A DNA stretch of 64,000 bases. It comes from Roseiarcus fermentans. Its GTDB lineage: Bacteria > Pseudomonadota > Alphaproteobacteria > Rhizobiales > Beijerinckiaceae. Within the stretch, counting starts at the first letter, position 1. The number at the start of each line of letters is the position of its first letter. Positions 1 through 64,000 of this stretch are shown here, one piece after another. The position numbers and the translations under genes are program-made. Location: assembly GCF_003315135.1 (NCBI RefSeq), contig NZ_QNRK01000026.1, forward strand, positions 1 to 64,000, given 5' to 3'. A model generated the notes under the pieces. That model had not been told where the DNA came from. It searched no databases and saw nothing but the letters and a program-made list of their open reading frames with translations.

Positions 1-128
1 CCTCCGCCGGCAACCTCAAGGCGACCTGGACCCAGGCCACGCTGGTCGATTGGCCAAGGGCCGAAGGCCGGCCGTTCCTGCGCCGCGCCACCCAGATCAA
101 AACCATCTGGACCCCCTACGGCGAGTGA
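1..128 (+). CDS. C-terminal end of a probable aldehyde dehydrogenase (partial)
   Basis: Only the last 41 codons and the TGA stop lie inside the window, in the frame starting at base 3. The peptide ends in TQIKTIWTPYGE, which resembles the terminal strand of NAD(P)-dependent aldehyde dehydrogenases (TQVKxIWxPxGE-like tails). No catalytic Cys or nucleotide-binding region is available to test this. The stop is 32 bp before the next start on the same strand, so it is probably the upstream member of the sugar/hydroxy-acid catabolic operon. The family call is inferred from the tail alone. Confidence 0.4.
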   Translation, partial: SAGNLKATWTQATLVDWPRAEGRPFLRRATQIKTIWTPYGE

Positions 129-160
129 GGCGGTTTCGTCTCGAGGCGGAGAACGACGCG

Positions 161-934
161 ATGTATCTCAATCGGTTCAAACTGGACGGTCGGGTGGCGG
201 TGGTGACGGGGGGCGCGCAAGGGATCGGGCTCGCCTGCGTCGAGGCGCTGAGCGAGGCCGGAGCGTACGTCTATGTCGCCGACAAGAACCCTGCGGGCGC
301 CGAGTCGGCCCGGACGGCGATGGCGGGGAAGGGTTACCAGACCGGTTTCGTGGAGATGGACGTCACGGATTCCGGATCGGTCGACGCCGCTGCGCAATCC
401 GTGATGCGCGACAAGGGCCGCGTCGACGTCCTGGTCTGCAACGCCGGCATCGCCCGATCCGACATCCGCGCGGAAGACATGTCGAACGGCGACTGGCTCG
501 ACGTCATCGATGTCAATCTCAACGGCCTGTTCTGGTGCTGCCGGGCTTTTGGCCGGCCCATGCTGGCCGCGGGCCGCGGCTCGATCGTGAATATCGGCTC
601 GATGTCCGGCTCGATCGTCAACAAGCCGCAGCCGCAGGCGCAATACAACGCTTCCAAGGCCGGCGTTCATCACCTGACGAAGTCGCTCGCCGCGGAATGG
701 GCGGCCCGCGGAGTCCGGGTGAACGCGGTTGCGCCCACCTACATCAACACGCCGCTCCTCGCCTACGCCAAGCAGAACAAGCCGATGTTCGACGTATGGA
801 TCGATGGAACGCCCCTGTCGCGCGTGGGAGAGGTCGACGAGGTCGCTTCCGTCGTGCTGTTTCTCGCTTCCGATGCGGCGAGCCTGATGACCGGCGCCGT
901 CGTGGCCGTCGACGGGGGTTACACCGCCTGGTGA
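161..934 (+). CDS. SDR family NAD-dependent oxidoreductase
   Basis: This is a 257-residue classical short-chain dehydrogenase/reductase. The cofactor motif TGGAQGIG is at residues 16-23, the NAG motif at 94-96, and the catalytic YNASK has Tyr162 and Lys166, with a Ser near 147-149. Asp41 at the end of the second beta strand favours NAD over NADP. The C-terminus, TGAVVAVDGGYTAW, is typical of sugar-alcohol and sugar-acid dehydrogenases. The ATG at 161 was chosen because a purine-rich GAGGCGGAG lies just upstream; an earlier in-frame start at 50 would overlap the preceding gene. The neighbours (second SDR, BKACE, ribose-type ABC importer) suggest oxidation of an imported polyol or hydroxy acid, but the substrate cannot be named from sequence. 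Confidence 0.9.
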   Translation: MYLNRFKLDGRVAVVTGGAQGIGLACVEALSEAGAYVYVADKNPAGAESARTAMAGKGYQTGFVEMDVTDSGSVDAAAQSVMRDKGRVDVLVCNAGIARSDIRAEDMSNGDWLDVIDVNLNGLFWCCRAFGRPMLAAGRGSIVNIGSMSGSIVNKPQPQAQYNASKAGVHHLTKSLAAEWAARGVRVNAVAPTYINTPLLAYAKQNKPMFDVWIDGTPLSRVGEVDEVASVVLFLASDAASLMTGAVVAVDGGYTAW

Positions 935-1042
935 CGGGAGGCGGGCCGCGACGTCGGCAGGGTTCCGCGACCGGCCTCGTCATTCTCGTGGCGGTTCTGC
1001 GCATCGCCCGAGCGGTGAAGTCGGGGCGATGTCCCCGTGTGC

Positions 1043-1060
1043 GAAAGATCCATATCTTTC
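1043..1060. promoter_or_regulatory. Operator-like inverted repeat GAAAGAT-N4-ATCTTTC
   Basis: A perfect 7-bp inverted repeat with a 4-bp spacer lies 100 bp upstream of the second SDR gene, in the 225-bp gap after the first. It is AT-rich compared with its surroundings and symmetrical, as expected for a dimeric repressor or activator site. A second dyad follows immediately. Its regulator is unknown; the PucR-type regulator encoded at the end of the operon is one candidate. Confidence 0.4.
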
Positions 1061-1067
1061 CCAGCTG

Positions 1068-1086
1068 AATGGCGTTCCGAGCCATT
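1068..1086. promoter_or_regulatory. Second inverted repeat AATGGC-N7-GCCATT
   Basis: Perfect 6-bp arms flank a 7-bp spacer, 8 bp downstream of the GAAAGAT dyad and 74 bp before the next start codon. It could be a second operator half of a composite promoter or a small leader hairpin. The sequence alone does not decide between them. Confidence 0.3.
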
Positions 1087-1159
1087 CCATTCGCCATCCG
1101 CCCCGCGCTAGTGTCCGGCGTCAAGGCGCGAGTCGATTGCGCCTGAGGGAGAGACGTCC

Positions 1160-1957
1160 ATGTCCGAAGGGGCGACGCCGCGCGCCATCGTGGTGCGCGA
1201 TCTGCGCGTGCTGGTCACCGCCGGAGCGAGCGGGATCGGGCGGGCCATAGCCCAGGCTTTCGCCGCCGGCGGCGCCCATGTCCACATCACCGACGTCGAC
1301 GAGGCCGCGGTCGCCGACACGGTCTCGCAAATCCCGGGCCTTTCCGCCACGGCGGGGGACGCGTCCTCGCCGCAGGACGCCGATCGCGCCGCAGCCGACG
1401 TGGGCGCCCGCTTCGGCGGCCTCGACGTTCTCGTCAACAACGTCGGCGTCGCGGGCCCGACCGGCGTGATCGACAGCCTCTCGGACGGCGACGTCGAGCG
1501 CACGATCGACATCAACCTCAAGTCGCACTTCTACTTTCTGAACCGCTGCGTGCCGCTGCTGCGCGGCTCGACGCGCAACCCCGGCGTGGTGGCGATGAGC
1601 TCGGTCGCCGGTCGCCTCGGCTACGGCAATCGAACGCCCTACGCCGCGACCAAATGGGCGATCGTCGGCCTCGTCAAGTCGCTCGCGGTCGAGCTCGGCC
1701 CCGACGGCGTCCGCGCCAACGCCATCCTGCCCGGCGTGGTCGAGGGCCCGCGCATGGACCGGGTGATCGCCGCGCGCGCCGCCGCCGAGGGGGCCGGCTT
1801 CGACGCGGTGCGCGACTCCTACCTCGGCAAGATCTCGCTGCGCCGCATGGTCCAGGCGGAGGACGTCGCCAACCTCGCCCTGTTCCTGTCCTCCGATCTC
1901 GCCCGCAACATCACCGGCCAGGCCATCAGCGTCGACGGCAATGTCGAATATCTTTGA
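1160..1957 (+). CDS. SDR family oxidoreductase
   Basis: This is a 265-residue short-chain dehydrogenase with TAGASGIG at residues 20-27, Asp45 after the second strand (NAD preference), NNVG at 93-96 and the catalytic pair Tyr161/Lys165 in YAATK. GAGGGAGAG precedes the ATG. The 3' end overlaps the BKACE gene by 17 bp, indicating translational coupling. Overlap with a beta-keto acid cleavage enzyme suggests that this SDR makes the beta-keto acid that BKACE consumes. That order of steps is inference. Confidence 0.9.
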   Translation: MSEGATPRAIVVRDLRVLVTAGASGIGRAIAQAFAAGGAHVHITDVDEAAVADTVSQIPGLSATAGDASSPQDADRAAADVGARFGGLDVLVNNVGVAGPTGVIDSLSDGDVERTIDINLKSHFYFLNRCVPLLRGSTRNPGVVAMSSVAGRLGYGNRTPYAATKWAIVGLVKSLAVELGPDGVRANAILPGVVEGPRMDRVIAARAAAEGAGFDAVRDSYLGKISLRRMVQAEDVANLALFLSSDLARNITGQAISVDGNVEYL

Positions 1958-2927
1958 CATCGCGCAGGGCGACCGGCGGCCTACGCAGGGACGGCGCAAG
2001 GTCGTCATCACCTGCGCGGTGACCGGGTCGGCGCACACGCCGTCGATGTCCGAATACCTGCCGGTGACGCCGGCCCAGATCGCCGCGCAGGCGATCGAGG
2101 CGGCCCGCGCCGGCGCCGCCGTCCTGCATCTCCACGCGCGCAACCCCGACGGCAGCCCGACGCCCGATCCCGCCGTCTTCCGCGAATTCGTGCCCCAGAT
2201 CGCCGCCGAGACCGACGCCATCCTCAATTTCACCACCGGCGGCGGCGGCGCGCCGATGACGCTCGAGGAGCGGCTCGCCTATCCGCTCAAGGCGCGGCCG
2301 GAATTGTGCTCGCTCAACATGGGCTCGATGAATTTCGCCTTCCACAAGGCGGCGCGCGGCGTCGTCGGCTGGAAGCACGCCTGGGAGAAACCCTACGTCG
2401 AGGGCTCCGACGACCGGGTGTTCAAGAACACCTTCCGCGACATCAAGGCCATCCTGGGCGAACTCGGCGATCAGCGCGGGGCGCGCTTCGAGTTCGAGTG
2501 CTACGATGTCGGGCATCTGCACAATCTCGCGCATTGCGTAGAGGAGGGCCTGGTCAGGGGCCCCCTGTTCATCCAGTGCGCGCTCGGCGTTCTCGGCGGC
2601 CTCGGGCCGGAGCCCGAGAGCCTGTTCCTGATGCGCAGCGCCGCCGACCGCCTGTTCGGCCGGCGCAACTACGAATTCTCCGTGCTCGGCGCCGGCCGTC
2701 ACCAGATGTCGCTGGTGACGATGGGCGCGATCATGGGCGGCCATGTCCGGGTCGGGCTCGAAGACAGCCTGTTCCTGAGCCGCGGCCTGCTCGCGCCCTC
2801 CTGCGCCGCGCAGGTTCTCAAGATCCGCAGGATCCTCGAGGAGTTGTCGCTCGACATCGCCACCCCGGCCGAGGCGCGCGAGATCCTGCAGACGAAGGGC
2901 GCCGACAAGGTGAACTTCCATGACTGA
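1941..2927 (+). CDS. BKACE family beta-keto acid cleavage enzyme (DUF849)
   Basis: The 328-residue protein has the layout of DUF849/BKACE enzymes, zinc-dependent TIM barrels that condense a beta-keto acid with acetyl-CoA to give acetoacetate and a new acyl-CoA. The opening strand (VVITCAVTGSAHTPSMS) and the zinc ligands His63 and His65 in LHLHARNPDG are visible, as is the conserved EFECYDVGHLHN segment. Known members act on 3-keto-5-aminohexanoate (kce) and dehydrocarnitine; substrate cannot be read from sequence. It overlaps the upstream SDR by 17 bp and the downstream permease by 8 bp. Finding it inside a ribose-type importer operon is unusual. Confidence 0.9.
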   Translation: MSNIFDIAQGDRRPTQGRRKVVITCAVTGSAHTPSMSEYLPVTPAQIAAQAIEAARAGAAVLHLHARNPDGSPTPDPAVFREFVPQIAAETDAILNFTTGGGGAPMTLEERLAYPLKARPELCSLNMGSMNFAFHKAARGVVGWKHAWEKPYVEGSDDRVFKNTFRDIKAILGELGDQRGARFEFECYDVGHLHNLAHCVEEGLVRGPLFIQCALGVLGGLGPEPESLFLMRSAADRLFGRRNYEFSVLGAGRHQMSLVTMGAIMGGHVRVGLEDSLFLSRGLLAPSCAAQVLKIRRILEELSLDIATPAEAREILQTKGADKVNFHD

Positions 2928-3936
2928 CGCGACCGCCAACGCAGCCGTTCCGATGGGGCGCAAGGCCCGGCGCAGCCTGCTCGAGCCGATCGTGCTCGGC
3001 GTCGCGCTGGCGCTGATCGTCCTGTTCTCGACGACCATCCCCGGCTTCGCCAGCCTCGGCAACCTCTCCGTCATCCTGTCCAACTCGACGTCGCTGGTGA
3101 TCCTGGCTTGCGGAATGGCGGTCGTGGTCATCTCCCGCGGCCTCGACCTGTCGCAGATCGCGGCGATGGTGGCCGGCGCCACGACCTTCAGCACGCTGAT
3201 CAACGCCGGCCTTCCCGCGGCGGCGGCGCTCGCCCTCGCGGTCCTGGCGATGGCGCTGATCGGCTTCGTCAACGGCTGGCTGATCGCCTTCGTCGAGATC
3301 CCCGCCATGCTGGCGACCCTGGCGACCGCCATGTTCATGACCGGCCTGTTCCGCTTCGGCGTGCTGCGCGGCGACTACCTCCTGATCCTGCCCAAGTCGA
3401 ACCCCGCGGTCGTGTTCTTCAAGTCCGACCTCCTGCCGGGACTGACCGCCCCGGTCGCGCTGATGATCGTGGCGCTGGTCGTGACGGGACTGGTCCTGCG
3501 CTTTTCCACCACCGGGCGCATCATCTACGGCATGGGCGACAATTTCCAGGCGGCGCGGCTGTCCGGCCTGCCGGTGCGCAACACCATCGTCTTCGTCTAC
3601 GTCTATTCGGCGCTCGCGGCGCTGCTCGCCGGGCTGGTGATCGCGTCGGCGAGCGGGACGGTCGATTTTCGCATCGTCACCAACGGCAGCCTGCTGTTCG
3701 AAGTGATCCTGGTGGTCGTGCTCGGCGGCATTCCGCTGCGCGGCGGACGCGGCGGCGTGCGCAACCTGCTCGTCGGCGCCGCGCTGATCGCGGTGCTGCG
3801 CAACGGCATGACGCTCTACGACTTCAGCACCCAGACCCAGGACATGCTCAAGGGCGTCATCCTGATGGCGGCGATTTTCGTCGACAATTATCTCAACCCG
3901 AGAGACGCAGAGACCGATACCGCCGGCGATCTGTGA
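2920..3936 (+). CDS. ABC transporter permease, ribose/sugar (RbsC) type
   Basis: The 338-residue inner-membrane protein is highly hydrophobic, with about eight to ten membrane segments starting near residue 23. It carries the BPD_transp_2 hallmarks: VVISRGLDLSQIAAMVAG near the first third and the EAA-like GRIIYGMGDNFQAARLSG loop that contacts the ATPase. It overlaps the BKACE gene and is followed by the binding protein. It probably pairs with the second permease, which is fused to a propeller domain, to form the channel. Confidence 0.93.
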   Translation: MTDATANAAVPMGRKARRSLLEPIVLGVALALIVLFSTTIPGFASLGNLSVILSNSTSLVILACGMAVVVISRGLDLSQIAAMVAGATTFSTLINAGLPAAAALALAVLAMALIGFVNGWLIAFVEIPAMLATLATAMFMTGLFRFGVLRGDYLLILPKSNPAVVFFKSDLLPGLTAPVALMIVALVVTGLVLRFSTTGRIIYGMGDNFQAARLSGLPVRNTIVFVYVYSALAALLAGLVIASASGTVDFRIVTNGSLLFEVILVVVLGGIPLRGGRGGVRNLLVGAALIAVLRNGMTLYDFSTQTQDMLKGVILMAAIFVDNYLNPRDAETDTAGDL

Positions 3937-3966
3937 ATCATGTTGGGCGCACCAGGGAGGAAACCG

Positions 3967-4977
3967 ATGTCGAATACCGGAAGAAACAGGCTGATGGGGA
4001 CGATTGCCGCCTTCGCGCTCGGCGCCTGCGTGGCGCTCGGCGCGACGGCCGCGGCGCGGGCGGACGCCGCCAGCGACATGGCCGGCAAGAAGGTGATCTT
4101 CGTGCCGATTTCCATGGGCATCACCCTCACCGAAGGCTGGGCGCGCCGGATGCGCGAGCATGCCGCGACCCACGGCTACAGCTTCGACGTCCGCGACGCC
4201 GCCTTCAACACGGGCGCGATGTCCGAACTGCTCGCCAAGGCGATCAGCGAGAAACCCGACGTCCTGGTGGTGCACAACCCGACGGTGCAGCTGCTCGCCC
4301 GCCAGATCAAGCAGGCACAGGCCGCCGGCATCAAGGTGCTGCAGATCAACCTCCAGTCCAATCAGCCTTCCAACGCCTTCGTCGGCGCCAACTGGACCCG
4401 CATCGGCACGGAGATCGCTCAGGACATCGTCAAGGAATGCGGCGCCGGCAGCGGCAAGTCGGGCAAGGTCGCGATCATTCCCGGCCAGCTCACCGCAGCC
4501 GACAGCGTGATGATGAACGAGGCGGCGTTCAAGGTGTTCAAGGACCATCCGGAGATCAAGGTGGTGTCGAACCAGGCCTCGGACTGGGAGCCGGAGAAGG
4601 CGCGCCAGATCACCGCGACGGTGTTGCAGCAGAACCCGGACCTGTGCGCGATCTTCGGCCACTGGGACGTCCACACGATCGGCGCCGGCAACGCGGTCAA
4701 GGACGCCGGCCTGTCGGGCAAGGTGCTCGTCTACGCCACCGGCGGCGGCGAGCAGGGCGAGGCGTGCAAGGCGATCGAGAACGGGACGCTCTCGGCCGAA
4801 TGGAGCTATGACGCCGACGGCCAGGGGCGGGACGCCGGCACGATGATCGACCTTCTGCTGCAGGGCGCCGCCGCTCCGGGCGGCGCGATGCTGATCGCGG
4901 AATCGCCGCTCAAGGTGATCAAGGCCGGTCCCGACTACGATCCGAGCCTGTGCTGGAAGATGCCGCCCAAGAAGTAA
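3967..4977 (+). CDS. Periplasmic sugar-binding protein of the ABC importer
   Basis: This is a 336-residue substrate-binding protein of the periplasmic-binding-protein 4 (ribose/LacI-like) fold. A signal peptide with a hydrophobic core at about residues 9-30 ends near AAARADA. The mature part begins KKVIFVPISMGITLTEGW and later has PDVLVVHNPT and TGGGEQGE, typical of this fold. The ATG at 3967 is preferred over one at 3940 because AGGGAGG sits six bases upstream and the signal peptide then begins normally. It captures the operon's substrate in the periplasm. A strong hairpin follows the stop codon. Confidence 0.93.
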   Translation: MSNTGRNRLMGTIAAFALGACVALGATAAARADAASDMAGKKVIFVPISMGITLTEGWARRMREHAATHGYSFDVRDAAFNTGAMSELLAKAISEKPDVLVVHNPTVQLLARQIKQAQAAGIKVLQINLQSNQPSNAFVGANWTRIGTEIAQDIVKECGAGSGKSGKVAIIPGQLTAADSVMMNEAAFKVFKDHPEIKVVSNQASDWEPEKARQITATVLQQNPDLCAIFGHWDVHTIGAGNAVKDAGLSGKVLVYATGGGEQGEACKAIENGTLSAEWSYDADGQGRDAGTMIDLLLQGAAAPGGAMLIAESPLKVIKAGPDYDPSLCWKMPPKK

Positions 4978-4985
4978 CCCCCACG

Positions 4986-5013
4986 CGCAGGGCCCCTGAC
5001 CAGGGGTCCTGCG
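4986..5013 (+). promoter_or_regulatory. Intercistronic hairpin after the binding-protein gene
   Basis: A 12-bp stem (one G-T wobble) with a GACC loop forms between the binding-protein stop and the next start: arm GCAGGGCCCCT pairs with AGGGGTCCTGC. No T-run follows, so it is not a classical terminator. In ABC operons such hairpins protect the upstream binding-protein mRNA and lower downstream expression; that role is inferred here. Confidence 0.55.
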
Positions 5014-5034
5014 TCCCTCCCGGAGATTTGCGCC

Positions 5035-7170
5035 TTGTCGGCCCAGTTCGAGTTCGCGGCGGCGCCGAAGGCGCGCACGCCTTATTTCGTCGTCTCCCCG
5101 CGGCGCGTTCTCTCGGAAATCCTGTCCAAGGGATGGGTCGAGAGCACCGTGCCGTTCGTCGCGTTCCTGTGCGTGATCTTCGGCGTCGGGCTGACCAGCC
5201 ACGGCTATTTCACCATCGACAATCTGCGTAATCTGGCGCTCTACGGGTCGGACGGCGGGCTCGTCGTCCTGGCGCTGTTCGTGGTCGTCGCCGCCGGCGG
5301 CATCGACCTGTCGGTCGGCTCCAATTTCGCCATGTCGGCGTTCGCCGCCCTCTATTGCTTCCATGTGCTGAACCTGCCCGTCCCCATCGTGCTGGCGGCG
5401 AGCCTCGCCTCCGGCGCGGCGGTCGGCGTGGTCAACGGGGCGCTCGCCGGGCTCGCCGGCTGCGGCGCGCTGCTGACGACGCTCGGGACCATGATCACGG
5501 TGCGCGGCGTCTACACGCTCGCCTCGCAAGGGCAGCTGGTCGCCATTTCCTCGAGCGCCCGGACCGACGAGGTCTGGGACTGGATCGGCTCGGAGCGGGT
5601 CCTGGGCGTTCCGGTCAACTTCTGGGCGCTCATTCTGGTGGCCGTCGCCGTGCTGGTGATGTTCCGCCAGTCCCGCTTCGGCTGGCACGTTCTGGCGGTC
5701 GGCGGCAACCGCAAGGCGGCGCGGCACGGCGGCATCCGGGTCAAGGCCACGATCTTCCTGGCCTACACGCTCGGCGGCGTGATCGTCGGCCTCGCCGGGT
5801 TCCTCTACGCCGCGCGCGAGAACGCCGTCGCCTCGGACACCGGCGTCGGCATGGAGTTCTTCGCCCTCACCGCGCTGGTGGTCGGGCTCGGCGGTTTCGT
5901 CCCCGGCCGCGGCTCGACGGTTGCGGTGCTGATCGGCTTCGCCACCATCTACATCCTCAACAACGCCCTCCTCAACGCCGGCCTGCGCGGCGATTTCGTC
6001 CAGCTCGCCATGGGCGCGATCCTGATCGTGATCCTGTCGATCGACACCAAGTTCAGGAAGCACAAGCACCGTCTGCTGGCCTCGACCTACGTCGACCCGG
6101 TCGCCTTCGAGGTCGACGCGGTCGCCGGGGCGAAAGGCCTGCTGCCGGGCGAGATCGCGGCCAAGCTCGCCGGCGCCGACATTCTCGCCGCCGGGCTGAT
6201 CGACGGCCCGGAGGACGTGATCCTCGACGCCGACGACCATCTCTTTTGCGGGACGCGCGACGGGCGTCTCGTCCGCATCGCGGCGCCCGGCTACGACGAG
6301 GTCGAGACCTTCGCCCAGATCGGCGGGCGGCCGCTCGGGCTGGCGCTCGACCGCGAGGGCCGCATCCTCGTCTGCGTCGCCGGCATGGGCCTCGTGCGCG
6401 TCGACCGGCAGCGCCAGGTCGAGCTCCTGACCGACCAGACCCAGCGCAGCCTGTTCACCATCCAGGACGACACGACCATCCGGATGGCCGACGACCTCGA
6501 TGTCGCCCCGGACGGGACGATCTATTTCTCCGACGCGACCAAGCGCTACGACATCGAGAGCTGGGGGCTCGACCTGCTCGAAGGCCGGCCGAACGGCCGC
6601 CTGCTGAGCTGGGACCCGAAGACGCGCAAGACCCGCACGGTGTGCGACAATCTGGTGTTCCCGAACGGCGTCTGCCTGACCCACGACGGTCGCCACCTGC
6701 TGGTCGCGAGCACGTGGACCTGCTCCCTGCTGATCTTCGATCTCGCCGACATGCGGGCCGGGCCGCGGGTGTTCGTTCACGGCCTGCCCGGCTATCCCGA
6801 CAACGTCAACCGCGCTTCCGACGGCGGCTACTGGATCGCGCTCGCCGGCATGCGCAATCCGGTGACCGATCTCGCCATGCGCTTTCCGGGCGTGCGCCGC
6901 CGCATGACGCGCGCGGTCGCGCCGACCCACTGGCTGTTCGGCAACCTCAACATCGGCGGCGTCCTCAAGATCGACGCCGCCGGCCGGGTCGTCGACGCCT
7001 ACTGGGACGAACCGGGCGGCCCGCTCTACATGATCACCTCGATGCGGGAGCATAAAGGGGCGCTCTATCTCGGCGGCGTCACCAACAACAAGATCGGCCG
7101 CATCCGGCTGGCGGCGGCCGACCCGTCCTGGACGGGACCGGCCAGCTACTGGGGAAAGGCCGAGCGGTGA
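5035..7170 (+). CDS. ABC permease fused to SMP-30/strictosidine-synthase-like propeller
   Basis: The 711-residue protein has two parts. Residues 1-342 are an RbsC-type permease with about eight membrane segments, including AAGGIDLSVGSNFAMSA near 86-102 and the ATPase-contacting GWHVLAVGGNRKAARHGG loop. After a basic linker (KFRKHKHR, 339-346), residues 370-711 are a six-bladed propeller-like domain beginning GLIDGPEDVILDADDHLF and containing DDLDVAPDGTIYFSDAT, PNGVCLTHDG and GLPGYPDNVNRASDGGYW, typical of the strictosidine synthase/lactonase superfamily. The start is TTG with GGAG upstream. Permease topology probably puts the propeller in the cytoplasm, where it could open an imported lactone. 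The stop overlaps the next GTG. Confidence 0.9.
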   Translation: MSAQFEFAAAPKARTPYFVVSPRRVLSEILSKGWVESTVPFVAFLCVIFGVGLTSHGYFTIDNLRNLALYGSDGGLVVLALFVVVAAGGIDLSVGSNFAMSAFAALYCFHVLNLPVPIVLAASLASGAAVGVVNGALAGLAGCGALLTTLGTMITVRGVYTLASQGQLVAISSSARTDEVWDWIGSERVLGVPVNFWALILVAVAVLVMFRQSRFGWHVLAVGGNRKAARHGGIRVKATIFLAYTLGGVIVGLAGFLYAARENAVASDTGVGMEFFALTALVVGLGGFVPGRGSTVAVLIGFATIYILNNALLNAGLRGDFVQLAMGAILIVILSIDTKFRKHKHRLLASTYVDPVAFEVDAVAGAKGLLPGEIAAKLAGADILAAGLIDGPEDVILDADDHLFCGTRDGRLVRIAAPGYDEVETFAQIGGRPLGLALDREGRILVCVAGMGLVRVDRQRQVELLTDQTQRSLFTIQDDTTIRMADDLDVAPDGTIYFSDATKRYDIESWGLDLLEGRPNGRLLSWDPKTRKTRTVCDNLVFPNGVCLTHDGRHLLVASTWTCSLLIFDLADMRAGPRVFVHGLPGYPDNVNRASDGGYWIALAGMRNPVTDLAMRFPGVRRRMTRAVAPTHWLFGNLNIGGVLKIDAAGRVVDAYWDEPGGPLYMITSMREHKGALYLGGVTNNKIGRIRLAAADPSWTGPASYWGKAER

Positions 7171-8207
7171 GACTGTGGCGTGACAGGCGGAAGTCGCCGT
7201 CGATGACGCTCGAGGGCGTGCTCGGGCCGAACAACCGGCTCGAGGAGGCGCGAGGGGTCCCAGTCGAAGCGCCCGAGGCGGTCTCGGTCGGCGCCGACGG
7301 GCGGCTGCTCTTCTCCTCGGGCGCCGCGGTGTTCGCACTGCGGAAATGGGGCGAGGCGCCGCAGGCCTTCGCCCAATTCGAGCGGCCGGTCACGGCGCTG
7401 TGCAGCAGCCCTGGCGGCCTCGTCGCGGTCGGGACGCTCGGCGGCGCGCTGCGGGTGTGCGACGAGTCCGGCCTGACCGTGAAAGGGTGGGCGGCGCCCG
7501 AGCTCGCGGCCGTGGCCGACGCGCTGTTCCTGTCCGAAGACGAGCTTGCCGTGGTCGACCACGGCTATACCGCCGACGAGCCGCTGCTCTCGGTCGCGCC
7601 CTGGGACGATGCGGCGCGCGGAAAGCTGGTGGCGCTCCGGCGCGACGGCGCGCCGCGCGTCCTCGCGGGCGGACTCCACTGCCCGATGGGCCTCGCCCGC
7701 GACGGCGGCGGGGCGCTGATCGTCACGGAATTCGAGCGCGCCCGGATCGTCGACTCCTCCGGCGAGACGCGCCAGGCCGGCTATCCCGGCTATCTCGGCA
7801 GGCTGCGCAAGACCGCGTCCGGCTACCTGATGACGTGCCTCTCGCGGCGCGACCCGCTGGTCGAGTTCCTCAAGACGGAAAAGGGCTTCGTCGACGCGAT
7901 GAAGGCGACCATCCCGCCGCGCTACTGGATCGGACCGCGCATCCACCCGGAATTCAGCCCCGACTTTCCGATCGAACTCGGGGCGACGCGGCTGTTCGGC
8001 GCGATCAAACCGTGGGCGCCGTCCTTCTCCTACGGGCTGGTGATCGAACTCAGCGACGCGCTCATGCCGGTCGGCTCGGCGCATTCGCGCGCCGACGGGC
8101 GCCGCCACGCCGTTTCCGACGCCGTCGTCTGGAACGGGGACCTCGTCGCCGTCAGCAAGGCGAGCGGGGAACTCCTGAACCTCGGTCCCACAGGAGCCCC
8201 GGCATGA
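7167..8207 (+). CDS. SMP-30/strictosidine-synthase-like beta-propeller protein
   Basis: The 346-residue soluble protein starts at a GTG overlapping the previous stop (GTGA) and ends in ATGA with the ATPase gene, so it is coupled on both sides. Repeated short strand motifs such as SVGADGRLLFSSGAAVFAL and GLHCPMGLARDGGGALIVTEFERARI indicate a propeller related to the C-terminal half of the upstream fusion. No signal peptide is seen, so it is likely cytoplasmic. It may be a lactonase or an accessory esterase; catalytic residues cannot be assigned with confidence. Confidence 0.8.
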   Translation: MRLWRDRRKSPSMTLEGVLGPNNRLEEARGVPVEAPEAVSVGADGRLLFSSGAAVFALRKWGEAPQAFAQFERPVTALCSSPGGLVAVGTLGGALRVCDESGLTVKGWAAPELAAVADALFLSEDELAVVDHGYTADEPLLSVAPWDDAARGKLVALRRDGAPRVLAGGLHCPMGLARDGGGALIVTEFERARIVDSSGETRQAGYPGYLGRLRKTASGYLMTCLSRRDPLVEFLKTEKGFVDAMKATIPPRYWIGPRIHPEFSPDFPIELGATRLFGAIKPWAPSFSYGLVIELSDALMPVGSAHSRADGRRHAVSDAVVWNGDLVAVSKASGELLNLGPTGAPA

Positions 8208-9700
8208 GCCGTCGCCCCATCGTCGCGCTCGAGAACGTCACCAAGCGCTATGGCGCGATCGCGGCGCTCGAGGCCGCGAACTTCGACCTCTATCCGGGCG
8301 AGATCCACGCGCTCGTCGGCGAGAACGGCGCAGGCAAGTCGACGTTGTGCAAGCTGATCGCCGGCGTCATGCCGCCGACCGAGGGCGTGCTGCGCATCGA
8401 CGACGCGCCGGTCGCCTTCTCGGCGCCCAAGGACGCGAGCCGGCTCGGCATCTCGATGGTGTTCCAGGAGACGAGCCTGGTGCCGCAGCTGACGGTGGCG
8501 CAGAACATGGTGCTCGGCCGCGAGCGCGCCTTCAACTCGGTGCGCAAGGTTAGAAACACGGCCCGCCAGGCGCTGCAGCGGCTGAACTTCAACGTCGACG
8601 CGTCGCAACTGGCAGGCGCCCTGTCCGCCGCCAAGCGTCAGATGGTCGAGATCGCCCGCGCGGTGCTGAACGACGCCCGGGTGATCATCTTCGACGAGCC
8701 GACGGCGTCGCTGACGCCGGAGGAGACGGAACATCTGTTCGACCTGATGAAGGCGTTGCGCCGGCGCGGGGTCGCCATGATCTTCATCTCGCATGCGCTC
8801 GAGGAGGCGCTCGCTCACGCCGACCGCGTCACCGTTCTCCGGAACGGGCGGTTGATGGTCACCGGCCCCGCGGCCGACTTCGACCGCGCCGGCCTCATCC
8901 GGCACATGATCGGCGAGGACCTCGCCAAACGCGACCCGACGGCGGCGGCGCGGCGCCCTCCGCCGGCGGCGGCGCCCGTCCTGCAGGTCGAGAACCTGCG
9001 CATGGGCGCGATGGTCAACAACATGTCCTTTTCCGTCTTTCCCGGGGAAATCACCGGAATCGCGGGCCTGATCGGCTCGGGACGGAGCGAAGCGGCGAGA
9101 GTCGTCGTCGGCCACACCAAGCGCAATTTCGGCGGCGGCCGGATCTGGCTGAACGGCCGCGAGGTTCGCTACGGATCGCCGGCCGAAGCGATCGCCGACG
9201 GCGTCGCCTACGTCAGCGAGGACCGCAAGCTCGACGGCTTCTTCGAGACGCTCGGCGTCTCCGAGAACATCGGACTGGGATGGCTCGCCAAATTCGGCCG
9301 CAGACGCTGGATCGCGCCGGCGCCGACGATGCGCGCGCTCGCCCAGGAATGGCGGACGAGGCTGTCGATCCGCGCAACCGGGTCGGATCAGCCGGTGCTC
9401 CACCTGTCGGGCGGCAACCAGCAGAAGGTCGTCATCGCCAAGTCGCTGGCGCAGCAGCCGCGGTTGATCATTTTCGACGAGCCGACGCGCGGGGTGGACG
9501 TCGGCGCCATCGCCGAGATCCACACGATCATCCGGGATCTCGCCCGCTCCGGCGCGGGCGTTGTCGTCATTTCGTCCTACCTGCCCGAGATCCTGGACCT
9601 GTCCGACCGCATCCTGGTCGCCAAGAGCGGCACCATCGCCGCCGAGTTCGTGCGCTCGGAGGCGACGGCCGAGAAGGTTCTCCAGGCCGCGATCCACTGA
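8204..9700 (+). CDS. Sugar ABC transporter double ATP-binding protein (RbsA type)
   Basis: The 498-residue protein has two ABC domains. Domain one has Walker A GENGAGKST at 39-47, signature LSAAKRQ at 140-146 and DEPT at 164-167. Domain two has the degenerate P-loop GLIGSGRSE at 288-296, a perfect LSGGNQQ at 401-407 and DEPTRG at 425-430. This asymmetry is characteristic of RbsA/XylG/MglA proteins. It energises the two permeases upstream. The ATG overlaps the preceding stop by four bases. Confidence 0.95.
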   Translation: MSRRPIVALENVTKRYGAIAALEAANFDLYPGEIHALVGENGAGKSTLCKLIAGVMPPTEGVLRIDDAPVAFSAPKDASRLGISMVFQETSLVPQLTVAQNMVLGRERAFNSVRKVRNTARQALQRLNFNVDASQLAGALSAAKRQMVEIARAVLNDARVIIFDEPTASLTPEETEHLFDLMKALRRRGVAMIFISHALEEALAHADRVTVLRNGRLMVTGPAADFDRAGLIRHMIGEDLAKRDPTAAARRPPPAAAPVLQVENLRMGAMVNNMSFSVFPGEITGIAGLIGSGRSEAARVVVGHTKRNFGGGRIWLNGREVRYGSPAEAIADGVAYVSEDRKLDGFFETLGVSENIGLGWLAKFGRRRWIAPAPTMRALAQEWRTRLSIRATGSDQPVLHLSGGNQQKVVIAKSLAQQPRLIIFDEPTRGVDVGAIAEIHTIIRDLARSGAGVVVISSYLPEILDLSDRILVAKSGTIAAEFVRSEATAEKVLQAAIH

Positions 9701-9811
9701 CGGGGCGGGATTGCTCGCGCCGACGCGAAAGCGCCAATGTCTCTCGCAAGGCGCAGGCGCGCCATCACGGCGTCGCCCTCGGCGCGAACGTCGCCAGCGG
9801 GAGAAGAACGG

Positions 9812-11740
9812 GTGTCTGCGAACAGCCTGGCCGCCGCCGCCAAGGTTCTGGAGACCGTCGCGCTCGGGGGCGGCGATTCCGATCTCGACGGCCTCGTCGC
9901 GGCGCTCGAGGCGGCGTCCGGCGACGCCGACGGCGCGGCGGTCGAGGAGTTCCGCCGCCATGTCGCGGCCATTCGCAGGCTCCTGAAGGACAACGCGCTG
10001 TCCGAGCGCGGTCTCAACGTCCTGATCGACACCACCCACGACCTCTCCAGCACGTTGACCTTGCAGGATCTGCTGCGGACGATCGTCGTCCGCGCGCGAA
10101 CCCTCGTCGGCGCGGACCTGGCCTGGGTGACGGTGCTCGACGACGAGTCCGGCGTCTTCCGCGTCGTGACGGCCGAGGGCCATCTGTCGCCGGCGACCGC
10201 CGCGATGACCAGCCGCATCGATTACGGGGCGGTCAGCCTGGTGATGAAGTCGAAGAGCTTCTTCGAGACGCAGGACTACCTGAGCGACCAGCGCTTCCCG
10301 CACGCGACGCATCTCGATCGCATCTTCGAGGACGAGAAGATCAAAGCGCTCGCCGGGTTCCCGATTCTCTGGGAGAACAAGGTCCACGGCCTTCTGTTCG
10401 TCGCCAATCGCCACGCCCGCAAGCTCGACGGCCCGGAGACGTCGCTGCTCGGCGCCTTCGCCCTGCACGCGGGCGTGGCGATGCAGAACGCCAACGCCTT
10501 CGCCATGCTGTCGGAGGCGCTCGCCGAAGCCGAGCGCAGCCGCAGCGCGCTGATCGACCACATCCAGAAGGTCGAGGCGTCGGCGGTGGCGCACGACGAA
10601 TTGACCGACCTTCTCGCCTCGGGCGCCGAGATCCGGCGCTTCCTCGAGAAGATGTCGAACCGGATCAGCGGCGTGGTCTTTCTGTACGACGACGCGTTCC
10701 GGATCCAGGACGAGTTCGCGAGCCCGGGCTACAACGCCGTCCTGGCGGACGAACTCAGGGCGGGGCGGATCGACCTCGCGCTGCTCATGCGCGCCAACGC
10801 GCAGTCGCGGCAGTCCGGCCGCTCGGTCGTCATGCTCGAGCGCGGCGACGAGCAGTGCCGGGCGATCGCGCTCCACGGCGGCGACGGCCGCCGCGACAGT
10901 CTGGTGATGTGCCACCCGGGCGAGCTCGACGCCATCGAGGTTCGCAACCTGGAGCGCAGCGCGGTGGCTCTCTCCATCGCCAAGCTCTGGAACGAGCGGC
11001 GCGAAACGGAAAGGCTGATCGCCTCCTCGGCGCTGCTTCGCCATCTGGTGCTGGTGCGGCCGCCCGACCCCTCGACCATCTCGGCGGCGCGCGACCGCCT
11101 CGGGCTGCGCGCCGACCAGCCCGTCCAGCTCGCCGTCATCGCGATGTCGGGCATGGATCGGGCCTCCCAGACCGCACGCGTCCGCGAATGCGCCACGAGC
11201 GTCTGCGTGCTGGTCGATCTGTTCGACGACGCCTACCTCGCCATCGGCCCCGTCGCAGCGATGCAGACCTTTCTGCACAGTCTTTCGAAGGCTCAGGGCG
11301 AGGGCGCAACCGGAGGCGTCCTGTCGGAGCCGTTCGGCGATCTGGCGGAGGCGGCCGACCATTTCGGCCGGGTCAACCGCGCCCTTCAGGTGCTGCGCAA
11401 GATGAAGGCGCTCGACCGCTTCGTGAACCAGCGCGAAGTCAACCTGTTCGCCAAGCTGTTCGAGGTCGCCGACGCGGCGCGCCTCGCCGCCTACGCGGAG
11501 CAGGTGCTCGGCCGGATCGCCGCCAAGGCGCCGCGGCAGAAGAGCGAACTCGAACGCACGCTGCTGGTCTATTTCGACGCCCAGCACAACATCAAGCGCA
11601 CGGCGGAGACGCTCGGTCTGCACATCAACACGGTTCGGCAGCGCCTCGACGCGCTGCGCGAGATGACGGGCGGCTGGGACGACCCGGTCGAGGGCCTCGA
11701 GCTGCACGTCGCGCTGAGGCTGAGCGCGCTCCTCGCGTGA
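9812..11740 (+). CDS. GAF domain/PucR-type (CdaR-like) transcriptional regulator
   Basis: The 642-residue soluble protein has a GAF-like sensor module (about residues 65-230: TLVGADLAWVTVLDDESGVF through ALHAGVAMQNANAFAM), a middle GGDEF-like/CdaR domain, and a C-terminal PucR helix-turn-helix (LLVYFDAQHNIKRTAETLGLHINTVRQRL region). The GTG at 9812 follows GGGAGAAG; an ATG 25 codons upstream (9737) is possible. Placed 111 bp after the transporter ATPase on the same strand, it probably senses the substrate or an intermediate and controls the operon. Confidence 0.85.
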   Translation: MSANSLAAAAKVLETVALGGGDSDLDGLVAALEAASGDADGAAVEEFRRHVAAIRRLLKDNALSERGLNVLIDTTHDLSSTLTLQDLLRTIVVRARTLVGADLAWVTVLDDESGVFRVVTAEGHLSPATAAMTSRIDYGAVSLVMKSKSFFETQDYLSDQRFPHATHLDRIFEDEKIKALAGFPILWENKVHGLLFVANRHARKLDGPETSLLGAFALHAGVAMQNANAFAMLSEALAEAERSRSALIDHIQKVEASAVAHDELTDLLASGAEIRRFLEKMSNRISGVVFLYDDAFRIQDEFASPGYNAVLADELRAGRIDLALLMRANAQSRQSGRSVVMLERGDEQCRAIALHGGDGRRDSLVMCHPGELDAIEVRNLERSAVALSIAKLWNERRETERLIASSALLRHLVLVRPPDPSTISAARDRLGLRADQPVQLAVIAMSGMDRASQTARVRECATSVCVLVDLFDDAYLAIGPVAAMQTFLHSLSKAQGEGATGGVLSEPFGDLAEAADHFGRVNRALQVLRKMKALDRFVNQREVNLFAKLFEVADAARLAAYAEQVLGRIAAKAPRQKSELERTLLVYFDAQHNIKRTAETLGLHINTVRQRLDALREMTGGWDDPVEGLELHVALRLSALLA

Positions 11741-11897
11741 GGGGCGCGCCGGCGCGGCGATCGGACGCACGCGCCCTCGCCTCGAACCAGCCTCCCTGCT
11801 TTGGGACCATTGACCTTCCGCGCCTCGTCACGGAAAAGCGTGCGCCCGCGATCCCGTGTGGCCCCAAGTCTGCAATCAGACGTGAGATGAGGTTGAC

Positions 11898-12080
11898 ATG
11901 GATTCCGGCAATATCGCGGTCGTCGTGCTGCTCGTGGTCGTCGTGGTTCTCGCGGCGCTGGTTTTCATGTTCGGCTATCCGCTGCTGATCTGGGTCGCGG
12001 TGCTCGCGGCGTTCGCGGCGCTCGCGCTCATCGTCTACATCTCGCTCGGCGACTTCGGCAAGAAGCCGTCGCACTCTTAG
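11898..12080 (+). CDS. Small membrane protein, unknown function
   Basis: A 60-residue protein consists almost entirely of two hydrophobic stretches (about residues 7-27 and 29-50) followed by a short polar tail ending GKKPSHS. GAGGTTGAC precedes the ATG. It stands alone between the regulator and the NRAMP gene and is followed by two dyads. No family is recognised. Codon use and the clear hydrophobic pattern support coding. Confidence 0.65.
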   Translation: MDSGNIAVVVLLVVVVVLAALVFMFGYPLLIWVAVLAAFAALALIVYISLGDFGKKPSHS

Positions 12081-12125
12081 ACGTCCGGCGGACGCGACGG
12101 CGCCCCCGGCGGCCGAAGAACGTCT

Positions 12126-12183
12126 GAACTCGCCGAGTTCCTGTGACTTTTCAATGCCCGAGGCGCGGCGGTATGCCGCGCCT
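12126..12183 (+). promoter_or_regulatory. Two dyads in the leader of the NRAMP gene
   Basis: GAACTC-GCC-GAGTTC (12126-12140) is a perfect 15-bp dyad. A 9-bp perfect hairpin, AGGCGCGGC/GCCGCGCCT with loop GGTAT, follows at 12161-12183. They lie after the small membrane gene and 110-170 bp before the NRAMP start. The hairpin may terminate the upstream message. The dyad may be an operator, possibly for metal control of the transporter. No known riboswitch class was recognised. Confidence 0.4.
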
Positions 12184-12291
12184 TCACCATTTGAAACACT
12201 TCCGATTTGCAGGCAGGAGGATTGCTTACGAGGGCGGGGTCGTTCACCAAGCCGACATGGTCCTTCCTTCTCGCGCCAAAGGCCTCCTTCG

Positions 12292-13533
12292 ATGAGCACC
12301 GACGTGATTGCTTCGTCCCCCGTCCGCTGGCGGCGTTTTCTCGCCGTGGCCGGCCCGGGCATCGTCGTGATGCTCGCCGACACCGACGCCGGCAGCGTCA
12401 TCACGGCGGCGCAGAGCGGCGCGCAGTGGGGCTACAATCTGTTGCTCCTGCAGATTGTCCTGATTCCGATCCTGTACGTCGTTCAGGAACTCACCGTCCG
12501 TCTCGGCGCGGTGACCGGCCAGGGTCATGCGGCGCTGATCAAGAAGCATTTCGGCCGCGGCTGGGCGTGGCTCTCGGTCGCGACGCTGATCGTGACCTGC
12601 CTCGGCGCGCTGCTGACGGAATTCGCCGGCCTCACCGGCGTCGGCAATCTCATCGGCGTCCCGACGTCGGTCACGCTGGCGCTGGTGGTCGTGGCGATGC
12701 TGGCGATGGCGCTGATGCACGGCTACGCGACGGTCGAGCGGATCGCGATCGCGGTCGGCGCCTTCGAACTCGTGTTTCTTCTGGTCGCGATGCTCGCCCA
12801 TCCCGGCCTGACCGAGATGGCGTCCGGCGCGGTGACCATTCCCATCGCCGATCCGAAGTATCTCTTTCTGGTCTCGGCCAACATCGGCGCCGTGATCATG
12901 CCGTGGATGGTGTTCTTCCAGCAGGCGTCGATCGTCGAGAAGGGGATAACGGTCAAGGATCTCGGTTCGGCCAAGCTCGACACGGCGATCGGCGCGGTCG
13001 TCACCCAGGTCATCATGGCCTCGGTGCTGGTCGCGACGGCGGCGACGCTCAACAAGGCGGGCGGCGACCACGCGCTCGACACGGTCGAGGACATCGTCGG
13101 GGCGATCACCCCGTTCCTCGGCGGCTTCGCGGGCAAGCTCCTGTTCTGTCTCGGCATGGTCGGAGCGTCGACGGTGGCGGCGATCGTCGTGACGCTGACG
13201 GCGGCGCGCGCGCTGGCCGAGGTTCTGGGCGCGAAGCACAAGCTCGAGGACGAACCGAGCGAGGCGCCGTGCTTCTACGGCTTCTACGCCGTCGCGCTGA
13301 TCGTGTGCGCGACGATCGTGGGCTCCGGCGTGAACCTCGTCTCGCTCAGCGTCGGCGTTCAGGTGATGAACGCCCTCCTGCTGCCGATCGTGCTCGGCTT
13401 CCTGTTCCTGCTCGCCCGCAGGCTTCCGGCGCCCTACCGGCTGAAGGGCGGCTACGCCGGGCTCGTCGGCGCGATCATCGCGGCGACGGTGGTGTTCGGG
13501 GTCTATTCCGGCGTCGCCGGCCTCTGGGGCTGA
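12292..13533 (+). CDS. Divergent NRAMP family metal ion transporter
   Basis: The 413-residue inner-membrane protein has about eleven membrane segments and the NRAMP start (FLAVAGPGIVVML, residues 16-28). The canonical metal-binding DPGN of helix 1 is replaced by DTDAGS (30-35) and the MPH of helix 6 by MPW (203-205). It is therefore a divergent family member and its ion (Mn, Fe, Mg or other) is uncertain. The ATG at 12292 was chosen over 12154 because it gives the normal family N-terminus. It converges on an MFS exporter followed by irr, which hints at metal homeostasis. Confidence 0.88.
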   Translation: MSTDVIASSPVRWRRFLAVAGPGIVVMLADTDAGSVITAAQSGAQWGYNLLLLQIVLIPILYVVQELTVRLGAVTGQGHAALIKKHFGRGWAWLSVATLIVTCLGALLTEFAGLTGVGNLIGVPTSVTLALVVVAMLAMALMHGYATVERIAIAVGAFELVFLLVAMLAHPGLTEMASGAVTIPIADPKYLFLVSANIGAVIMPWMVFFQQASIVEKGITVKDLGSAKLDTAIGAVVTQVIMASVLVATAATLNKAGGDHALDTVEDIVGAITPFLGGFAGKLLFCLGMVGASTVAAIVVTLTAARALAEVLGAKHKLEDEPSEAPCFYGFYAVALIVCATIVGSGVNLVSLSVGVQVMNALLLPIVLGFLFLLARRLPAPYRLKGGYAGLVGAIIAATVVFGVYSGVAGLWG

Positions 13534-13555
13534 CGGGGCGGCGGCGCTAAGCGCG

Positions 13556-15184
13556 TCAGGTCCGGCGCAGGGCGCGCACGACCGCCTGAACGGACGCGGC
13601 CTCGACGAACGGCGGGTTGCGCCGCCGCTGAGGCGCGACGTGAAAGCGGACCGTCCGCGGCGCCTGCAGCATCGCCTCGATTCGCCGCTCGACCTGCCGA
13701 TCGGCCCTCGTCACCCGTTCGCGAAGGCGGCGGAGGTCGGACCAGGAGTCGAGCGAGAAGGTCTCCACCCAGCGCCCGTCGTCCTCGACGTCCTGAAAGG
13801 CGCCCCAACGCGTCGCGCCGTCCCGCCGGCGCTCGCGCCCGACCTCCGCAATGGCGTCGACAAAGGCGGCGCGCTCGGCCGGGCCGACGCGATAGTCGAC
13901 GATCACCAGAACCGGCCCCTCGTCGTCCTCGACCGCCCGCGCGAGGTCGATCCTGCGATAGTGCAGCGACGGCGCGAGATCGACCGCGGCCGCGCCGCCG
14001 AGCCGCAGGCGCGCGGTCAGCGGCAGCGTCAGCGCCAGCCCCGCGGCAGCGGCGAGGAGCGCATGAGCGGGGTCGTCGACGCTCGCGAGCGTCCCCCAGC
14101 CGGCGCTGCCGACGGTCACCGAGCCGAACGCCACGGTCAACAGGACCGAGAGCCCCCGGCCGCGCACCCAGGTCGGCAGGACCTGCTGGGCTGCGATGGT
14201 GAGGCCGGTCAGCGCGAGGATTCCGGCGAACCCGGCCACGAGGCTCGCCGCGAGCAGAACGGGAACGCTGCGCGAGGCGCCGAACAGAACCAGCGCGGCG
14301 GAGACGAGGACGCAGCCGAGGTCGACGACCCGATCGAGCCCGACCCGACGCCTCAGCGCGACGAAGGCGAGCGAGCCGCCGATGGCGCCGAGCGCGCCCG
14401 CCGACAACAGCGCCGCATAGAAGCCGGGCCGCCCGAGCGCCTGGCGCGCGACGACGGGAAGGAGCGCAGCGGAAGCGCTGGCGAAGGCGAAGAAGGCCAG
14501 CGCGCGCAGGAGGGGGCCATGCAGGCGGCGGTTGTGAAGGGCGTGGCGCAGGCCGACGCCGATCGCGCGCCAGACGCGCTCGGGCGGCGGTCTCGCCTCG
14601 GACCGTTGCGGCGCCCGCCCGGCGAGCAGGAGGGCGATCGCCGCCGCATTGCAGGCGAAAAACGCCCAGAACGGGGCCGACGCGCCGGCAATCGCGGTGG
14701 CGAGGCCGAACGCCGGCGGCCCGGCGAGGCGGCTGAGGGTGTAGGCCAGTCCGTTCGCGGCGATCGCCGATTCCAGCTCCTCCGGCGGCGCCGCTTCGGG
14801 AATGATCGCGAGCCACGCCGGCGCGTTCAGCGCCCATGCCCCGCTGAGCACGAAGATCGTCGCCAGCAGGGACGCGGAGGTGGCGCGCCCGCTGGCCACG
14901 ACCGCGGCGAAGGCCGCGACGACGAGGGCGATCAGCGCCGTGTTGGCGATCAGAAAGCGCCGCGGCCTGACGACGTCGGCGAGCGCGCCGCCGACCAGCG
15001 TCAGCAGGAACATCGGCAGGACGGTCGCGGTCTGAACCAGCGACACCATGACGGGTTCGGGGTCGAGCGACGTCATCAGCCAGGCGCAGGCGGCGTCGAA
15101 GGTCGCGATGCCGCAGAGCGCCACGGCGTTCGCCATCCAGACCATGGCGAAAGCGCGGTGTCCGAGGGCGCCGAAAGTCCGCAT
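13556..15184 (-). CDS. MFS transporter (MFS_3/DUF894, EntS-like) with soluble C-terminal domain
   Basis: The 542-residue protein has about twelve hydrophobic segments in residues 1-400 (FAMVWMANAVALCGIATF, then repeated MFS-like loops such as GGALADVVRPRRFL). A soluble C-terminal region of about 130 residues contains RVGPAERAAFVDAIAEVGRE, DGATRWGAFQD and WVETFSLDSW, similar to the small antibiotic-monooxygenase-like domain on many MFS_3 exporters. An in-frame start at 15214 is possible; 15184 matches the family N-terminus better. It ends 22 bp from the convergent NRAMP gene and follows irr on the same strand. It probably exports a small molecule; enterobactin-type export cannot be shown. Confidence 0.85.
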   Translation of the reverse strand: MRTFGALGHRAFAMVWMANAVALCGIATFDAACAWLMTSLDPEPVMVSLVQTATVLPMFLLTLVGGALADVVRPRRFLIANTALIALVVAAFAAVVASGRATSASLLATIFVLSGAWALNAPAWLAIIPEAAPPEELESAIAANGLAYTLSRLAGPPAFGLATAIAGASAPFWAFFACNAAAIALLLAGRAPQRSEARPPPERVWRAIGVGLRHALHNRRLHGPLLRALAFFAFASASAALLPVVARQALGRPGFYAALLSAGALGAIGGSLAFVALRRRVGLDRVVDLGCVLVSAALVLFGASRSVPVLLAASLVAGFAGILALTGLTIAAQQVLPTWVRGRGLSVLLTVAFGSVTVGSAGWGTLASVDDPAHALLAAAAGLALTLPLTARLRLGGAAAVDLAPSLHYRRIDLARAVEDDEGPVLVIVDYRVGPAERAAFVDAIAEVGRERRRDGATRWGAFQDVEDDGRWVETFSLDSWSDLRRLRERVTRADRQVERRIEAMLQAPRTVRFHVAPQRRRNPPFVEAASVQAVVRALRRT

Positions 15185-15278
15185 GCGACCGATCCCGCCC
15201 GACGATCGGAGCATCCGGGCGGCGGGGGCGGGCGCAATGCGGCATATCGCCGCCTGCGGAGCGGAGGCCCCGCCGCGT

Positions 15279-15710
15279 TCAGATCGTCTTCAGCCGCACG
15301 ATCACGTCGATGGCGGTGATCTCCATGCCCTCGGGGGCCGGAATGTCGATCGTCGGCAGCCACGCGTCCGGGATGTCGGACAGCGCTTCGGTATCCTCGC
15401 GGTAGAAATGGAAGTGCGGCCCGGTCTTGGTGTCGTACCACAGCTTAGCGTCGTAGATAGCGATCTCACGCAGGAGCCCGCAGCGCGCGAACTCGTTGAG
15501 CGTGTTGTAGATGGTGCCGAGCGTCGGCGCGAAGCGGATCGCGCGCGTCTGCTGATAGATCGTTTCCGCGGTGAAGTGCCAGTCGCCGCCGCCGAAGATC
15601 ACGCGGCCGAGGTCGACCCGCTGACGCGTGGGGCGAACCCCCGCAGCCGTCAGCCTGCGGCGGATGTATCCGTCGGTCGCCTGTTTCTCGGGACTGCTGC
15701 TCGCCTGCAT
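15279..15710 (-). CDS. irr: Irr-type iron response regulator (Fur family)
   Basis: The 143-residue protein has the Fur-family winged helix (RPTRQRVDLGRVIFGGGDWHFTAETIYQ, then TLGTIYNTLNEFARCGLL) and the Irr-typical LWYDTKTGPHFHFY and DIPD segments. Irr represses or activates iron and haem genes in Rhizobiales and Rhodobacterales according to haem status. The N-terminal Cys-Pro haem regulatory motif of Bradyrhizobium Irr is absent, and the HHH haem-binding motif is reduced to His99-Phe-His101, as in Irr types that lack the first haem site. It lies upstream of the MFS exporter on the same strand. Confidence 0.88.
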   Translation of the reverse strand: MQASSSPEKQATDGYIRRRLTAAGVRPTRQRVDLGRVIFGGGDWHFTAETIYQQTRAIRFAPTLGTIYNTLNEFARCGLLREIAIYDAKLWYDTKTGPHFHFYREDTEALSDIPDAWLPTIDIPAPEGMEITAIDVIVRLKTI

Positions 15711-15860
15711 CTCCTCACCGTTTCCTACAGCCCGTGGCCCCCGTGTCGCAAACCCGACATCTTGTCGCGCGGCGGGCGCGTCTCCCCGCGACCCCTGTCA
15801 TGCAGCAAATTCCGGACCGTTGGCAAGATCCGGCGTTTGCGCCTATGGTCGCGGGTGAAC

Positions 15861-16295
15861 ATGACGGAGCGGACAGTGGCGATTACGGGCGGATGTCTGT
15901 GCGGGGCGGTCCGATTCGCGATCGAAGCCGAGGCGCCGATCGGCGTGCGCCAGTGCTGGTGCCGCGTCTGCCAGAGACTCGGGGCCGGCAGCGGGACGGT
16001 CAACGCCATCTTCGCCAGCGAGGCGGTGACGGTCTCGGGGCCGCTGACCGACTATGTCTCCACGGCCGACAGCGGCTCCGTCATGCACCGCCGCTTCTGC
16101 GCGCGATGCGGCACGCCGGTGTTCAGCGAAGCCGAGCCGCGCCCGCATCAGATCGTCGTGCGCGCAGGAACGCTCGACGACCCGGAGCTCGCCCCGCCGG
16201 GCGCCGTCATCTGGACGAAGTCGGCGCCGAGCTGGGCCTGCTTCGACCCGAGCCTGCCCCTGATCGAGGGACAGGCGCCGCCGGCGGCGAGTTGA
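15861..16295 (+). CDS. GFA family (CENP-V/Mss4-like zinc-binding) protein
   Basis: The 144-residue protein has the GFA domain pattern GGCLCGAVRF near residue 10, a CWCRVCQRLG zinc pair near 32-41, and RFCARCGTPVF near 78. These Cys residues form the Mss4-like zinc site first seen in glutathione-dependent formaldehyde-activating enzyme. The actual reaction of most family members is unknown. It is the first of four rightward genes. Confidence 0.88.
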   Translation: MTERTVAITGGCLCGAVRFAIEAEAPIGVRQCWCRVCQRLGAGSGTVNAIFASEAVTVSGPLTDYVSTADSGSVMHRRFCARCGTPVFSEAEPRPHQIVVRAGTLDDPELAPPGAVIWTKSAPSWACFDPSLPLIEGQAPPAAS

Positions 16296-16372
16296 AAACG
16301 TCACGAGCCTCCTGCATGCATGCCTGGTCCGCGTCGCGGACCGATCCTCCTCACGCCAGAAACCCGAGGCTC

Positions 16373-16897
16373 ATGACCCTTTCCCTGCACCAGTCCAGCG
16401 TCGTCGCGTTCGAAACGTCCCTCAGGGCGTTCCTCGTCATTCTCGACAAGGCCGAATCGCATGCGCAGGCGCGCAACTTCGATCCGACCAACTACCTCGG
16501 CCTGCGGCTCGCCCCGGACATGCTGCCGTTCGTCCGGCAGGTGCAGATCTTTTGCGACCACGCCAAGAACGCGCCTTCGCGCCTCGTCGGCGTGGCGGCG
16601 CCCGTCTTCGAGGACACGGAGACGACCTTGGCCGAGTTGCGCGCGAGAATCGGCCGGACGCTCGACTATCTCGCGACGCTCGACCGGCAGGCGATCGACG
16701 CCGCCGCGGCGAGCGACGTCGTGTTTCCGGCCGGGCCGAACAAATTCAAGATGAGGGGCGATACTTATCTCATGCACTACGTCCTGCCGAACTTCTATTT
16801 TCACCTGGTGACCGCCTACGACCTCCTGCGCGCCGCCGGGGTCGAGATCGGCAAGCGCGACTTCCTCGGCGCCGTTCCGGGCGTCGAGCAGGTCTGA
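16373..16897 (+). CDS. DUF1993 family protein
   Basis: The 174-residue soluble protein matches the DUF1993 pattern: an N-terminal MTLSLHQSSVVAFE stretch, LAPDMLPFVRQVQIFCDHAK in the middle, FEDTETTLAELRARI, and the C-terminal LPNFYFHLVTAYDLLR followed by EIGKRDFLG. The fold is a four-helix DinB-like bundle in this family; function is unknown. It starts 77 bp after the GFA gene. Confidence 0.85.
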   Translation: MTLSLHQSSVVAFETSLRAFLVILDKAESHAQARNFDPTNYLGLRLAPDMLPFVRQVQIFCDHAKNAPSRLVGVAAPVFEDTETTLAELRARIGRTLDYLATLDRQAIDAAAASDVVFPAGPNKFKMRGDTYLMHYVLPNFYFHLVTAYDLLRAAGVEIGKRDFLGAVPGVEQV

Positions 16898-16921
16898 CGC
16901 GCGAACGGAGGAGTTGACCGG

Positions 16922-17275
16922 ATGAGCATCGACAGACTTCGGCCCGGCCCGCGCATGTCGCAGGCCGTCGTCCACGGCGACACGGTCTATCTCGCGGGCC
17001 AGGTCGCCGACCAGGCGAAGGGCGGCAGCGTCTCGGACCAGACGAAGGAGATCCTCGAGGCGATCGATCGCCTGCTCGCCGAGGCCGGCTCGGACAAGAC
17101 GAAGATTGTGTCGGCGACGATCTACCTCGCCGACATCGCGACCTTCGCCGAGATGAACGCCGTGTGGGACGGCTGGGTCCCGGCGGGCCACACGCCGGCG
17201 CGGGCGACGGTCGAGGCGAGGCTCGCCGCGCCCGCCTATACCGTCGAGATCGCCTGCATCGCCGCCCGCGACTGA
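16922..17275 (+). CDS. RidA family protein (reactive imine/enamine deaminase type)
   Basis: The 117-residue protein is of normal RidA length with MSQAVVHGDTVYLAGQV, an IYLADIATFAEMNAVWDGW stretch and the C-terminal PARATVEARLAAPAYTVEI that includes the substrate-contacting Arg of the family. RidA proteins hydrolyse reactive 2-aminoacrylate-type intermediates; many paralogues have other roles. GGAGGAGTT precedes the ATG. It ends 20 bp before the AMP nucleosidase gene, suggesting co-transcription. Confidence 0.9.
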   Translation: MSIDRLRPGPRMSQAVVHGDTVYLAGQVADQAKGGSVSDQTKEILEAIDRLLAEAGSDKTKIVSATIYLADIATFAEMNAVWDGWVPAGHTPARATVEARLAAPAYTVEIACIAARD

Positions 17276-17295
17276 TCGCGGCGGAGGACGCGCGG

Positions 17296-18780
17296 ATGGC
17301 CAAGACCCTGTCGCAGACAATCGCCAAGAGCGCATTCGAGCGCGTCGCGACGCCGGCGGAGGCGGTCGATCGCCTCGTCCGGCTGTACGAGGAGGCGACG
17401 CAGGCGCTGCGGGCGGCGGTCGAGCGCTTTCTCAAGACCGGCGAAGCGCCCTCGGCCGCGACCCGGGCGCAGTTCCGCTATCCGGAGCTGCGCCTGATCT
17501 ACGAGCCGAGCGGTCCGCCGCCGGTCAATCCGCGCGCTTACGGCAAGTTCAGCGAGGCCGGCGTCTATTCGGTCACGGTGACGCAGCCGGCCGACTTCCG
17601 CCCCTATCTCATCGAGCAGCTCGAGCCGCTGGTGTCCGAATACGGCGCCCACATCGAGGTCGGGATCGGCGACCAGGAGATCCCCTACCCCTACGTGATC
17701 GAGAGCGGCGACGAGCTGACGCGCGGCGGCGCCGACGCGGCCGAGCTCGCCCGCTATTTTCCGGTTCCCTCGCTCGCCACCATCGGCGACGAGACCGCCG
17801 ACGGCGAGTTCATCCACGACCACGAACGCCCGCTGGCGCTGTTCGACGCGCCGCGGATCGACTATTCGCTGCGCCGACTCGTGCATTACACCGGCTCCGA
17901 CTGGCGCTCGATGCAGCCGTGGGTGCTCTTGACCAACTACCACCGCTACGTCGACCAGTTCGTCCACTGGGGTCTCAAGCAACTCCACGCCGATCCGACG
18001 GTCGAGAAGGTCGTGCTGCCCGGCAACGTCGCCATCGACCGCTCGCTCACGCCCGAGGAGGCCGAGATCCGGGCGATGGGCGTGGCCTGGCACCGGTTCC
18101 AGATGCCGGCCTACCATCTCGTCCGCGCCGACGGGCGCGGCGTCACGCTGGTCAACATCGGCGTCGGGCCGGCGAACGCCAAGAACATCACCGACCACAT
18201 CGCCGTGCTGCGCCCGCATTGCTGGCTGATGGTCGGCCATTGCGCCGGCCTGCGCCAGTCGCAACAGATCGGCGACTATGTGCTGGCGCACGCCTACCTC
18301 AGACGCGACAACATTCTCGACGACGCGGTGCCGCTGATGATGCCGATCCCGGCGATCGCGGAGGTGCAGGTCGCCCTGCAGCAGGCGGTGGCCCAGGTGA
18401 CCGGCGAGAAGGGCGAGGCGCTGAAGCGGCGCCTGCGCACCGGCACCGTCGTCACCAACGACGACCGCAACTGGGAGCTGCGCTGGTCGAAGGAGCGGCG
18501 GCTGATCAACATCTCGCGCGCCATCGCGGTCGACATGGAATCGGCGACCATCGCCACCCAGGGTTTTCGCATGCGCGTGCCCTACGGGACGCTGTTGTGC
18601 GTGTCCGACAAGCCGCTGCACGGCGAGATCAAGCTGCCCGGCGCCGCCAACGCCTTTTACGAGCGGGCGATCGCCGAGCACCTGCAGATCGGCATCGCCG
18701 CGCTCGGGCTGCTCCAGAGCATCGACGAGAGCCTGCACTCGCGCAAGCTGCGCAGCTTCGACGAGCCGCCGTTCCGCTGA
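17296..18780 (+). CDS. amn: AMP nucleosidase
   Basis: The 494-residue protein matches full-length AMP nucleosidase, which splits AMP into adenine and ribose 5-phosphate. The N-terminal regulatory domain has RYPELRLIYEP and EVGIGDQEIPYPYV. The C-terminal phosphorylase-like catalytic domain has VNIGVGPANAKNITDHIAVL, the MVGHCAGLR loop and the VDMESATIATQGFRMRVPYG segment. Length and order of domains are normal. GGCGGAGGA lies upstream of the ATG. Confidence 0.95.
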   Translation: MAKTLSQTIAKSAFERVATPAEAVDRLVRLYEEATQALRAAVERFLKTGEAPSAATRAQFRYPELRLIYEPSGPPPVNPRAYGKFSEAGVYSVTVTQPADFRPYLIEQLEPLVSEYGAHIEVGIGDQEIPYPYVIESGDELTRGGADAAELARYFPVPSLATIGDETADGEFIHDHERPLALFDAPRIDYSLRRLVHYTGSDWRSMQPWVLLTNYHRYVDQFVHWGLKQLHADPTVEKVVLPGNVAIDRSLTPEEAEIRAMGVAWHRFQMPAYHLVRADGRGVTLVNIGVGPANAKNITDHIAVLRPHCWLMVGHCAGLRQSQQIGDYVLAHAYLRRDNILDDAVPLMMPIPAIAEVQVALQQAVAQVTGEKGEALKRRLRTGTVVTNDDRNWELRWSKERRLINISRAIAVDMESATIATQGFRMRVPYGTLLCVSDKPLHGEIKLPGAANAFYERAIAEHLQIGIAALGLLQSIDESLHSRKLRSFDEPPFR

Positions 18781-19119
18781 GGGGCGGCGCGAGCGCGGCG
18801 GCGGCGGGCTTTCTGCCGCCGAAGCGCCCGCCCTTCTGCTCGGACATCGTCCCGGCTGTCTTTCGGACTTCGCCCTCGCGGAACCGTCGTCGAGCGCCGC
18901 TTCGGACGATAAAAGGCCAGCTGCGTGCGCCGCTGCCGGTTCGCGTCGTATTCCGTCTTCACCAGATTGTAGTCGGCGGCGAGACTGAAACTGATCGGCA
19001 GCTTTCCGATCTTCACGGGCCTGCGCCGCCGCCGATCGGAACCGCGCACTTCGTTCCCGGCATCTCCCAGTTGGCGGTGACGATGGCGGCCGTGGTCACA
19101 TATCCATCGCTCGGCTCCG
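18781..19119. other. 339-bp convergent spacer
   Basis: This gap separates the amn stop from the end of the leftward propeller gene. Just after amn, GGCGGC and GCCGCC arms around a CTTTCT-containing loop (about 18802-18822) could form a small terminator hairpin. Short reading frames here lack ribosome sites and look like noise. I see nothing else. Confidence 0.4.
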
Positions 19120-21147
19120 TCAGAACCCCCTCGTCACGCCGATGCGGGGCGGCTTCACCGGCGCGGCGACACCGTAGATGACGGTCAGGCCCGAGCCGCC
19201 GCCCCAGGTCGAGGTGGCGCGGTTGGGGTTGTCCGACGTCGCCGCGACGGGATCGTTCCAGTTGTTCGCGGCCCAGACGTCGCCGGCAGGGTCGATCGCC
19301 ACGTCCGTCAGCATCTGGATGCTGCCGCCCTTGAACACATGCAGGACGTCGCCGGGCCTGGTTCCCGGCTTGTGCCCCTGCGTGTCGACGCCGGCCATCA
19401 GCACGACGCTGCGCCCGAGCGGGTAAGGCCCGAGATTGCCGACCCAGACGTCGTCATTGCCGTCGATGTTCACGCCCCACGGCACGTCGATCGCCCCGCC
19501 GCCGTCGAAGCCCTTCGGCGCGACCTGGGTCCCGTCCGGGAGGATCAGGTTCACCACGCCGGTTGGCTTCGGATACGTCAACAGCGCCTTTCCGAGAATC
19601 TCGAACTGCGTCATGATCGAGGCGTGGTCCGGCATCCTGGGAATCGGAAAGTCCGGCGACATGTTGCTCGTCACCCAGACGTTGGCCTTCGAATCCATCG
19701 CCAGCGCGCGGACGCTGATGCCGGCGCGGAAGGTCTCGGTCTTCGTCGGGTCGTCGGCCGGGAACCGGACGATCGTGTCCGACTGCGCGTTGCTGACCCA
19801 GACGCGGTTTTGCGGATCGATGACGATGTCGAAAGGCGATCTGAGGCCGGCGACCTTGACGATCCGGCCGTCCTTGATGCGGCCTTCCGGAAAGAACAGA
19901 AGCTGATCGTCCGATCCGTCGGCGATCCAGACGTCGCCGTTGTCCGCCACGCCTATGCCCATCAGGCCCCGCAACTTCTGCTTGAACGGCAGGTCCTGCT
20001 CGGTCGCGACCGGCTTGCCGTCGAAATCCATGACCAGCAGCTTGCCGTTGAAACTCGTCACCCACACCTTGTCCCTGGTCACGGCCGTTCCCCAACCGAC
20101 GCCGTCGAGTCCCATGCCGGTGAAACCGGTGATCGGCGGCGAGAGCGGCTTTCCGTTGGGCGCCATCTCGAGGACGCCGCCGCCGATGCTGTTGACCGCC
20201 CCGGACTGCGAGCCTGGCATCCAGTTCTGCCCGCTCCACAGGTTCCCATCCGCGTCGAACATGAAGCGGCCGTTCGCGTACATTCCGCCGCCGGCAAAGG
20301 CGAGCATGAGCGAAAAGTCGTCCGGGGCGTACAGGAGGTAGGGCAGGAACGGCGCCGCGCGGCGCGCCCCATCCGCAGGCTGAGGATAGGCTTCGGCGAA
20401 CAACCCGAAGAGGCCCTTCGGGTCCGCCCACGACTCCCTCGCGACGCCGACCATCGCCTCGAGGGTGTTCTTCGGCTGCGGGCCGGCGGTCGGGGTCGCA
20501 GCCTTGAACAGGCGGCCGCGCCAGTCCGCGTCGCCGAGCACCGCGTAGGCGGTGATCAGCGAGCCGAGCGTGTCGAAGGTGGCGAGCGTGGTCGTTTGCG
20601 TGCTGTTGATCGGATCGAGCAGCGCCTTGCCCCATCCGCCGGTCGCGAGATCGACGAGGTTCGGCACGTTCCCGGCGGCGATCTTCAGGCCGAGCGGATT
20701 GCCGGAGATCGACTCGCCGTCGAGGAATCGGGCGTTGGTGAAGGCGGACGCCACGGTCGTCAGTTCGTTGATGACAACCCTGGGCGGCGGGTCGCTCCCG
20801 AGGACGGCCAGGAGTTCGAGTCCCTTGCTGTCGCCGCCGGGTTTGGCGACGGCGGGGGCGCCGCCGCTCGCGATGAGGTAAAGGCTCGAAGCGCCATTCG
20901 GCGCCGCATCGACAGAAACGACAAACCGCCCCTCGGCGTCGGTCGTGACCTGCGCGAGTCGCGATGGCGCGTTCGCGCTCGCGGCCCAGAGGCCGACCGT
21001 GGACCCGGCGACGGCTCCGCCGCCGATCTGAACCTGTCCCTCGATGCGAACGGCGGCGTCCGCAGCGCCGCACGAGGAACCAAACAACCCCAGAATTCCC
21101 ACGGCCAGGGCGCTGCGCGCCGACCGTCGTCGCCTATGTCCAGTCAT
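19120..21147 (-). CDS. Secreted NHL/Vgb-type beta-propeller protein
   Basis: The 675-residue protein has an N-terminal export signal (basic start, hydrophobic ALAVGILGLFGSSCG with a possible lipobox ending in Cys26). A carboxypeptidase-regulatory-like domain follows at about 33-100 (VRIEGQVQIGGGAVAGSTVGLW). The long C-terminal half is a repeat array of propeller strands (GIGVADNGDVWIADGSDDQLLFF, PFDIVIDPQNRVWVSNAQSD, DVAIDPAGDVWAANNWND). Such NHL/streptogramin-lyase-like propellers are often extracytoplasmic and of unknown function. It is divergent from a Crp/Fnr regulator gene. Confidence 0.8.
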   Translation of the reverse strand: MTGHRRRRSARSALAVGILGLFGSSCGAADAAVRIEGQVQIGGGAVAGSTVGLWAASANAPSRLAQVTTDAEGRFVVSVDAAPNGASSLYLIASGGAPAVAKPGGDSKGLELLAVLGSDPPPRVVINELTTVASAFTNARFLDGESISGNPLGLKIAAGNVPNLVDLATGGWGKALLDPINSTQTTTLATFDTLGSLITAYAVLGDADWRGRLFKAATPTAGPQPKNTLEAMVGVARESWADPKGLFGLFAEAYPQPADGARRAAPFLPYLLYAPDDFSLMLAFAGGGMYANGRFMFDADGNLWSGQNWMPGSQSGAVNSIGGGVLEMAPNGKPLSPPITGFTGMGLDGVGWGTAVTRDKVWVTSFNGKLLVMDFDGKPVATEQDLPFKQKLRGLMGIGVADNGDVWIADGSDDQLLFFPEGRIKDGRIVKVAGLRSPFDIVIDPQNRVWVSNAQSDTIVRFPADDPTKTETFRAGISVRALAMDSKANVWVTSNMSPDFPIPRMPDHASIMTQFEILGKALLTYPKPTGVVNLILPDGTQVAPKGFDGGGAIDVPWGVNIDGNDDVWVGNLGPYPLGRSVVLMAGVDTQGHKPGTRPGDVLHVFKGGSIQMLTDVAIDPAGDVWAANNWNDPVAATSDNPNRATSTWGGGSGLTVIYGVAAPVKPPRIGVTRGF

Positions 21148-21331
21148 GGCGTCCTCCGCCTGTCACGCGTCCGCTTCGAACGGGTCCGCGTCGTCTGATT
21201 GGGCCGCACCCCGCGCCATCGTTCGGCGCTGGGGAAAAGTCCCGTTATCATGAGCGTGGTATTCGCGGCGCCCAAAATTGGGTAATTCAAGGGCGCAGAC
21301 GCATCAATTCGTCTTGCCAGGAGCCCTCGTC

Positions 21332-22027
21332 ATGGATCGCCAAGAGGGCATGGAACTCCTGAAGACCAACGGCTGGCTCAGCGCCGCGCCCGCCGAATTC
21401 CAACAGGCGATCCTGTCGCGCTCGGACTGGCGGCGCTTCGACGCTGGCGCTCCGATCCAGGCGGGCGGCGAGGACGACGGCGAATTGATCGGGCTGGCGC
21501 GCGGCGTCATCGCAATCCGAACGATCCTCGGCCGCGCGGACACGCCGCTCATGCATCTTGCCCATCCGGTGTTTTGGTTCGGCTACGTCCCCATCCTGAC
21601 CGGTCGGCCCCGACGGCTCGTCGCCGACGCCAGGACGCCGGTCTGGCTCGCGCAAGTTCCTCAAGCCGCTGTCAAAGCGCTGCTCGTCGAGCGACCCGAA
21701 TGGTGGCGGCATCTGATGCAACTGTCGATCATCTACGGCGACGTCTCGCAGACCGTCGCCGCCGACCTCCTGATCCGGGATAGCGAGCGGCGCTGCGCAG
21801 CGGTGCTCTTGAGGCTCGGCGCAGTTCGGTTCGCCAGTTCCCGCGACAGCGAGCCGGTTGATGTTCTCGTGACGCAGCACGACCTTGCCGGGGCCGCCAA
21901 CCTCTCGCGCAACTCCGCTGGCGCGATGGTGCAACGGCTCAAGGCGCGCGGGCTGATCGCGCCCGGCTACCGAGGCATGACGATCGGCGCCCCCGCGGCG
22001 CTGAGGGCCTTCGTAGACGAGGAATGA
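21332..22027 (+). CDS. Crp/Fnr family transcriptional regulator
   Basis: The 231-residue protein has a cyclic-nucleotide-binding-like beta roll (WRRFDAGAPIQAGGEDDGELIGLARG) and a C-terminal helix-turn-helix (LVTQHDLAGAANLSRNSAGAMVQRLKARGLI). The cysteine cluster of true FNR is absent, so an oxygen-labile iron-sulfur centre is unlikely. The ATG at 21332 is preceded by CAGGAG and is chosen over a TTG at 21278. Divergent placement beside the propeller gene suggests, without proof, that it regulates that gene. Confidence 0.85.
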   Translation: MDRQEGMELLKTNGWLSAAPAEFQQAILSRSDWRRFDAGAPIQAGGEDDGELIGLARGVIAIRTILGRADTPLMHLAHPVFWFGYVPILTGRPRRLVADARTPVWLAQVPQAAVKALLVERPEWWRHLMQLSIIYGDVSQTVAADLLIRDSERRCAAVLLRLGAVRFASSRDSEPVDVLVTQHDLAGAANLSRNSAGAMVQRLKARGLIAPGYRGMTIGAPAALRAFVDEE

Positions 22028-22637
22028 GCTTCACGGGAAAGCGATCAGGTTCTTGCTGGGCTGCCTGGCGAACGTCCGCGCCTCGCGCCCTCGCCCGGTT
22101 CCGCCGTCGGCGGGTTTATGGCGCTCTCGCGAGGGCGGGCTCCGGCTTCGGTGACGGCGCGCCGCGGAACGCGAAACCGTAAGCGCGGCGGGAGCGCGCT
22201 CCAGCGCCCCGGGACGTGGCGGTCCCGCGGGGTCGGGGCGACGATCCAGGTAATAGCGTCGTCGTTGCGCTTCGTAACTCCCAAGCCGGCAGCGAACAGC
22301 GCCGTCATCGCGAGCGACCCCCGGGTCGAAGAGCCCGGGGGGAAGCGATCCAGGGCCGCTGGGCCGCTGTCGCGCCTTCTGGTCGTCCAGCCGCCCTTCG
22401 TTGCGAGCAGAAGACGGAGCGATTTTTTCCGCAGGAGGCAAGCGGCGGCATGGGTTGCTTCGTCGCTTCGCTCCTCGCAATGACGGGGTTGGGAGTAACT
22501 GCGCTTCGACGTTCGCGTGGGCGGCCCCTGACGGCGGACGGGGCGACGGGCGGTCGTCGCCCGCGCCGGCCGCATCGCGGCCATGCGGCCGGGCGCCGCC
22601 ATTTGATCCGGTCGGACCGATCGCCTACAGCCCCTCC
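22028..22637. other. Repeat-containing spacer before the YaiI-like gene
   Basis: This 610-bp gap holds dispersed repeat copy A (22274-22499). The remaining 5' part (22028-22273) and 3' part (22500-22637) are GC-rich and show no clear gene, RNA or promoter. Confidence 0.5.
22274..22499 (+). repeat. Dispersed repeat family 1, copy A (226 bp)
   Basis: It opens GTAACTCCCAAGCCGGCAGC and closes with GGGGTTGGGAGTAAC, giving short ACTCCCAA/TTGGGAGT terminal inverted repeats. Internal arms GTCATCGCGAGCGA and GCTTCGCTCCTCGCAATGAC are also inverted copies. It is nearly identical to copies at 25655-25858 (inverted) and 49540-49744. Copy A alone carries an extra CCCCCGGG-N8-CCCGGGGG hairpin at 22318-22341. 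There is no coding capacity, so it is MITE- or REP-like. Confidence 0.85.
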
Positions 22638-23123
22638 ATGGAAGCGGCCGGACCAAAGTTGCGCATCTTCGTCGACGCCGACGCCTGTCCGGTGAAGGAC
22701 GAGGTCTACCGTGTCGCGGCCCGTTACGGGCTGACGGTTTTCGTTGTCGCAAACAGCCCGATCGCGGTCCCGCGTGCGCCGGATATCGAGCGGGTGGTGG
22801 TCGGAACGGGACCGGACGCCGCGGACGACTGGATCGCCGAGCGGGCCGGGGCGGACGCGATCGTCGTCACCTCCGACGTTCCGCTGGCGAGCCGATGCGT
22901 GAAAGCGGGCGCCGACGTCTTGGCGCCGAACGGAAAGCGCTTCAGCGAAAGCTCGATCGGCATGGCGCTGGCGACGCGCGACCTGATGGACCACCTGCGC
23001 TCGACCGGGCAGACGACATCGGGGCCCAAGGCCTTCGGCCAGCGCGATCGTTCCCATTTCCTGAGTGCGCTCGACAACGCGGTCGTGCGACTGAGGCGTT
23101 CGGCGATGACGCGTCGCTCATGA
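22638..23123 (+). CDS. YaiI/YqxD family protein (DUF188)
   Basis: The 161-residue protein has the family start [20 protein letters not shown] and the later segments [39 protein letters not shown] and [18 protein letters not shown]. The fold is PIN/NYN-like, suggesting a nuclease-related role, but function is not established. The ATG at 22638 places the conserved VDADACPV at residues 12-19 as in homologues. It follows a repeat-filled spacer. Confidence 0.9.
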
Positions 23124-23236
23124 CGCCGTCCGCCGGCGCTGCGATTGCGCCGGCGGGTCCGGACGGCGAACGAGAAGCCCGGCGCTCCCCGGCCCGCCGG
23201 GCTGTCCGATCGATCCGCGGTCGTCGCCACCCGTCC

Positions 23237-24988
23237 TCAAAGATCGACAACGACGTCGCCGACCGGGCGCGAACAGCAGATCAGAAGGTTGCCGGGCGCC
23301 GGCAGGTCGAGCGGCCGAGGCTGGTAGTCGACCTCGCCCGAGACGAGACCGCTCTCGCAGGTGTGGCAGACGCCGGTTCGACACGCCCAGCGCGCCGGGA
23401 CGTCGCACGCCTCGGCCAGTTCGAGGACGCTTGCGTAGGCCGACGGATTCCAGCGGGCGGCTACGCCGCTGCGCGCGAACGAGACGAGGGGACCGGTTTC
23501 GAAGCCCGCCGGCGGCGGATGCGGAGACTTCCTCACAGCGCCGACGACGCCCGGCGTCAGCGATTCGCCGCCGTCGAAGGTCTCAAGCCGAACGCGGTCC
23601 GGGCGAACTCCGAACTGCGACAGCGCCGCCCTCATGTCCGCCATGAAACGGCCCGGACCGCACAGGTAGACGTCGGCGTCCGGCGTCAGACCGACTGTCT
23701 CGAACGCCGAGGAGGAGAGATGGCCCGCGGCGTCGAAGTCCGCTCCGAGCCGGTCGTCGGCCTCGGGCCGGCTGAAGCAGACGTAGCTGCGGCCGTGCGC
23801 CAGACGCGAGAGAAGGCTTCGAACTTCGGCAGCGAACGGAAAGTGCTTTCCGTCGCGTGCGGCGTGCAGCCACAGCACGGGACGGCTCGAACCCGCCGAC
23901 GCGAGGGCGTGAAGCATCGCCAGGACCGGCGTCGCTCCGACCCCGGCGCTGAGAAGCGCAATCGGCCCTTCGCCCGGCTGCAGGATGAAGGTCCCGCGCG
24001 GCGCGCTGACTTCGACGCTGTCGCCTGCCCGCACCTGGTCCCCGAGATACGCGCCCCCCACGCCGTTGGGCTCGATCTTCACGCTGATCCGATAGCGATC
24101 CGTCGAGACGGGCCCCGACAGCGAGTAGCTGCGAGTGAGCGGCGCGCCGCCGACGCGCGGTCGAAGGCGCAGCACGACGTACTGGCCGGGCAGCGCCTGC
24201 GGCAGCGGTTCGCCGGGGCGCCCGTGCAGCGTCAGCGACACGACGTCGGCCGATTCCCGCTCGATCGCCATCACCGTCAGCGGCCGGAAGCCGGGCGCGG
24301 CCGGGCGACCGGCCGACGCGGGCGCCAGTCCGGCATTGCCGTCCGACCGACTGTTCAGCAACTTGACGAACGACGCGCGCCAGCCGGGCGAGAGCGCAGG
24401 CGTCTGCGCCGCGCGTTCCAGCCGGTCGCGCGGATGTCGAGGGGAATAGAGCAGCGCGTTGACCTCGGCTATCGACATCCGCGTCTCGCCCTCCGCGACT
24501 TTCACGATCGCGTCGCCGGCGCCGACCTCCCCCTCCTTCACGACACGGAAATAGAATCCCGGCCGCCCGCTGGACGTGAGCAGCGCCGGCATGCGCGGCT
24601 CGTTCATGCGAATGCCGACGCGATAGCAGGTGACCCTGGGCGCCGCGACCTCGAACACGGCGCTCCCGATCGCATAGCGATCGCCGATGCAGACGCCGTC
24701 GTCGGGCAAGTCTTCAACGGTGAAGTTCTCGCCGAACTGCCCGTAGACGAAGTCGGACCGAGCGAGCTCCCCCTGCCAGAAGCGGTAGGACTCGATCTGA
24801 TAGACCAGCGCCGCGCGATGCTCGCCGCCGTGCCCGGCGAGATCCCCCTGACCGTCTCCCTCGACAGTCAACCGACCGACACGACGACGTCCGGGCGCTG
24901 GCGCTTTCCAGACGCCGGTGCGCACCGTCATGCCTCTCCACGCAACATCGCGCGGCAGGCCGACATTGACCGACAGCAGTTTCGCCAT
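23237..24988 (-). CDS. MOSC domain fused to FAD/2Fe-2S ferredoxin reductase
   Basis: The 583-residue protein has three modules. Residues 1-215 are a MOSC domain of the YiiM type (GDLAGHGGEHRAALVYQ, YGQFGENFTVEDL, APRVTCYRVGIRM), which binds the molybdenum cofactor or transfers sulfur. Residues about 255-490 are a flavodoxin-reductase-like FAD/NAD domain (RSYSLSGP, GVGATPVLAMLHAL, VYLCGPGRFM). The C-terminus is a plant-type 2Fe-2S ferredoxin (CRTGVCHTCESG and ICCS). An in-frame start at 25126 would add an Ala/Arg-rich leader; 24988 gives the normal MAKLLSVNVG start. It probably passes electrons from NAD(P)H to a Moco-bound substrate. Confidence 0.88.
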   Translation of the reverse strand: MAKLLSVNVGLPRDVAWRGMTVRTGVWKAPAPGRRRVGRLTVEGDGQGDLAGHGGEHRAALVYQIESYRFWQGELARSDFVYGQFGENFTVEDLPDDGVCIGDRYAIGSAVFEVAAPRVTCYRVGIRMNEPRMPALLTSSGRPGFYFRVVKEGEVGAGDAIVKVAEGETRMSIAEVNALLYSPRHPRDRLERAAQTPALSPGWRASFVKLLNSRSDGNAGLAPASAGRPAAPGFRPLTVMAIERESADVVSLTLHGRPGEPLPQALPGQYVVLRLRPRVGGAPLTRSYSLSGPVSTDRYRISVKIEPNGVGGAYLGDQVRAGDSVEVSAPRGTFILQPGEGPIALLSAGVGATPVLAMLHALASAGSSRPVLWLHAARDGKHFPFAAEVRSLLSRLAHGRSYVCFSRPEADDRLGADFDAAGHLSSSAFETVGLTPDADVYLCGPGRFMADMRAALSQFGVRPDRVRLETFDGGESLTPGVVGAVRKSPHPPPAGFETGPLVSFARSGVAARWNPSAYASVLELAEACDVPARWACRTGVCHTCESGLVSGEVDYQPRPLDLPAPGNLLICCSRPVGDVVVDL

Positions 24989-25427
24989 GGCGTCAGCCTG
25001 TAGCTCGCGCCCGACGCCGGAGCATACGCCCGGCGACGAGCAATCCCGACCGTCGTCGCGTGCGCGGCAGCCTCGTTCGGCCCTTGTGCAGGCGGCCGTT
25101 CCGGCGATCGCGCAGGCCTCAGCCACACATTAGACGATCGGCTTGTCGACACTATGGTGCGATCCTGCTCCTTCCCGGCATGCGGCGTCGCCGCCTTCGC
25201 CGCAGCGGGAGTCGATCGAAGACGGGAACGGCCGAACCCCATCGGACGAGGGAAGCGCAGCGCGAGCCCCTGCACAGGCGCCTCGATACGCCCTACGGGC
25301 GAGACTTAGCTGGAAAACTGAAGCATGAGAATCTTATATTGCAGATTTTACGAAAAACCGGTATCCTCCGCACATGACGCAACCATGCCTGAGCACAGCC
25401 TTTTCTGCGGCTTCCGCCGGATACGCG

Positions 25428-25469
25428 GCGCGTCTCGCGCACCCGGGCGGCGGGACGCCGCCCCTCCCG
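25428..25469 (+). repeat. Dispersed repeat family 2, GGCGGCGxGACGCCGCC hairpin
   Basis: GCGCGTCTCGCGCACCC is followed by GGCGGCGGGACGCCGCCCC and a CTCCC tail. A very similar unit lies 130 bp downstream (25561-25600), with others at 44431-44455, 40661-40703 (inverted) and 31330-31363. The core folds into a 7-bp stem with a three-base loop. Confidence 0.65.
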
Positions 25470-25560
25470 GGGCGCGCCCTGTCCGCTCCTCGCACACAAC
25501 CAGCTCGCGAGTTACGATGGGAAGGAACTGCCGAGCCTTGGCGCGCGCCCTGGGAGGGTG

Positions 25561-25600
25561 CGCGTCTCGCGCACCCCGGCGGCGAGACGCCGCCGCTCCC
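25561..25600 (+). repeat. Dispersed repeat family 2, second local copy
   Basis: CGCGTCTCGCGCACCCC is followed by GGCGGCGAGACGCCGCC and GCTCCC, matching the unit at 25428 with few changes. The perfect GGCGGCG-AGA-CGCCGCC core is a REP-like hairpin. Confidence 0.65.
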
Positions 25601-25654
25601 GTTGAGCGCCGTGACCGCCGCTGGTACGCCGGGCTTGGGTGTCGCGATGGGAAG

Positions 25655-25858
25655 TAGCTCCCAACCCCGTCATTGCGAGGAGCAAAGCGACGAAGCAACC
25701 CATGCCGCCGCTTGCCTCCTGCGGAAAAAATCGCTCCGTCTTCTGCTCGCAACCAAGGGCGGCTGGACGACCAGAGGGCGCGACAGCGGCCCAGCGGCCC
25801 TGGATCGCTTCGCTTCGCTCGCGATGACGGCGCTGTTGGCCACCGGCTTGGGAGTTAC
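25655..25858 (-). repeat. Dispersed repeat family 1, copy B (inverted, 204 bp)
   Basis: This is the reverse complement of copies A and C: it begins AGCTCCCAACCCCGTCATTGC and ends GGCTTGGGAGTTAC. It lacks the extra GC hairpin of copy A and is the same length as copy C to within a base or two. GTTACGATGGGAA follows it, and a similar GTTACGATGGGAA occurs at about 25511, suggesting a partial second copy or flanking duplication. Confidence 0.85.
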
Positions 25859-26020
25859 GATGGGAACCTTATCCGCGCGCAACGTCTTGAAAAGCCACAA
25901 AACGCGAGACGCCGGCTCTGCCCTGATTGGGCGTCGTCCTGGTTCGACGCCCTCCCGCGCGTGCCGGAAGGACGACGAGGCCGGGGGGATCGCCGACATG
26001 ACGACGCGGGGCGTCGCGGT

Positions 26021-26306
26021 CGCCCGGAAATTCTTCTGCAAGGCGCTGAAAAGGCTCGAAACCGGCCCGGAAATGACTGGACCCGGTTCGGACCCTCGCG
26101 CTTTGCCCGAGGATCACGTTCCGCCACAGCGACGACCGGAGCGGACCGCCGCTTTCGCGGCCGCCTGTGTGATGGGCCCAGCGACGAAGCGTCCGGCGGA
26201 ATGGCGCCGCCTTCGGTCCCCAATGACGTCGCTCCCCGAGCGCGTCTCAGAAGGGACTCTCGCCCGGAAAATCCGCTGCAAAGCGTTGAAAAGGCTCGAA
26301 ACCGGC
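26021..26306 (+). repeat. Repeat family 3: 46-bp direct repeat pair, 240 bp apart
   Basis: CGCCCGGAAA starts both units (26021-26066 and 26261-26306), and both share TGAAAAGGCTCGAAACCGGC. About 41 of 46 positions agree. The 194 bp between them has no recognised gene. The pair lies just downstream of the L,D-transpeptidase stop, which is at 26363 on the other strand. Confidence 0.6.
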
Positions 26307-26362
26307 TCGGCGAGGGCCGCCTTGCCGGATCCAGCAAGGCCGCCCGCGGGTTGCGACGGCGC

Positions 26363-26983
26363 CTACAGCACCACCACCGGCGTGCCGACATGGACGCGGT
26401 TGTAGAGGTCGATCACATCGAGGTCGCGCATGCGGATGCAGCCCGACGACACGGCCTGCCCGATCTCCGACGGCTCGTTGGTGCCGTGGATGCGATAGAG
26501 CGTATCGGTGTTGCCCTGGAACAGATAGAGCGCGCGGGCGCCGAGCGGGTTGTCCCAGCGGCCCTCGAGCGGCCCGTGCTGCTTGTAGACCTGAAATTGT
26601 GGCCAGCGCTCCATGATCGAAGCGGTCGGCATCCAGGTCGGCCATTCCTTCATCGCGCCGACGGTCGCGCGCCCGGTCCAGCCGGCGGCCTCGGAGCCGG
26701 TCGCCACCCGGTACTGGATCGCCTGGTTGTTGGGCAGGACGTAATAGAGGTACTTCGGTCCGGAATCGACGATGATCGTGCCGGGCTTCTCTTTCGTCTG
26801 GTACTCGACGATGTTGCGCACGACCGGGATGTTCTTCTCGTCCGGCTCGGCGAGCGCCATCATCTGCCGGTCGCGGTCGCTCAGCTTCGGGTCGGGGAGG
26901 CCCGATTGCAGCACCGACTGGCAGCCGCTCGCCAAGGCGGCGATCCCCAGCGCCGCACACAGAAAGAGCCCGTTCGTCTTCAT
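26363..26983 (-). CDS. L,D-transpeptidase (YkuD domain) lipoprotein
   Basis: The 206-residue protein begins with a lipoprotein-like signal (LFLCAALGIAALASGC, probable lipid Cys21). The YkuD catalytic domain at about 60-206 has IIVDSGPKYLYYVLPN, IHGTNEP with His166, and SSGCIRM with catalytic Cys182. These enzymes cross-link peptidoglycan (3-3) or attach proteins to it in the periplasm. An in-frame ATG at 27001 would add six residues. The gene is divergent from proC across an AT-rich dyad-containing region. Confidence 0.92.
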   Translation of the reverse strand: MKTNGLFLCAALGIAALASGCQSVLQSGLPDPKLSDRDRQMMALAEPDEKNIPVVRNIVEYQTKEKPGTIIVDSGPKYLYYVLPNNQAIQYRVATGSEAAGWTGRATVGAMKEWPTWMPTASIMERWPQFQVYKQHGPLEGRWDNPLGARALYLFQGNTDTLYRIHGTNEPSEIGQAVSSGCIRMRDLDVIDLYNRVHVGTPVVVL

Positions 26984-27011
26984 GCCGACCCCGTTCGCCA
27001 TCGATTAACGC

Positions 27012-27044
27012 TTCGCTTACCGTAAATGGAAACGGTTTAGCGAA
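27012..27044. promoter_or_regulatory. Extended imperfect palindrome between the transpeptidase gene and proC
   Basis: TTCGCT and AGCGAA (outer arms) enclose ACCGT and ACGGT (inner arms) around an AAATGGA centre, in a 274-bp divergent spacer that is AT-rich near its left end. Outer and inner arms are perfect, separated by one or two mismatched bases. It may be an operator for the transpeptidase gene, whose start is 29 bp away. Confidence 0.4.
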
Positions 27045-27275
27045 AGTTACCACGCCCCTGCGCTCAAACCGGCCTTAACCAAAACCGCCCGGCTTGGCTA
27101 GGCCGAATCCATCACATTTCCGCGCTTTTTCCGCCGTGATGTCATGGCGCCACGCTTCCTGCGAACGCTTGCGGGAGAAGCGGACCGACCCTGACGGTCC
27201 AGCAAAAGCTGCTTCGCATAACGCGAAAGATTGATAGGAGGTTCCAGAAACCCGCGAAGCCGAGAGAGGACGACG

Positions 27276-28094
27276 ATGACGAAAGACTGGCCCGAGCGAC
27301 TCGTCCTGGTGGGGGCGGGCAAGATGGGCGGCGCCATGGCGGCCGGCTGGCTCGCCGGCGGCCTGCCGGCCTCGTCCCTGACCATCCTCGAGCCGAATCC
27401 GTCCGACGCCATCGCCCGGCTCGCCGCCGATACCGGCGCGGCGCTGAACCCGCCCGAACCGCGCGGGGCGGACGTGCTCGCGCTCGCGATCAAGCCCCAG
27501 GCCCTCGACGCCGTCGCGCCGCAGGTCGTCCCGCTGGCCGGCGCGGACACGCTCGTCCTGTCGATCCTCGCCGGCAAGACGATCGCCAATCTCCGCGAGC
27601 GGTTCCCGGGCGTCCGGTCGGTCGTGCGCGCCATGCCCAATACGCCGGCGGCGATCGGGCGAGGGGTGACCGCGGCGTACCCGAGCCCCGAGGTCACGGA
27701 CGAGCAGCGACGATGGACCGAGCGGCTGCTCGGCGCCGTCGGCGTCTTCCACTGGCTCGACGAGGAGGGGGCGATCGACGTGGTGACGGCGATCTCGGGC
27801 GGCGGTCCGGCCTATGTGTTCGCCCTCACCGAGGCTCTGGCCAAGGCCGCCGAAGCGCTCGGCCTGGCCCCGGACCTGGCGATGAGCCTCGCGCGCGGCA
27901 CCGTCGAGGGCGCCGGGGAACTGATGCGCCGCGAGCGCGAAACGCCGCCTTCGGTGCTGCGCCGCAACGTCACGTCGCCTGGCGGCACCACCGCGGCGGC
28001 GCTCGCAGTGCTGCATGCGGACGACGGTCTCCATCCGCTGATGGAGCGGGCCGCCCGCGCGGCGCACGCCCAGGCGGGGAAGATGGCGGGCTAG
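27276..28094 (+). CDS. proC: Pyrroline-5-carboxylate reductase
   Basis: The 272-residue enzyme catalyses the last step of proline synthesis, NAD(P)H-dependent reduction of pyrroline-5-carboxylate. The nucleotide motif VGAGKMGGAMAAGW is at residues 12-25, AIKPQALDAV near 70, RAMPNTPAAIGRG near 118, and the C-terminal ISGGGPAYVFALTEAL and NVTSPGGTTAAAL signatures are intact. CGAGAGAGGA precedes the ATG. Confidence 0.96.
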   Translation: MTKDWPERLVLVGAGKMGGAMAAGWLAGGLPASSLTILEPNPSDAIARLAADTGAALNPPEPRGADVLALAIKPQALDAVAPQVVPLAGADTLVLSILAGKTIANLRERFPGVRSVVRAMPNTPAAIGRGVTAAYPSPEVTDEQRRWTERLLGAVGVFHWLDEEGAIDVVTAISGGGPAYVFALTEALAKAAEALGLAPDLAMSLARGTVEGAGELMRRERETPPSVLRRNVTSPGGTTAAALAVLHADDGLHPLMERAARAAHAQAGKMAG

Positions 28095-28099
28095 GCGCC

Positions 28100-28127
28100 G
28101 CCGTCCCTCCGGCCGAACCCGGACGGC
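28100..28127. terminator. Hairpin between convergent proC and ppsR
   Basis: GCCGTCC and GGACGGC form a perfect 7-bp stem with a 14-base loop in the 39-bp gap where the two genes converge. No T-run is present on either side, so termination is inferred from placement. Confidence 0.35.
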
Positions 28128-28133
28128 CGAATG

Positions 28134-29423
28134 TCACAATGCGTATTTCCTGAGCTTGGCGTGCAGGCTCTGGCGGCTGATGCCCAGGCTCTCGGCGGCC
28201 AGGGTCCGGTTTCCCCCCGATCTCGCCAGGGCTTCCGACAAGCGCTGGCGCTCGATAGCCTCCACCGAGGAGCGGACCGCCTTTCCAAGCGACGATCCGG
28301 ACGGGTCCGGCGGCGAGGCCCCTGCCGCGGCGTCGGCAAGGGCCTCGCGAACGATCAGCGCGAAGGCGTTCGGACGATCGTCGCGATCGCCGGCGGCGAA
28401 GATGTCGACCTCGGCGGTCCCGCCACGCTCGCCCATCACGGTGGCGCGCATGGATTGGACGACGCCGCGCTGCTCGATGCGGTCGAGGATTCGCCGAAGG
28501 CCTCCTCCCGGCAGGGAGAGCCAGCGGTTCGCGCTCTTCCCCAGCACCGCAGTCTCGAACTCGGCCTGGACGAGGTCGAGAAACGCGTGATTCGCCGATC
28601 TGACGACGCCGTTCCGATCGACGACGAGAAAGGCCTGCGGCAAGCGGCGGACGAGGGACTCGAGCGACCAGGCCGGCGGTTCGCCGGACGACGCCGTCTC
28701 GAAGCCGGAATCGGTCAGCCGGCTCACCTGCAGCAGATAGAACGTCCCCGCTTCGCTCGTCAGCGTCGAGGCGCGCAGGCTCAGCGGCGCATCAGCGGCG
28801 TGGTGGAGGACGATGCGCGGCGCACGGCCCGTCATTCGCGCGGTCTCGAGCAGGCCATCGAGCGCCTTGCGATCGCGCTCCGGCAGATCGGGAAAGAACT
28901 CGGCGCCCGGAACCAGGCCGAACGCTTTCGCCGCGAGCGCATTGGACTCGACCACGCGCAAGGTCCCGACGCGCACCAACGCGACCGCCTCGGACGCGGC
29001 GTCGAGCAAGGCGCGGTAGCGGGTCTCGACCTCACGCAGCTTCCAGTAATCCTGCTCCCGCTCCAACTGAACGGCGGCGAGACGAGTCCTGAGGTCGGAG
29101 ATCGCCTGGAAATTCTTCCCGATCGCGATGAAACCGGATCCCGAGGGAAGTTTGACGGTCGTGTATTCGAGCAGAATCTCGCGGCCGCTCGGCAACCGCT
29201 GGTTCACGACGAAGCTCGAAGACTCTCCTTCGCGCCGACCCAGATCGACCGCGTTCTCGACCGGCCCGGTCGCCCCGGTCAAAACCGTCTCTATCCACCT
29301 TTGGCCGAGCCAATCGTCGAGAGGCTCGTCCGAAAGCGCCTGCGATGGCACGGCCTTCCGTATCACGCCGTCGCCGTCCACGGCGAGCGTGATGTCGGCG
29401 GGGAATCGGCCAGACTCGTTCAT
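28134..29423 (-). CDS. ppsR: PpsR/CrtJ-type photosynthesis transcriptional regulator
   Basis: The 429-residue protein has the PpsR plan: an N-terminal PAS-like region with GSGFIAIGKNFQAISDLRTRL (about 105-125), a helical linker, PAS domains at about 132-240 and 260-375, and a C-terminal Fis-type helix-turn-helix (ALARSGGNRTLAAESLGISRQSLHAK). PpsR represses bacteriochlorophyll, carotenoid and light-harvesting genes in air. No photosynthesis gene adjoins it here. A related PAS-Fis regulator in a non-phototroph remains possible. Confidence 0.82.
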   Translation of the reverse strand: MNESGRFPADITLAVDGDGVIRKAVPSQALSDEPLDDWLGQRWIETVLTGATGPVENAVDLGRREGESSSFVVNQRLPSGREILLEYTTVKLPSGSGFIAIGKNFQAISDLRTRLAAVQLEREQDYWKLREVETRYRALLDAASEAVALVRVGTLRVVESNALAAKAFGLVPGAEFFPDLPERDRKALDGLLETARMTGRAPRIVLHHAADAPLSLRASTLTSEAGTFYLLQVSRLTDSGFETASSGEPPAWSLESLVRRLPQAFLVVDRNGVVRSANHAFLDLVQAEFETAVLGKSANRWLSLPGGGLRRILDRIEQRGVVQSMRATVMGERGGTAEVDIFAAGDRDDRPNAFALIVREALADAAAGASPPDPSGSSLGKAVRSSVEAIERQRLSEALARSGGNRTLAAESLGISRQSLHAKLRKYAL

Positions 29424-29994
29424 CAGACGTCCACCAGGTCATCCGCAAGCCCGCGTCAAGGACGCTGTCTTGCCGCCCCGGCCACAGGGAAGAACCGCCC
29501 CCCGATCAAAAGTACCTTGTCTGTGGCGTCGAAGTCCAGCCTGTCGGCCTCGCCGCCCTACCGGTCCAACGCTGGCGCACCTCCTGCGGATGGCCGAGCC
29601 GCGAGCGGAGCTGTCCGCTTCGTTCGTCTCCGACCCTCGCTCGTCGGACTTGGTTTCCCGCTCCGTCGCGGATCGCCGCCGGCGCCAGGCGCACATGGGG
29701 GCAGGCTCCGGCAATTTTGTTCATCGGAAAGTCGGTACAATTTGTTTCCCCGAACAGGTATTCCGGCTACGCTGAACCTGAGGCAATGGATTGGCGCCGT
29801 CGGAGTTCGGACCGGAGCGCGGCGAAAGAGCGGCCATCGCCGGCTTCGCAGGTTGCGCGGATCAAGACATGAGGACGATCGTTTCGAGGAACCGATCGGC
29901 TCGCGGAGGCCTCGCCGCCGGCGACACGCCGCAAGCGAGATTTGGTTTCGGGTCCATCGGCAACCAGTCTTTTGGCATCACTCGGGAGACGATC
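29424..29994. other. 571-bp divergent spacer before the TetR gene
   Basis: The right half carries an AT-rich patch at 29711-29760 with a possible -10 element TACAAT and an imperfect GTTC...GAAC dyad around it, a plausible promoter and autoregulatory site for the TetR gene. The left half is GC-rich and shows nothing. Confidence 0.4.
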
Positions 29995-30729
29995 ATGGCG
30001 ACCAAGGCAAAGAGCGAGGCCAAGCCGGCCGATTCTCGGGGAAAGATCGTCGATGCGTTGATGACGCTCGCCGGCGAGCGTCGTTTCGAGGACATCTCGA
30101 TTCGCGAGATTTGCCGGGAGGCGGGAGTGACGCTCGCCGACTTCCGCGACTCCTTCTCTTCCAAGGGAGCGGTTCTGGCTCACCTTTCGCGGCGCATCGA
30201 CCGGGCCGTGCTGGCCCAGGGTGTCGAGGAACTCGGCGACGAGGGCGCCCGCGAGCGAATGTTCGACATTCTCATGCGCCGGCTCGAGGAGATGGCGCCG
30301 TACCGCGAGGGCCTGCGGGAGACGAACGCCTGGTTGAGGCGCGATCCGAGCGCCGCGTTGGCGATGAACCTGGTCGTGCTCGGGTCGATGCGTTTCATGC
30401 TCGAGGCGGCGGACATTGATCTCGAGGGCGGCGCCGCGGGCGCGATCAAGCTTCAGGGCCTGGCGCTGGCATGGGCGCGAATCGTCGGAGTCTGGCTCGA
30501 CGACGAGGACCCCGGCCTGTCGAAGACGATGGCGGAACTCGACCGTGAACTCACGCGGGGCGAACGGGCAGTCGCCAGAGTCGACCGCCTCAACGAGATC
30601 GCGGCGCCTTTCCGGGCGCTCGCTCACGCCGCCTTCGACGCCCGCCGCCGGATGCGCGAACGTCCGCATCGCGCCGGTTCGGAGCGGGAGGCCGGCGGCA
30701 TCGGCGACGATGAAGCGCCGCCGGTCTGA
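29995..30729 (+). CDS. TetR family transcriptional regulator
   Basis: The 244-residue protein has a TetR DNA-binding domain at about 14-65 (KIVDALMTLAGERRFEDISIREICREAGVTLADFRDSFSSKGAVL) and a helical ligand-binding region. The start at 29995 follows TCGGGAGACG; an upstream in-frame start at 29791 would add an unrelated leader. Its target is unknown because no effector gene adjoins it. The C-terminal 30 residues are Arg-rich and probably disordered. Confidence 0.85.
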   Translation: MATKAKSEAKPADSRGKIVDALMTLAGERRFEDISIREICREAGVTLADFRDSFSSKGAVLAHLSRRIDRAVLAQGVEELGDEGARERMFDILMRRLEEMAPYREGLRETNAWLRRDPSAALAMNLVVLGSMRFMLEAADIDLEGGAAGAIKLQGLALAWARIVGVWLDDEDPGLSKTMAELDRELTRGERAVARVDRLNEIAAPFRALAHAAFDARRRMRERPHRAGSEREAGGIGDDEAPPV

Positions 30730-30815
30730 ACTCGCCGAGCGGCCCGAGGCCAAGGGCGACGGGCCCCCGCCGACCGATCAAAGTTGAGCGATCGGCTTGA
30801 CGATTCGATCGCCAC

Positions 30816-30836
30816 GAGACGCTAAAACGGTCTCGA
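30816..30836 (+). terminator. Hairpin downstream of the TetR gene
   Basis: CGAGAC and GTCTCG are perfect 6-bp arms around GCTAAAACG, 87 bp after the TetR stop. The sequence continues AGATCGCCTTTTC with a short T-run. It may terminate the TetR message. Confidence 0.35.
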
Positions 30837-30931
30837 GATCGCCTTTTCACAGCGCCTTAACCACGGGCGTTAGGCTTTCTGCGAAGAAACCGGAGCGATA
30901 CTTCCCGCGTGGTCGAACAACATGCGGACAA

Positions 30932-31477
30932 ATGATCGTGAACTCGCTGCCCAGGCCCTCGGAATGCTTGTCGATCGAGACCCGTGATCCGCGTTCCGAC
31001 GACCGCCGCCGGATTGTGGAAGTAGGGCGGGAGGCGGTGACTATTCGCCGCGCGGTCGCGGGCGTATCGATGACGATCCGCCTGTCATGCCGGGCGTATC
31101 GCGGCGTGGCGTTGCGGATCGGTGCGCTCGAGTGCGGCCGCTTCCATTACGAGGTGAAGCTGACCCACAGCGACCCAGACCTGTCCATCGTGCTCGGCGC
31201 GGGCGACGACCTCGCTGCGATGGAAGCCCAATGGCTAGAATGGGTCGATTGTCTCGGCTTGCCGGCGCTCGCGGGCCGGAGCGAGGCGTCGGAGGCGCGT
31301 GTGAACGTACCTCGCGTCGCCCTCGCCTGCCGGACGCCGCACCCCCGGCGGAGAGGCGCCGCGCTGACTTCGCGCCGTCCCCGCCTCCGGAAACGCCGCG
31401 CCAATGGCCGTCGCCTCAAGACCGATGTCGTCGATGACGACCCGATCATTCTCTCTCCGGGTTGGGAGGATCGCTGA
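30932..31477 (+). CDS. DUF6101-like protein of unknown function
   Basis: The 181-residue protein has a central region (SMTIRLSCRAYRGVALRIGALECGRFHYEVKLTHSDPDLSIVL, then MEAQWLEWVDCLGLPAL) that resembles a small alphaproteobacterial family of unknown role (DUF6101). The start at 30932 is a choice among several in-frame ATGs. The C-terminal 50 residues are Arg-rich and coincide with a family-2 dispersed repeat at 31330-31363, so the original C-terminus may have been replaced. Confidence 0.55.
   Translation: MIVNSLPRPSECLSIETRDPRSDDRRRIVEVGREAVTIRRAVAGVSMTIRLSCRAYRGVALRIGALECGRFHYEVKLTHSDPDLSIVLGAGDDLAAMEAQWLEWVDCLGLPALAGRSEASEARVNVPRVALACRTPHPRRRGAALTSRRPRLRKRRANGRRLKTDVVDDDPIILSPGWEDR
31330..31363 (+). 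repeat. Degenerate family-2 repeat inside the DUF6101-like gene
   Basis: CCGGACGCCGCACCCCCGGC is followed by GGAGAGGCGCCGCGCTGAC, a diverged version of the GGCGGCGAGACGCCGCC unit. It encodes the Arg/Pro-rich CRTPHPRRRGAAL segment of the protein. Confidence 0.4.
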
Positions 31478-31501
31478 GGCGGCGACGAACCTCGGGCCGC
31501 T

Positions 31502-31723
31502 TCAAGCGGCCAGGTCGATACGCAGGGCGGGCGCCGTCGGAAGCAGGAAATAGACGCCGCGCTCGATCGATTGGGCAAGATCGCCTTCGAACTCGGCGGT
31601 CAGGAGTCCCAGCGCGTCCGCGACGGCGGCGAGGCCGATGTCGCGATACATGCGGGTCAGCAAGGAGCCGACCCCGTTGCGCCGGCCTGCCGCTTCGGGG
31701 ATCGCGTCAAAGTCGTGCCGCAT
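31502..31723 (-). CDS. Small conserved-looking protein, unknown function
   Basis: The 73-residue protein has a balanced composition (MRHDFDAIPEAAGRRNGVGS, then LLTRMYRDIGLAAVADALGL and a hydrophobic end). It is preferred to the Arg-rich frame on the opposite strand. It is divergent from the HAD phosphatase gene, and a CtrA-type dyad lies between them. No family is recognised. Confidence 0.5.
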   Translation of the reverse strand: MRHDFDAIPEAAGRRNGVGSLLTRMYRDIGLAAVADALGLLTAEFEGDLAQSIERGVYFLLPTAPALRIDLAA

Positions 31724-31791
31724 CGCCGTCCGCCCTCCTCCGGAGGTCCCTGGCGCTCTGTTCGTGCGCCTGTCGTACGAGAATGAGCGAA

Positions 31792-31816
31792 ATCCGTTAA
31801 GGGGGGATTAACGGAT
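31792..31816. promoter_or_regulatory. CtrA-type box TTAA-N7-TTAA within a 9-bp perfect dyad
   Basis: ATCCGTTAA and TTAACGGAT are perfect inverted arms around GGGGGGA, so the core is TTAA-N7-TTAA, the full CtrA consensus of alphaproteobacteria. It lies 69 bp upstream of the start of the small leftward gene and 45 bp before the HAD gene start, in the correct place to control both. TTAA is otherwise rare in this GC-rich window. Confidence 0.5.
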
Positions 31817-31860
31817 GCGCGCAAGGCGTCCGGGTCACGCCTCAGGGGCAGGAGATCGCA

Positions 31861-32592
31861 GTGCCGCTCACCGTATCGGGCCGATTCACCGGCGTTCTGT
31901 TCGACAAGGACGGGACGCTCATCGACTTCAACGCGACATGGGGCCCCGCGGTCTACGCGATGATCCGCGCGCTGGCCGACGGCGATCCGGCTTTGATGCA
32001 GGCGCAGGCCGAGGCGCTGCAGTTCACGATCGACACTCGGCAGTTTCTCGACTCCTCCCCGCTCGTGGCCGGTTCGACGGCGGACTACGGTCTGCCTTGG
32101 GCGCAGGCCTTGGGACGCACGGATCTCGCGGCTCTGAAAGCCGAGATCGACGCCCTGTCTGCGGTCGAATCGCTGCGGGCGCTCACGCCGATCACGGAGA
32201 CGCCGGCCGTCTTTTCGGCCCTGAGCGCGATGGGTCTGCGGCTCGGCGTTGCGACCAACGACTCCGAAGCCAGCGCCCGCCGCCAGATCGAGGCGTTGGG
32301 GGTCGGTTCGTTCGTCGATTTCGTCGCGGGCTACGACTCCGGCCATGGGGGCAAGCCGGATCCGGGCATGGTGCTCGCTTTCGCCGAATGTCTCGGGACT
32401 TCCGCCTCCAGGGTCGTGGTGGTCGGCGACTCCCTGCACGACCTCTCGGCGGCGAAGGCGGCTGGCTCCACTTCTGTCGCCGTCTTGTCCGGGCCCGCGC
32501 AGCGGGCTGCGCTCGCGCCTTACGCCGATCATGTCATCGCGCACATCGGCCACTTGCCAGCGCTCCTGGCCGACCTCGAGACTGCGGAATAG
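31861..32592 (+). CDS. HAD family hydrolase (phosphoglycolate phosphatase-like)
   Basis: The 243-residue protein has HAD motif I FDKDGTLIDF near residues 15-24, motif II ATNDSE near 128, Lys in GGKPDPGM near 162 and motif IV VVGDSLHDLSAAKAAG near 183. A helical cap lies between motifs I and II, as in phosphoglycolate phosphatases. The substrate is not defined by sequence. The start is GTG, with GGGGCAGGAG just upstream. Confidence 0.9.
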   Translation: MPLTVSGRFTGVLFDKDGTLIDFNATWGPAVYAMIRALADGDPALMQAQAEALQFTIDTRQFLDSSPLVAGSTADYGLPWAQALGRTDLAALKAEIDALSAVESLRALTPITETPAVFSALSAMGLRLGVATNDSEASARRQIEALGVGSFVDFVAGYDSGHGGKPDPGMVLAFAECLGTSASRVVVVGDSLHDLSAAKAAGSTSVAVLSGPAQRAALAPYADHVIAHIGHLPALLADLETAE

Positions 32593-32706
32593 TCGAAGGC
32601 CATGCGGCCGAATGTCTCGAACGACCGGTGCGTCGCGCGTTGCCTCGCGCGGCCATTTGACGGTAGGTGAGGCGTTCCGTGGCCGGCGCCGGAGGTTCGG
32701 CCCTTG

Positions 32707-33405
32707 ATGGCTCCCGATAGTCTCACGTTCCTCGGCGGGCTCCTCCTCGGACTCGCCAGCAGCCTGCATTGCGCCGGGATGTGCGGCGCGATCGCGTCGA
32801 CCCTGATGTTTGCCTTCGCCTCCGGGGAGACCGAGGCGGATCGCGCGCGCGCGTTGATCGCCGCGCACGCCGGGCGAATCGTCGTGTATGTCGCCGGCGG
32901 GGCGATCCTGGGCGCCGTCGGCTCGACGCTGTACGGCGCCTTCGATCACGCCGGCGCCTATCTCGCCATGCGCTGGGCGGCCGCGGTCGCCCTCGGCTGG
33001 ATCGGGCTTTCCGTCGCCGGCTTCGCTCCGTCGCTCGCGATCGTCGACCGTGTCGCAGCGCCGATCGCCGGTAGGCTCCGATTCGCCTCCGCAAGCCCCG
33101 CCCAGGGAGCGTCGGGCGCGTTCGCTTCGGGATTGATCTGGGGGCTCCTGCCCTGCGGCATGGTTTACGGCGCGTTGTTCTACGCCATGCTGACCGGCGA
33201 CTTCTGGCGCGGCGCCATGGTGATGGCCGGCTTCGGGCTTGGAACGCTCCCCTCGGTGACGGCGGTCGCGCTCGGGCTGTCCCGGTTTCGACGCCTTGCC
33301 CAGACGCCCAACGCGCGCGTCGCCGTCGGCCTCGGCATCATGGCGATCGCGGCAGCCAGCATCGCCGTCCCTGCGATGGCGGTCGCCGGATTCTGCCTGA
33401 ACTGA
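32707..33405 (+). CDS. TauE/SafE-like (UreH/DsbD-type) membrane protein
   Basis: The 232-residue protein has six hydrophobic segments. It carries SSLHCAGMCGAI at the first segment (about 18-29), the Cys-containing motif of the UreH_2/DsbD-like family, and LIWGLLPCGMVYGALFYAM in the middle. Related proteins move metals or reducing equivalents, for example in copper delivery to cytochrome oxidase, but this one is not in such an operon. A TTG codon immediately precedes the ATG. Confidence 0.82.
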   Translation: MAPDSLTFLGGLLLGLASSLHCAGMCGAIASTLMFAFASGETEADRARALIAAHAGRIVVYVAGGAILGAVGSTLYGAFDHAGAYLAMRWAAAVALGWIGLSVAGFAPSLAIVDRVAAPIAGRLRFASASPAQGASGAFASGLIWGLLPCGMVYGALFYAMLTGDFWRGAMVMAGFGLGTLPSVTAVALGLSRFRRLAQTPNARVAVGLGIMAIAAASIAVPAMAVAGFCLN

Positions 33406-33505
33406 CAATCGGCTCATGAATGGCTCATTTCCCCTCGCCTTCGGTTTGGCGGTATAAGCCGTCCGGCGGCGCGCATGCGCGTCGAGGCCGCGGAGACGGA
33501 CAACG

Positions 33506-35284
33506 ATGCGTCGGGCCGCTATGTGGGCGGGCGTTTTTGCGCTGGCGGCCGTAGCGGCGGGAGCCGCCCGCTGGCCGGTTGCGCCCGCTCGTGTGGTCGA
33601 GAGCTTGAACGAGGCGTTCGGGCGGTCGCCCCTGTTGACCTGGAGCGCCCCTCAGGCGGCGACGTTCAGCGTCTTTCCCTGGCCCAGCCTTCGCCTCGTC
33701 GACGCGAGACTGGACAATGATCTGGGTGAAAACCTCGTGTCTGCGCCGGAAGCGCGCGTCGATCTGTCCATCGTCGCACTTCTGCGCGGCCAGATCGCGC
33801 CCGCCGGCGTGACCCTGACGGCGCCGACGATCCTGCTGGACCTCGATCGGACGCCGTTCGCGGGCAGTCTCGACCCCGCGGGGGCGGCGCTCGCGATCAG
33901 TCGTTTCGCGCCGCTCGGCAGCGTCAGCTTCACCGATGCGGTGATGCGGGTCACGAGCCGAAAGCGACAACTGGACACCGTGATCAAGAGCCTGCAGGGA
34001 CACGTCGATGGCCTCGCCCTCGGCGCGCCTCTGAGCGTGGAGTTGTCCGCCCTGTGGCGCGACGTGCCTCTGACAGCGTCGGGCTCGCTGGACGATCCCC
34101 GTCGCGCGACCTTGGGAAAGCCGGCGGCCCTCAGGGTTTCGGTCGCCTCGTCGCTGGGCGAGTTCACGTTCGTCGGGGCGTTGACGGCCGGCGCCGCGCC
34201 GGGCGCGGCCGGCGATCTTTCGGCCTCTTCCCACGCGCTGCCACAGGTGGCGCGGCTATTCGGCGCGTCCCGGCTGTCGGCGACGGGGATTTCGGACATC
34301 GCCATCGCGGGCAAGGTCCGGATCGCCCCGGGCGACATGGTCTTCGACGACGCGCGGGTGACGAGCGGCGGCCAGACCCTGCAGGGCGCGCTGCGTCTGG
34401 CTCGGGGCGACGGCCGGGTCACGGTGTCGGGCTCGCTGGACGCCGGGCGGCTGGCGCTCGCGCCGTTGTCGGGGCCGGCGGCGGCGCTGCTCGCGCCGGA
34501 CGGGCGCTGGAGCGAAAGACCCTTGCCGTTTTCGCTTCCTCGCGACGTCGACCTCGATTTGCGGCTGTCCGCGGGGGCGCTCGATATCTACGGGGTGAGT
34601 TTCGAGAACGTCGCGGCGTCGGCTTTGCTGAAGGACGGAGACCTCACCGCGAACATCGTCGACGCGACCGCCTATGGCGGGCGGTGGCAGGGCGACCTGC
34701 GCCTGATCAGCGACGCCGGTTTCCGCCTCGCGATGCACGGAAAGCTCGCAGGGGCGGACGTCAAGGCTTTCGGGGCCGAATTCGGCTGGCCGGACGTGTC
34801 GGGCGACGCCAACGCCGAGCTCGCAGTGGAGACGGCCGGCCGTTCGCCGGCGGAACTGATCGCCGGCCTTCGCGGCAGGGCGTCGATCTCGATCGAAGAC
34901 GGAGTCGTGTCCGGCGTCAATCTGGAGGAGGCCTTGCGCCGAAGCCAGCGCCGCCCCCTCGATCTGGCGAAGGACATGAGGAGCGGCGGAACCGCCTTCG
35001 AGCGGGCGACTTTCAACGTTCTCATCGCCGACGGCGTCGCCAGGCTCGTCGACGGCGCGCTCGTCGCCCAGGGGCTCAGGGCGGATTTGCGGGGCGCGGT
35101 CGATCTCGGCGATCTCAGCTTGCGCCTGCGCATGGATGCGGCGCAGTCGGACCCAACGGGCGCTTCGCCGCCCGGCGCCGCGCGCTTGAGCCTCGACATC
35201 AACGGGCCCTGGGCGAACCCGACGGTCCAGACCGCCGACCAGACCGACGGCGACGACCCGGGCTCGGCCACGCCTTCGCCGTGA
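33506..35284 (+). CDS. AsmA family protein
   Basis: The 592-residue protein has one N-terminal membrane helix (about 5-20) and a long periplasmic beta-rich region (PEARVDLSIVALLRGQIAPAGVTL near the start, then FERATFNVLIADGVARLVDGAL near the end). This is the AsmA/TamB-like lipid-transfer or envelope-assembly architecture. The C-terminus is Asp/Thr-rich and probably disordered. It is the last gene before a spacer with a leftward terminator. Confidence 0.88.
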   Translation: MRRAAMWAGVFALAAVAAGAARWPVAPARVVESLNEAFGRSPLLTWSAPQAATFSVFPWPSLRLVDARLDNDLGENLVSAPEARVDLSIVALLRGQIAPAGVTLTAPTILLDLDRTPFAGSLDPAGAALAISRFAPLGSVSFTDAVMRVTSRKRQLDTVIKSLQGHVDGLALGAPLSVELSALWRDVPLTASGSLDDPRRATLGKPAALRVSVASSLGEFTFVGALTAGAAPGAAGDLSASSHALPQVARLFGASRLSATGISDIAIAGKVRIAPGDMVFDDARVTSGGQTLQGALRLARGDGRVTVSGSLDAGRLALAPLSGPAAALLAPDGRWSERPLPFSLPRDVDLDLRLSAGALDIYGVSFENVAASALLKDGDLTANIVDATAYGGRWQGDLRLISDAGFRLAMHGKLAGADVKAFGAEFGWPDVSGDANAELAVETAGRSPAELIAGLRGRASISIEDGVVSGVNLEEALRRSQRRPLDLAKDMRSGGTAFERATFNVLIADGVARLVDGALVAQGLRADLRGAVDLGDLSLRLRMDAAQSDPTGASPPGAARLSLDINGPWANPTVQTADQTDGDDPGSATPSP

Positions 35285-35322
35285 CGTCTTCGCCGACCGA
35301 GGGCGCGCCAGCGGCCCGACGC

Positions 35323-35350
35323 AAAAAAGGCCAGGATGGGAATCCCGGCC
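35323..35350 (-). terminator. Intrinsic terminator pointing leftward
   Basis: Read on the minus strand, GGCCGGGAT-TCCC-ATCCTGGCC forms a 9-bp stem (one G-U pair), followed at once by TTTTTT. On the plus strand the stem has a mismatch and no T-run. It therefore terminates leftward transcription, yet no leftward gene lies between it and hemC. Confidence 0.65.
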
Positions 35351-35474
35351 GCTCTTGGATGAGCCAACTTTACGCCGGCAAGCCACCTCGATCCGCGTAC
35401 TCTCGTCGATGTGGCCCGATTTCCTCGGGTCCGTCACGCGTCGAGATCATCTACTGGACTTCGTATCGCGTGAT
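35323..35474 (-). ncRNA. Candidate small RNA, about 150 nt
   Basis: A leftward transcript is predicted from a promoter-like pair at 35510-35481 and an intrinsic terminator at 35350-35323. The interval has no credible reading frame. Its RNA would contain a CCCGA-GGAAA-TCGGG hairpin enclosed by TCTCG...CGAGA arms. The region is the 321-bp gap between the AsmA gene and hemC. It was not recognised as any known RNA family; expression is inference. Confidence 0.35.
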
Positions 35475-35480
35475 GGAGCG

Positions 35481-35510
35481 AGAATAGGTGTTGCCCCCCG
35501 TTCCGGTCAA
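35481..35510 (-). promoter_or_regulatory. Sigma-70-like promoter for the candidate small RNA
   Basis: On the minus strand TTGACC (35510-35505) and TATTCT (35486-35481) are separated by 18 bases. Both hexamers differ little from TTGACA and TATAAT. The expected start is about seven bases further left, near 35474. Confidence 0.4.
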
Positions 35511-35605
35511 CGCGACGGGATGACGCAGCCGAACGCCCGCTGCGCGTTTGACAGCGCCGAGGATTGCTCGAATAGAGGCGCCGTGCCGAGCCTGGGAGAC
35601 CTTCC

Positions 35606-36535
35606 GTGACAACTTCGCCGCTTTTCGTGCTGGGCACCCGTGGCTCGCCGCTCGCGCTCGCCCAGGCCAACGAGACCCGGCGCCTGCTCGCCGAGGCGCA
35701 CGGCTGGGCGGAAGAACACATCGAGCTGCGCATCATCCGCACCAGCGGCGACGCGATCCAGGACCGACCGCTCGCCGAAGCGGGCGGCAAGGGCCTGTTC
35801 ACCAAGGAGATCGACATCGCCCTGCTCGCCGGCGAGATCGACGCGGCCGTTCACTCGGCCAAGGATCTGCCGACCCTCATCCCGGACGGGATCGCGCTCG
35901 CCGGCTTTCTGCCCCGCGAGGACGTGCGCGACGCCTTGATCTCCTCCTTCGCCGACACGATCGAGGGCCTGCCGCAGGGCGCGACGCTGGGCGCCGCCTC
36001 GCTGCGGCGTCAGGCGCAGGCGCTCCGGCTTCGGCCCGACCTGAAGCCGGAACTCTTGCGCGGCAACGTCGAGACGCGGCTGCGCAAGGCGGAGTCGGGC
36101 GCGATCGGGGGAACGCTGCTCGCCATGGCGGGGCTGAAGCGGCTCGGCCTCGCCCATCGCGCCCGGGCGCCGCTCGGCCTCGACGCCTTCACGCCGGCTG
36201 TCGGACAGGGGGCGATCGCCTTGACCGCCCGTAGCGACGACGCGAGGGCGCTTGACGCGCTCGCCCCGATCACGCACGCTCCCACTTACGCCGAGCTTGC
36301 CGCCGAGCGGGCCTTCCTGGCCGTGCTCGAGGGCTCCTGCCGGACGCCGATCGCCGGCCTCGCCCGATTCGCCGAAGGGCGAATCAGGTTCCGCGGCGAG
36401 GTGCTCAGGACAGACGGTTCGGAGCGCTTCGAGATCGAGGCGGAGGCGGCCGCAGCCGACGCCGCCCGGCTCGGGGCGGACGCGGGCAGGACGCTCGGGG
36501 CGCGGCTCCCGGCCGGAGTCCTGCCGAGAGACTAA
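35606..36535 (+). CDS. hemC: Hydroxymethylbilane synthase (porphobilinogen deaminase)
   Basis: The 309-residue enzyme joins four porphobilinogen units into hydroxymethylbilane, on the route to haem and bacteriochlorophyll. The family start LGTRGSPLALAQA, the VHSAKDLPT motif near 82-90 with Asp87, ASLRRQAQALRLRPDL, and the dipyrromethane cofactor Cys245 in LEGSCRTPIA are all present. Length is normal. The start is GTG; an ATG is not available nearby in frame. Confidence 0.96.
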   Translation: MTTSPLFVLGTRGSPLALAQANETRRLLAEAHGWAEEHIELRIIRTSGDAIQDRPLAEAGGKGLFTKEIDIALLAGEIDAAVHSAKDLPTLIPDGIALAGFLPREDVRDALISSFADTIEGLPQGATLGAASLRRQAQALRLRPDLKPELLRGNVETRLRKAESGAIGGTLLAMAGLKRLGLAHRARAPLGLDAFTPAVGQGAIALTARSDDARALDALAPITHAPTYAELAAERAFLAVLEGSCRTPIAGLARFAEGRIRFRGEVLRTDGSERFEIEAEAAAADAARLGADAGRTLGARLPAGVLPRD

Positions 36536-36562
36536 GCGAACGAAGCGGGGAGGAAAGCGGGC

Positions 36563-37342
36563 ATGGAGATTGAGGCCGGCCGGATCGCGGTTCCCTCGGT
36601 CAGGGACAGGGTCTCCGCCGCGGAATGGGCCGTCCGGGTCGACCTCGCCGCCTGCTACCGGATCGTCGCGCATTACGGGTGGGACGACCTGGTCTTCACC
36701 CACATTTCCGCCCGCCTCCCGGGCGAGGACCATCACTTCCTCATCAACCCCTACGGCCTGATGTTCGAGGAGGTGACGGCGTCGAGCCTGGTCAAGGTCG
36801 ACCTCGCTGGCGAGAAGGTTCTGGAGAGCCCGTTCGCGATCAACCCCGCCGGTTTCGTGATCCATTCCGCGATCCACGCCGCGCGCGAGGACGCTCAGTG
36901 CGTGCTTCACCTCCACACGCCCGCGGGCGTCGCGGTCTCCTGCCAGAAAGAGGGCCTGCTGCCGATCTCGCAGCAGTCGCTGTTCGTGCAGACGAGCCTC
37001 GGCTATCACGGCTACGAAGGGGTGGCGCTGAACGACGCGGAAAAGCCGCGGCTCGTCGCCGACTTCGGCAGGAACACGTTCCTGATCCTGCGCAATCACG
37101 GGCTGCTCACGGTCGGGGGCTCGATCGCCGACGCCTTTCTGGCGATGTTCACGCTCGAGCGGGCGTGCGAGATCCAGATCATGGCGCAGTCCGGCGGCGG
37201 GGCGCTCGTTCCCATCCCGCAGGCGATCCTCGACGGCGCCCGGGCCCAGTCGGCCCAGGTGACCCGCGGACTCGGCGGCGCGCTGGCCTGGCCGGGGATC
37301 TTGCGCAAGCTGGACAGGATCGATCCGGGCTACCGGTCGTAG
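36563..37342 (+). CDS. Class II aldolase/adducin family protein
   Basis: The 259-residue protein has the class II aldolase fold signatures: FTHISARLPG near residue 47, the zinc-binding HLHTPAG near 115-121 and RNHGLLTVG near 177. Members cleave phosphorylated sugars (fuculose type) or are related decarboxylases or dehydratases. The substrate is unknown. It begins 27 bp after hemC and may be co-transcribed, though no link to tetrapyrrole synthesis is known. Confidence 0.9.
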   Translation: MEIEAGRIAVPSVRDRVSAAEWAVRVDLAACYRIVAHYGWDDLVFTHISARLPGEDHHFLINPYGLMFEEVTASSLVKVDLAGEKVLESPFAINPAGFVIHSAIHAAREDAQCVLHLHTPAGVAVSCQKEGLLPISQQSLFVQTSLGYHGYEGVALNDAEKPRLVADFGRNTFLILRNHGLLTVGGSIADAFLAMFTLERACEIQIMAQSGGGALVPIPQAILDGARAQSAQVTRGLGGALAWPGILRKLDRIDPGYRS

Positions 37343-38491
37343 CCGCGGGCGGCGGACCTGCGCTCGGGCGCGGATTGAACCTTTCCAAGGCGTTGCGGCT
37401 GTCTTTCCGGGCGGATGGAGGCAACAGCCATGGCCCTTGTTCGCGAGGAGCCGGACAGGCGGGCCCCGGAGATGCGATTCCCGCCGCCCGGGTGCGGGGA
37501 CGGGCGCCTGCCGTAGCGCGGCGCGACGGCCGCTCTCGCGGCCGGCTGGCCGCCACGACGGGCGGGCGCCGCTGTGCAGGTTTGGCAGGCGACCCATTTT
37601 TTCAGGGACTTGGGCGCCCAAACCTGTCACTTTGTAACTCCCAAGCCGCCGTCATCGCGAGGAGCCAAGCGACGTGGCGGTCCAGGGGGGGCACGGCCAA
37701 GGTCCGCCGTATGCCGGACGTCGCCGCGCTGCAACGTCGGCGCAGGCGGCCCCGGATCGCCGCGTCGCCCTTCGGGCTCCTCGCGAGGACGGCGGCAAGC
37801 GTCATCAGAACGCCTCGGCGTCGACGACCGCGCACCATTCCCAAGGCGCCCCAAGGCTTGGCGGTTACGTCAGTTTGTCACTTCGGCGCCCCCAACCGGA
37901 TTGTTCGCGAGCGCGCGCGCCCTTCCCGCCGCGCTGCCGATGGTTTTTGAAACTTCTCCCGACTCTCGCCCTCGCGCGCATCGCCGCCGACCTGGCGACC
38001 GACAGTTTGAACTCTAGCATGCCTTCTGATTTTCCGCAAGAAATTGTCGTGCGCTCGGTGGCATGCCTTCTCGTCACCGCGTATCGGACCGCAACGCCGA
38101 AAACGATTGGTCTCAGGCTTCCCCGTTGACGGAGAGGGCCGAACGATTGCCCGCGAACGGGGACATCGGTAGGAAGCCACGGCAAGACCTCTCGCGCCCG
38201 ACCCGCGGCCGGGCGCGAGCGGTTCGGGCTGTCGCCCGAGGGTGGCCGGGGCGGATGTTCGGGCGCCGACGCTTTTCTGGCCGCCCGGGCGGAAGCGCGG
38301 TCGACGCGGTCGACGACCGCGTCTACAATGCGCCGGCACGTCCGGCTCCGATTGCCGGAACGGCCTCGCTGCGCCAATCCGCCGCGCCTCGCCGAGTGTC
38401 AAGGCGACTGGACAAGGTCGGGCCGCGCGGATACCGAATTAGGCAGGGGCGGACGGCGGAAGGGGCCGGCTGCCTGCAAGAAAGGCAGACG
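37343..38491. other. 1.15-kb spacer upstream of hemA
   Basis: It contains a structured element at 37577-37626 (CAGGTTTGG and CCAAACCTG, perfect 9-bp arms around a T-rich loop and a GGGCGCCC palindrome), family-1 repeat copy D (37634 on) and, near 37990-38110, a less GC-rich section that may hold the hemA promoter. No gene is convincing, and no FNR-type TTGAT-N4-ATCAA box was seen. Confidence 0.5.
37634..37800 (+). repeat. Dispersed repeat family 1, variant copy D
   Basis: It starts with the same GTAACTCCCAAGCCGCCGTC as copies A and C. It has inverted arms CGTCATCGCGAGGAGCCAAG and CTTCGGGCTCCTCGCGAGG around a different core. It shares the GATCGCCGCGTCGCCCTTCG arm with copy E at 50.9 kb. Confidence 0.7.
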
Positions 38492-39796
38492 ATGGACTAC
38501 GAGCGGGTCTTCTCCGACGCAATCGCCCAGTTGAAGGCGGAAGAGCGCTACCGGACATTCGCAAATCTCGAACGCGACGCGCGCCGCTTCCCGCTGGCCC
38601 TGTGGCGCCCCGAGGGCGAGGAGGACAGGCCGCGCGAAGTCACCGTCTGGTGCTCCAACGACTATCTCGGCATGGGCGTCCACCCCGAGGTGATCGAGGC
38701 GTCGGTCGAGGCCGCGCGCGCCCACGGCGCCGGCGCCGGCGGCACCCGCAACATCTCCGGCACGCATCATCCGATCGTGCGGCTCGAGGCCGAACTCGCC
38801 GATCTGCACGGCAAGCAGGCGGCCCTCGCCTTCACCTCCGGCTGGATCTCCAATCTCGCCGGCATCTCGACCATCGCGAGCCTGCTGCCGAACTGCCTGA
38901 TCCTGTCCGACGCGCTCAACCACAATTCGATGATCGAGGGCGTCCGGCGCGCCGGCTGCGAGAAGAAGGTGTGGCGCCACAACGACGTCGCCCATCTCGA
39001 GGCGCTTCTGGCCGCGGAGCCCGCCGCGCGCGCAAAGCTCGTCGTGTTCGAGAGCCTCTATTCCATGGACGGCGACATCGCGCCGATCGAGGCGATCCTC
39101 GACCTGTGCGAGAAGTACGGCGCAATGAGCTACATCGACGAGGTGCACGCCGTGGGCCTGTACGGGCCGCGCGGCGGCGGGGTGAGCGAGCGCGAGGGCC
39201 TCGCCCACCGCATCGACGTCATCGAAGGCACGCTCGCCAAGGGTTTCGGCGCGCTCGGCGGCTACATCGCGGCGAGCGCGGCGGTGGTGGACGCGGTGCG
39301 CAGCTACGCCCCGCAGTTCATCTTCACCTCGACCCTGCCTCCGAGCGTGGCGGCGAGCGCGGCGGCGGCGGTGCGGCACCTCAAGACGTCGAGCGCCGAG
39401 CGCGAGCGGCACCAGCACATGGCCTGGCTCACCAAGCACGCTTTGCGCGCCGCCGGCATCCCCGTCATGGACAACCCGTCGCACATCGTGCCGGTGTTCG
39501 TCGGCGACGCCCAGAAGTGCAAGGCGGCGAGCAAGCTGCTGCTCGAGCGGCACGCGATCTACATCCAGCCGATCAACTACCCGACCGTCCCCACGGGCAC
39601 GGAGCGGCTGCGCATCACCCCCGGCCCGGCCCACAGCGAGGCGCAGGTCGCCGAACTGGTCGAGGCGCTGGTCGACGTGTGGAAGACGGTGGGCCTGCGC
39701 TTCGAAGAGGCGAAGATCATCCCGCTGTTCCGGCGTGCGGCGACGGCGCCGGCGGCGGATTGCGTCTATCCCGAGATGAAGAAGGCGGCCGAGTAG
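38492..39796 (+). CDS. hemA: 5-aminolevulinate synthase
   Basis: The 434-residue PLP enzyme condenses glycine with succinyl-CoA, the committing step of tetrapyrrole synthesis by the C4 (Shemin) pathway. Key features are [11 protein letters not shown] (52-62), [19 protein letters not shown] (81-99), Asp216 and His219 in [15 protein letters not shown], and the PLP lysine Lys250 in [14 protein letters not shown]. The open frame extends upstream to 38063, but that part is Arg/Gly-rich; the ATG at 38492 gives the normal family length. Confidence 0.96.
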
Positions 39797-39872
39797 CGGC
39801 CGCCGGGCTCGGCGCCTTGCGCGCACGCCTCGGTCAGACCCGGCGCGGCGCGGCGGCGTCGACAATCCGCCC

Positions 39873-40583
39873 ATGACGATCGGCATCCTGGAATGCGGCG
39901 CCCCGCCCGAGCCGCTTCGCGCCCGCTTCGGCGGTTATGGCGCGATGGTGCAACGGCTGCTCGGTCCGCATCGGGAGACCGCAATCGTCGACGTGCCGGG
40001 GGGCGCGTTGTCGGCCGGAACACCGGATTTCGACGCCTACGTGGTGACCGGTTCGGCGGCCGGGGTCTACGACGACCTGCCCTGGATCCCCGGGCTGATC
40101 GGCTTTCTGCGACAGGTCAAGGGGCGGGCGAAGCTCGTCGGCCTGTGCTTCGGCCATCAGGCGATGGCCGAAGCGTTCGGCGGCGCCGTGGTGAAGTCGC
40201 CCAAGGGCTGGGGCCTCGGGCTTCAGCGCTATGAGGCGCGGCGCCGCGCAAGCTGGATGGACGGCGCGGCGTCGGTTATGGTTCCCGCCCTGCACCAGGA
40301 TCAGGTGGTCGTCCGCCCGCCCGGCGCCCGCGTGACCCTCGCCAGCGCGTTCACCCCCTATGCCGGGCTCGACTACGGCGACGCCGTCTCCTTCCAGTTC
40401 CATCCGGAGTTTCCGGCCGCGTTCGCGACGGCGCTGATCGAGGCGCGGCGGGACCGTTTCGGCGCATTGGCCGATCCGGCCATCGCCTCCTACGGCCGGC
40501 CGCACGACTGCGCCCGGATCGGCCAGTGGATCGGACGGTTCCTCGACGCGCCCGGCGCCCTGTCCCAGGCCGGCGACGTATGA
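39873..40583 (+). CDS. Class I glutamine amidotransferase-like protein
   Basis: The 236-residue protein has the GATase1 triad: the nucleophile elbow GLCFGHQAMAEAFGG (Cys near 91) and FQFHPEF near 173-179. It is the stand-alone GuaA-like type, which hydrolyses glutamine or gamma-glutamyl compounds. Its partner is unknown. It lies between hemA and hemE on the same strand. Confidence 0.88.
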   Translation: MTIGILECGAPPEPLRARFGGYGAMVQRLLGPHRETAIVDVPGGALSAGTPDFDAYVVTGSAAGVYDDLPWIPGLIGFLRQVKGRAKLVGLCFGHQAMAEAFGGAVVKSPKGWGLGLQRYEARRRASWMDGAASVMVPALHQDQVVVRPPGARVTLASAFTPYAGLDYGDAVSFQFHPEFPAAFATALIEARRDRFGALADPAIASYGRPHDCARIGQWIGRFLDAPGALSQAGDV

Positions 40584-40660
40584 GCGCGGATCGGGTTTCG
40601 ATACTTACCCGAAGCGCGCGCTTGCCCGGGCGCCGCGGTTGGGCTAGGCGCGAGGAATCG

Positions 40661-40703
40661 GAGGAGCGGCGTCTCGCCGCCGTCGGGCGTCCGCGAGAAC
40701 GCC
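40661..40703 (-). repeat. Family-2 dispersed repeat between the amidotransferase gene and hemE
   Basis: On the minus strand this reads GGCGTTCTCGCGGACGCCC then GACGGCGGCGAGACGCCGC, matching the units at 25.4-25.6 kb. It lies in the 160-bp gap before hemE. Confidence 0.55.
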
Positions 40704-40711
40704 GGCTTTTC

Positions 40712-40726
40712 GCCCGGCAGCCGGGC
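40712..40726. promoter_or_regulatory. Palindrome GCCCGGC-A-GCCGGGC in the hemE leader
   Basis: A perfect 7-bp inverted repeat around one base lies 17 bp upstream of the hemE GTG start. It could be a protein site or a hairpin that masks the ribosome site. No regulator is suggested by its sequence. Confidence 0.3.
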
Positions 40727-40743
40727 TGCATGAGGGGTCTGTC

Positions 40744-41781
40744 GTGACGTCTGCAAAATCGCAAAAGCCCTTCCTCGCCGCGCTCGCGGGCGAGCGCCAG
40801 ACACGGCCGCCGATCTGGCTGATGCGCCAGGCCGGCCGCTACCTGCCGGAATATCGCGAGATCCGCGCCAAGGCGCCGAGCTTCCTCGACTTCTGCTACA
40901 CGCCGGCCTCGACCGTCGAAGCGACGCTGCAGCCGATCCGGCGATTCGGGTTCGACGCGGCGATCCTGTTCTCCGACATTCTCGTCGTCCCCGACGCGCT
41001 CGGCCAGACGGTGTCGTTCGAGACCGGCGAAGGGCCGCGCCTCGACCCGATCACGGACGAGGCGGGATTTTCGCGCCTCAGGGCCGAGCCGGACTGGGAA
41101 AAGCTCTCGCCCGCGTTCGAGACGCTCGACCGACTGAAGACCGCGCTGCCAAGCGAGGTCGCGCTGATCGGCTTCTGCGGCGCGCCGTGGACGGTGGCGA
41201 GCTACATGATCGCCGGGCGCGGCACCAAGGAGCAGGAGCCGGCGCGGACCTTCGCTTACCGCCATCCCAAGTTGTTCGCGGCGCTGATCGAGCGGCTGGT
41301 GGATGCGTCCGCAGGCTATCTGATCCGCCAGATCGAGGCGGGCGCCGAGGCGGTGCAGATTTTCGATTCCTGGTCGGGCGTGCTGCCGCCGGCGGAGTTC
41401 GAGCGCTGGTGCGTCGCGCCGGTCGCGGCGCTGGTCGCCAAGGTGAAGGCGACGGCGCCCGACACGCCGGTGATCGCCTTCCCGCGCGGCGCGGCGACGC
41501 AACTCTACAAGTTCGCCGGCATGAAGGGGGTCGCTTGCGTCGGCCTCGACACCGCGGTCGAGCCCGCCGTCGCGGCCGCCGCGCTGCCGGGCCTCGCGTT
41601 GCAGGGCAATCTCGATCCGCTCGCCCTCGTCGCCGGCGGCTCGGCGCTGGACGAAGGGATCGACCGCGTGCTCGACGGCTTCGTTGACCGCGCCCACGTC
41701 TTCAACCTCGGCCACGGCATTCTGCCCGAGACGCCGATCGCCCATGTCGAGCGCATGATGGCGCGGGTGCGCGGGGCATGA
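40744..41781 (+). CDS. hemE: Uroporphyrinogen decarboxylase
   Basis: The 345-residue enzyme removes four carboxyl groups from uroporphyrinogen III to give coproporphyrinogen III. The diagnostic [14 protein letters not shown] is at about 24-37, with [12 protein letters not shown] near 80 and [13 protein letters not shown] near 143. The start is GTG. The stop overlaps the hemF start (ATGA), so hemE and hemF are coupled. Confidence 0.96.
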
Positions 41782-42692
41782 GCGGCGCGGCCGAACCCGG
41801 CGCCGATCCCCGCCTCGCGGCCGCCGCCGACTGGTTCGGCGGCCTGCAATTGCGGATCGTCGCGGCGATGGAGGGCCTCGAGCGGGAGTTCGGCGACGTC
41901 GACCCGCCGCGCGAGCCCGGCCGGTTCGCCATCGAGCCGTGGAGCCGCACCGACGCCGGCGGCGCGCCGGGCGGCGGCGGCCGGATGGCGATGCTGCGCG
42001 GGCGGCTGTTCGAGAAGATGGGCGCGCATTGCTCGACCGTGTTCGGCGCATTCCCGCCCGAGTTCGCCAAGGACATTCCCGGCGCCGCCGCCGACCCGCG
42101 CTTCTGGGCGGCCGGCGTGTCGGTGATCGCCCATCCGTGGAGCCCGCACGTCCCGACCGTGCACATGAACGTGCGGCTCGTGCGCACGACGAAACTGTGG
42201 TTCGGCGGCGGCGCCGATCTCACGCCGATGCTGGACGCGCGCCGGGTCGAGAGCGATCCGGACGCGGTCCTGTTCCACGCCGCGATGCGCGCGGCCTGCG
42301 CCCGCCACCCGGGCGTCGCCGACGCCGACCGGTTCGAGGCCTGGTGCGACGAATATTTCTTCCTCAGGCACCGCAACGAGCGGCGCGGGATCGGCGGCAT
42401 CTTCTTCGATCACCTGAACAGCGCCGGCGACTCCGACAATTCGGCGTTCGACGCGGATTTCGCCTTCGTCCGCGACGTCGGCGACAGCTTCATCGCCGTC
42501 TATTCCGACATCGTCCGGCGCAACGCCTCGCAGCCGTGGAGCCTGCGCGAGCGCGAGGAACAATGCGTCCGCCGCGGCCGTTACGTCGAGTTCAACCTGC
42601 TCTATGATCGCGGCACGATCTTCGGCCTGAAGACCGGCGGCAACATCGCCTCCATTTTGTCCTCGATGCCGCCCGAGGCCCGCTGGCCCTGA
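41778..42692 (+). CDS. hemF: Coproporphyrinogen III oxidase, oxygen-dependent
   Basis: The 304-residue enzyme oxidatively decarboxylates coproporphyrinogen III using O2. The family motifs [34 protein letters not shown] and [14 protein letters not shown] are intact, as is the C-terminal [21 protein letters not shown]. Being the aerobic form, it implies oxygen-respiring growth; an anaerobic hemN would be expected elsewhere in a phototroph. It is translationally coupled to hemE. Confidence 0.96.
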
Positions 42693-42709
42693 AGGATCGA
42701 CAACCGCCA

Positions 42710-42742
42710 AGCGCGCGGATCGGGCCGCGGCCGGCGCGCTTG
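42710..42742 (+). terminator. Hairpin just after hemF
   Basis: AAGCGCGC and GCGCGCTT are perfect 8-bp arms around a GC-rich loop containing the palindrome GGCCGCGGCC, 18 bp after the hemF stop. It lacks a T-run, but its place suggests termination or 3'-end protection of the hemEF message. Confidence 0.45.
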
Positions 42743-42857
42743 CCGATTTCGTCGTGGGTCCTAGGTAAGGGTATGGAGATCGAGACGGCGCCGCTGTCAG
42801 GGCGTTTCACGGACGCGGAGAACGAGGCCGGCGCCGCGCCCGAAAGGGCGGCGAAGG

Positions 42858-42879
42858 CCTCTGAGACAGGGGTTTTTTT
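42858..42879 (+). terminator. Intrinsic terminator with T7 tail
   Basis: CCTCTG-AGA-CAGGGG forms a 6-bp stem (one G-U pair) followed directly by seven T. It is the best rightward intrinsic terminator in the window, but it lies 166 bp after hemF with no annotated gene in between. Confidence 0.55.
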
Positions 42880-43027
42880 CCACAACGGACGCCAAGGCGC
42901 GCTCGCTTTGTCCAGCCGAACGCCCGGTTTCAACCTCGCGATGACGCCGGCGGTCCCTCAGCCTGTTTTTGCGCGTTGAGGAAGGGCCGAACGCCGGCAT
43001 CGCAACCAACGCATGGGAGGATGGTCA

Positions 43028-43891
43028 ATGGTCAACGCTGCGCAATCGGGACACTTCCGCATCGGCGGACAGTTCGAGGTCGCTCGCCTCGGCTTCGGCG
43101 CGATGCGCATCGTCGGCAAGGGCGTCTGGGGCCCGCCGGAGGATCGCGAGGAAGCGATCCGCACCCTGAAACGCCTGCCCGATCTCGGGGTCGATTTCAT
43201 CGACACCGCCGATTCCTACGGCCCCGATTTCTCGGAAGACCTGATCCGCGAGGCGCTGCACCCGTACGGATCGATCCGGATCGCCACCAAGGGCGGCCTC
43301 GCCCGCACCGGCCCGAACGTCTGGATCCCGCTCGGCCGCCCCGAATACCTGATCCAGCAGGCCCACAAGAGCCGCTGGCGGCTGGGAGTCGAGGCGATCG
43401 ACCTGTGGCAGCTCCATCGCATCGATCCGAAGGTGCCCGCCGACGAGCAGTTCGACGCGATCAAGTCGCTGATCGCCGACGGCGTCATCCGCACGGCGGG
43501 CCTGTCGGAGGTCGGCGTCGCCGACATCGAGACGGCGTCGAGCTATTTCCCGGTGGCGACGGTGCAGAACCGCTACAACCTCGCCGACCGCGCGAGCGAG
43601 GCCGTGCTCGACGCATGCGCCGGGCGCGGGATCGGCTTCATCCCGTGGTTCCCGCTCAACGCCGGCGACCTCGCCCGCGAAGGCGGCGCGCTCGACGCGA
43701 TCGCCAGACGGCGCAAGGCGAGCCCGGGCCAGATCGCGCTCGCCTGGCTCCTGAAGCGCAGCCCGGTCATGCTGCCGATCCCCGGCACGGGAAAGGTGGC
43801 GCATCTCGAGGAGAACGTCGCCGCGGCGGCGATCGAACTGTCGGACGAGGAGTTCGACGAACTCGACCGGGTCGGGCGCGCCACGGGGTGA
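43028..43891 (+). CDS. Aldo/keto reductase
   Basis: The 287-residue protein has the AKR barrel signatures: [11 protein letters not shown] near residue 20, the catalytic Asp/Tyr in FIDTADSYG near 57-65, KGGLARTG (Lys), LWQLHRID near 125 (His), and the C-terminal cofactor loop [16 protein letters not shown]. It probably reduces aldehydes with NADPH; the substrate is unknown. GGGAGGA is six bases from the ATG at 43028; an ATG at 43013 is too close to that site. Confidence 0.93.
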
Positions 43892-43905
43892 TTTGCGGAC
43901 GCCGT

Positions 43906-43942
43906 CGGCGACCGCGGTCGCCGCGATCGGCGATCGCGGCCA
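43906..43942. terminator. Tandem palindromes after the aldo/keto reductase gene
   Basis: CGGCGACCGCGGTCGCCG (43906-43923) is a perfect 18-bp palindrome, followed by GCGATC-GGC-GATCGC. Two stacked GC hairpins just after a stop are consistent with termination. There is no T-run. Confidence 0.4.
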
Positions 43943-44057
43943 AGCGAGGCCGGCGGGTCTCCGGCGCGGGGGAAGCGCCCGCGGTCGGGGGCCCGCTTGG
44001 TTTTGTCATGCAACAATGGCAAGAGGCGGGGCAGGTCGTCGAACCGAGGGGGCCCCC

Positions 44058-44420
44058 ATGACGTTTCAGGCTGCCGTTCAAACCGCTTTCGTCAAGAAAT
44101 ACGCGGATTTCCAGGGGCGGGCGAACCGTCCCGAATTCTGGTGGTTCATGTTGGCGGTCCTGATCGCGACGCTGATCGCCGCGATCATCGACGACGAACT
44201 GATCGGAGGCGGGGAGATCGTCGAAACGATCGTCGGGCTCGCCACGATCGTCCCCTCGCTCGCCGTCGGAGTCCGGCGTCTGCACGACACCGACCGGTCC
44301 GGCTGGTGGCAGCTTCTGCACCTCCTCCCGCTGATCGGCCTGATCGTGCTGATCGTCTGGTGGGTGACGCCCGGAAACGCCGCGCCGAACCGCTTCGGCG
44401 CGCCCGAGACTGTCGGCTGA
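44058..44420 (+). CDS. DUF805 family membrane protein
   Basis: The 120-residue protein begins with a YADFQGRANRPEFWWFMLAV segment, typical of DUF805, with three hydrophobic segments and the family's VGVRRLHDTDRSGWW motif near 71-85. It ends PGNAAPNRFGAP, also typical. It is an inner-membrane protein of unknown role. No clear Shine-Dalgarno sequence is seen; GAGGGGGCC precedes the ATG. Confidence 0.9.
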   Translation: MTFQAAVQTAFVKKYADFQGRANRPEFWWFMLAVLIATLIAAIIDDELIGGGEIVETIVGLATIVPSLAVGVRRLHDTDRSGWWQLLHLLPLIGLIVLIVWWVTPGNAAPNRFGAPETVG

Positions 44421-44430
44421 CGAGGCGCTC

Positions 44431-44455
44431 AGGCGGCGAGACGCCGCCCCTCCCG
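44431..44455 (+). repeat. Family-2 hairpin repeat between convergent genes
   Basis: AGGCGGCGAGACGCCGCC is followed by CCTCCCG. The perfect 7-bp stem with AGA loop sits in the 48-bp convergent gap between the DUF805 gene and the ABC-2 permease gene and could act as a terminator for either. Confidence 0.6.
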
Positions 44456-44468
44456 CGGCGCCCGAACC

Positions 44469-45596
44469 TCAGTCGAGCGTCTCCCGGTAGGCGAGCGTCG
44501 CGAAGGCGATCACCACCACGGCGAACAGCGCCATCGGCCAGATTTCCGGCGCGATCTCGCTCCAGCCGACGCCCTTGAGCAAGAGCGCGCGCACGATCCG
44601 CATCGCATGGGTGATCGGGAACAGGTTGCCGAGCCACTGCGCCCAGACCGGCATGCCGCGGAACGGGAACATGAAGCCGGACAGAATGAAGGACGGCATC
44701 AGGGTGAACTGGGCGAGCTGGACCGCCTGCATCTGGTTGGCCGAGATGGTCGAGAAGGTCACGCCGAGCGCCAGATTGCCGGCGATGAAGAACCCGAGCG
44801 CCCCGAGCAGGAGCGGCACCGAGCCGCGGATCGGCAGGCCGAAGAACAACGACGCCGCGACCAGGATCAGCGACACCTGGATGTAGCCGATGATCACGTA
44901 GGGCGCGATCTTGGCGATCATGACCTCGATCGGCCGCACCGGCATCGCCAGCAGATTCTCCATCGTGCCGCGCTCGCGCTCCTTGGTGATCGCCATGGTG
45001 GTGACGAACAGGGTCGAGAACAGGAGCACGATGCAGATCAGGCCCGGAACGACGTTGAGCACGGTGAGCTGCTCGGGATTGTAGCGGGCGTGCAGGACGA
45101 ACTGGAACGGCGGCGCCGGCGGCGCGATCTGGCGGATCGGCGGCAGGTCGCGATCGAGGTCGGCGACGACGCGATCGAGCGCGGCCACCGCATTGCCGAT
45201 CGCGCTCGGGTCGGTCGCGTCGGCGTCGATCAGCACGCTCGGCCGCTCGCCCCGGTCGACCGCGCGGTCGAAGTCGGGCGGCGTCTCTATGACGAACATC
45301 AGCTCGCCGCGCGCGAGCCCCTCCTCGGCTTCCGTTTCGCTGCGCAGGACCCGGATCTCGTAATAGCCGGAGTTGGTCAACGCAGCGGCGATGGTGCGGG
45401 TGTATTTGGAATCCTCGATCGACAGGAGCCCTGCCGGCAGATGCTTCGGGTCGGAGTTGATCGCATAGCCGAACAGGAACAGCTGGATCATCGGCACCAG
45501 GATGATGATGCGCAGCGTCAGCTTGTCGCGCAGGATCTGGATCGATTCCTTGCGCAGGAGGGCGATCAGGCGCGGGAAGGAGAAGGCGTTGCTCAT
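44469..45596 (-). CDS. ABC-2 type transporter permease
   Basis: The 375-residue protein has one N-terminal membrane helix (about 23-43), a large extracytoplasmic loop (SIEDSKYTRTIAAALTNSGYY onward) and five or six C-terminal helices with TMAITKERERGTMENLLAMPV, typical of the YbhS/YbhR family. It ends MALFAVVVIAFATLAYRETLD. The start overlaps the ATPase stop by four bases. Only one permease is encoded, so it probably forms a homodimer. Confidence 0.92.
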   Translation of the reverse strand: MSNAFSFPRLIALLRKESIQILRDKLTLRIIILVPMIQLFLFGYAINSDPKHLPAGLLSIEDSKYTRTIAAALTNSGYYEIRVLRSETEAEEGLARGELMFVIETPPDFDRAVDRGERPSVLIDADATDPSAIGNAVAALDRVVADLDRDLPPIRQIAPPAPPFQFVLHARYNPEQLTVLNVVPGLICIVLLFSTLFVTTMAITKERERGTMENLLAMPVRPIEVMIAKIAPYVIIGYIQVSLILVAASLFFGLPIRGSVPLLLGALGFFIAGNLALGVTFSTISANQMQAVQLAQFTLMPSFILSGFMFPFRGMPVWAQWLGNLFPITHAMRIVRALLLKGVGWSEIAPEIWPMALFAVVVIAFATLAYRETLD

Positions 45597-46507
45597 CCGC
45601 CCTTCCCCTGGACGCTCAACATGTGGATGAACACGTCGTCGAGGCGCGGCTCGACCTCCCGCCAGACGAGCGCGCCGCCGCGCGTCTCGATCGCCCGCTT
45701 CAGCGCCTCGCGGTCGAGGCTCGCGACCCGCAGCGCGCGGCCGAACACCGCGGCGGCCTCGACGCCCGGCGAATGACGGAGCGCGACCGCGACCCGATCG
45801 ACGTCGTCGCCGCTGCCCTCGAACGCGGTCAGGCCCGACTGGGCGACGACCGTCGCCGCGGCGCCCTGGACCACGATGCGCCCGCGCGCCAGGTAGACGA
45901 TGCGTTTGCAGCGCTCGGCCTCGTCCATGTAGTGGGTCGAGACCAGCGTCGTCAGGCCCTCGACCGCCATGTCGTGGATCAGGTCCCAGAACTCGCGTCG
46001 CGCCTTGGCGTCGACGCCGGCGGTCGGCTCGTCGAGCAGCAGCAGTTTCGGCTCGTGCAGCACGCAGGCGGCGAGCGCGAGCCGCTGCTTCCAGCCGCCC
46101 GAGAGCTGGCCGGCGAGCTGGTCGCGGCGCGGGCCGAGCTCCATCCGGTCGAGAATTCGTCGCACCGCCTCGCGACGGTTCGGCATCTCGTAGACGCGCG
46201 CGACGAAGTCGAGGTTCTCGGCGACCGTCAGGTCCTCGTAGAGGCTGAAGCGCTGGGTCATGTAGCCGACCTGACGGCGGATCGCGTGCGGCTCGCGGAG
46301 GATGTCGTGGCCGAGGCAGTGGCCTTCGCCGCCGTCGGGCTTCAGGAGCCCGCACAGCATGCGGATGGTGGTGGTCTTGCCGCTGCCGTTGGCGCCGAGG
46401 AAGCCGCAGATCTCGCCCTCGGCGACGGTGAGATCGAGGCCCTCGACCACCTGGAGGCCGCCGAACCGCTTGCGCAACCCCCGGACGTCGATGGCCGCCT
46501 CGCTCAT
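45593..46507 (-). CDS. ABC transporter ATP-binding protein (export type)
   Basis: The 304-residue protein has Walker A GANGSGKTTTIRML near 38-51, Q-loop YMTQRFSLYEDL, signature LSGGWKQRLALA near 134, and LLLLDEPTAGVD (Walker B) near 154-165. The C-terminal DUF4162-like tail ends LDDVFIHMLSVQGKGG, typical of ABC-2 exporters such as YbhF and CcmA relatives. It is coupled by ATGA overlaps to the permease and adaptor genes. Confidence 0.94.
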   Translation of the reverse strand: MSEAAIDVRGLRKRFGGLQVVEGLDLTVAEGEICGFLGANGSGKTTTIRMLCGLLKPDGGEGHCLGHDILREPHAIRRQVGYMTQRFSLYEDLTVAENLDFVARVYEMPNRREAVRRILDRMELGPRRDQLAGQLSGGWKQRLALAACVLHEPKLLLLDEPTAGVDAKARREFWDLIHDMAVEGLTTLVSTHYMDEAERCKRIVYLARGRIVVQGAAATVVAQSGLTAFEGSGDDVDRVAVALRHSPGVEAAAVFGRALRVASLDREALKRAIETRGGALVWREVEPRLDDVFIHMLSVQGKGG

Positions 46508-47553
46508 GGCGCGCTCGCCGTCGGCGCCGCCGCCTGCGCCGCGGGCGCGACCGTCACGGGCTGGCCCGGATTGAGGAGCCTCGCCTGATCCGACGGCGGG
46601 CGCGCCTCGGCCAGAAACACGAACTTGCTGCGGTTCGTCTCGGAATAGATGAAGGGCGGCGTGTATTCCGCGCTCGGCGCGATGTACGACACCACGCCGC
46701 CGAGGTCAGCCGGGCAATTGTCGCAGGCGAAATCCACCCGGTCTCCGACGTGGATTTTGGCGAGCTGCGGCTCGGGAATGAAGAAGCGGACGAACACGTT
46801 GCCGGGCGGCAGCAGCGAGACCGCCGGCGCGCCCGCCGAGAGGGTCTCGCCGGGAAAGGCGATCACGTCGGCGATGATCCCGGCCTCGGGCGCCGTCACC
46901 GAGCGCTGGTCGAGCCGCCACTGGGCCTGCTTCAGCGCCGCCTCGAGCGCGTCGACCATCGACCTCTGCGCCTCGATCTCCGACGGCCGGCCCATCGGCG
47001 CCTGCGCGGTCGCGAGCGCCGCCGTCGCCGCCGCCACCTTCGCCTCGGCCGAGCGCAGCGCCGCGTCCTGCTGATCGACGACCTGCTGCGTCGCCGATCC
47101 GGACTTCAGCAGTTGCGCGCTGCGGCGAAGGTCCTCCTGCGCCCGGTCGCGCGCCGCCTGCGCGTCGCCGAGATTGGCCTGGGCCTGGTCGATCTCGCTC
47201 GTCTTCGCCGGCGCCATGAGGTTGGCGAGCTGCCCGCGCGCCTGCTGCAACAGGCGGCGCGCCTGATCGACCGCGGCGCGGTCGTCGGCGTCGTCCTGCG
47301 TGAACAGCGGCTGGCCCTTGACGACCCGGTCGCCCCGCGCCACGCGCACCGCGGTGAGGAGCCCTGCCTGGGTCGGCCCGATCTTGACGAAATCCGCCTC
47401 GGCATAGCCCTGCCACGCGACCGGCGCCGGCGGCCTCGGACGGAACAGCGCCCACCCAGCGCCCGCGACGAGCGCGATCACAACCGCGGGGACGAGAAAA
47501 CGTCGAATCAAGGCGGGCGCTCGGCCGCGGCGACACGGCCGCTTCGGACGCAT
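46504..47553 (-). CDS. HlyD family periplasmic adaptor (MFP) subunit
   Basis: The 349-residue protein has an N-terminal signal anchor (about 16-35), a lipoyl/barrel-sandwich half (GYAEADFVKIGPTQAGLLTAV), a long coiled coil at about 80-205 rich in Ala/Gln/Arg, and the return lipoyl half (SVTAPEAGIIADVIAFPGETL). It links the inner-membrane ABC exporter to an outer-membrane factor, as YbhG does. The first gene of the three-gene unit, it is divergent from the HAD-HerA-like gene. Confidence 0.92.
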   Translation of the reverse strand: MRPKRPCRRGRAPALIRRFLVPAVVIALVAGAGWALFRPRPPAPVAWQGYAEADFVKIGPTQAGLLTAVRVARGDRVVKGQPLFTQDDADDRAAVDQARRLLQQARGQLANLMAPAKTSEIDQAQANLGDAQAARDRAQEDLRRSAQLLKSGSATQQVVDQQDAALRSAEAKVAAATAALATAQAPMGRPSEIEAQRSMVDALEAALKQAQWRLDQRSVTAPEAGIIADVIAFPGETLSAGAPAVSLLPPGNVFVRFFIPEPQLAKIHVGDRVDFACDNCPADLGGVVSYIAPSAEYTPPFIYSETNRSKFVFLAEARPPSDQARLLNPGQPVTVAPAAQAAAPTASAP

Positions 47554-47665
47554 CCCTTAGCGGCGTTCGCCGGGAAAAAACATTGGGACCGAAGGACGCG
47601 GGCGCGGGCCGCCGGAACCGAACGCGGCCGCCGCGCGTTCCCCCCGGGCCAGGAGGGGCGTTTCC

Positions 47666-49390
47666 ATGTTCATCATCTGTCTCGCGACCGATTACGACGG
47701 CACGCTCGCGCACGACGGCGTCGTCGATTCCGCCACGATCGACGCGCTCGTCCGCCTCAGGCGCTCGGGCCGCAGGGTCGTCCTCGTCACCGGCCGCGAA
47801 CTCCCCGACCTCGTCCGCGTCTGTCCGCGCCTCGACCTGTTCGATCGGGTCGTCGCCGAGAACGGCGCGCTGCTGTTCGATCCCGCGACCCGGCGGGAAC
47901 GGCCGCTCGCCCCCGAGCCCTCGCCGGAATTCGTCGCGGCTCTGCGCGAGAAAGGCGTCCCGCTGTCGGTCGGGCGGTCGATCGTCGCCACCTGGGAGCC
48001 GCACGAGAACGCGGTTCTGAAAGCTATTCGCGAACTCGGGCTCGAATTGCAGATCACGTTCAACAAGGGCGCGGTGATGGTCCTGCCGGCCGGCGTCAAC
48101 AAGGCGAGCGGGCTTGCCGCGGCGCTCGACGACCTCGGCCTCTCCGCCCACAACGTGGTCGCGGTCGGCGACGCCGAGAACGACCACGCCTTCATGCAGG
48201 CCTCCGGCTTTTCCGCAGCCGTCGCCAACGCCCTGCCGGCGGTCAAGGAGACGGCCGACCTCGTGACGGAGCGCCCGCGCGGCGCGGGCGTCGCGGAGCT
48301 GATCGCGCGCCTTCTCGAAGACGATGTGGACGCCTTCGCCCCCTTCAAGGCGCGCGGCCTCGTCCAGGCGGCGGTCCGCCCTGACGGGACGCCGGTCTAT
48401 CTGCGCCCGCATGGCGGCGGCGCGCTGGTCGCGGGGCTCTCGGGCGGCGGCAAATCGACGCTCGCGACCGCGCTCGTCGAAGGGATGATCGCGGGCGGCT
48501 TCCAGGTCGTCGTGTTCGACCCGGAGGGCGATTACGCCGACTTTCGCGCGGCGGTCGCGCTCGGCGACGCCAAGTCGCCGCCGCGCCTGCCCGAATTGCT
48601 CAAGGCGCTCGATCGCCCGGGCGACAGCGTCGTCGTCAATCTGCTCGCCATCGGCGTCGAGGACCGCCCGGCCGCCTTCGCCGGCTTCGCCGGGGCCGCG
48701 ATCGAGATGCAGGGCCGGACCGGGCGGCCGCACTGGCTGCTGGTCGACGAGGCCCACCATGTCCTGCCGGCCGAGCGGGACGTCAACGCCGGCGCCGCGC
48801 TGTCGAGCCTGCCCGCCGTCCTGGTCACCGTCGACCCGGAAGCCGTCTCGGCCGAAGCGCTCGCGCGCGTCGACGACGTGTTCGCAGTCGGAACCCGGCC
48901 CGCCGAGACGATCGCCGCCTTCTGCCGGGCCCTGTCGATCGCGCCGCCGCCGCTGCCCGAGGGCCCGGCGGAACACGGGCAGGCGCTGTTCTGGCGGCGC
49001 TCCTCGCCCCGGGCGCCGGAATTCGTCGCGCCGCGCGCGCCCGCCGCCAAGATGGAGCGCCACACGCGCAAATACGCCGAGGGCGAGCTCGGCGAGGACA
49101 AGAGCTTCTATTTCCGCGGCCCCGACGGCGCGCTCAACTTGCGCGCTCAGAACCTCACGATCTTCCTGCAGATGGCGGACGGGGTCGACGACCGAACCTG
49201 GCTGCATCACCTGAAGGCGGGCGACGTCTCGACCTGGATCCACGACGCGATCAAGGACGACGATCTGGCGTCGGAAGCGGAGCGGATCGAGGCGGCGGAA
49301 GCCGATCCGGCGCGCTCGCGCAGGGCGATGCGCCAGGCGATCGAGCGAAAATATACGGCGCCGGCTTCGAAGGGGTCCGATCCGGGCTAG
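47666..49390 (+). CDS. HAD hydrolase fused to a HerA/DUF87-like P-loop ATPase
   Basis: The 574-residue protein has two modules. Residues 1-225 are a HAD phosphatase of the Cof/IIB type: DYDGT at 9-13 (Asp9, Asp11), VTGR at 41-44, NK near 144-146 and GDAEND at 168-173. Residues 245-574 are a P-loop domain with Walker A GLSGGGKST at 257-265, FDPEGDYADF at 284-293 and Walker B WLLVDEAHH at 357-365, resembling HerA/DUF87 ATPases. The C-terminal charged helix (about 530-562) may be a partner site. The product is cytosolic; the role is unknown. A hairpin follows the stop. Confidence 0.9.
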   Translation: MFIICLATDYDGTLAHDGVVDSATIDALVRLRRSGRRVVLVTGRELPDLVRVCPRLDLFDRVVAENGALLFDPATRRERPLAPEPSPEFVAALREKGVPLSVGRSIVATWEPHENAVLKAIRELGLELQITFNKGAVMVLPAGVNKASGLAAALDDLGLSAHNVVAVGDAENDHAFMQASGFSAAVANALPAVKETADLVTERPRGAGVAELIARLLEDDVDAFAPFKARGLVQAAVRPDGTPVYLRPHGGGALVAGLSGGGKSTLATALVEGMIAGGFQVVVFDPEGDYADFRAAVALGDAKSPPRLPELLKALDRPGDSVVVNLLAIGVEDRPAAFAGFAGAAIEMQGRTGRPHWLLVDEAHHVLPAERDVNAGAALSSLPAVLVTVDPEAVSAEALARVDDVFAVGTRPAETIAAFCRALSIAPPPLPEGPAEHGQALFWRRSSPRAPEFVAPRAPAAKMERHTRKYAEGELGEDKSFYFRGPDGALNLRAQNLTIFLQMADGVDDRTWLHHLKAGDVSTWIHDAIKDDDLASEAERIEAAEADPARSRRAMRQAIERKYTAPASKGSDPG

Positions 49391-49440
49391 TCACCGCAGA
49401 GCGATGCAACCGCGAAGCCGTAGCCCAGCGGGCCCCCTCC

Positions 49441-49457
49441 ACCACCCTTCGGGTGGT
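49441..49457 (+). terminator. Hairpin after the HAD-HerA-like gene
   Basis: ACCACCC-TTC-GGGTGGT is a perfect 7-bp stem with a 3-base loop, 51 bp after the stop, followed by a pyrimidine-rich CCCCCTCCCCCGTTTC tract. It is a reasonable weak terminator. Confidence 0.45.
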
Positions 49458-49539
49458 CCCCCTCCCCCGTTTCGCTTCGCTTCACGGAGGAGGAAAGCGG
49501 CGGACGGCTTGGGAGTTACCGTCGGTCGAGCGGCGCAAA

Positions 49540-49744
49540 GTAACTCCCAAGCCGGCAGCGAACAGCGCCGTCATCGCGAGCGAAGCGAAGCGATCCAGGG
49601 CCGCTGGGCCGCTGTTGCGCCCTCTGATCGTCCCGCCGCCCTTCGTTGCGAGCAGAAGACGGAGCGATTTTTTCCGCAGGAGGCAAGCGGCGGCATGGGT
49701 TGCTTCGTCGCTTCGCTCCTCGCAATGACGGGGTTGGGAGTAAC
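49540..49744 (+). repeat. Dispersed repeat family 1, copy C (205 bp)
   Basis: It starts GTAACTCCCAAGCCGGCAGC, ends GGGGTTGGGAGTAAC and is almost identical to copy A except that it lacks the extra GC hairpin (226 against 205 bp). A stray GCTTGGGAGTTACC end lies 20-30 bp to its left, in inverted orientation. Confidence 0.85.
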
Positions 49745-49755
49745 GGCGCAAAAGC

Positions 49756-49965
49756 TTACGCTTCGCCGGAATGGTCCTTGGCGGTCGTCGAGTGCTTGTG
49801 CCCTTCCTCGCTATGCTCGTGCGCGGCGTCCGCGTGTTCCTGCGCGTCGTCGTGCTCGCCGATCTTGTGGAGATGGGCGGCCTGAAGGTGATGATGGGCC
49901 GCCGCCTGATGATGCGCGGCCGCTTGAAGATGATGCTCGCTCGCCGGATGCTTGTCCTTCGCCAT
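49756..49965 (-). CDS. Histidine-rich small protein
   Basis: The 69-residue protein contains 17 histidines. Many recur every seven residues (12, 19, 26, 33 and 44, 51, 58, 65), which on an alpha helix would form a histidine stripe. There are no Cys residues and no signal peptide. A good AGGAG lies seven bases before the ATG, supporting translation. Metal binding (Ni, Zn, Cu or Co storage or buffering) is a reasonable inference. It is encoded immediately next to repeat copy C. Confidence 0.75.
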   Translation of the reverse strand: MAKDKHPASEHHLQAAAHHQAAAHHHLQAAHLHKIGEHDDAQEHADAAHEHSEEGHKHSTTAKDHSGEA

Positions 49966-50187
49966 GACGTGCTCCTCTTGACCTTTCGGGGCGGCCCATG
50001 GGGTCGCAACTTCGACAGGGTGAGGTTTTCCCGAGCCAAACCCCCCACCTGGCGCAATCGCCAGTCCGCGGAGTCGATTTAGGCCCGCGCGGCTACAGGA
50101 GCGTGACGGCGCGGTTCGCGGCGCATGCGGCCGAAGAGAGAGGCGCGTGAGACCTCCTCGCCCGACTCCGAAGCGCCGGCGACGAGC

Positions 50188-50820
50188 TCAACGGCGGCTT
50201 TCTGAGGCCATGCGAACGGCGAGGCCGGCGAGCACCCCGCCCATCAGCCAGCGTTGCGCGACCGCCCAGGACGGCCGCGCCTTCAGGAAAGCGGCGATCG
50301 ACCCGGCCATGATCGCGATGACGGCGTTGACGGTCACGCTGATCGCGATCTGCGTCGAGCCGAGGATCAGGGACTGCGACAGGACGCTGCCGGCGTTCGT
50401 GTCGATGAATTGCGGCAGCAGCGACAGATAGAGCATCGCGACTTTCGGGTTGAGCAGATTGGTGACGAGGCCCATCGCGAACAGTTTGCGCGGGCTGTCG
50501 ATCGGCAGAGCCCTGACCTCGAACGGGGATCGGCCGCCCGGCCGCAGCGCCTGCCAGGCGAGCCAGGCCAGATAGGCCGCGCCCGTCAGGCGCAGCGCGT
50601 CATACGCGTAGGGGACGGCGAAGACGAGCGCCGTGATCCCGAACACCGCGCAGAGCATGTAGAAGACGAAACCGAGCGCCACCCCGCCGAGCGAGATCAG
50701 GCCCGCGGCGCGCCCCTGGATGATGGATCGCGAAATCAGATAGATCATGTTCGGTCCCGGCGTCAGGACCAGGCCGAGCGCGACCAGCGCGAAGGCGACG
50801 AGATGGATGAGCGACGGCAT
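50188..50820 (-). CDS. LysE/RhtB family amino acid exporter
   Basis: The 210-residue inner-membrane protein has about six membrane helices and the family signature LVLTPGPNMIYLISRSIIQGRAAGL near 18-42. NLLNPKVAMLYLSLLPQFI near 124-142 is also conserved. LysE-type proteins export lysine, threonine, homoserine or similar compounds. The ATG at 50820 matches the family N-terminus; an in-frame start at 50865 adds 15 polar residues. Confidence 0.92.
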   Translation of the reverse strand: MPSLIHLVAFALVALGLVLTPGPNMIYLISRSIIQGRAAGLISLGGVALGFVFYMLCAVFGITALVFAVPYAYDALRLTGAAYLAWLAWQALRPGGRSPFEVRALPIDSPRKLFAMGLVTNLLNPKVAMLYLSLLPQFIDTNAGSVLSQSLILGSTQIAISVTVNAVIAIMAGSIAAFLKARPSWAVAQRWLMGGVLAGLAVRMASESRR

Positions 50821-50925
50821 GTTGGCGCCTCCGGCGCGATTTCGGTGCGAAAGTCGAGCGGCCACCGCGGGTCGGGCGGCGGTCAGGTCAAGCCATTGGG
50901 GGTTCTCCCAACTGGGGTTCGCCTG

Positions 50926-51145
50926 AACGCCGTCATCGCGGGGAGCGAAGCGACGTGGCGATCCAGGAGTCCGGGACGCCGACGCCTGCCGCCAGGAAGT
51001 CCAGCGCTTCGGCAGACGGCAGTGCAGACGGCTCCTGGATCGCCGCGTCGCCCTTCGGGCTCCTCGCGATGACGGCCGCGTCGCCCTTCGGGCTCCTCGC
51101 GATGACGGCCGCGTCGCCCTTCGGGCGCGTCGCGATGCCGGACGA
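50926..51145 (+). repeat. Dispersed repeat family 1, variant copy E
   Basis: The left arm CGCCGTCATCGCGGGGAGCG and GAAGCGACGTGGCGATCCAGG pair with the right arm CCTGGATCGCCGCGTCGCCC and TTCGGGCTCCTCGCGATGACG across a unique core of about 70 bp. The right arm has been amplified into tandem units. Copy D at 37.6 kb is its nearest relative. Confidence 0.7.
51042..51138 (+). repeat. 33-bp tandem repeat, about three copies
   Basis: The unit GCCGCGTCGCCCTTCGGGCTCC...GATGACG occurs at 51042-51074 and 51075-51107 without change, and as a degenerate third copy from 51108 to about 51138 (GGGCGCGTCGCGATGCC end). It is an amplification of the right arm of repeat copy E and has no coding sense. Confidence 0.85.
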
Positions 51146-51259
51146 CGAAGGCGCTGTCGCTCGCGGACACACCCTGTGAACGAGGCGAATCGGCGACGGC
51201 TGATGTCTTGAAATCTCGACCGAAAAGCCTCAGCCTCGCAGGGACGGACGAACGCCCGT

Positions 51260-52378
51260 TCACACCCGCAGCGGCATCAGCACGTAGAGCGCGCTCGCGC
51301 CGTCGCGGTCCTGGATCAGGGTCGGCGAGCCGGGGTCGGCCATGACGATCAGCGCCGTGTCGCCGGCGAGCTGGCCGAGGATGTCGAGCAGGTAGCGGGC
51401 GTTGAAGCCGATGTCGATCGGGGTCGAATCGTAGTCGACCTCGATCTCCTCGCTCGCCGAGCCCGAGTCCGGGTTGTTGACCGAGAGCGTCATCCGGCCC
51501 TCGGCGACCGACAGCTTGATCGCGCGCCCGCGCTCGGACGACAGCGTCGAGACGCGGTCGACCGCCTTCTCGAACGGATCCTTGTCGACCACGAGACGCT
51601 TGTCGTTGCCGACCGGGATGACGCGCTGATAGTCGGGGAAGGTGCCGTCGATCAGCTTGGTGGTCAGCACCACGTCGCCGAACTGGAAGCGGGCCTTGGC
51701 GGTGGAGATCTCGATTTTGACGTCCTGGGTCGGGTCCTCGAGCAGCTTCAGCACCTCGTTCACCGCCTTGCGCGGCGCGATCACGCCCGGCATCCCGATC
51801 GCGCCCTGCGGCGCCGGCGCATCGACGCGCGCCAGGCGGTGGCCGTCGGTCGCCACCGCGCGCAGGGTCGGCGTCCCGCCGACATCGGCCGTGTGCAGGT
51901 AGATGCCATTGAGATAGTAGCGCGTCTCCTCGGTCGAGATGGCGAACTGGGTGTTCTCGATCAGGCGCTTGAGCTCGACCGCCGGCAGGGTGAAGGCATG
52001 CGAGAAGGCGCCCGAGGTGAGGTCGGGGAAGTCGGACGCCGGCAGCGCCTGCAGGTAGAAGCGGGAACGGCCGGAGCGCAGCAGCAGCTGCCCGGTGTCG
52101 CCGGCGATCTCGAGGCTCACCTGCGCGCCCTCTGGCAGCTTGCGCACGATGTCGTAGATGACATGCGCCGGGACCGTGGTCGCGCCGGGCTGGACGACGT
52201 CCGCCGCGGCCTGCTCGGTCGCCTCGAGGTCGAGGTCGGTGCTCTTGAGCGCCAGCTTGCCGTCCGCCGCCTCGATCAGCACGTTGGCGAGAATCGGAAT
52301 GGTGTTGCGGCGCTCGACGATACGATGAACGTGTCCCAGAGCCTTGAGCAGGACCGAACGCTCGATGGTGACTTTCAT
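51260..52378 (-). CDS. dnaN: DNA polymerase III subunit beta (sliding clamp)
   Basis: The 372-residue protein has the three-domain clamp layout. The N-terminus MKVTIERSVLLKALGHVHRIVERRNTIPILANVLIEA, FPDLTSGAFSHAFTLPAVELKRLIENTQFAIS and the C-terminal MADPGSPTLIQDRDGASALYVLMPLRV are typical. It is a processivity factor for replication. An in-frame extension to 52507 is Arg/Ser-rich and rejected. No dnaA or recF adjoins it in the window, and no DnaA boxes were seen. Confidence 0.96.
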   Translation of the reverse strand: MKVTIERSVLLKALGHVHRIVERRNTIPILANVLIEAADGKLALKSTDLDLEATEQAAADVVQPGATTVPAHVIYDIVRKLPEGAQVSLEIAGDTGQLLLRSGRSRFYLQALPASDFPDLTSGAFSHAFTLPAVELKRLIENTQFAISTEETRYYLNGIYLHTADVGGTPTLRAVATDGHRLARVDAPAPQGAIGMPGVIAPRKAVNEVLKLLEDPTQDVKIEISTAKARFQFGDVVLTTKLIDGTFPDYQRVIPVGNDKRLVVDKDPFEKAVDRVSTLSSERGRAIKLSVAEGRMTLSVNNPDSGSASEEIEVDYDSTPIDIGFNARYLLDILGQLAGDTALIVMADPGSPTLIQDRDGASALYVLMPLRV

Positions 52379-52547
52379 CGTGAGGACTTCCGATACACGG
52401 TCGACGCTGAACGCGCCTCGAAGAGGGCGCGGACTTTGCCAAGGCGCTCGGTGCAACGCAAGACCGCTGCGACTCCGGGGGCGCCGATTTCCGAGCGATG
52501 TCGACATTCCGGTCCCGCAGGCGCGGGTCGCCGGTTTCCCCGGCGTG

Positions 52548-53117
52548 TCAGGACGCCGTGACGCGCGCCGCCGCCGGCGCCTCTTCGCTGGTCTCGAAAT
52601 TGAACACGTTGAGCTCGATCACCGCGAAGCAGACGATCCAGAGGGCGGCGTCGTAGAAATCGAGGAAGCCGCTGAGGCCGCCGTCGCTGACGAAGCCCCT
52701 CCAGGCCCAGGTCGCGGCGTAGGCGACGAGCGCCGCGTACAGGGCGATCTTCACCCCGTTGCGCACGCGCCATTCGAGGCCGCCGTATTCGCCCGGCGCA
52801 TAGACGTCGTAGGCGAGCACGGCGCACACCGAGAGCCAGGTGCAGGAGTTCAGGAAGCCGAGCGTGTCGCCGGCCGACCAATAGGAATAACAGGCGAAAA
52901 TGGCCAGGCCGTAGCCGACCGCGAGGGCGGCGTAGAGTCCGTACTTTTCCAGCGGCGAGGCGTAGGCCTTGTCCAGCGCCGACGTCTCGTACAGAAACGT
53001 CGAAAGCAGGATCACCCAGCCGAGCTGGTCGAACGCCTCGTGCTGCGGGGCGTTCCAGAGAAACACGACGACGTTGAGCGCCAGCAGCGCGAAGACGACG
53101 ACCTTGAAGATTTTCAT
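52548..53117 (-). CDS. Multi-pass membrane protein, unknown function
   Basis: The 189-residue protein has about five hydrophobic segments (starting KVVVFALLALNVVVFLW, then WVILLSTFLYETSAL, YGLYAALAVGYGLAIFACYSYW, LNSCTWLSVCAVLAYDVY and ALYAALVAYAATWAW). Its C-terminus is Glu/Ala-rich. No family is recognised. It ends 170 bp upstream of the dnaN start on the same strand and is divergent from preT. Confidence 0.75.
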   Translation of the reverse strand: MKIFKVVVFALLALNVVVFLWNAPQHEAFDQLGWVILLSTFLYETSALDKAYASPLEKYGLYAALAVGYGLAIFACYSYWSAGDTLGFLNSCTWLSVCAVLAYDVYAPGEYGGLEWRVRNGVKIALYAALVAYAATWAWRGFVSDGGLSGFLDFYDAALWIVCFAVIELNVFNFETSEEAPAAARVTAS

Positions 53118-53270
53118 GCCCGCCCGCCGGAACCCCGAACCGCTTCGAACGCGCACAGTCCGACGGTCCGGCGACAGTTTTATGAAACGCCGCCCCTGTC
53201 GTTGGCGGGCGCGGCGCGCCCGCGGCGACCTCAAAAAGGACGCGGGATTTGCGGCCACGATGACAGGCGC

Positions 53271-53299
53271 TTGACAGGAGGGACGCGCCGCGAAAGACT
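53271..53299 (+). promoter_or_regulatory. Probable preTA promoter
   Basis: TTGACA (53271-53276) is a perfect -35 hexamer, 17 bases before AAGACT (53294-53299), a weak -10 hexamer. The RutR-like operator begins at the end of the -10 hexamer, so a bound repressor would block initiation. Confidence 0.45.
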
Positions 53300-53314
53300 T
53301 GACCATTCGGTCAG
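53299..53314. promoter_or_regulatory. RutR-like operator TTGACCATTCGGTCAG
   Basis: The site matches the RutR consensus TTGACCANNTGGTCAA at 12 of 14 defined positions (the changes are T to C and the last A to G). The TGACC-ATTC-GGTCA dyad is perfect. It lies 46 bp before the preT start. RutR is a uracil-responsive TetR-family regulator of pyrimidine catabolism, which fits the genes downstream. No rutR is in the window. Confidence 0.55.
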
Positions 53315-53360
53315 GTTTGCCCCGCGCCCGTCGGTCGCGGTGGCCTTTCCGGGAGACGCC

Positions 53361-54725
53361 ATGCCGATCGCCGCCCGCCCCCAGGGACTGTCCGACGTCG
53401 CCACCGCGCGGCTGGACCGAAAGACCCTCGACGCGAATTTTTCCGACCTCCATCCGCCGCTCGGCCCGCACGAGGCCAGGGTCGAGGCCGATCGCTGCTA
53501 TTTCTGCTTCGACGCGCCGTGCCAGCAGGCCTGCCCGACCGCGATCGACATCCCCCTGTTCATCCGCCAGATCGCCGCCGACAACCGCGCCGGCGCGGCC
53601 CGGACGATCTTCGACGCCAACATCATGGGCGGCATGTGCGCGCGGGTCTGTCCGACCGAGACTTTGTGCGAGGAAGCCTGCGTGCGCGAGGAAGCGGAGG
53701 GCAAGCCGGTCCGAATCGGGCTTCTGCAGCGCTGGGCGACCGACGCCCTGATCGAGACCGGACGCTCGCCCTTCACCCGCGCCGCGCCGACCGGAAAGCG
53801 GGTCGCGATCGTCGGCGCCGGTCCGGCCGGCCTCGCCTGCGCTCACGCGCTCAGCCTCGCGGGGGTCGAATCGACGATCTTCGAGGCGCGCCCGAAGCCG
53901 GGCGGCCTCAACGAATACGGCATCGCCGCCTACAAGTCGGTCGACGATTTCGCGGCGAAGGAGGCGGCGTTCATTCTCTCGGTCGGCGGGATCGAGGCGC
54001 TCTACGGCGTCAGGCTCGGCGAGCACGTCGGGCTCGACGATCTTCGCCGCGACTACGACGCGACCTTCCTGGCGATGGGGCTCGGAGCGACCAACAAGCT
54101 CGGCCTGCCGGGCGAAGCCGAGCTCGAGAACGTCGCCGACGCGGTCGAGTATATCGGCGCGCTGCGCCAGGCCCCGGACCTGACGCTGCTGCCGGTGGGG
54201 CGCCGCGTCGTCGTCATCGGCGGCGGCATGACCGCGATCGACATCGCGGTGCAGTCGAAGAAGCTCGGGGCTCAGAACGTGACGATCGTCTATCGGCGCG
54301 GCGAGGAGCAGATGAAGGCGAGCCGGTTCGAGCGCGAGCTCGCCCAGACCAACGGCGTGGTGATTCGCACCTGGGCGCGGCCGGTGGCGATCGAGAGCCA
54401 CGCGGGCGTGTTCAGCGGCGTCTTGTTCGAGGACACCCACGAGCACGAGGGCGTGCTGGCGGCGCCGGGCTCGGTGTTCCGCATCGAGGCCGACATGCTG
54501 TTCACCGCCATCGGCCAGCGCGGCGCGCTCGAGGCGCTCGACAGCGCCGGCGTCGAGGTGAAGGACGGCCGCATCGTGGTCGACGCCGAGCGGCGCACCA
54601 GCGTCCCCGGCGTCTGGGCCGGCGGCGACTGCGCGCTCGGCGGCGAGGACCTGACGGTCGCCGCGGTCGAGGACGGCAAGCGGGCCGCGCGCTCCATTCT
54701 TTCGGCGCTCGGCGTCGCAGCCTGA
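53361..54725 (+). CDS. preT: NAD-dependent dihydropyrimidine dehydrogenase, subunit PreT
   Basis: The 454-residue flavoprotein receives electrons from NADH and passes them to PreA for reduction of uracil and thymine. The N-terminal cluster region has CYFCFDAPCQQACPTAID near 47-64 and MCARVCPTETLCEEAC near 93-108. The FAD motif VAIVGAGPAGLACAHAL lies near 149-165 and a second dinucleotide motif VVVIGGGMTAIDIAV near 287-301, as in GltD-like proteins. GGGAGACGCC precedes the ATG. It is 16 bp from preA. Confidence 0.94.
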   Translation: MPIAARPQGLSDVATARLDRKTLDANFSDLHPPLGPHEARVEADRCYFCFDAPCQQACPTAIDIPLFIRQIAADNRAGAARTIFDANIMGGMCARVCPTETLCEEACVREEAEGKPVRIGLLQRWATDALIETGRSPFTRAAPTGKRVAIVGAGPAGLACAHALSLAGVESTIFEARPKPGGLNEYGIAAYKSVDDFAAKEAAFILSVGGIEALYGVRLGEHVGLDDLRRDYDATFLAMGLGATNKLGLPGEAELENVADAVEYIGALRQAPDLTLLPVGRRVVVIGGGMTAIDIAVQSKKLGAQNVTIVYRRGEEQMKASRFERELAQTNGVVIRTWARPVAIESHAGVFSGVLFEDTHEHEGVLAAPGSVFRIEADMLFTAIGQRGALEALDSAGVEVKDGRIVVDAERRTSVPGVWAGGDCALGGEDLTVAAVEDGKRAARSILSALGVAA

Positions 54726-54741
54726 ACAACGCGAGGGTCCC

Positions 54742-56049
54742 ATGGCCGATCTGCGCAGCGATTTTCTCGGCATCAAGTCGCCGAACCCGTTCTGGCTCGC
54801 CTCCGCCCCGCCCACCGACCGCAAGGTCAACGTCGAGCGCGCCTTCCGCGCCGGCTGGGGCGGCGTGGTGTGGAAGACGCTTGGGGAGGCCGGGCCGCCG
54901 GTGGTCAACGTGTCGGGCGCGCGCTACGGCGCCATCCACGGCCCCGACCGCCGGCTGATCGCGCTCAACAACATCGAATTGATCACCGACCGCGACCTCG
55001 AGATCAATCTGCGCGAGATCAAGGAGGTCAAGCGCGCCTGGCCCGACCGGGCGCTGGTGACGTCGCTGATGGTGCCGTGCGACGAAGAATCGTGGAAGGC
55101 GATCCTCGCCCGGGTCGAGGAAACCGAGTGCGACGGGATCGAGCTCAATTTCGGCTGCCCGCACGGCATGTCGGAGCGCGGCATGGGCTCGGCGGTCGGA
55201 CAGGTGCCCGAATACGTCGAGATGGTCGCGCGCTGGTGCAAGGCGCACACCCGCATGCCGGTGATCGTCAAGCTGACCCCCAACATCTCCGACATCCGCC
55301 AGCCGGCGCGGGCGGCGAAACAGGGCGGCGCCGACGCGGTGTCGCTGATCAACACCGTCAATTCGATCATGGGGATCGATCTCGACCGGATGACGCCCGA
55401 CGTGGCGATCGACGGCAAGGGCACCCACGGCGGCATGTGCGGGCCGGCGGTGAAGCCGATCGCGCTCGCGATGGTGGCGGAGATCGCCCGCGACTCCGTG
55501 ACCAGAGGCCTGCCGATCTCGGCGATCGGCGGGGTGACGACGTGGCGCGACGCCGCCGAATACATCGCGCTCGGCGCCGGCACGGTGCAGGTCTGCACCG
55601 CGGCGATGACCTATGGATTCCGGATCGTCGAGGAGCTGACGTCGGGCCTCGCCGCCTACATGGACCGCAAGGGCTACGCGCGAATCGACGATTTTCGCGG
55701 CCGCGCGGTCGCCTCGATCACCGACTGGCAGCATCTGAACCTCAATTACGTCGCCAAGGCCCACATCCATCAGGATCTTTGCATCAAGTGCGGTCGCTGC
55801 CACATCGTGTGCGAGGACACCTCGCACCAGGCGATCGTGGCGAAGCTCGACGGCGGACGGGTGTTCGAGGTGAACGAGAGCGAATGCGTCGGCTGCAATT
55901 TGTGCGTGCTCGTCTGTCCGGTCGAGGGCTGCATCACGCTCGACCACCAGACGCAGGGGGTCGATCCGCGCACCGGCCTCGCCTACGAGCGGGCGCCGCT
56001 GCCGTGGACCGCGCACCCGAACAACCCGGCCGTGAAGGCGGCGGAGTAG
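54742..56049 (+). CDS. preA: NAD-dependent dihydropyrimidine dehydrogenase, subunit PreA
   Basis: The 435-residue subunit carries the catalytic dihydroorotate-dehydrogenase-like FMN barrel (residues about 5-310: NPFWLASAPPTDRKVNVERAF, ELNFGCPHGMSERGMG, GIGG-like AIGGVTTWRDAAEYIALGA) and a C-terminal ferredoxin-like domain with CIKCGRCHIVCEDTSH and CVGCNLCVLVCPVEGC binding two 4Fe-4S clusters. It reduces uracil or thymine to the dihydro form, the first step of reductive degradation. Hydantoinase and ureidopropionase genes are not in the window. Confidence 0.95.
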   Translation: MADLRSDFLGIKSPNPFWLASAPPTDRKVNVERAFRAGWGGVVWKTLGEAGPPVVNVSGARYGAIHGPDRRLIALNNIELITDRDLEINLREIKEVKRAWPDRALVTSLMVPCDEESWKAILARVEETECDGIELNFGCPHGMSERGMGSAVGQVPEYVEMVARWCKAHTRMPVIVKLTPNISDIRQPARAAKQGGADAVSLINTVNSIMGIDLDRMTPDVAIDGKGTHGGMCGPAVKPIALAMVAEIARDSVTRGLPISAIGGVTTWRDAAEYIALGAGTVQVCTAAMTYGFRIVEELTSGLAAYMDRKGYARIDDFRGRAVASITDWQHLNLNYVAKAHIHQDLCIKCGRCHIVCEDTSHQAIVAKLDGGRVFEVNESECVGCNLCVLVCPVEGCITLDHQTQGVDPRTGLAYERAPLPWTAHPNNPAVKAAE

Positions 56050-56083
56050 CCAAGGCCCTTCCGGCTCGAAAGCCTGGCCGGAG

Positions 56084-57151
56084 ATGTCTCAACGGCGTTC
56101 GGCGTCGGCTGGCGACCGGCGCCTGGTTCCGATAAGCCTGCCCCGCCTTCGCTCCTCAACCCGCGTCCCGCCTTTGCCCCGCTTTCTCTGTTTGCTCGCC
56201 GCCCTCGCCGTCCTCGCTGGTCTTTCCCGCGCCGCCCCGGCCGCCGACTGCGCCGTCAAGGCTGCGCCGTCCCCCGGCGGTCTCGCCGCCGTCGGCGACT
56301 ACCGGCCGACGCTTCAGGTCTGCTCCTCGGAGGACGGACGCCGCGCCTTCGCCATCCGGACCCTCACGGTCGGCGGCGAAAGGCTGGCGCTGCTCGCCGA
56401 CCCCGAGGCGCTGACCACCCGGCTCGAACGGGCGGCGTGCTGGACCTGCCGCGACGCGAGCGAGGACGAACTCGCGCCGACCCGGATGGGCCGGGCGATC
56501 GCGGCCTCGGCCGGGGCGCCGGGGATCGCCCATCGCGGCTTTCTGGAGAACGCGGGCCTCGTCCGCGGCGCGCCCGCCGGCGCCTTCGTCACCGGCGACC
56601 TCTGCCCGAGCGCCCGTCCGCTCGATCGCGGTTTTTTCGCGGAGCTCGAGACCACCGGCCCGCACGCTCCGGTGGCGCTGTCGATCTCCGGGCTGTGGCT
56701 CGAGCGCCACGGCGCCGACTTTCGCTGGCTGACCGACCAGCGCGACTCCGGACGACTCGCCATCCTCTGGGTCAACCACACCTTCACCCACCCCTATCGG
56801 CGCAAGATCCCCGACGCCTCGAACTTCCTCCTGAGCCGGCGGGTCGATCCGGAGCGCGAGATTCTCGACACCGAACGGCTGCTGATCGCCAACGGCGAGA
56901 CGCCGTCGCTGTTCTTCCGCTTCCCCGGCCTCGTGTCCTCGGACCCGCTTATGCAGACGGTCCGCCGCTTCCATCTCGTCACCCTCGGCGCCGACGCGTG
57001 GCTGGCGATCGGCCAGAAGCCAGGGCCGGGCTCGATCGTCCTCGTCCATCCGAACGGCAACGAGCCGGAAGGGTTGCGGCGCTTCGCCGCCGACGTCGCC
57101 CGCGGCGCGATCGCGCGTCCGCTCGAGCCGCTGACCGCCGCGCCGCAATAG
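56084..57151 (+). CDS. Polysaccharide deacetylase-like secreted protein
   Basis: The 355-residue protein has a hydrophobic signal segment (FLCLLAALAVLAGLSRAAPAADC, about 35-55) preceded by a long basic stretch. A later internal TTG start is therefore possible and would give a normal signal peptide. The mature part has NodB-like features (LAILWVNHTFTHPYRRK, FFRFPGLVSSDPLM, VLVHPNGNEPEG), with the His pair of HTFTHP as a potential metal site. The substrate is unknown and activity uncertain. It starts 34 bp after preA, but a functional link is not evident. Confidence 0.72.
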   Translation: MSQRRSASAGDRRLVPISLPRLRSSTRVPPLPRFLCLLAALAVLAGLSRAAPAADCAVKAAPSPGGLAAVGDYRPTLQVCSSEDGRRAFAIRTLTVGGERLALLADPEALTTRLERAACWTCRDASEDELAPTRMGRAIAASAGAPGIAHRGFLENAGLVRGAPAGAFVTGDLCPSARPLDRGFFAELETTGPHAPVALSISGLWLERHGADFRWLTDQRDSGRLAILWVNHTFTHPYRRKIPDASNFLLSRRVDPEREILDTERLLIANGETPSLFFRFPGLVSSDPLMQTVRRFHLVTLGADAWLAIGQKPGPGSIVLVHPNGNEPEGLRRFAADVARGAIARPLEPLTAAPQ

Positions 57152-57352
57152 CGGCGGCTCGTACAACCGGCCATCCGACCGCAGTAAAAGGTCCCGGGGC
57201 GCAAATTCATTCGGGCCGCCGTCCCGGATGCGGCCGATTCACGGCATGTCCAGACTGTGACGCTCCGGAGAGGAGTGTTTATCGAGTGTCGCGCCGTCTT
57301 GACCTTGTCCAGGGTATCTTACATCTCTTGGACTGGGTCACGGGCGCTCGCC

Positions 57353-59485
57353 ATGCAGTTCAACCAGAATCTATGCATCGAAAACATACGCCTTCCAGGG
57401 ATCGGGGCTTACCAATGGCGGTTCGCGGAACAGCGTCTGATCTGGTCCGAGGAGCTGGCCCGGCTTTATGGCCTCGACGCGCTTCCCGACGGCGTGGAAT
57501 TCGATGCGTTCATTCATCCCGACGACCGTCAGGCGGTCGCGCTGGCGACGCGCGCGCTGCTCGCCGCGGGCGGACCGTTCGCGCGTGAGTTCCGGATCGT
57601 CCGGCCCGACGGCGCGATCCGCCACATTCACGACCGCGGCGTCGTCGAGCGGGGGACCGACCGATCCCCGATCCTTCAGGGCGTCCATATCGACGTCACG
57701 ACGCAGCGGCGGCCGCTCGCCGTCGCGCGCGACCTCTCGACGATCGATTTCCGCGAGGTGGCGGAATCGCTGCCCCAGCTCGTCTGGACCTGCGATTCGA
57801 CGGGCGCCTGCGACTACCTCAGCCCGCAGTGGCTGGCCTACACGGGCGCGCCGGAGGCGGAGCAACTGGGGTACGGATGGCAGGACCGCCTGCACCCCGA
57901 CGACCGGGAGCGCGCCGCGACGCGCTGGCGCGAAGCGGCCGGCAACGGCCTGAACCTCGCAGTCGAGTTCCGCATTCGCCGTCACGACGGCGCGTACCGA
58001 TGGTTCCGCACGCTGGCGGTTCCCTTGCGCGACGCATCCGGCCGGATCCGCAAATGGTTCGGCAGCAATACCGACATCGAGGATCTCAAGCGCGCCGAGG
58101 CGGCGCTGCGGGCGAGCGAGGCCAGCGCCAGCGCCCGCGCGCGGGAGGTCGAAGCGCTCTACAATGCCGCGCCGATCGGCATCGTCCTGTTCGACCGCGA
58201 CTTCCGCTTCGTGCGGGTCAACGAACGGCTGGCGGAGATCAACCACAAGCCCGCCGCCGAGATGATCGGCAAGCGCGCCGAGGAGGTCCTGTCCGACGTT
58301 ACCGTCGAGACCCTGCGCGCGCTCGAGCCGCGTCTCGCCCGGGGCGAGGCGATCGAGGGAACGGAGGTCGAGGACATCGACCCGGTCAGCGGGCGGCCGA
58401 TGACGTTCGTCGTCAACTATCGCCCGCAGCGCGGGCCCGACGGCGCCGTGACCCATTTTCTCGGAACCGTCCAGGACATCAGCGGGCGGAAGCGCGCGGA
58501 GGAGGCTCTGGCCGAAAGCGAGGCGCGCTTCCGCGGGGTGTTCGAGAACGCCGCCACCGGGATCTCCATCGCCGATCTCGACGGACGCTACGTGTCGTGC
58601 AACCCGGCCTACGCCGCGATGGTCGGTCGCCGGGCGGAGGACCTCGTCGGACGGTCGTTCGCCGAATTCCTCCATCCCGAGGACCGTCCGGAGAAGATCG
58701 CCGAGATGGCGAAGCTCGTCGCCGGCGAGAGGTCCGCCTTCGAGATCGACAATCGCTACCTGCGCGAGAACGGCGAAGTCCTGTGGGCGCGCAAGCACGT
58801 GTCGCTGCTGCGCGACGCGCGCGGCCGACCGTCGCACGTCATCACCCTCGTCACCGACATGAGCGAGCACAAGCGCCATGAGGCGCAGCAGCAGGTGCTG
58901 CTGCACGAGATCAACCATCGGGCCAAGAATTCGCTGGCGCTGATTCAGAGCGTGGCGCGCCAGACCGCCGCGCGCAGTCCGGGCGACTTCCTGCAACGGT
59001 TCGAGCAGCGGCTCCAGGCGATCGCCGCCGCGCAGGACCTTCTCGTCCGCCACGACTGGCGCGAGGTGACGGTCAAGGACCTGCTGGCGTCGCAGCTCGC
59101 CCATTTCGGCGGGCTCGACGAGCGGGTGCGGGCGAAGGGCGACGAGGTGGCGGTGACCGCCTCGGCGGCGCAGACGCTCGGCATGGCGTTCCACGAACTG
59201 GCGACCAACGCGGCGAAATACGGGGCGCTTTCGAACGAGGCCGGCTGGATCGACGTCGTCTGGGCCCTGGAGCGGAACCGCGACGGCGAGTCGATATTCC
59301 GGCTCGAGTGGACCGAGCGCGGCGGCCCGCCGGTCAGCCCGCCGGCGACGCGCGGTTTCGGCTCGATTCTGGTCGAGCGCCTCGTGCGCTCGGCGCTCGG
59401 CGGCGAGGTCGAGTACCGCTTCGCCGAGGAGGGCGTCTCGTGGCGGTTGCGATGCCCGGCCGCCAGCGCGGCGATGATGGGCTGA
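57353..59485 (+). CDS. PAS-domain sensor histidine kinase, HWE family
   Basis: The 710-residue protein has four PAS/PAC units in tandem (roughly 10-120, 135-260, 270-390 and 395-505), each ending in a PAC motif such as FRIVRPDGAIRHIHDRG or FRIRRHDGAYRWFR. The C-terminal kinase has the HWE phosphoacceptor LLHEINHRAKNSLALIQSVA (His518), the N-box FHELATNAAKYGALS (from 613) and the diagnostic LEWTERGGPPV. No membrane segment is seen, so it is cytosolic. The start is uncertain; upstream in-frame GTG codons at 57257 and 57275 exist. No response regulator adjoins it. Confidence 0.9.
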   Translation: MQFNQNLCIENIRLPGIGAYQWRFAEQRLIWSEELARLYGLDALPDGVEFDAFIHPDDRQAVALATRALLAAGGPFAREFRIVRPDGAIRHIHDRGVVERGTDRSPILQGVHIDVTTQRRPLAVARDLSTIDFREVAESLPQLVWTCDSTGACDYLSPQWLAYTGAPEAEQLGYGWQDRLHPDDRERAATRWREAAGNGLNLAVEFRIRRHDGAYRWFRTLAVPLRDASGRIRKWFGSNTDIEDLKRAEAALRASEASASARAREVEALYNAAPIGIVLFDRDFRFVRVNERLAEINHKPAAEMIGKRAEEVLSDVTVETLRALEPRLARGEAIEGTEVEDIDPVSGRPMTFVVNYRPQRGPDGAVTHFLGTVQDISGRKRAEEALAESEARFRGVFENAATGISIADLDGRYVSCNPAYAAMVGRRAEDLVGRSFAEFLHPEDRPEKIAEMAKLVAGERSAFEIDNRYLRENGEVLWARKHVSLLRDARGRPSHVITLVTDMSEHKRHEAQQQVLLHEINHRAKNSLALIQSVARQTAARSPGDFLQRFEQRLQAIAAAQDLLVRHDWREVTVKDLLASQLAHFGGLDERVRAKGDEVAVTASAAQTLGMAFHELATNAAKYGALSNEAGWIDVVWALERNRDGESIFRLEWTERGGPPVSPPATRGFGSILVERLVRSALGGEVEYRFAEEGVSWRLRCPAASAAMMG

Positions 59486-59797
59486 GGCGCGCGCGCCTCA
59501 GGAAAGCCGCGCGCGTTCCCCCTGGCGCCGAAAAGGCCCGGTTCTTCGGCGGACATGGGCTTGCGATGAGGTGCGAGACGCGCCGAGCTGATCGCCGCGC
59601 AGGCCCGTCGCCGAGGCGCCGTTCTCGTCACATCGAACCGATCGGAATTCGAGCGCGTGCCGGGGCTCGGGGTCGAGGACTGGGAGGCATAGACCCACGC
59701 GGTTCCCGACGACCCGCCTCGGGCTCCGCGACGGCTCGAATCGGGGTCGCCAGCAACGACGGCGTCCCCGCCTGCGCCGCCCCGGACGCTTTGCCCC
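59486..59797. other. 312-bp convergent spacer
   Basis: This lies between the kinase stop and the M16 peptidase stop. It begins with alternating GC (GGCGCGCGCGCC) that could form a short hairpin. I see no gene, repeat family member or clear terminator in the rest. Confidence 0.4.
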
Positions 59798-61081
59798 TCA
59801 AAACCCCTCGGGCTTGCCGACCACCGTCGTGTACAGCGAGCCGTCGCCGAAGGCGCGGGCGGCGGCGCGCCGGACGTCGGCGCCGGTCACCGCGCCGATC
59901 TGGCGGTTGCGCTCGACCAGCCAGTCCGGCGCGCGGCCTTCGAGCTGGATCAGCACCAGCTGCGCCGCGATCTTGAGCGAGGTGTCGAAGCGCAGCGGAT
60001 AGGAGCCGATCAAATAGGTCTTGCCCTTCTCGAGTTCCTCCTCGCCGAGCCCGTTCAGCGCCACGTCGCGGATCTCGGCCGAGGCGACGTCGAAGCTCTC
60101 GCGCGCCCGCTCGTTCTTGGTGGTGGTGCCGCCGTAGAAGAAGCCGCCGTGGTCGAGGGCGTAGAAGGCGCCGAACACGGTGTAGGCGAGGCCGCGCTTC
60201 TCGCGCACCTCGCGGAACAGGCGCGAGGTCATGTTGCCGTGACCGCCGAGCACGTGCGCCGCCACCAGGCTCGGGATGAAATCGGGATCGTCGCGCTTGA
60301 GGCCGGGGCGACCGAAACGGATGGTCGACTGCGGCACGTCGAGCGCCACCGTGTCGATCCGCCCGAGCGCGCCGAACGGCGCCTCGGGAACGGTCTCGAG
60401 GTCGCCCGCGGCCGGCAGCTCGGCGAACACCCGGTCGACCAGCGCCGCCGCGCCCTTTTCGTCGATCGCCCCGACCACCGAGATCACCAGTTTGTCGCGC
60501 GCGATCACCCGCCTCGCCGCCGCCACGAGGTCGGCGCGCTCGATCTTGGCCAGCGTCTCCAGCGTCCCGTCGGCGGGCAAGCCGTACGGATGGCCGGGGA
60601 AGGCGTTCGACCGCCAGGCGCGCGCGGCCAGCGTCGCCGGATCGTTGGCGTCGTGGCGCAGACGCGCGTTGGCGTGCTCGCGCACCCGTAAGAAAGGCTC
60701 CTCGTCGAAGCGCGGCGCGTTCAGCGCCAGCCGCAGCAACTCGGCGGCGCGATCGAGGTTCTTCACCAGCGTGCGCATCCGCCCCGACATGTGCTCGCGG
60801 TCGTTGCGAAAGCTGATCTCCACCGCCTTCTCGTCCATGGCTCTCTGGAAGGCCTGCGAATCGAGATCGCCCGCGCCCTCGTCGAGCAGGCTCGCGGTCA
60901 GCATGGCGAGGCCGGCCTTGTCCGGCGGGTCCTGCGCGGCGCCGCCGCGCATGGCGAAGTCGAGCGAGACCAGAGGAACGGCGTAGGATTCGACCAGCCA
61001 GACGATCAGGCCGCGCGGGGTGACCAGCGGCTTCACGTTGACGGCGGTTTCGGGCGACGAGACGACGGCGTGCTTTTGCAT
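59798..61081 (-). CDS. M16 family peptidase-like subunit, non-catalytic type
   Basis: The 427-residue protein has the M16 fold (WLVESYAVPLVSLDFAMRGGAAQDPPDKAGLAML, VIGAIDEKGAAALVDRVF and MTSRLFREVREKRGLAYTVFGAF) but lacks the HxxEH zinc motif; the corresponding position reads KAGLAMLTASLLDEGA. It contains the R/Y glycine-rich loop used to bind substrate. It is the typical inactive partner of a heterodimeric M16B peptidase. It follows the catalytic subunit gene after a 35-bp gap. Confidence 0.9.
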   Translation of the reverse strand: MQKHAVVSSPETAVNVKPLVTPRGLIVWLVESYAVPLVSLDFAMRGGAAQDPPDKAGLAMLTASLLDEGAGDLDSQAFQRAMDEKAVEISFRNDREHMSGRMRTLVKNLDRAAELLRLALNAPRFDEEPFLRVREHANARLRHDANDPATLAARAWRSNAFPGHPYGLPADGTLETLAKIERADLVAAARRVIARDKLVISVVGAIDEKGAAALVDRVFAELPAAGDLETVPEAPFGALGRIDTVALDVPQSTIRFGRPGLKRDDPDFIPSLVAAHVLGGHGNMTSRLFREVREKRGLAYTVFGAFYALDHGGFFYGGTTTKNERARESFDVASAEIRDVALNGLGEEELEKGKTYLIGSYPLRFDTSLKIAAQLVLIQLEGRAPDWLVERNRQIGAVTGADVRRAAARAFGDGSLYTTVVGKPEGF

Positions 61082-61116
61082 GGGGCGTTTCCGAACGGGA
61101 TGGTCAGTCGGGCCGC

Positions 61117-62409
61117 TTACGCGGCCTCGGCTTCGAGCGGCAGGAGATGTCCGGTGACGGCGGGCTTGCCGACCAGCCATTTTCGCGCGACGGCGAGCAC
61201 CGCTTCGGCGTCGACCGCCTCGATCTTCGACGACCAGTCCTCGACGTCGCGGATCGTCTGGCCGAGCGCGAGCGAGGAGCCGTACCAGCGGGCGAGGTCG
61301 GACTGGCTGTCGCGGGCGTAGATCGCGTCGGCGACGAGGCGGGTCTTGGCCCGCTCGAGCGCGCTCTCGTCCACGCCCTCGACCAGGAACTTCGCCAGCA
61401 CGCGGTCGAACGCCTTGTCGAGCGCCTCGAGGCTCACGCCGGGCGCGGGCGACGCGTTGGCGATGAACCGGCTCTGGTCGAGCGCCGTGCCGTGGTAATA
61501 GGCCCAGGACGAGACCGCGAGCTTCTGCTCCATCACCAGATCGCGATAGAGGAGACTCGTCTGGCCGCCGCCGAGCAGGTGGCCGAGCACGTCGAGCGCT
61601 TCCGATTCGCCTTCCGCCGCGGTGCGGCACGACGGGACGAGGTAATGGCGCTGCCAATTCGGCTGCTGAACCTTCTCGTCGCGCACGGTGACGAGCCGGT
61701 CGGCGACCGACGGCGGCTCCAGCGGGCGGACGCGCCGGGGCGGTTCGCCGCGCGAGGCGACCTTGCCGTAGGTCTCCTCGGCCAGCGCCAGCGTCTCGGC
61801 CGGGTCGGCGTCGCCGGCGACGACGAGAATGGCGTTCTCCGGCGTGTAGAAGCGCTGGTAATAGGCGAGCGCGTCCTCGCGGCCGAGGCCCTCGATCTCG
61901 TGGCTCCAGCCGATGATCGGCACGCCGTAGGGGTGATGGGTGAACAGCGTCGCCTGCACCGCTTCGCCGAGCTGCGCGCCGGGATCGGTGTCGCAATGCA
62001 TCCGGCGTTCTTCCAGCACCACGTCGCGCTCGGGCGCGACGACGTCGTCGGTCAGCACGAGGCCGGTCATCCGGTCGGCCTCGAACGCCATGCACGTCTT
62101 CAGGTGCTCCTTGGCGACCTGCTGGAAATAGGCGGTGAAGTCGGGCCCGGTGAAGGCGTTCTCCTGTCCGCCGATCGAGGCGACATATTCGGAGAACTCG
62201 CCTTTCGGGTGGGCTGCGGTGCCCTTGAACATCAGGTGCTCGAGGAAATGGGCGATGCCGGACTTGCCCGGCGGATCGTCGGCGGCGCCGTTGCGGTACC
62301 AGACCATGTGGGTGACGACGGGGGCGCGGTGGTCGGGAATGACCACGACCTCGAGGCCGTTCTTCAGGGTGAAATGGGCGACCTGAGGGACTGGGGCGTG
62401 CGCGGTCAT
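61117..62409 (-). CDS. M16 family zinc metallopeptidase, catalytic subunit
   Basis: The 430-residue protein has the inverted zinc motif HFLEH (His54, Glu57, His58) in GIAHFLEHLMFKGT and a downstream VLEERRMHCDTDPGAQLGEA supplying the third ligand. The glycine-rich second half has LGGGQTSLLYRDLVMEQKLA. No signal peptide is evident, although related peptidases are often periplasmic. It probably degrades peptides with the inactive partner encoded downstream. Confidence 0.93.
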   Translation of the reverse strand: MTAHAPVPQVAHFTLKNGLEVVVIPDHRAPVVTHMVWYRNGAADDPPGKSGIAHFLEHLMFKGTAAHPKGEFSEYVASIGGQENAFTGPDFTAYFQQVAKEHLKTCMAFEADRMTGLVLTDDVVAPERDVVLEERRMHCDTDPGAQLGEAVQATLFTHHPYGVPIIGWSHEIEGLGREDALAYYQRFYTPENAILVVAGDADPAETLALAEETYGKVASRGEPPRRVRPLEPPSVADRLVTVRDEKVQQPNWQRHYLVPSCRTAAEGESEALDVLGHLLGGGQTSLLYRDLVMEQKLAVSSWAYYHGTALDQSRFIANASPAPGVSLEALDKAFDRVLAKFLVEGVDESALERAKTRLVADAIYARDSQSDLARWYGSSLALGQTIRDVEDWSSKIEAVDAEAVLAVARKWLVGKPAVTGHLLPLEAEAA

Positions 62410-62740
62410 CGAAGGTCCGGGAGGTTCGGGGGGCTCGCGGCCGTAACGACGACCGTGACGTCAATTTTTCGACATATAGGGCGCCGGAAAGCCGGTTGCG
62501 AGTCGGGGAGCGAAAGCTTGTGGCGTCCGTCGGCCAGATTCGCCAGGCGCCTGCCGCCGCCGATCGGGACAGGGTCGCCAGTCCGCGAATTCGGGGTCTT
62601 TGCGCGCCCGGGAAGCGCGTCGTGAGACCGCATGTTGACAGACCAGAGTCGCTTTGACTTTTTCCAGCGCAGCAACCATTGTTGACAGTAAATACCACTG
62701 CCGAAGAGTTTCCTGTTCGGCGGGTGTCGGAGGCAACGTC
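62410..62740. other. 331-bp divergent spacer with repeated TTGACAG
   Basis: TTGACAG occurs at 62635-62641 and again at 62682-62688, preceded by ATG and TTG. These could be two -35 elements or a paired activator site for the large downstream gene; no good -10 is 17 bases away from either. Small reading frames on the minus strand here are not credible. Confidence 0.4.
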
Positions 62741-64000
62741 ATGGGCGTCCTTTCTTCCTGGAAAAACAAGGCTGGCGGTCCGTTCGGGACGGCTGGCGAC
62801 TGGAGCGGCGGCGCCGTTCCCGGCGCAACGACCGACGCGGATCTGCCCGCGCTCGGCGTGGCCTACACGGTCACGAGTTCGACCAACGAGACTGTGGATT
62901 TTCTCGAGGTCGACCCGAACGCGACGCTCAATCTCACCGGCGGCGTCTTCACCGTTTTCGGAACCTCGGCCTGGTATTCGAATGCCTACCTTCTCGGAAC
63001 GATCCACGTCGGCGCCGGCGCGACGCTGAACTTCGGCGAAGCGGGCAGCCCCAGCGGCGACTCGGCCGAGATCAACGGGTCCGGGACTCTGAACATCGGT
63101 TCGACGGGCGCCCTGGCGCGACTGCAGGTTCTCGCCCCCTGGATGGGCCTCTTCAACGGCGCGACCGTCGCGCTGTCCGGCAACGCCCAGATTGGCGGCG
63201 CGACGACAGGCGGCGGGAACACGCTGGAAAACAAGAACGGGACGATTTCCGGATCGGGCCAGATCGGCAACGGCGCCGGCGCGACGGGCGGAAACGGCCT
63301 CATTCTGCTGAACGATCACAACGGCGTGATCAACGCCAACGGCGCCGCCGCGCTCGTCCTCAACACCGGCGCGAACGCGATCGGGAACCAGGGTCTGCTC
63401 GAAAACACCGGGACGGGCGGGCTCACGATCGCGAGCCTCCTGTATCAGGACGGCCGGTTGCTGGACACCGGGACTGGCGCGCTGACGCTCGACGCCGACG
63501 TCGAGGGCCTGGGAACGCTGACCGTCGCAAAGGGCGCCGTCGCCGTGCTCAACATCGGCGGGATCAGCCTCAACGGCGTCATCACGGTCGCGTCTGGCGG
63601 AAAGATCGCCACGACCTCCGGAAATACGGCGGCCGTCGGGGCGAACAACGCCTATGTCGGAGACGTCCTGTCCGGGACGATCGAGAACGCCGGGACGATC
63701 GCCGTCGCCAACAATTCGACGCTCAACCTCAACGCGTCTGTTTATAACTCCGGCGCGGGCGGCCTGTCGCTCGCGGGTTCGACGCTCGAAGTGTTCAACA
63801 ACGGCGCCAGCGTCTACGGCGGGACGGTCACACTCTCCAACAGCGCACAAAACCTGATCGACAGCAACCTCGAAGGTCAACAACTCAGCGATTACGCGAC
63901 GATCAACGGAGCGGGCACGATCGGCGACTCGTGGCTCCGACTGTATGTCGCGCCGACCGGCGTCGTGAACGCGGACGATTCCGTCGGGCTGACGATCGTG
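62741..64000 (+). CDS. Large beta-helical surface/secreted protein, 5' part (partial)
   Basis: The frame is open from the ATG at 62741 to the window end (420 codons) and continues beyond it. GGAGG lies eight bases upstream. The protein starts SWKNKAGGPFGTAGDWSGGAVPG without a signal peptide, then shows many imperfect repeats of short beta strands with N/G turns (NATLNLTGGVFTVFG, GTIHVGAGATLNFGEAG, LENTGTGGLTIAS, GTIENAGTIAVANNSTLNLNA). This is typical of right-handed beta-helix adhesins, often exported by type I or autotransporter systems. Function and C-terminus are unknown. Confidence 0.75.
   Translation, partial: MGVLSSWKNKAGGPFGTAGDWSGGAVPGATTDADLPALGVAYTVTSSTNETVDFLEVDPNATLNLTGGVFTVFGTSAWYSNAYLLGTIHVGAGATLNFGEAGSPSGDSAEINGSGTLNIGSTGALARLQVLAPWMGLFNGATVALSGNAQIGGATTGGGNTLENKNGTISGSGQIGNGAGATGGNGLILLNDHNGVINANGAAALVLNTGANAIGNQGLLENTGTGGLTIASLLYQDGRLLDTGTGALTLDADVEGLGTLTVAKGAVAVLNIGGISLNGVITVASGGKIATTSGNTAAVGANNAYVGDVLSGTIENAGTIAVANNSTLNLNASVYNSGAGGLSLAGSTLEVFNNGASVYGGTVTLSNSAQNLIDSNLEGQQLSDYATINGAGTIGDSWLRLYVAPTGVVNADDSVGLTIV

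Follow-up and report, generated by a model that had tools for sequence, protein, structure and literature searches.

Known relatives of the importer, propellers and BKACE

ABC importers of the RbsABC (CUT2) type, for which NCBIfam holds ribose, arabinose, allose and xylose models, share their binding-protein, permease and two-domain ATPase families with the transporter described here. Six-bladed propellers related to those of our locus include TGW6, the lactonase RPA3624, DFPase and PON1. Strictosidine synthase has the same propeller fold yet is not a hydrolase, so the fold does not give the reaction. In the carnitine-breakdown operon of the beta-keto acid cleavage enzymes (BKACEs), a hydroxy-acid dehydrogenase is followed by the BKACE. 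The same protein families meet in one cluster of Rhizobium tumorigenes (L232), where an unfused SMP-30 gene lies beside an Rbs-type importer; this cluster differs in having separate genes, in the order SBP-ATPase-permease-permease-SMP-30, and in being ~25% identical over the matched part.

The DNA analysed here (the window) is a 64,000-nucleotide stretch of Roseiarcus fermentans, and the span of interest contains the following genes.

161-934, + strand: SDR1, short-chain dehydrogenase, 257 aa (PF13561/PF00106; TGGAQGIG and YNASK motifs; start taken as the ATG at 161)
1160-1957, + strand: SDR2, short-chain dehydrogenase, 265 aa (PF13561/PF00106; TAGASGIG and YAATK motifs)
1941-2927, + strand: BKACE, beta-keto acid cleavage enzyme, 328 aa (PF05853; NF053538; HLH at 63-65, GLED at 272)
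2920-3936, + strand: PERM1, RbsC-type permease with no added domain, 338 aa (PF02653)
3967-4977, + strand: SBP, periplasmic binding protein, 336 aa (PF13407, 150.8 bits)
5035-7170, + strand: fusion of an RbsC-type permease and a propeller, 711 aa (PF02653, SSL_N, Str_synth and SGL; structure model)
7167-8207, + strand: PROP2, second propeller, lacking the predicted metal ligands (hhalign, structure model, column table)
8204-9700, + strand: RbsA-type ATPase with two ABC domains, 498 aa (PF00005 in two stretches; one Walker A match; signatures LSAAK and LSGGN)
9737-11740, + strand: regulator with GAF and PucR C-terminal HTH domains (PF01590, PF13556)

Pfam and NCBIfam matches confirmed the two SDRs, the BKACE, the Peripla_BP_4 binding protein, the two BPD_transp_2 permeases and the RbsA-type ATPase of an initial annotation made from the sequence. 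The regulator that closes the span was absent from its gene list; relatives of this regulator adjoin importer modules at three other loci (L092, L096 and L104). Overlaps of 17 bp (SDR2/BKACE), 8 bp (BKACE/PERM1) and 4 bp (fusion/PROP2 and PROP2/ATPase) are real, and a BKACE tied to an importer operon, as had been proposed, is supported. The claim of tight coupling does not extend to SDR1, which ends 225 bp before SDR2 starts. Because base 1 of the window is the first base of its contig (C26), an upstream part of the operon may be missing.

The importer has a CUT2/RbsABC-type architecture (PF13407, PF02653 twice, and PF00005 with two stretches). Unlike the sugar importers of this type, it has a propeller on one permease, a sister propeller gene and neighbours of an organic-acid type. 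Its proteins fall below the curated NCBIfam cut-offs of the named sugar-importer equivalogs (RbsC, AraH, AlsB and others), scoring 139.7 against 398 for the fusion, 135 against 378 for PERM1, 85.3 against 335 for the SBP and 447.7 against 699 for the ATPase.

A permease-propeller fusion and its sister

The initial annotation had listed two SMP-30-like propellers. Both are propellers, but the first belongs to the same 711-aa protein as permease 2, and the second, PROP2, matched no Pfam or NCBIfam family. The fusion consists of a permease (residues ~1-350; PF02653 at 65-334) and a C-terminal strictosidine-synthase/SMP-30-like six-bladed propeller (residues ~370-711; SSL_N at 377-415, Str_synth at 486-563, SGL at 433-605). 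Its predicted structure (pLDDT 85.8) resembles TGW6 (Z 34.8), strictosidine synthase (Z 33.4), DFPase (Z 31.1) and the lactonase RPA3624 (Z 30.9); the matches covered residues 367-711, i.e. the propeller part, whose six-bladed fold is supported by the model (Z 28-35 among the matches shown). As in TGW6, RPA3624, DFPase and PON1, a metal-ligand pattern is kept (Glu, Asn/Asp, Asn, Asp-Asn). Across 124 fused sequences, D394, D487, N544, D589 and N590 are each conserved in 124/124 and E393 in 123/124, the remaining sequence having a gap. We take these columns to be the equivalents of the PON1/DFPase metal residues; E21, N120, N175 and D229 of DFPase appear in PDB titles. Unlike these relatives, the putative enzyme of the window is fused to an ABC permease and accompanied by a metal-less sister.

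That sister is PROP2, which aligned with the fused propeller at 99.9% over 309 columns in an hhalign profile comparison. Its model (pLDDT 87.9) is a six-bladed propeller (Z 26-28.5 among the matches shown), with NHL propellers scoring equal to DFPase. Judged by the aligned columns, PROP2 has lost the metal ligands: the D589 column is A, G or S in 118/119 sequences, the D487 column is D in only 10/119, and Arg occupies the N590 column in 115/119.

The exact order PERM1-SBP-fusion-PROP2-ATPase recurs in 112 of the 128 full-length fusion genes read, and the five-gene arrangement is therefore far beyond chance. The fusion and PROP2 genes touch or overlap in 95/121 cases and the PROP2 and ATPase genes in 99/118, counts that are approximate because gene calls and start choice relied on simple codon usage. 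At least 34 of the 297 genomes of the order have a full-length fusion, a lower bound given that most genomes had at most three candidates scored. A scan of genome contigs with two peptide patterns located fusion relatives at 569 or more places. In the 80 loci kept, the fusion is full length in 80/80; the patterns make the conservation seen at residues 447-456 and 668-677 (window numbering) partly circular for these loci, and the metal-ligand columns fall outside both patterns. An assembly or frame artefact is ruled out by 123 further distinct fusions of more than 600 aa. In five annotated plasmid records the fusion goes under 'SMP-30/gluconolactonase/LRE family protein', a label that conceals its permease nature, and the sister propeller is named 'hypothetical protein' (four records) or 'strictosidine synthase' (one record). 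No description of a permease-propeller fusion importer was found in the literature as judged, with partial coverage, by titles and the beginnings of abstracts. This kind of importer is widespread but, as far as we could find, uncharacterised.

The explanation that we favour, and to which we give an even chance, is that these modules bring in hydroxy-acid lactones, esters or acids and have a putative hydrolase tethered to them in the cytoplasm. Counting in its favour, the stretch past the last permease helix has 4-6 Lys/Arg against 0-2 Asp/Glu in 39/39 sequences. Alternatively, the fused propeller could be a scaffold, gate or sensor with PROP2 as its partner, uptake being uncoupled from hydrolysis. 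This would suit the retention of PROP2 in nearly all modules despite its lost ligands, and a one-substrate enzyme would be an odd thing to retain as a permease-fused domain across many different cargoes. However, the metal-site columns are invariant in the 124 fused sequences and drifted in the sister. A pure scaffold would have no need of such invariance, and we regard this alternative as unlikely.

The BKACE and other cargoes of the importer

The window BKACE (PF05853, 327.4 bits) contains HLH and GLED, and we presume that HxH plus Glu is the metal motif. It passes the model of 3,5-dioxohexanoate:acetyl-CoA acetone transferase (NF053538; 466.9 bits against a cut-off of 430), a family likeness by score in which the substrate is the name of the model only. 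The BKACEs at L092, L104 and L079 score below this cut-off (354.8, 362.8 and 379.6 bits). Since related BKACEs beside related importers fall below it, reading the exact substrate from NF053538 by itself was dropped; the family is described as promiscuous in PMC4922564. Unlike the BKACE of that model, the window enzyme is coupled to a propeller importer and two SDRs. The succession of dehydrogenase and BKACE is as in the carnitine operon, although the dehydrogenases of the window are SDRs and its importer belongs to a different type. As proposed previously, a natural reading is that a hydroxy acid is oxidised ahead of beta-keto acid cleavage.

Only 2 of the 123 further modules (L092 and L104) have a BKACE in their operon, and another BKACE adjoins the C3 module of the same genome (L079), whose locus also carries a 3HCDH-family gene. 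When neighbourhoods of BKACE homologues (58-63% identity) were compared, the importer module was absent from 20/20 loci, among them short stretches near contig ends (L214, L215, L218, L219, L222 and L227), and a general BKACE-importer partnership was ruled out. The initial annotation had paired lactonase-like proteins with the BKACE pathway, but the propellers accompany the importer in 123 further modules and the BKACE rarely does. On this ground we rejected the idea that the propellers are two free lactonases serving a BKACE pathway. SDR1, SDR2 and the BKACE are one of many cargoes of the importer cassette, which makes the propellers part of the importer and not of the BKACE pathway.

It could be that SDR-SDR-BKACE stands next to the importer by chance, or that the two share regulation only, the BKACE substrate being unrelated to that of the importer. 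The homologue loci that lie away from the importer fit this idea, as do close relatives of the importer that carry other cargo. We consider it improbable, given that the window, L092 and L104 share an identical 8-bp BKACE/PERM1 overlap and have related regulators, and that the second module at L079 also adjoins a BKACE. What the window importer brings in is probably broken down by the BKACE.

The neighbours of the modules were compared with those of ordinary importers, with cargo families named through one or few representatives per single-linkage cluster and the first 25 families listed per set. Among 136 genes beside 34 modules (37 drawn at random from 94 with four neighbours, 34 used; related modules are not independent), CoA ligases, CMD, class IV aminotransferases, Zn-ADH and HMG-CoA-lyase-like proteins recur. 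Sugar-kinase and GFO/IDH/MocA families are not among the first 25, meaning two or fewer occurrences. In contrast, the leading families next to 35 ordinary importers from the same genomes (140 genes) are GFO/IDH/MocA, FGGY, PfkB and ROK. These control loci (35 used of 40 places, the 40 coming from 8 of 10 genomes searched) were chosen by hand from a list that had the best-scoring binding proteins at its top, a choice possibly biased toward textbook sugar importers. Peripla_BP_4 proteins themselves account for 9 of the 140 'neighbours'. The acyl-CoA and organic-acid type of the module neighbours makes the previous label of sugar importer doubtful and suggests, on gene content, organic acids or lactones/esters as imports rather than ordinary sugars.

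Judged from the sequences, cargo type follows the binding-protein tree: cargo labels require 10 changes against a shuffled mean of 35.7, and 0/200 shuffles were as low, on a FastTree phylogeny with long-branch warnings in which near relatives inflate the clustering. Counting against our favoured explanation, 54 of the 123 modules have no recognised recurrent cargo, and a set of eight relatives of the window SBP (100% support) includes other cargo, with a BKACE in 3/8. The Pantoea At-9b module, with dihydroxyacetone kinase and triose-phosphate isomerase genes, runs against the organic-acid reading, so some clades may import sugar acids. A sugar or sugar-lactone importer whose two lactonases serve the SDR-SDR-BKACE pathway, as first proposed, is quite improbable: the best scores of the importer proteins are to sugar-importer models (though far under cut-offs), L232 has its unfused SMP-30 gene and this one module has carbohydrate genes, but the propellers are found with the importer amid many unrelated cargoes, sugar families lead only beside the controls, and PROP2 has no metal ligands.

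A proposed route from uptake to hydrolysis

Under the tethered-hydrolase explanation, a ribose-type (CUT2) ABC importer of five genes would have acquired a putative hydrolase as a permease-fused propeller. The propeller would sit in the cytoplasm beneath the pore and hydrolyse the lactone or ester on arrival, and the free acid would be trapped and passed on to a CoA ligase, a CoA-transferase or a BKACE as the acid-handling enzyme. In the window, a beta-keto acid may arise when one or both SDRs oxidise the hydroxy acid, and the BKACE would cleave it with acetyl-CoA to acetoacetate and an acyl-CoA. There are weak indications of a 3,5-dihydroxy acid, or the corresponding delta-lactone, as the window substrate; two oxidations would convert it to a 3,5-dioxo acid. 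The C1 module of the same genome lies between HMG-CoA reductase and HMG-CoA lyase genes, and mevalonate is a lactone-forming 3,5-dihydroxy acid.

More broadly, and only tentatively, the importer class may couple uptake to hydrolysis, the permease-tethered propeller and its Arg-bearing, metal-less sister forming a cytoplasmic vestibule that traps the free acid. Exchange of cargo would then serve many organic-acid pathways, including mevalonate or mevalonolactone (the C1 module) and the BKACE route for a 3,5-dihydroxy acid (the window).

Regrouping the propellers with the importer corrects a reading that would point toward a sugar lactone pathway. If the fused domain is an enzyme, the channel of this ABC importer would itself contain a metabolic enzyme and would offer a handle on substrate trapping, and the cargo genes could predict the uptake substrates of many orphan transporters.

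A permease with a built-in propeller

The window begins at the first base of contig C26 and carries the following genes:

161-934, + strand, SDR1
1160-1957, + strand, SDR2
1941-2927, + strand, beta-keto acid cleavage enzyme (BKACE)
2920-3936, + strand, permease PERM1
3967-4977, + strand, periplasmic binding protein (SBP)
5035-7170, + strand, fusion of 711 aa, one ORF with Pfam BPD_transp_2 at residues 65-334 and Str_synth/SGL within 433-605
7167-8207, + strand, PROP2, the sister propeller gene
8204-9700, + strand, ATPase
9737-11740, + strand, GAF/PucR-type regulator

The initial annotation, which had proposed a sugar-lactone or hydroxy-acid pathway, listed the genes and their overlaps correctly but overlooked that its second permease and first propeller are one protein, as Pfam places both domains in the same ORF. 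The observation was mostly right, but the unit was drawn wrongly. The unit of interest is an importer with a hydrolase-kind propeller built into one permease (PERM1, SBP, fusion, PROP2 and ATPase, here the module), and SDR-SDR-BKACE is one cargo among others. We class it as a variant CUT2-type ABC importer rather than a sugar system; its hydrolysis step, substrate and complex are all putative. Beyond the regulator, an Nramp-family transporter gene (12292-13533) passes its Pfam model but stays below the cut-off of each NCBIfam NRAMP model shown.

The fusion is genuine and occurs widely. Full-length copies (at least about 680 of the 711 residues) were found in at least 34 of the 297 genomes of the order, counting the window genome, which has at least three. 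Fifteen plasmid records, ranging from Shinella and Rhizobium to Paraburkholderia and Pantoea, also contain it, at a coverage of at least 80%. A genome_contigs scan gave fusion relatives in at least 569 of 591 candidate stretches among those listed. The 80 relatives that were kept all cover nearly the entire query, and their loci were placed in Alphaproteobacteria (67), Betaproteobacteria (3), Gammaproteobacteria (4) and Deltaproteobacteria (1), with five unplaced. In five plasmid annotations the fusion appears as an SMP-30 family protein and PROP2 as a hypothetical protein or as strictosidine synthase; a sixth names the fusion a permease.

The order PERM1, SBP, fusion, PROP2, ATPase is exact for 112 of the 128 fusion genes longer than 600 aa in the loci fetched. 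Among the 16 that deviate, eight lie at ends of contigs or of fetched stretches, four have a PROP2 that matches the fused propeller best, and four differ in other ways (L079 has an inserted gene, L089 an unlabelled gene before SBP, L100 a split call and L122 no PROP2 call). The fusion and PROP2 genes abut or overlap in 95/121 cases, and PROP2 and ATPase in 99/118. Removal of five duplicates left 123 distinct modules besides the window. The gene inserted in L079, a module on contig C3 of the window's own genome, encodes a tannase-family protein; tannase/feruloyl-esterase family genes (PF07519) lie at L079:15422-17008, between PERM1 and SBP, and at L096:5911-7575, where the gene runs divergently from a module closely related to the window's. 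L232 (NZ_CP117258.1, Rhizobium tumorigenes) has the same protein families in an unfused arrangement, an Rbs-type importer followed by SMP-30 as a separate gene.

Fold, metal site and probable location of the two propellers

AlphaFold models of the fusion and PROP2 are confident on average (mean pLDDT 85.8 and 87.9). The modelled fused domain resembles TGW6 (Z 34.8, rmsd 2.5, 276 residues), strictosidine synthase (Z 33.4), DFPase (Z 31.1) and the lactonase RPA3624 (Z 30.9, rmsd 2.4, 268 residues), while the PROP2 model resembles strictosidine synthases, PON1, DFPase and, equally well, NHL propellers (Z 26-28.5). PROP2 has no match in Pfam or NCBIfam and is homologous to the fused propeller over its length (hhalign 99.9%, 309 columns).

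Metal-site columns, numbered by the window fusion, were compared across 124 fused and 119 PROP2 sequences aligned together. The fused propellers have E393 in 123/124 (one gap), D394, D487, N544, D589 and N590 in 124/124 each, and D (101) or N (23) at position 486; we take these positions to correspond to the residues of PON1 that bind its catalytic and structural calcium ions. DFPase active-site mutants in PDB titles include E21, N120, N175 and D229. At the same columns, PROP2 has D at 393 (101/119), N/D/A at 394, T at 486 (96), A at 487 (96), a mixture at 544 (N in 22), A/G/S at 589 (118) and R at 590 (115). Because the ligand columns are kept in one and changed in the other, the fused propeller looks catalytic, and PROP2 has lost the metal site, with a conserved arginine in its place. 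Near its C-terminus PROP2 carries a near-invariant motif of its own, S..HSRADG.RHG, which is absent from the fused propeller's consensus.

By a Kyte-Doolittle measure, a hydrophobic N-terminus is present in none of 118 PROP2 proteins, compared with 85 of 117 SBPs. Behind the last permease helix, all 39 of 39 fusions have 4-6 Lys/Arg against 0-2 Asp/Glu, which under the positive-inside rule suggests that the fused propeller is cytoplasmic, given the topology of RbsC.

Cargo of modules and of ordinary importers

AMP-binding CoA ligases, some of them carrying a fused enoyl-CoA hydratase domain, are the most recurrent operon neighbours (30 loci). They are followed by CMD (19), quinone-oxidoreductase-like Zn-ADH (16), LysR (14), acyl-CoA dehydrogenase, class IV aminotransferase and SDR (13 each), enoyl-CoA hydratase and family III CoA-transferase (11 each), another Zn-ADH (10), aldehyde dehydrogenase (9), HMG-CoA reductase (7), HMG-CoA-lyase-like genes (5) and thiolase (4). 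An HMG-CoA reductase representative (L138) exceeds the degradative equivalog cut-off (438.8 vs 259.95), and an HMG-CoA lyase representative (L080, the window genome's C1 module) exceeds its subfamily cut-off (449 vs 246).

As a control we used ordinary Peripla_BP_4 importers of the same genomes (140 genes beside 35 importers, vs 136 beside 34 modules), a biased set, hand-picked down a list headed by the best-scoring binding proteins, that may favour textbook sugar importers. The leading control families are GFO/IDH/MocA (10), FGGY, SDR and LacI (6 each), PfkB (4) and ROK (3), compared with SDR (12), LysR (9), CMD and GntR (8 each), AMP-binding (7), class IV aminotransferase and Zn-ADH (6 each), ECH (4) and HMGL (3) beside modules. 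None of the control's sugar families is among the first 25 module families, and AMP-binding, CMD, class IV aminotransferase, ECH and HMGL are absent from the control's first 25. Besides the bias of the control, two things speak against this contrast: 54 of 123 modules have no recurrent cargo label, and the Pantoea At-9b module has dihydroxyacetone kinase, triose-phosphate isomerase and related genes. In L233 (CP021373.1, Rhizobium sp. ACO-34A) two genes annotated as 3-oxoacyl-ACP reductase come after the fused module; an SDR-like pair thus recurs as cargo, with no BKACE in the stretch shown.

Candidate substrates and importer clades

The window SBP belongs to a fully supported set of eight, of which three members have BKACE (window, L092 and L104), three have CoA ligase and two have neither gene; the CoA ligase of L094 and that of L113 may belong to a second, adjoining module. 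L092 and L104 share the window's 8 bp BKACE/PERM1 overlap and have a relative of the regulator divergent from BKACE, and L092 has thiolase, CoA ligase and SDR genes behind the module. BKACE homologues at 58-63% identity do not adjoin the module in the 20 other loci read.

The window genome has two further modules. The C3 module is near a thiolase, a short-chain fatty acid transporter, BKACE, a 3-hydroxyacyl-CoA dehydrogenase family gene and SDR, across an opposite-strand GntR gene, and the C1 module is flanked by a gene of the HMG-CoA reductase family (Pfam, 351.8 bits) and HMG-CoA lyase. Also near the C3 module, a transketolase-type gene adjoins a RuBisCO-large-chain-like gene (L079:91-2237). 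Eight matches to the BKACE family in this genome exceed the Pfam cut-off, and another SDR-SDR-BKACE row, whose genes show 35%, 40% and 35% identity to those of the window, lacks the importer module (L084, G000:C10:7000-26500).

The putative reactions at all three modules would give acetoacetate. The window BKACE passes NF053538 (3,5-dioxohexanoate:acetyl-CoA acetone transferase), and our tentative guess for the substrate is a 3,5-dihydroxy acid that would be oxidised, in two oxidations, to a 3,5-dioxo acid for BKACE. Mevalonate, 3,5-dihydroxy-3-methylpentanoate, has the same 3,5-dihydroxy pattern. The guess is weak because the BKACEs of L092, L104 and L079 fall under the NF053538 cut-off and the family is reported to be promiscuous (PMC4922564).

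Six cargo labels mapped onto an SBP tree with 118 members require 10 changes, compared with a shuffled mean of 35.7 and with 0/200 shuffles as low, in a count that leaves out 49 rows without a label. This clustering suggests that importer clades are specialised, within a class that as a whole looks versatile.

Follow-up and report, generated by a model that had tools for sequence, protein, structure and literature searches.

A gene joining a HAD-IIB phosphatase to a HerA-fold ATPase without the standard motor motif in Roseiarcus fermentans, with a possible role in sugar-phosphate metabolism

We analysed a stretch of 64,000 nucleotides of Roseiarcus fermentans (contig NZ_QNRK01000026.1, positions 1 to 64,000), referred to below as the window. 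Positions 47666–49390 of the forward (+) strand, on which all parts of the gene described below are located, form a single unbroken open reading frame with an ATG start, preceded nine bases upstream by a Shine-Dalgarno-like AGGAGG (47651–47656). The frame encodes 574 amino acids, and the Pfam matches, an alignment of 26 homologues and an AlphaFold2 model divide the protein into a HAD-IIB phosphatase, a HerA-fold ATPase and a DUF5752-like C-terminal domain. The mean pLDDT was 88 for the full-length model and 87 for a model of residues 225–574; the alignment for structure prediction was made of the homologue rows without the plasmid rows. The three folds are known, and their combination is one for which we found no description: a literature search, with subscription papers outside its scope, returned no relevant publication on a HAD-HerA fusion or on DUF5752. 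The public records examined name such proteins "HAD-IIB family hydrolase", "HAD hydrolase family protein" or "HAD family hydrolase", ignoring the ATPase half.

The immediate neighbours of the gene are HlyD/ABC and LysE genes. A HlyD-family membrane fusion protein is encoded divergently at 46504–47553 (− strand; HlyD_3, 1e-14), followed by the ATPase of an ABC transporter at 45593–46507 (− strand), assigned from the reading frame, its sequence and its place in the ABC cluster. A similar HlyD/ABC efflux cluster is found near the Agrobacterium and G633 homologues (loci L015 and L061). Downstream, about 110 bases 3' of the stop codon, a 20-nt inverted repeat with 90% complementarity and a 20-nt loop occupies positions 49500–49559 and is possibly a terminator or the remnant of a mobile repeat. 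Three copies of the repeat TGCGAGGAGCGAAGCGACGAAGCAAC lie in the window (22454–22479, 25674–25699 and 49699–49724) versus zero expected, the third of them in the gap downstream of the fusion gene.

The phosphatase domain comprises residues 1–217 (47666–48316). Pfam Hydrolase_3 (PF08282) matches the protein with an E-value of 5.3e-28 in two stretches, the better one at residues 131–213, and the superfamily model TIGR01484 scores 87.5 bits, above its cut-off of 41.8. All four HAD motifs are present, namely DYDGT (residues 9–13), VTGR (41–44), K146 and GDAEND (168–173); residues D9, D11, R44, N66, K146, D169, N172 and D173 are invariant among the 26 aligned homologues, and T42 is found in 25 of them, with serine in the remaining one. 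The DxD pair, motifs II–IV and the significant family score place the domain in the HAD-IIB superfamily, whose members act on small molecules. The closest structure in the Foldseek comparison was PH1421 (1wr8, 4e-18); phosphatases of the Cof type and those for sucrose phosphate and trehalose-6-phosphate ranked below it. The domain resembles the HAD-IIB/Cof-type phosphatases (PF08282, TIGR01487, PH1421) in fold, in its four motifs and in the size of core and C2 cap; the matched known members, however, consist of this domain alone, whereas the window protein adds an ATPase and a third domain.

The best NCBIfam match is TIGR01487, phosphoglycolate phosphatase, at 109.9 bits, and together with the top structural match to 1wr8 it favours a phosphoglycolate or general house-cleaning phosphatase unrelated to trehalose, for which the links to sugar operons described below would be incidental. 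The score is, however, below the equivalog cut-off of 122.75, and no HAD equivalog cut-off was reached by the window protein in the NCBIfam scan. The Pfam scan gave no match to the trehalose-6-phosphate phosphatase family OtsB (PF02358) up to an E-value of 1.

The second domain, at residues ~233–456 (48362–49033), has the RecA-like core of the HerA/FtsK type. It matches the DUF87/HerA central domain (PF01935) with an E-value of 4.8e-8 at residues 255–294, and VIA-align superimposes it on HerA (4d2i) with Z 20.4 and 3.4 Å over 231 residues. HerA, DndH and VirB4 are the top rows of this comparison, and B204 and FtsK also match, so that the sequence-only reading of the gene as a HAD phosphatase joined to a HerA-like ATPase is correct at the level of the fold. 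The motifs it quoted are likewise invariant or nearly so in the 26 homologues: Walker A, GLSGGGKST (residues 257–265, 48434–48460), with G257, G262 and K263 in all members; and Walker B, WLLVDEAHH (residues 357–365, 48734–48760), with E362 and H364 in all and D361 in 25 of 26. Between them lies the strand motif DPEGDY (residues 285–290, 48518–48535), common to DUF87 relatives, with D285 and E287 in 26 of 26.

In FtsK/HerA ATPases, a third motif beside Walker A and B supplies the arginine finger together with a sensor position that is mostly glutamine (PMC11703096). In the nearest DUF87 relatives outside the fusion family, which are mostly ~500–600 amino acids long and have profile E-values down to 2.5e-17, this motif reads RGRKRGLAGVIATQR (17 of 17 among the relatives listed). 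At the corresponding site the window protein has a short spacer and a strand (residues 366–391, 48761–48838); the spacer from Walker B to the sensor is 23–26 residues in the fusion family versus 39 in 18 relatives. Neither GRKxG nor TQ[RK] occurs in any of the 26 members, the region holds no conserved arginine, and the sensor glutamine is replaced. Arginines are conserved elsewhere, at R334 (26/26), R349 (23/26, glutamine in the window protein) and R354 (24/26), and these could in principle act from their own positions. Because of them, the loss shown here is that of the standard motor signature, and ATP hydrolysis may be retained. By alignment, then, the ATPase half shares fold, Walker A, the DPEGD strand and Walker B with the FtsK/HerA and DUF87 proteins, and differs from them in being without the standard motor signature and in carrying a HAD phosphatase as its N-terminal domain.

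This absence, overlooked earlier together with the C-terminal domain, bears on the suggestion that the fusion drives a motor. A true HerA-like hexameric DNA translocase, with the HAD domain as its payload or as an end-processing phosphatase in DNA repair or pumping, would agree with the HerA/FtsK fold, the DUF87 match and the intact Walker motifs; the lack of the arginine-finger/sensor-glutamine motif in 26 of 26 members and the small-molecule substrates of HAD-IIB enzymes speak against it. The neighbours of the homologues include no DNA-processing gene, such as NurA, that recurs as a partner, and the ATPase looks dispensable on the tree described below. We consider a translocase very unlikely.

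The same fold bears on the idea of an unusual kinase-phosphatase, in which the P-loop domain would phosphorylate, and the HAD domain dephosphorylate, one sugar metabolite. Both catalytic centres are conserved and the P-loop has weak sequence matches to APS-kinase models, but the HerA/VirB4/FtsK fold extends across ~230 residues, DPEGDY and DEAHH are HerA-type motifs, and neither a kinase lid nor a substrate motif was recognised. Because of this fold we regard a bifunctional kinase-phosphatase as highly improbable; no described bifunctional enzyme of sugar phosphates with a different fold turned up.

The C-terminal helical domain, at residues ~465–563 (49058–49354), is conserved across the fusion homologues. 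Its profile finds OrfY of Thermoproteus tenax (PDB 4cso) with an E-value of 1.1e-4, both repeats of that structure being aligned, and 18 of 24 members give weak matches to DUF5752 (PF19027; best E-value 4.2e-4), the window copy scoring 11.4 bits, below the gathering score of 23 bits. The window domain shares the helical pattern DxSxWxxxxIxDxxLA with DUF5752 and OrfY, with one copy versus two. Distant homology to DUF5752/OrfY is moderately supported by these sequence profiles. Within 249 genomes of the order the domain is confined to the HAD fusion, with the exception of one marginal match in a stop-containing frame. A place for OrfY in the trehalose operon of T. tenax was also considered and dropped, since the published description names only msc-gt-tpsp.

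An architecture search showed that the three-domain order recurs in homologues from three phyla. Members of the Alpha- and Betaproteobacteria, Cyanobacteria and Actinobacteria share it at 44–75% identity; compared with the window protein the values are 44–54%, and 75% for a single partial copy from the same genus. A phylum-wide sample of 398 genomes contained full-length homologues of the same domain order in 9 besides the window's own, with a free HAD as the tenth match (G235); in an order-wide sample of 297 genomes, 20 besides the window's own had such homologues, and the other matching genomes have only a free HAD. Further full-length homologues are present in Sinorhizobium, Aminobacter, Agrobacterium, Paraburkholderia, Caballeronia, Synechococcus PCC 7502, Nonomuraea and Actinorugispora records. 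Conservation across these groups shows that the three-part architecture is not an artefact, its presence in three phyla excludes a chance joining, and this spread together with the invariant residues indicates an old, selected architecture. A phage origin was rejected, as the scan of viral contigs found no relative.

Free HADs, 56–65% identical to the HAD of the fusion, come from Nostoc, from genomes G006 and G007 of the window's own genus and from several genomes of the order. In a maximum-likelihood tree of the HADs, from which the wrong-frame row L078 was excluded, they nest among the fusions: constraining the fusions to one clade was rejected (p-AU 0.0004), and the well-supported branches force at least three changes between the fusion and free labels. 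This nesting makes the ATPase seem dispensable. It suggests repeated loss of the ATPase/C-terminal half as the simplest reading, the direction not being fixed by the tree alone.

The neighbourhoods of the homologues hold genes of sugar metabolism and stress. They code for glycosyltransferase 4 (GT4), Usp and ROK kinases, for a hydrolase resembling debranching enzymes, and for a GT20 enzyme resembling trehalose-6-phosphate synthase. In genomes G232 and G235, two species of one genus, a free HAD ~60% identical to that of the fusion is the first gene of a tight operon HAD-GT4-GDE-GT20 (L069, 8813–14816, and L067, 8952–14973, respectively), the third gene being GDE_N_bis/MGH1-like. Both genomes gave no genome-wide match to OtsB, though GT20 is present, and in G109, G312 and G369 the order GT4-GDE-GT20 is followed directly by OtsB. 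The free HAD of these two loci is a candidate for a non-OtsB trehalose-6-phosphate phosphatase. Its closest relative in the maximum-likelihood tree is the HAD of the Aminobacter fusion (support 98/95). In its complete form this fusion is divergently oriented to a neighbouring GT4-GDE-GT20 row on two Aminobacter plasmids, where the annotation places no OtsB beside it. Two GT4 genes directly upstream of the fusion, with a gap of 15 bases, are found in Caballeronia, and free HADs close to the fusion family have ROK family genes as direct neighbours at L066 (10300–12056) and L070 (8240–10038). An ABC transporter that includes a BPD_transp_2 permease is a further neighbour of the L070 HAD.

The window's own genome (G000) has an OtsB match at C21:37329 with GT20 nearby at C21:39880 (locus L129, C21 37329–41187). 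The fusion is therefore not needed there as the only trehalose-6-phosphate phosphatase, and its substrate may be a different phosphorylated sugar, or its action may be limited to stress. The HlyD/ABC and LysE genes at its side, the lack of a HAD equivalog match and the restriction of the OtsB-less genomes to one genus also count against the mechanism proposed below. This OtsB also favours the house-cleaning phosphatase introduced above; against it, GT4, GT20 and ROK neighbours recur, and we hold it to be unlikely.

Usp genes lie near or adjoin five fusions, to be compared with 3–15 Usp matches per genome; because these loci are partly related, the nominal binomial value exaggerates the association. 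On an Agrobacterium plasmid (L015, 1–17590) the fusion is surrounded by a stress island of RbbA/HlyD, Usp, CBS proteins, P-type ATPases, phosphoketolase and acetate kinase, parts of which recur at L050, L061, L062, L063 and L065. Control by FixK/FNR, prompted by the low-oxygen type of these neighbours, was rejected: no FixK/FNR box was found in 38 upstream regions.

The gene-neighbourhood check proposed earlier thus returned sugar and stress genes, and neither recurring defence genes nor recurring DNA-processing partners. This weighs against the hint of a defence role, in which the fusion would be a HerA-associated anti-phage effector with the HAD domain acting on nucleotides. The HerA-fold matches do take in the Sir2/HerA and HerA-DUF4297 defence complexes, and PADLOC gave weak mad8 and HerA matches; these, however, span only the P-loop region, the third motif is missing, no relative appeared in the viral contig scan, and no defence genes recur among the neighbours. 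PADLOC recovered no defence HerA over its full length, and the annotated neighbours include no partner gene of the nuclease or Sir2 type. With its matches partial and its neighbours of another kind, defence was dropped as the main reading, and we judge it extremely improbable.

Taken together, these data make a controlled metabolic enzyme of the trehalose type more likely than a motor or defence protein. The earlier view of the HAD domain as a small-molecule phosphatase is right by family, and the type is that of the sugar-phosphate enzymes: the substrate of the fusion is probably a sugar phosphate of some kind. From the fold and the operon swap, we tentatively propose a substrate of the trehalose-6-phosphate type. 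OtsB shares the HAD-IIB fold, and the free HAD takes its place in the GT4-GDE-GT20 operon of two genomes; the window protein differs from OtsB in lacking a PF02358 match and in its extra ATPase and C-terminal domains. A comparable arrangement is the TPSP complex of T. tenax (PMC3634074), in which a HAD-type trehalose-6-phosphate phosphatase works with GT20 and another glycosyltransferase and synthase activity needs a partner; there the HAD is fused to GT20, without a HerA-fold module, whereas the HAD of the window protein is fused to an ATPase.

In the proposed mechanism, the HAD-IIB (C2-cap type) phosphatase would remove the phosphate from the product of a glycosyltransferase, most likely of the trehalose-6-phosphate kind, and the HerA-fold ATP-binding module and the DUF5752-like helical domain would regulate, oligomerise or locate it in cis. 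We consider the chances evenly balanced that the protein as a whole is a HAD-IIB sugar-phosphate phosphatase carrying these two modules in cis. The retained ATP site, the lost motor motif and the apparent dispensability of the ATPase lead us to infer, with equal reserve, that ATP binding serves as a switch or scaffold and not for DNA translocation. That a HerA/FtsK-fold ATPase without its motor motif was recruited, in several phyla, as an ATP-sensing switch on a trehalose-type phosphatase is conceivable but doubtful; if true, a DNA-pump fold would gate compatible-solute or sugar-phosphate metabolism according to the energy state of the cell. If the reading of the fusion as a phosphatase controlled in cis holds, an FtsK/HerA-fold module would work in metabolic control and not in DNA movement, and the family would become a candidate source of the phosphatase missing from genomes with a GT20 trehalose-6-phosphate-synthase-like gene and no OtsB.
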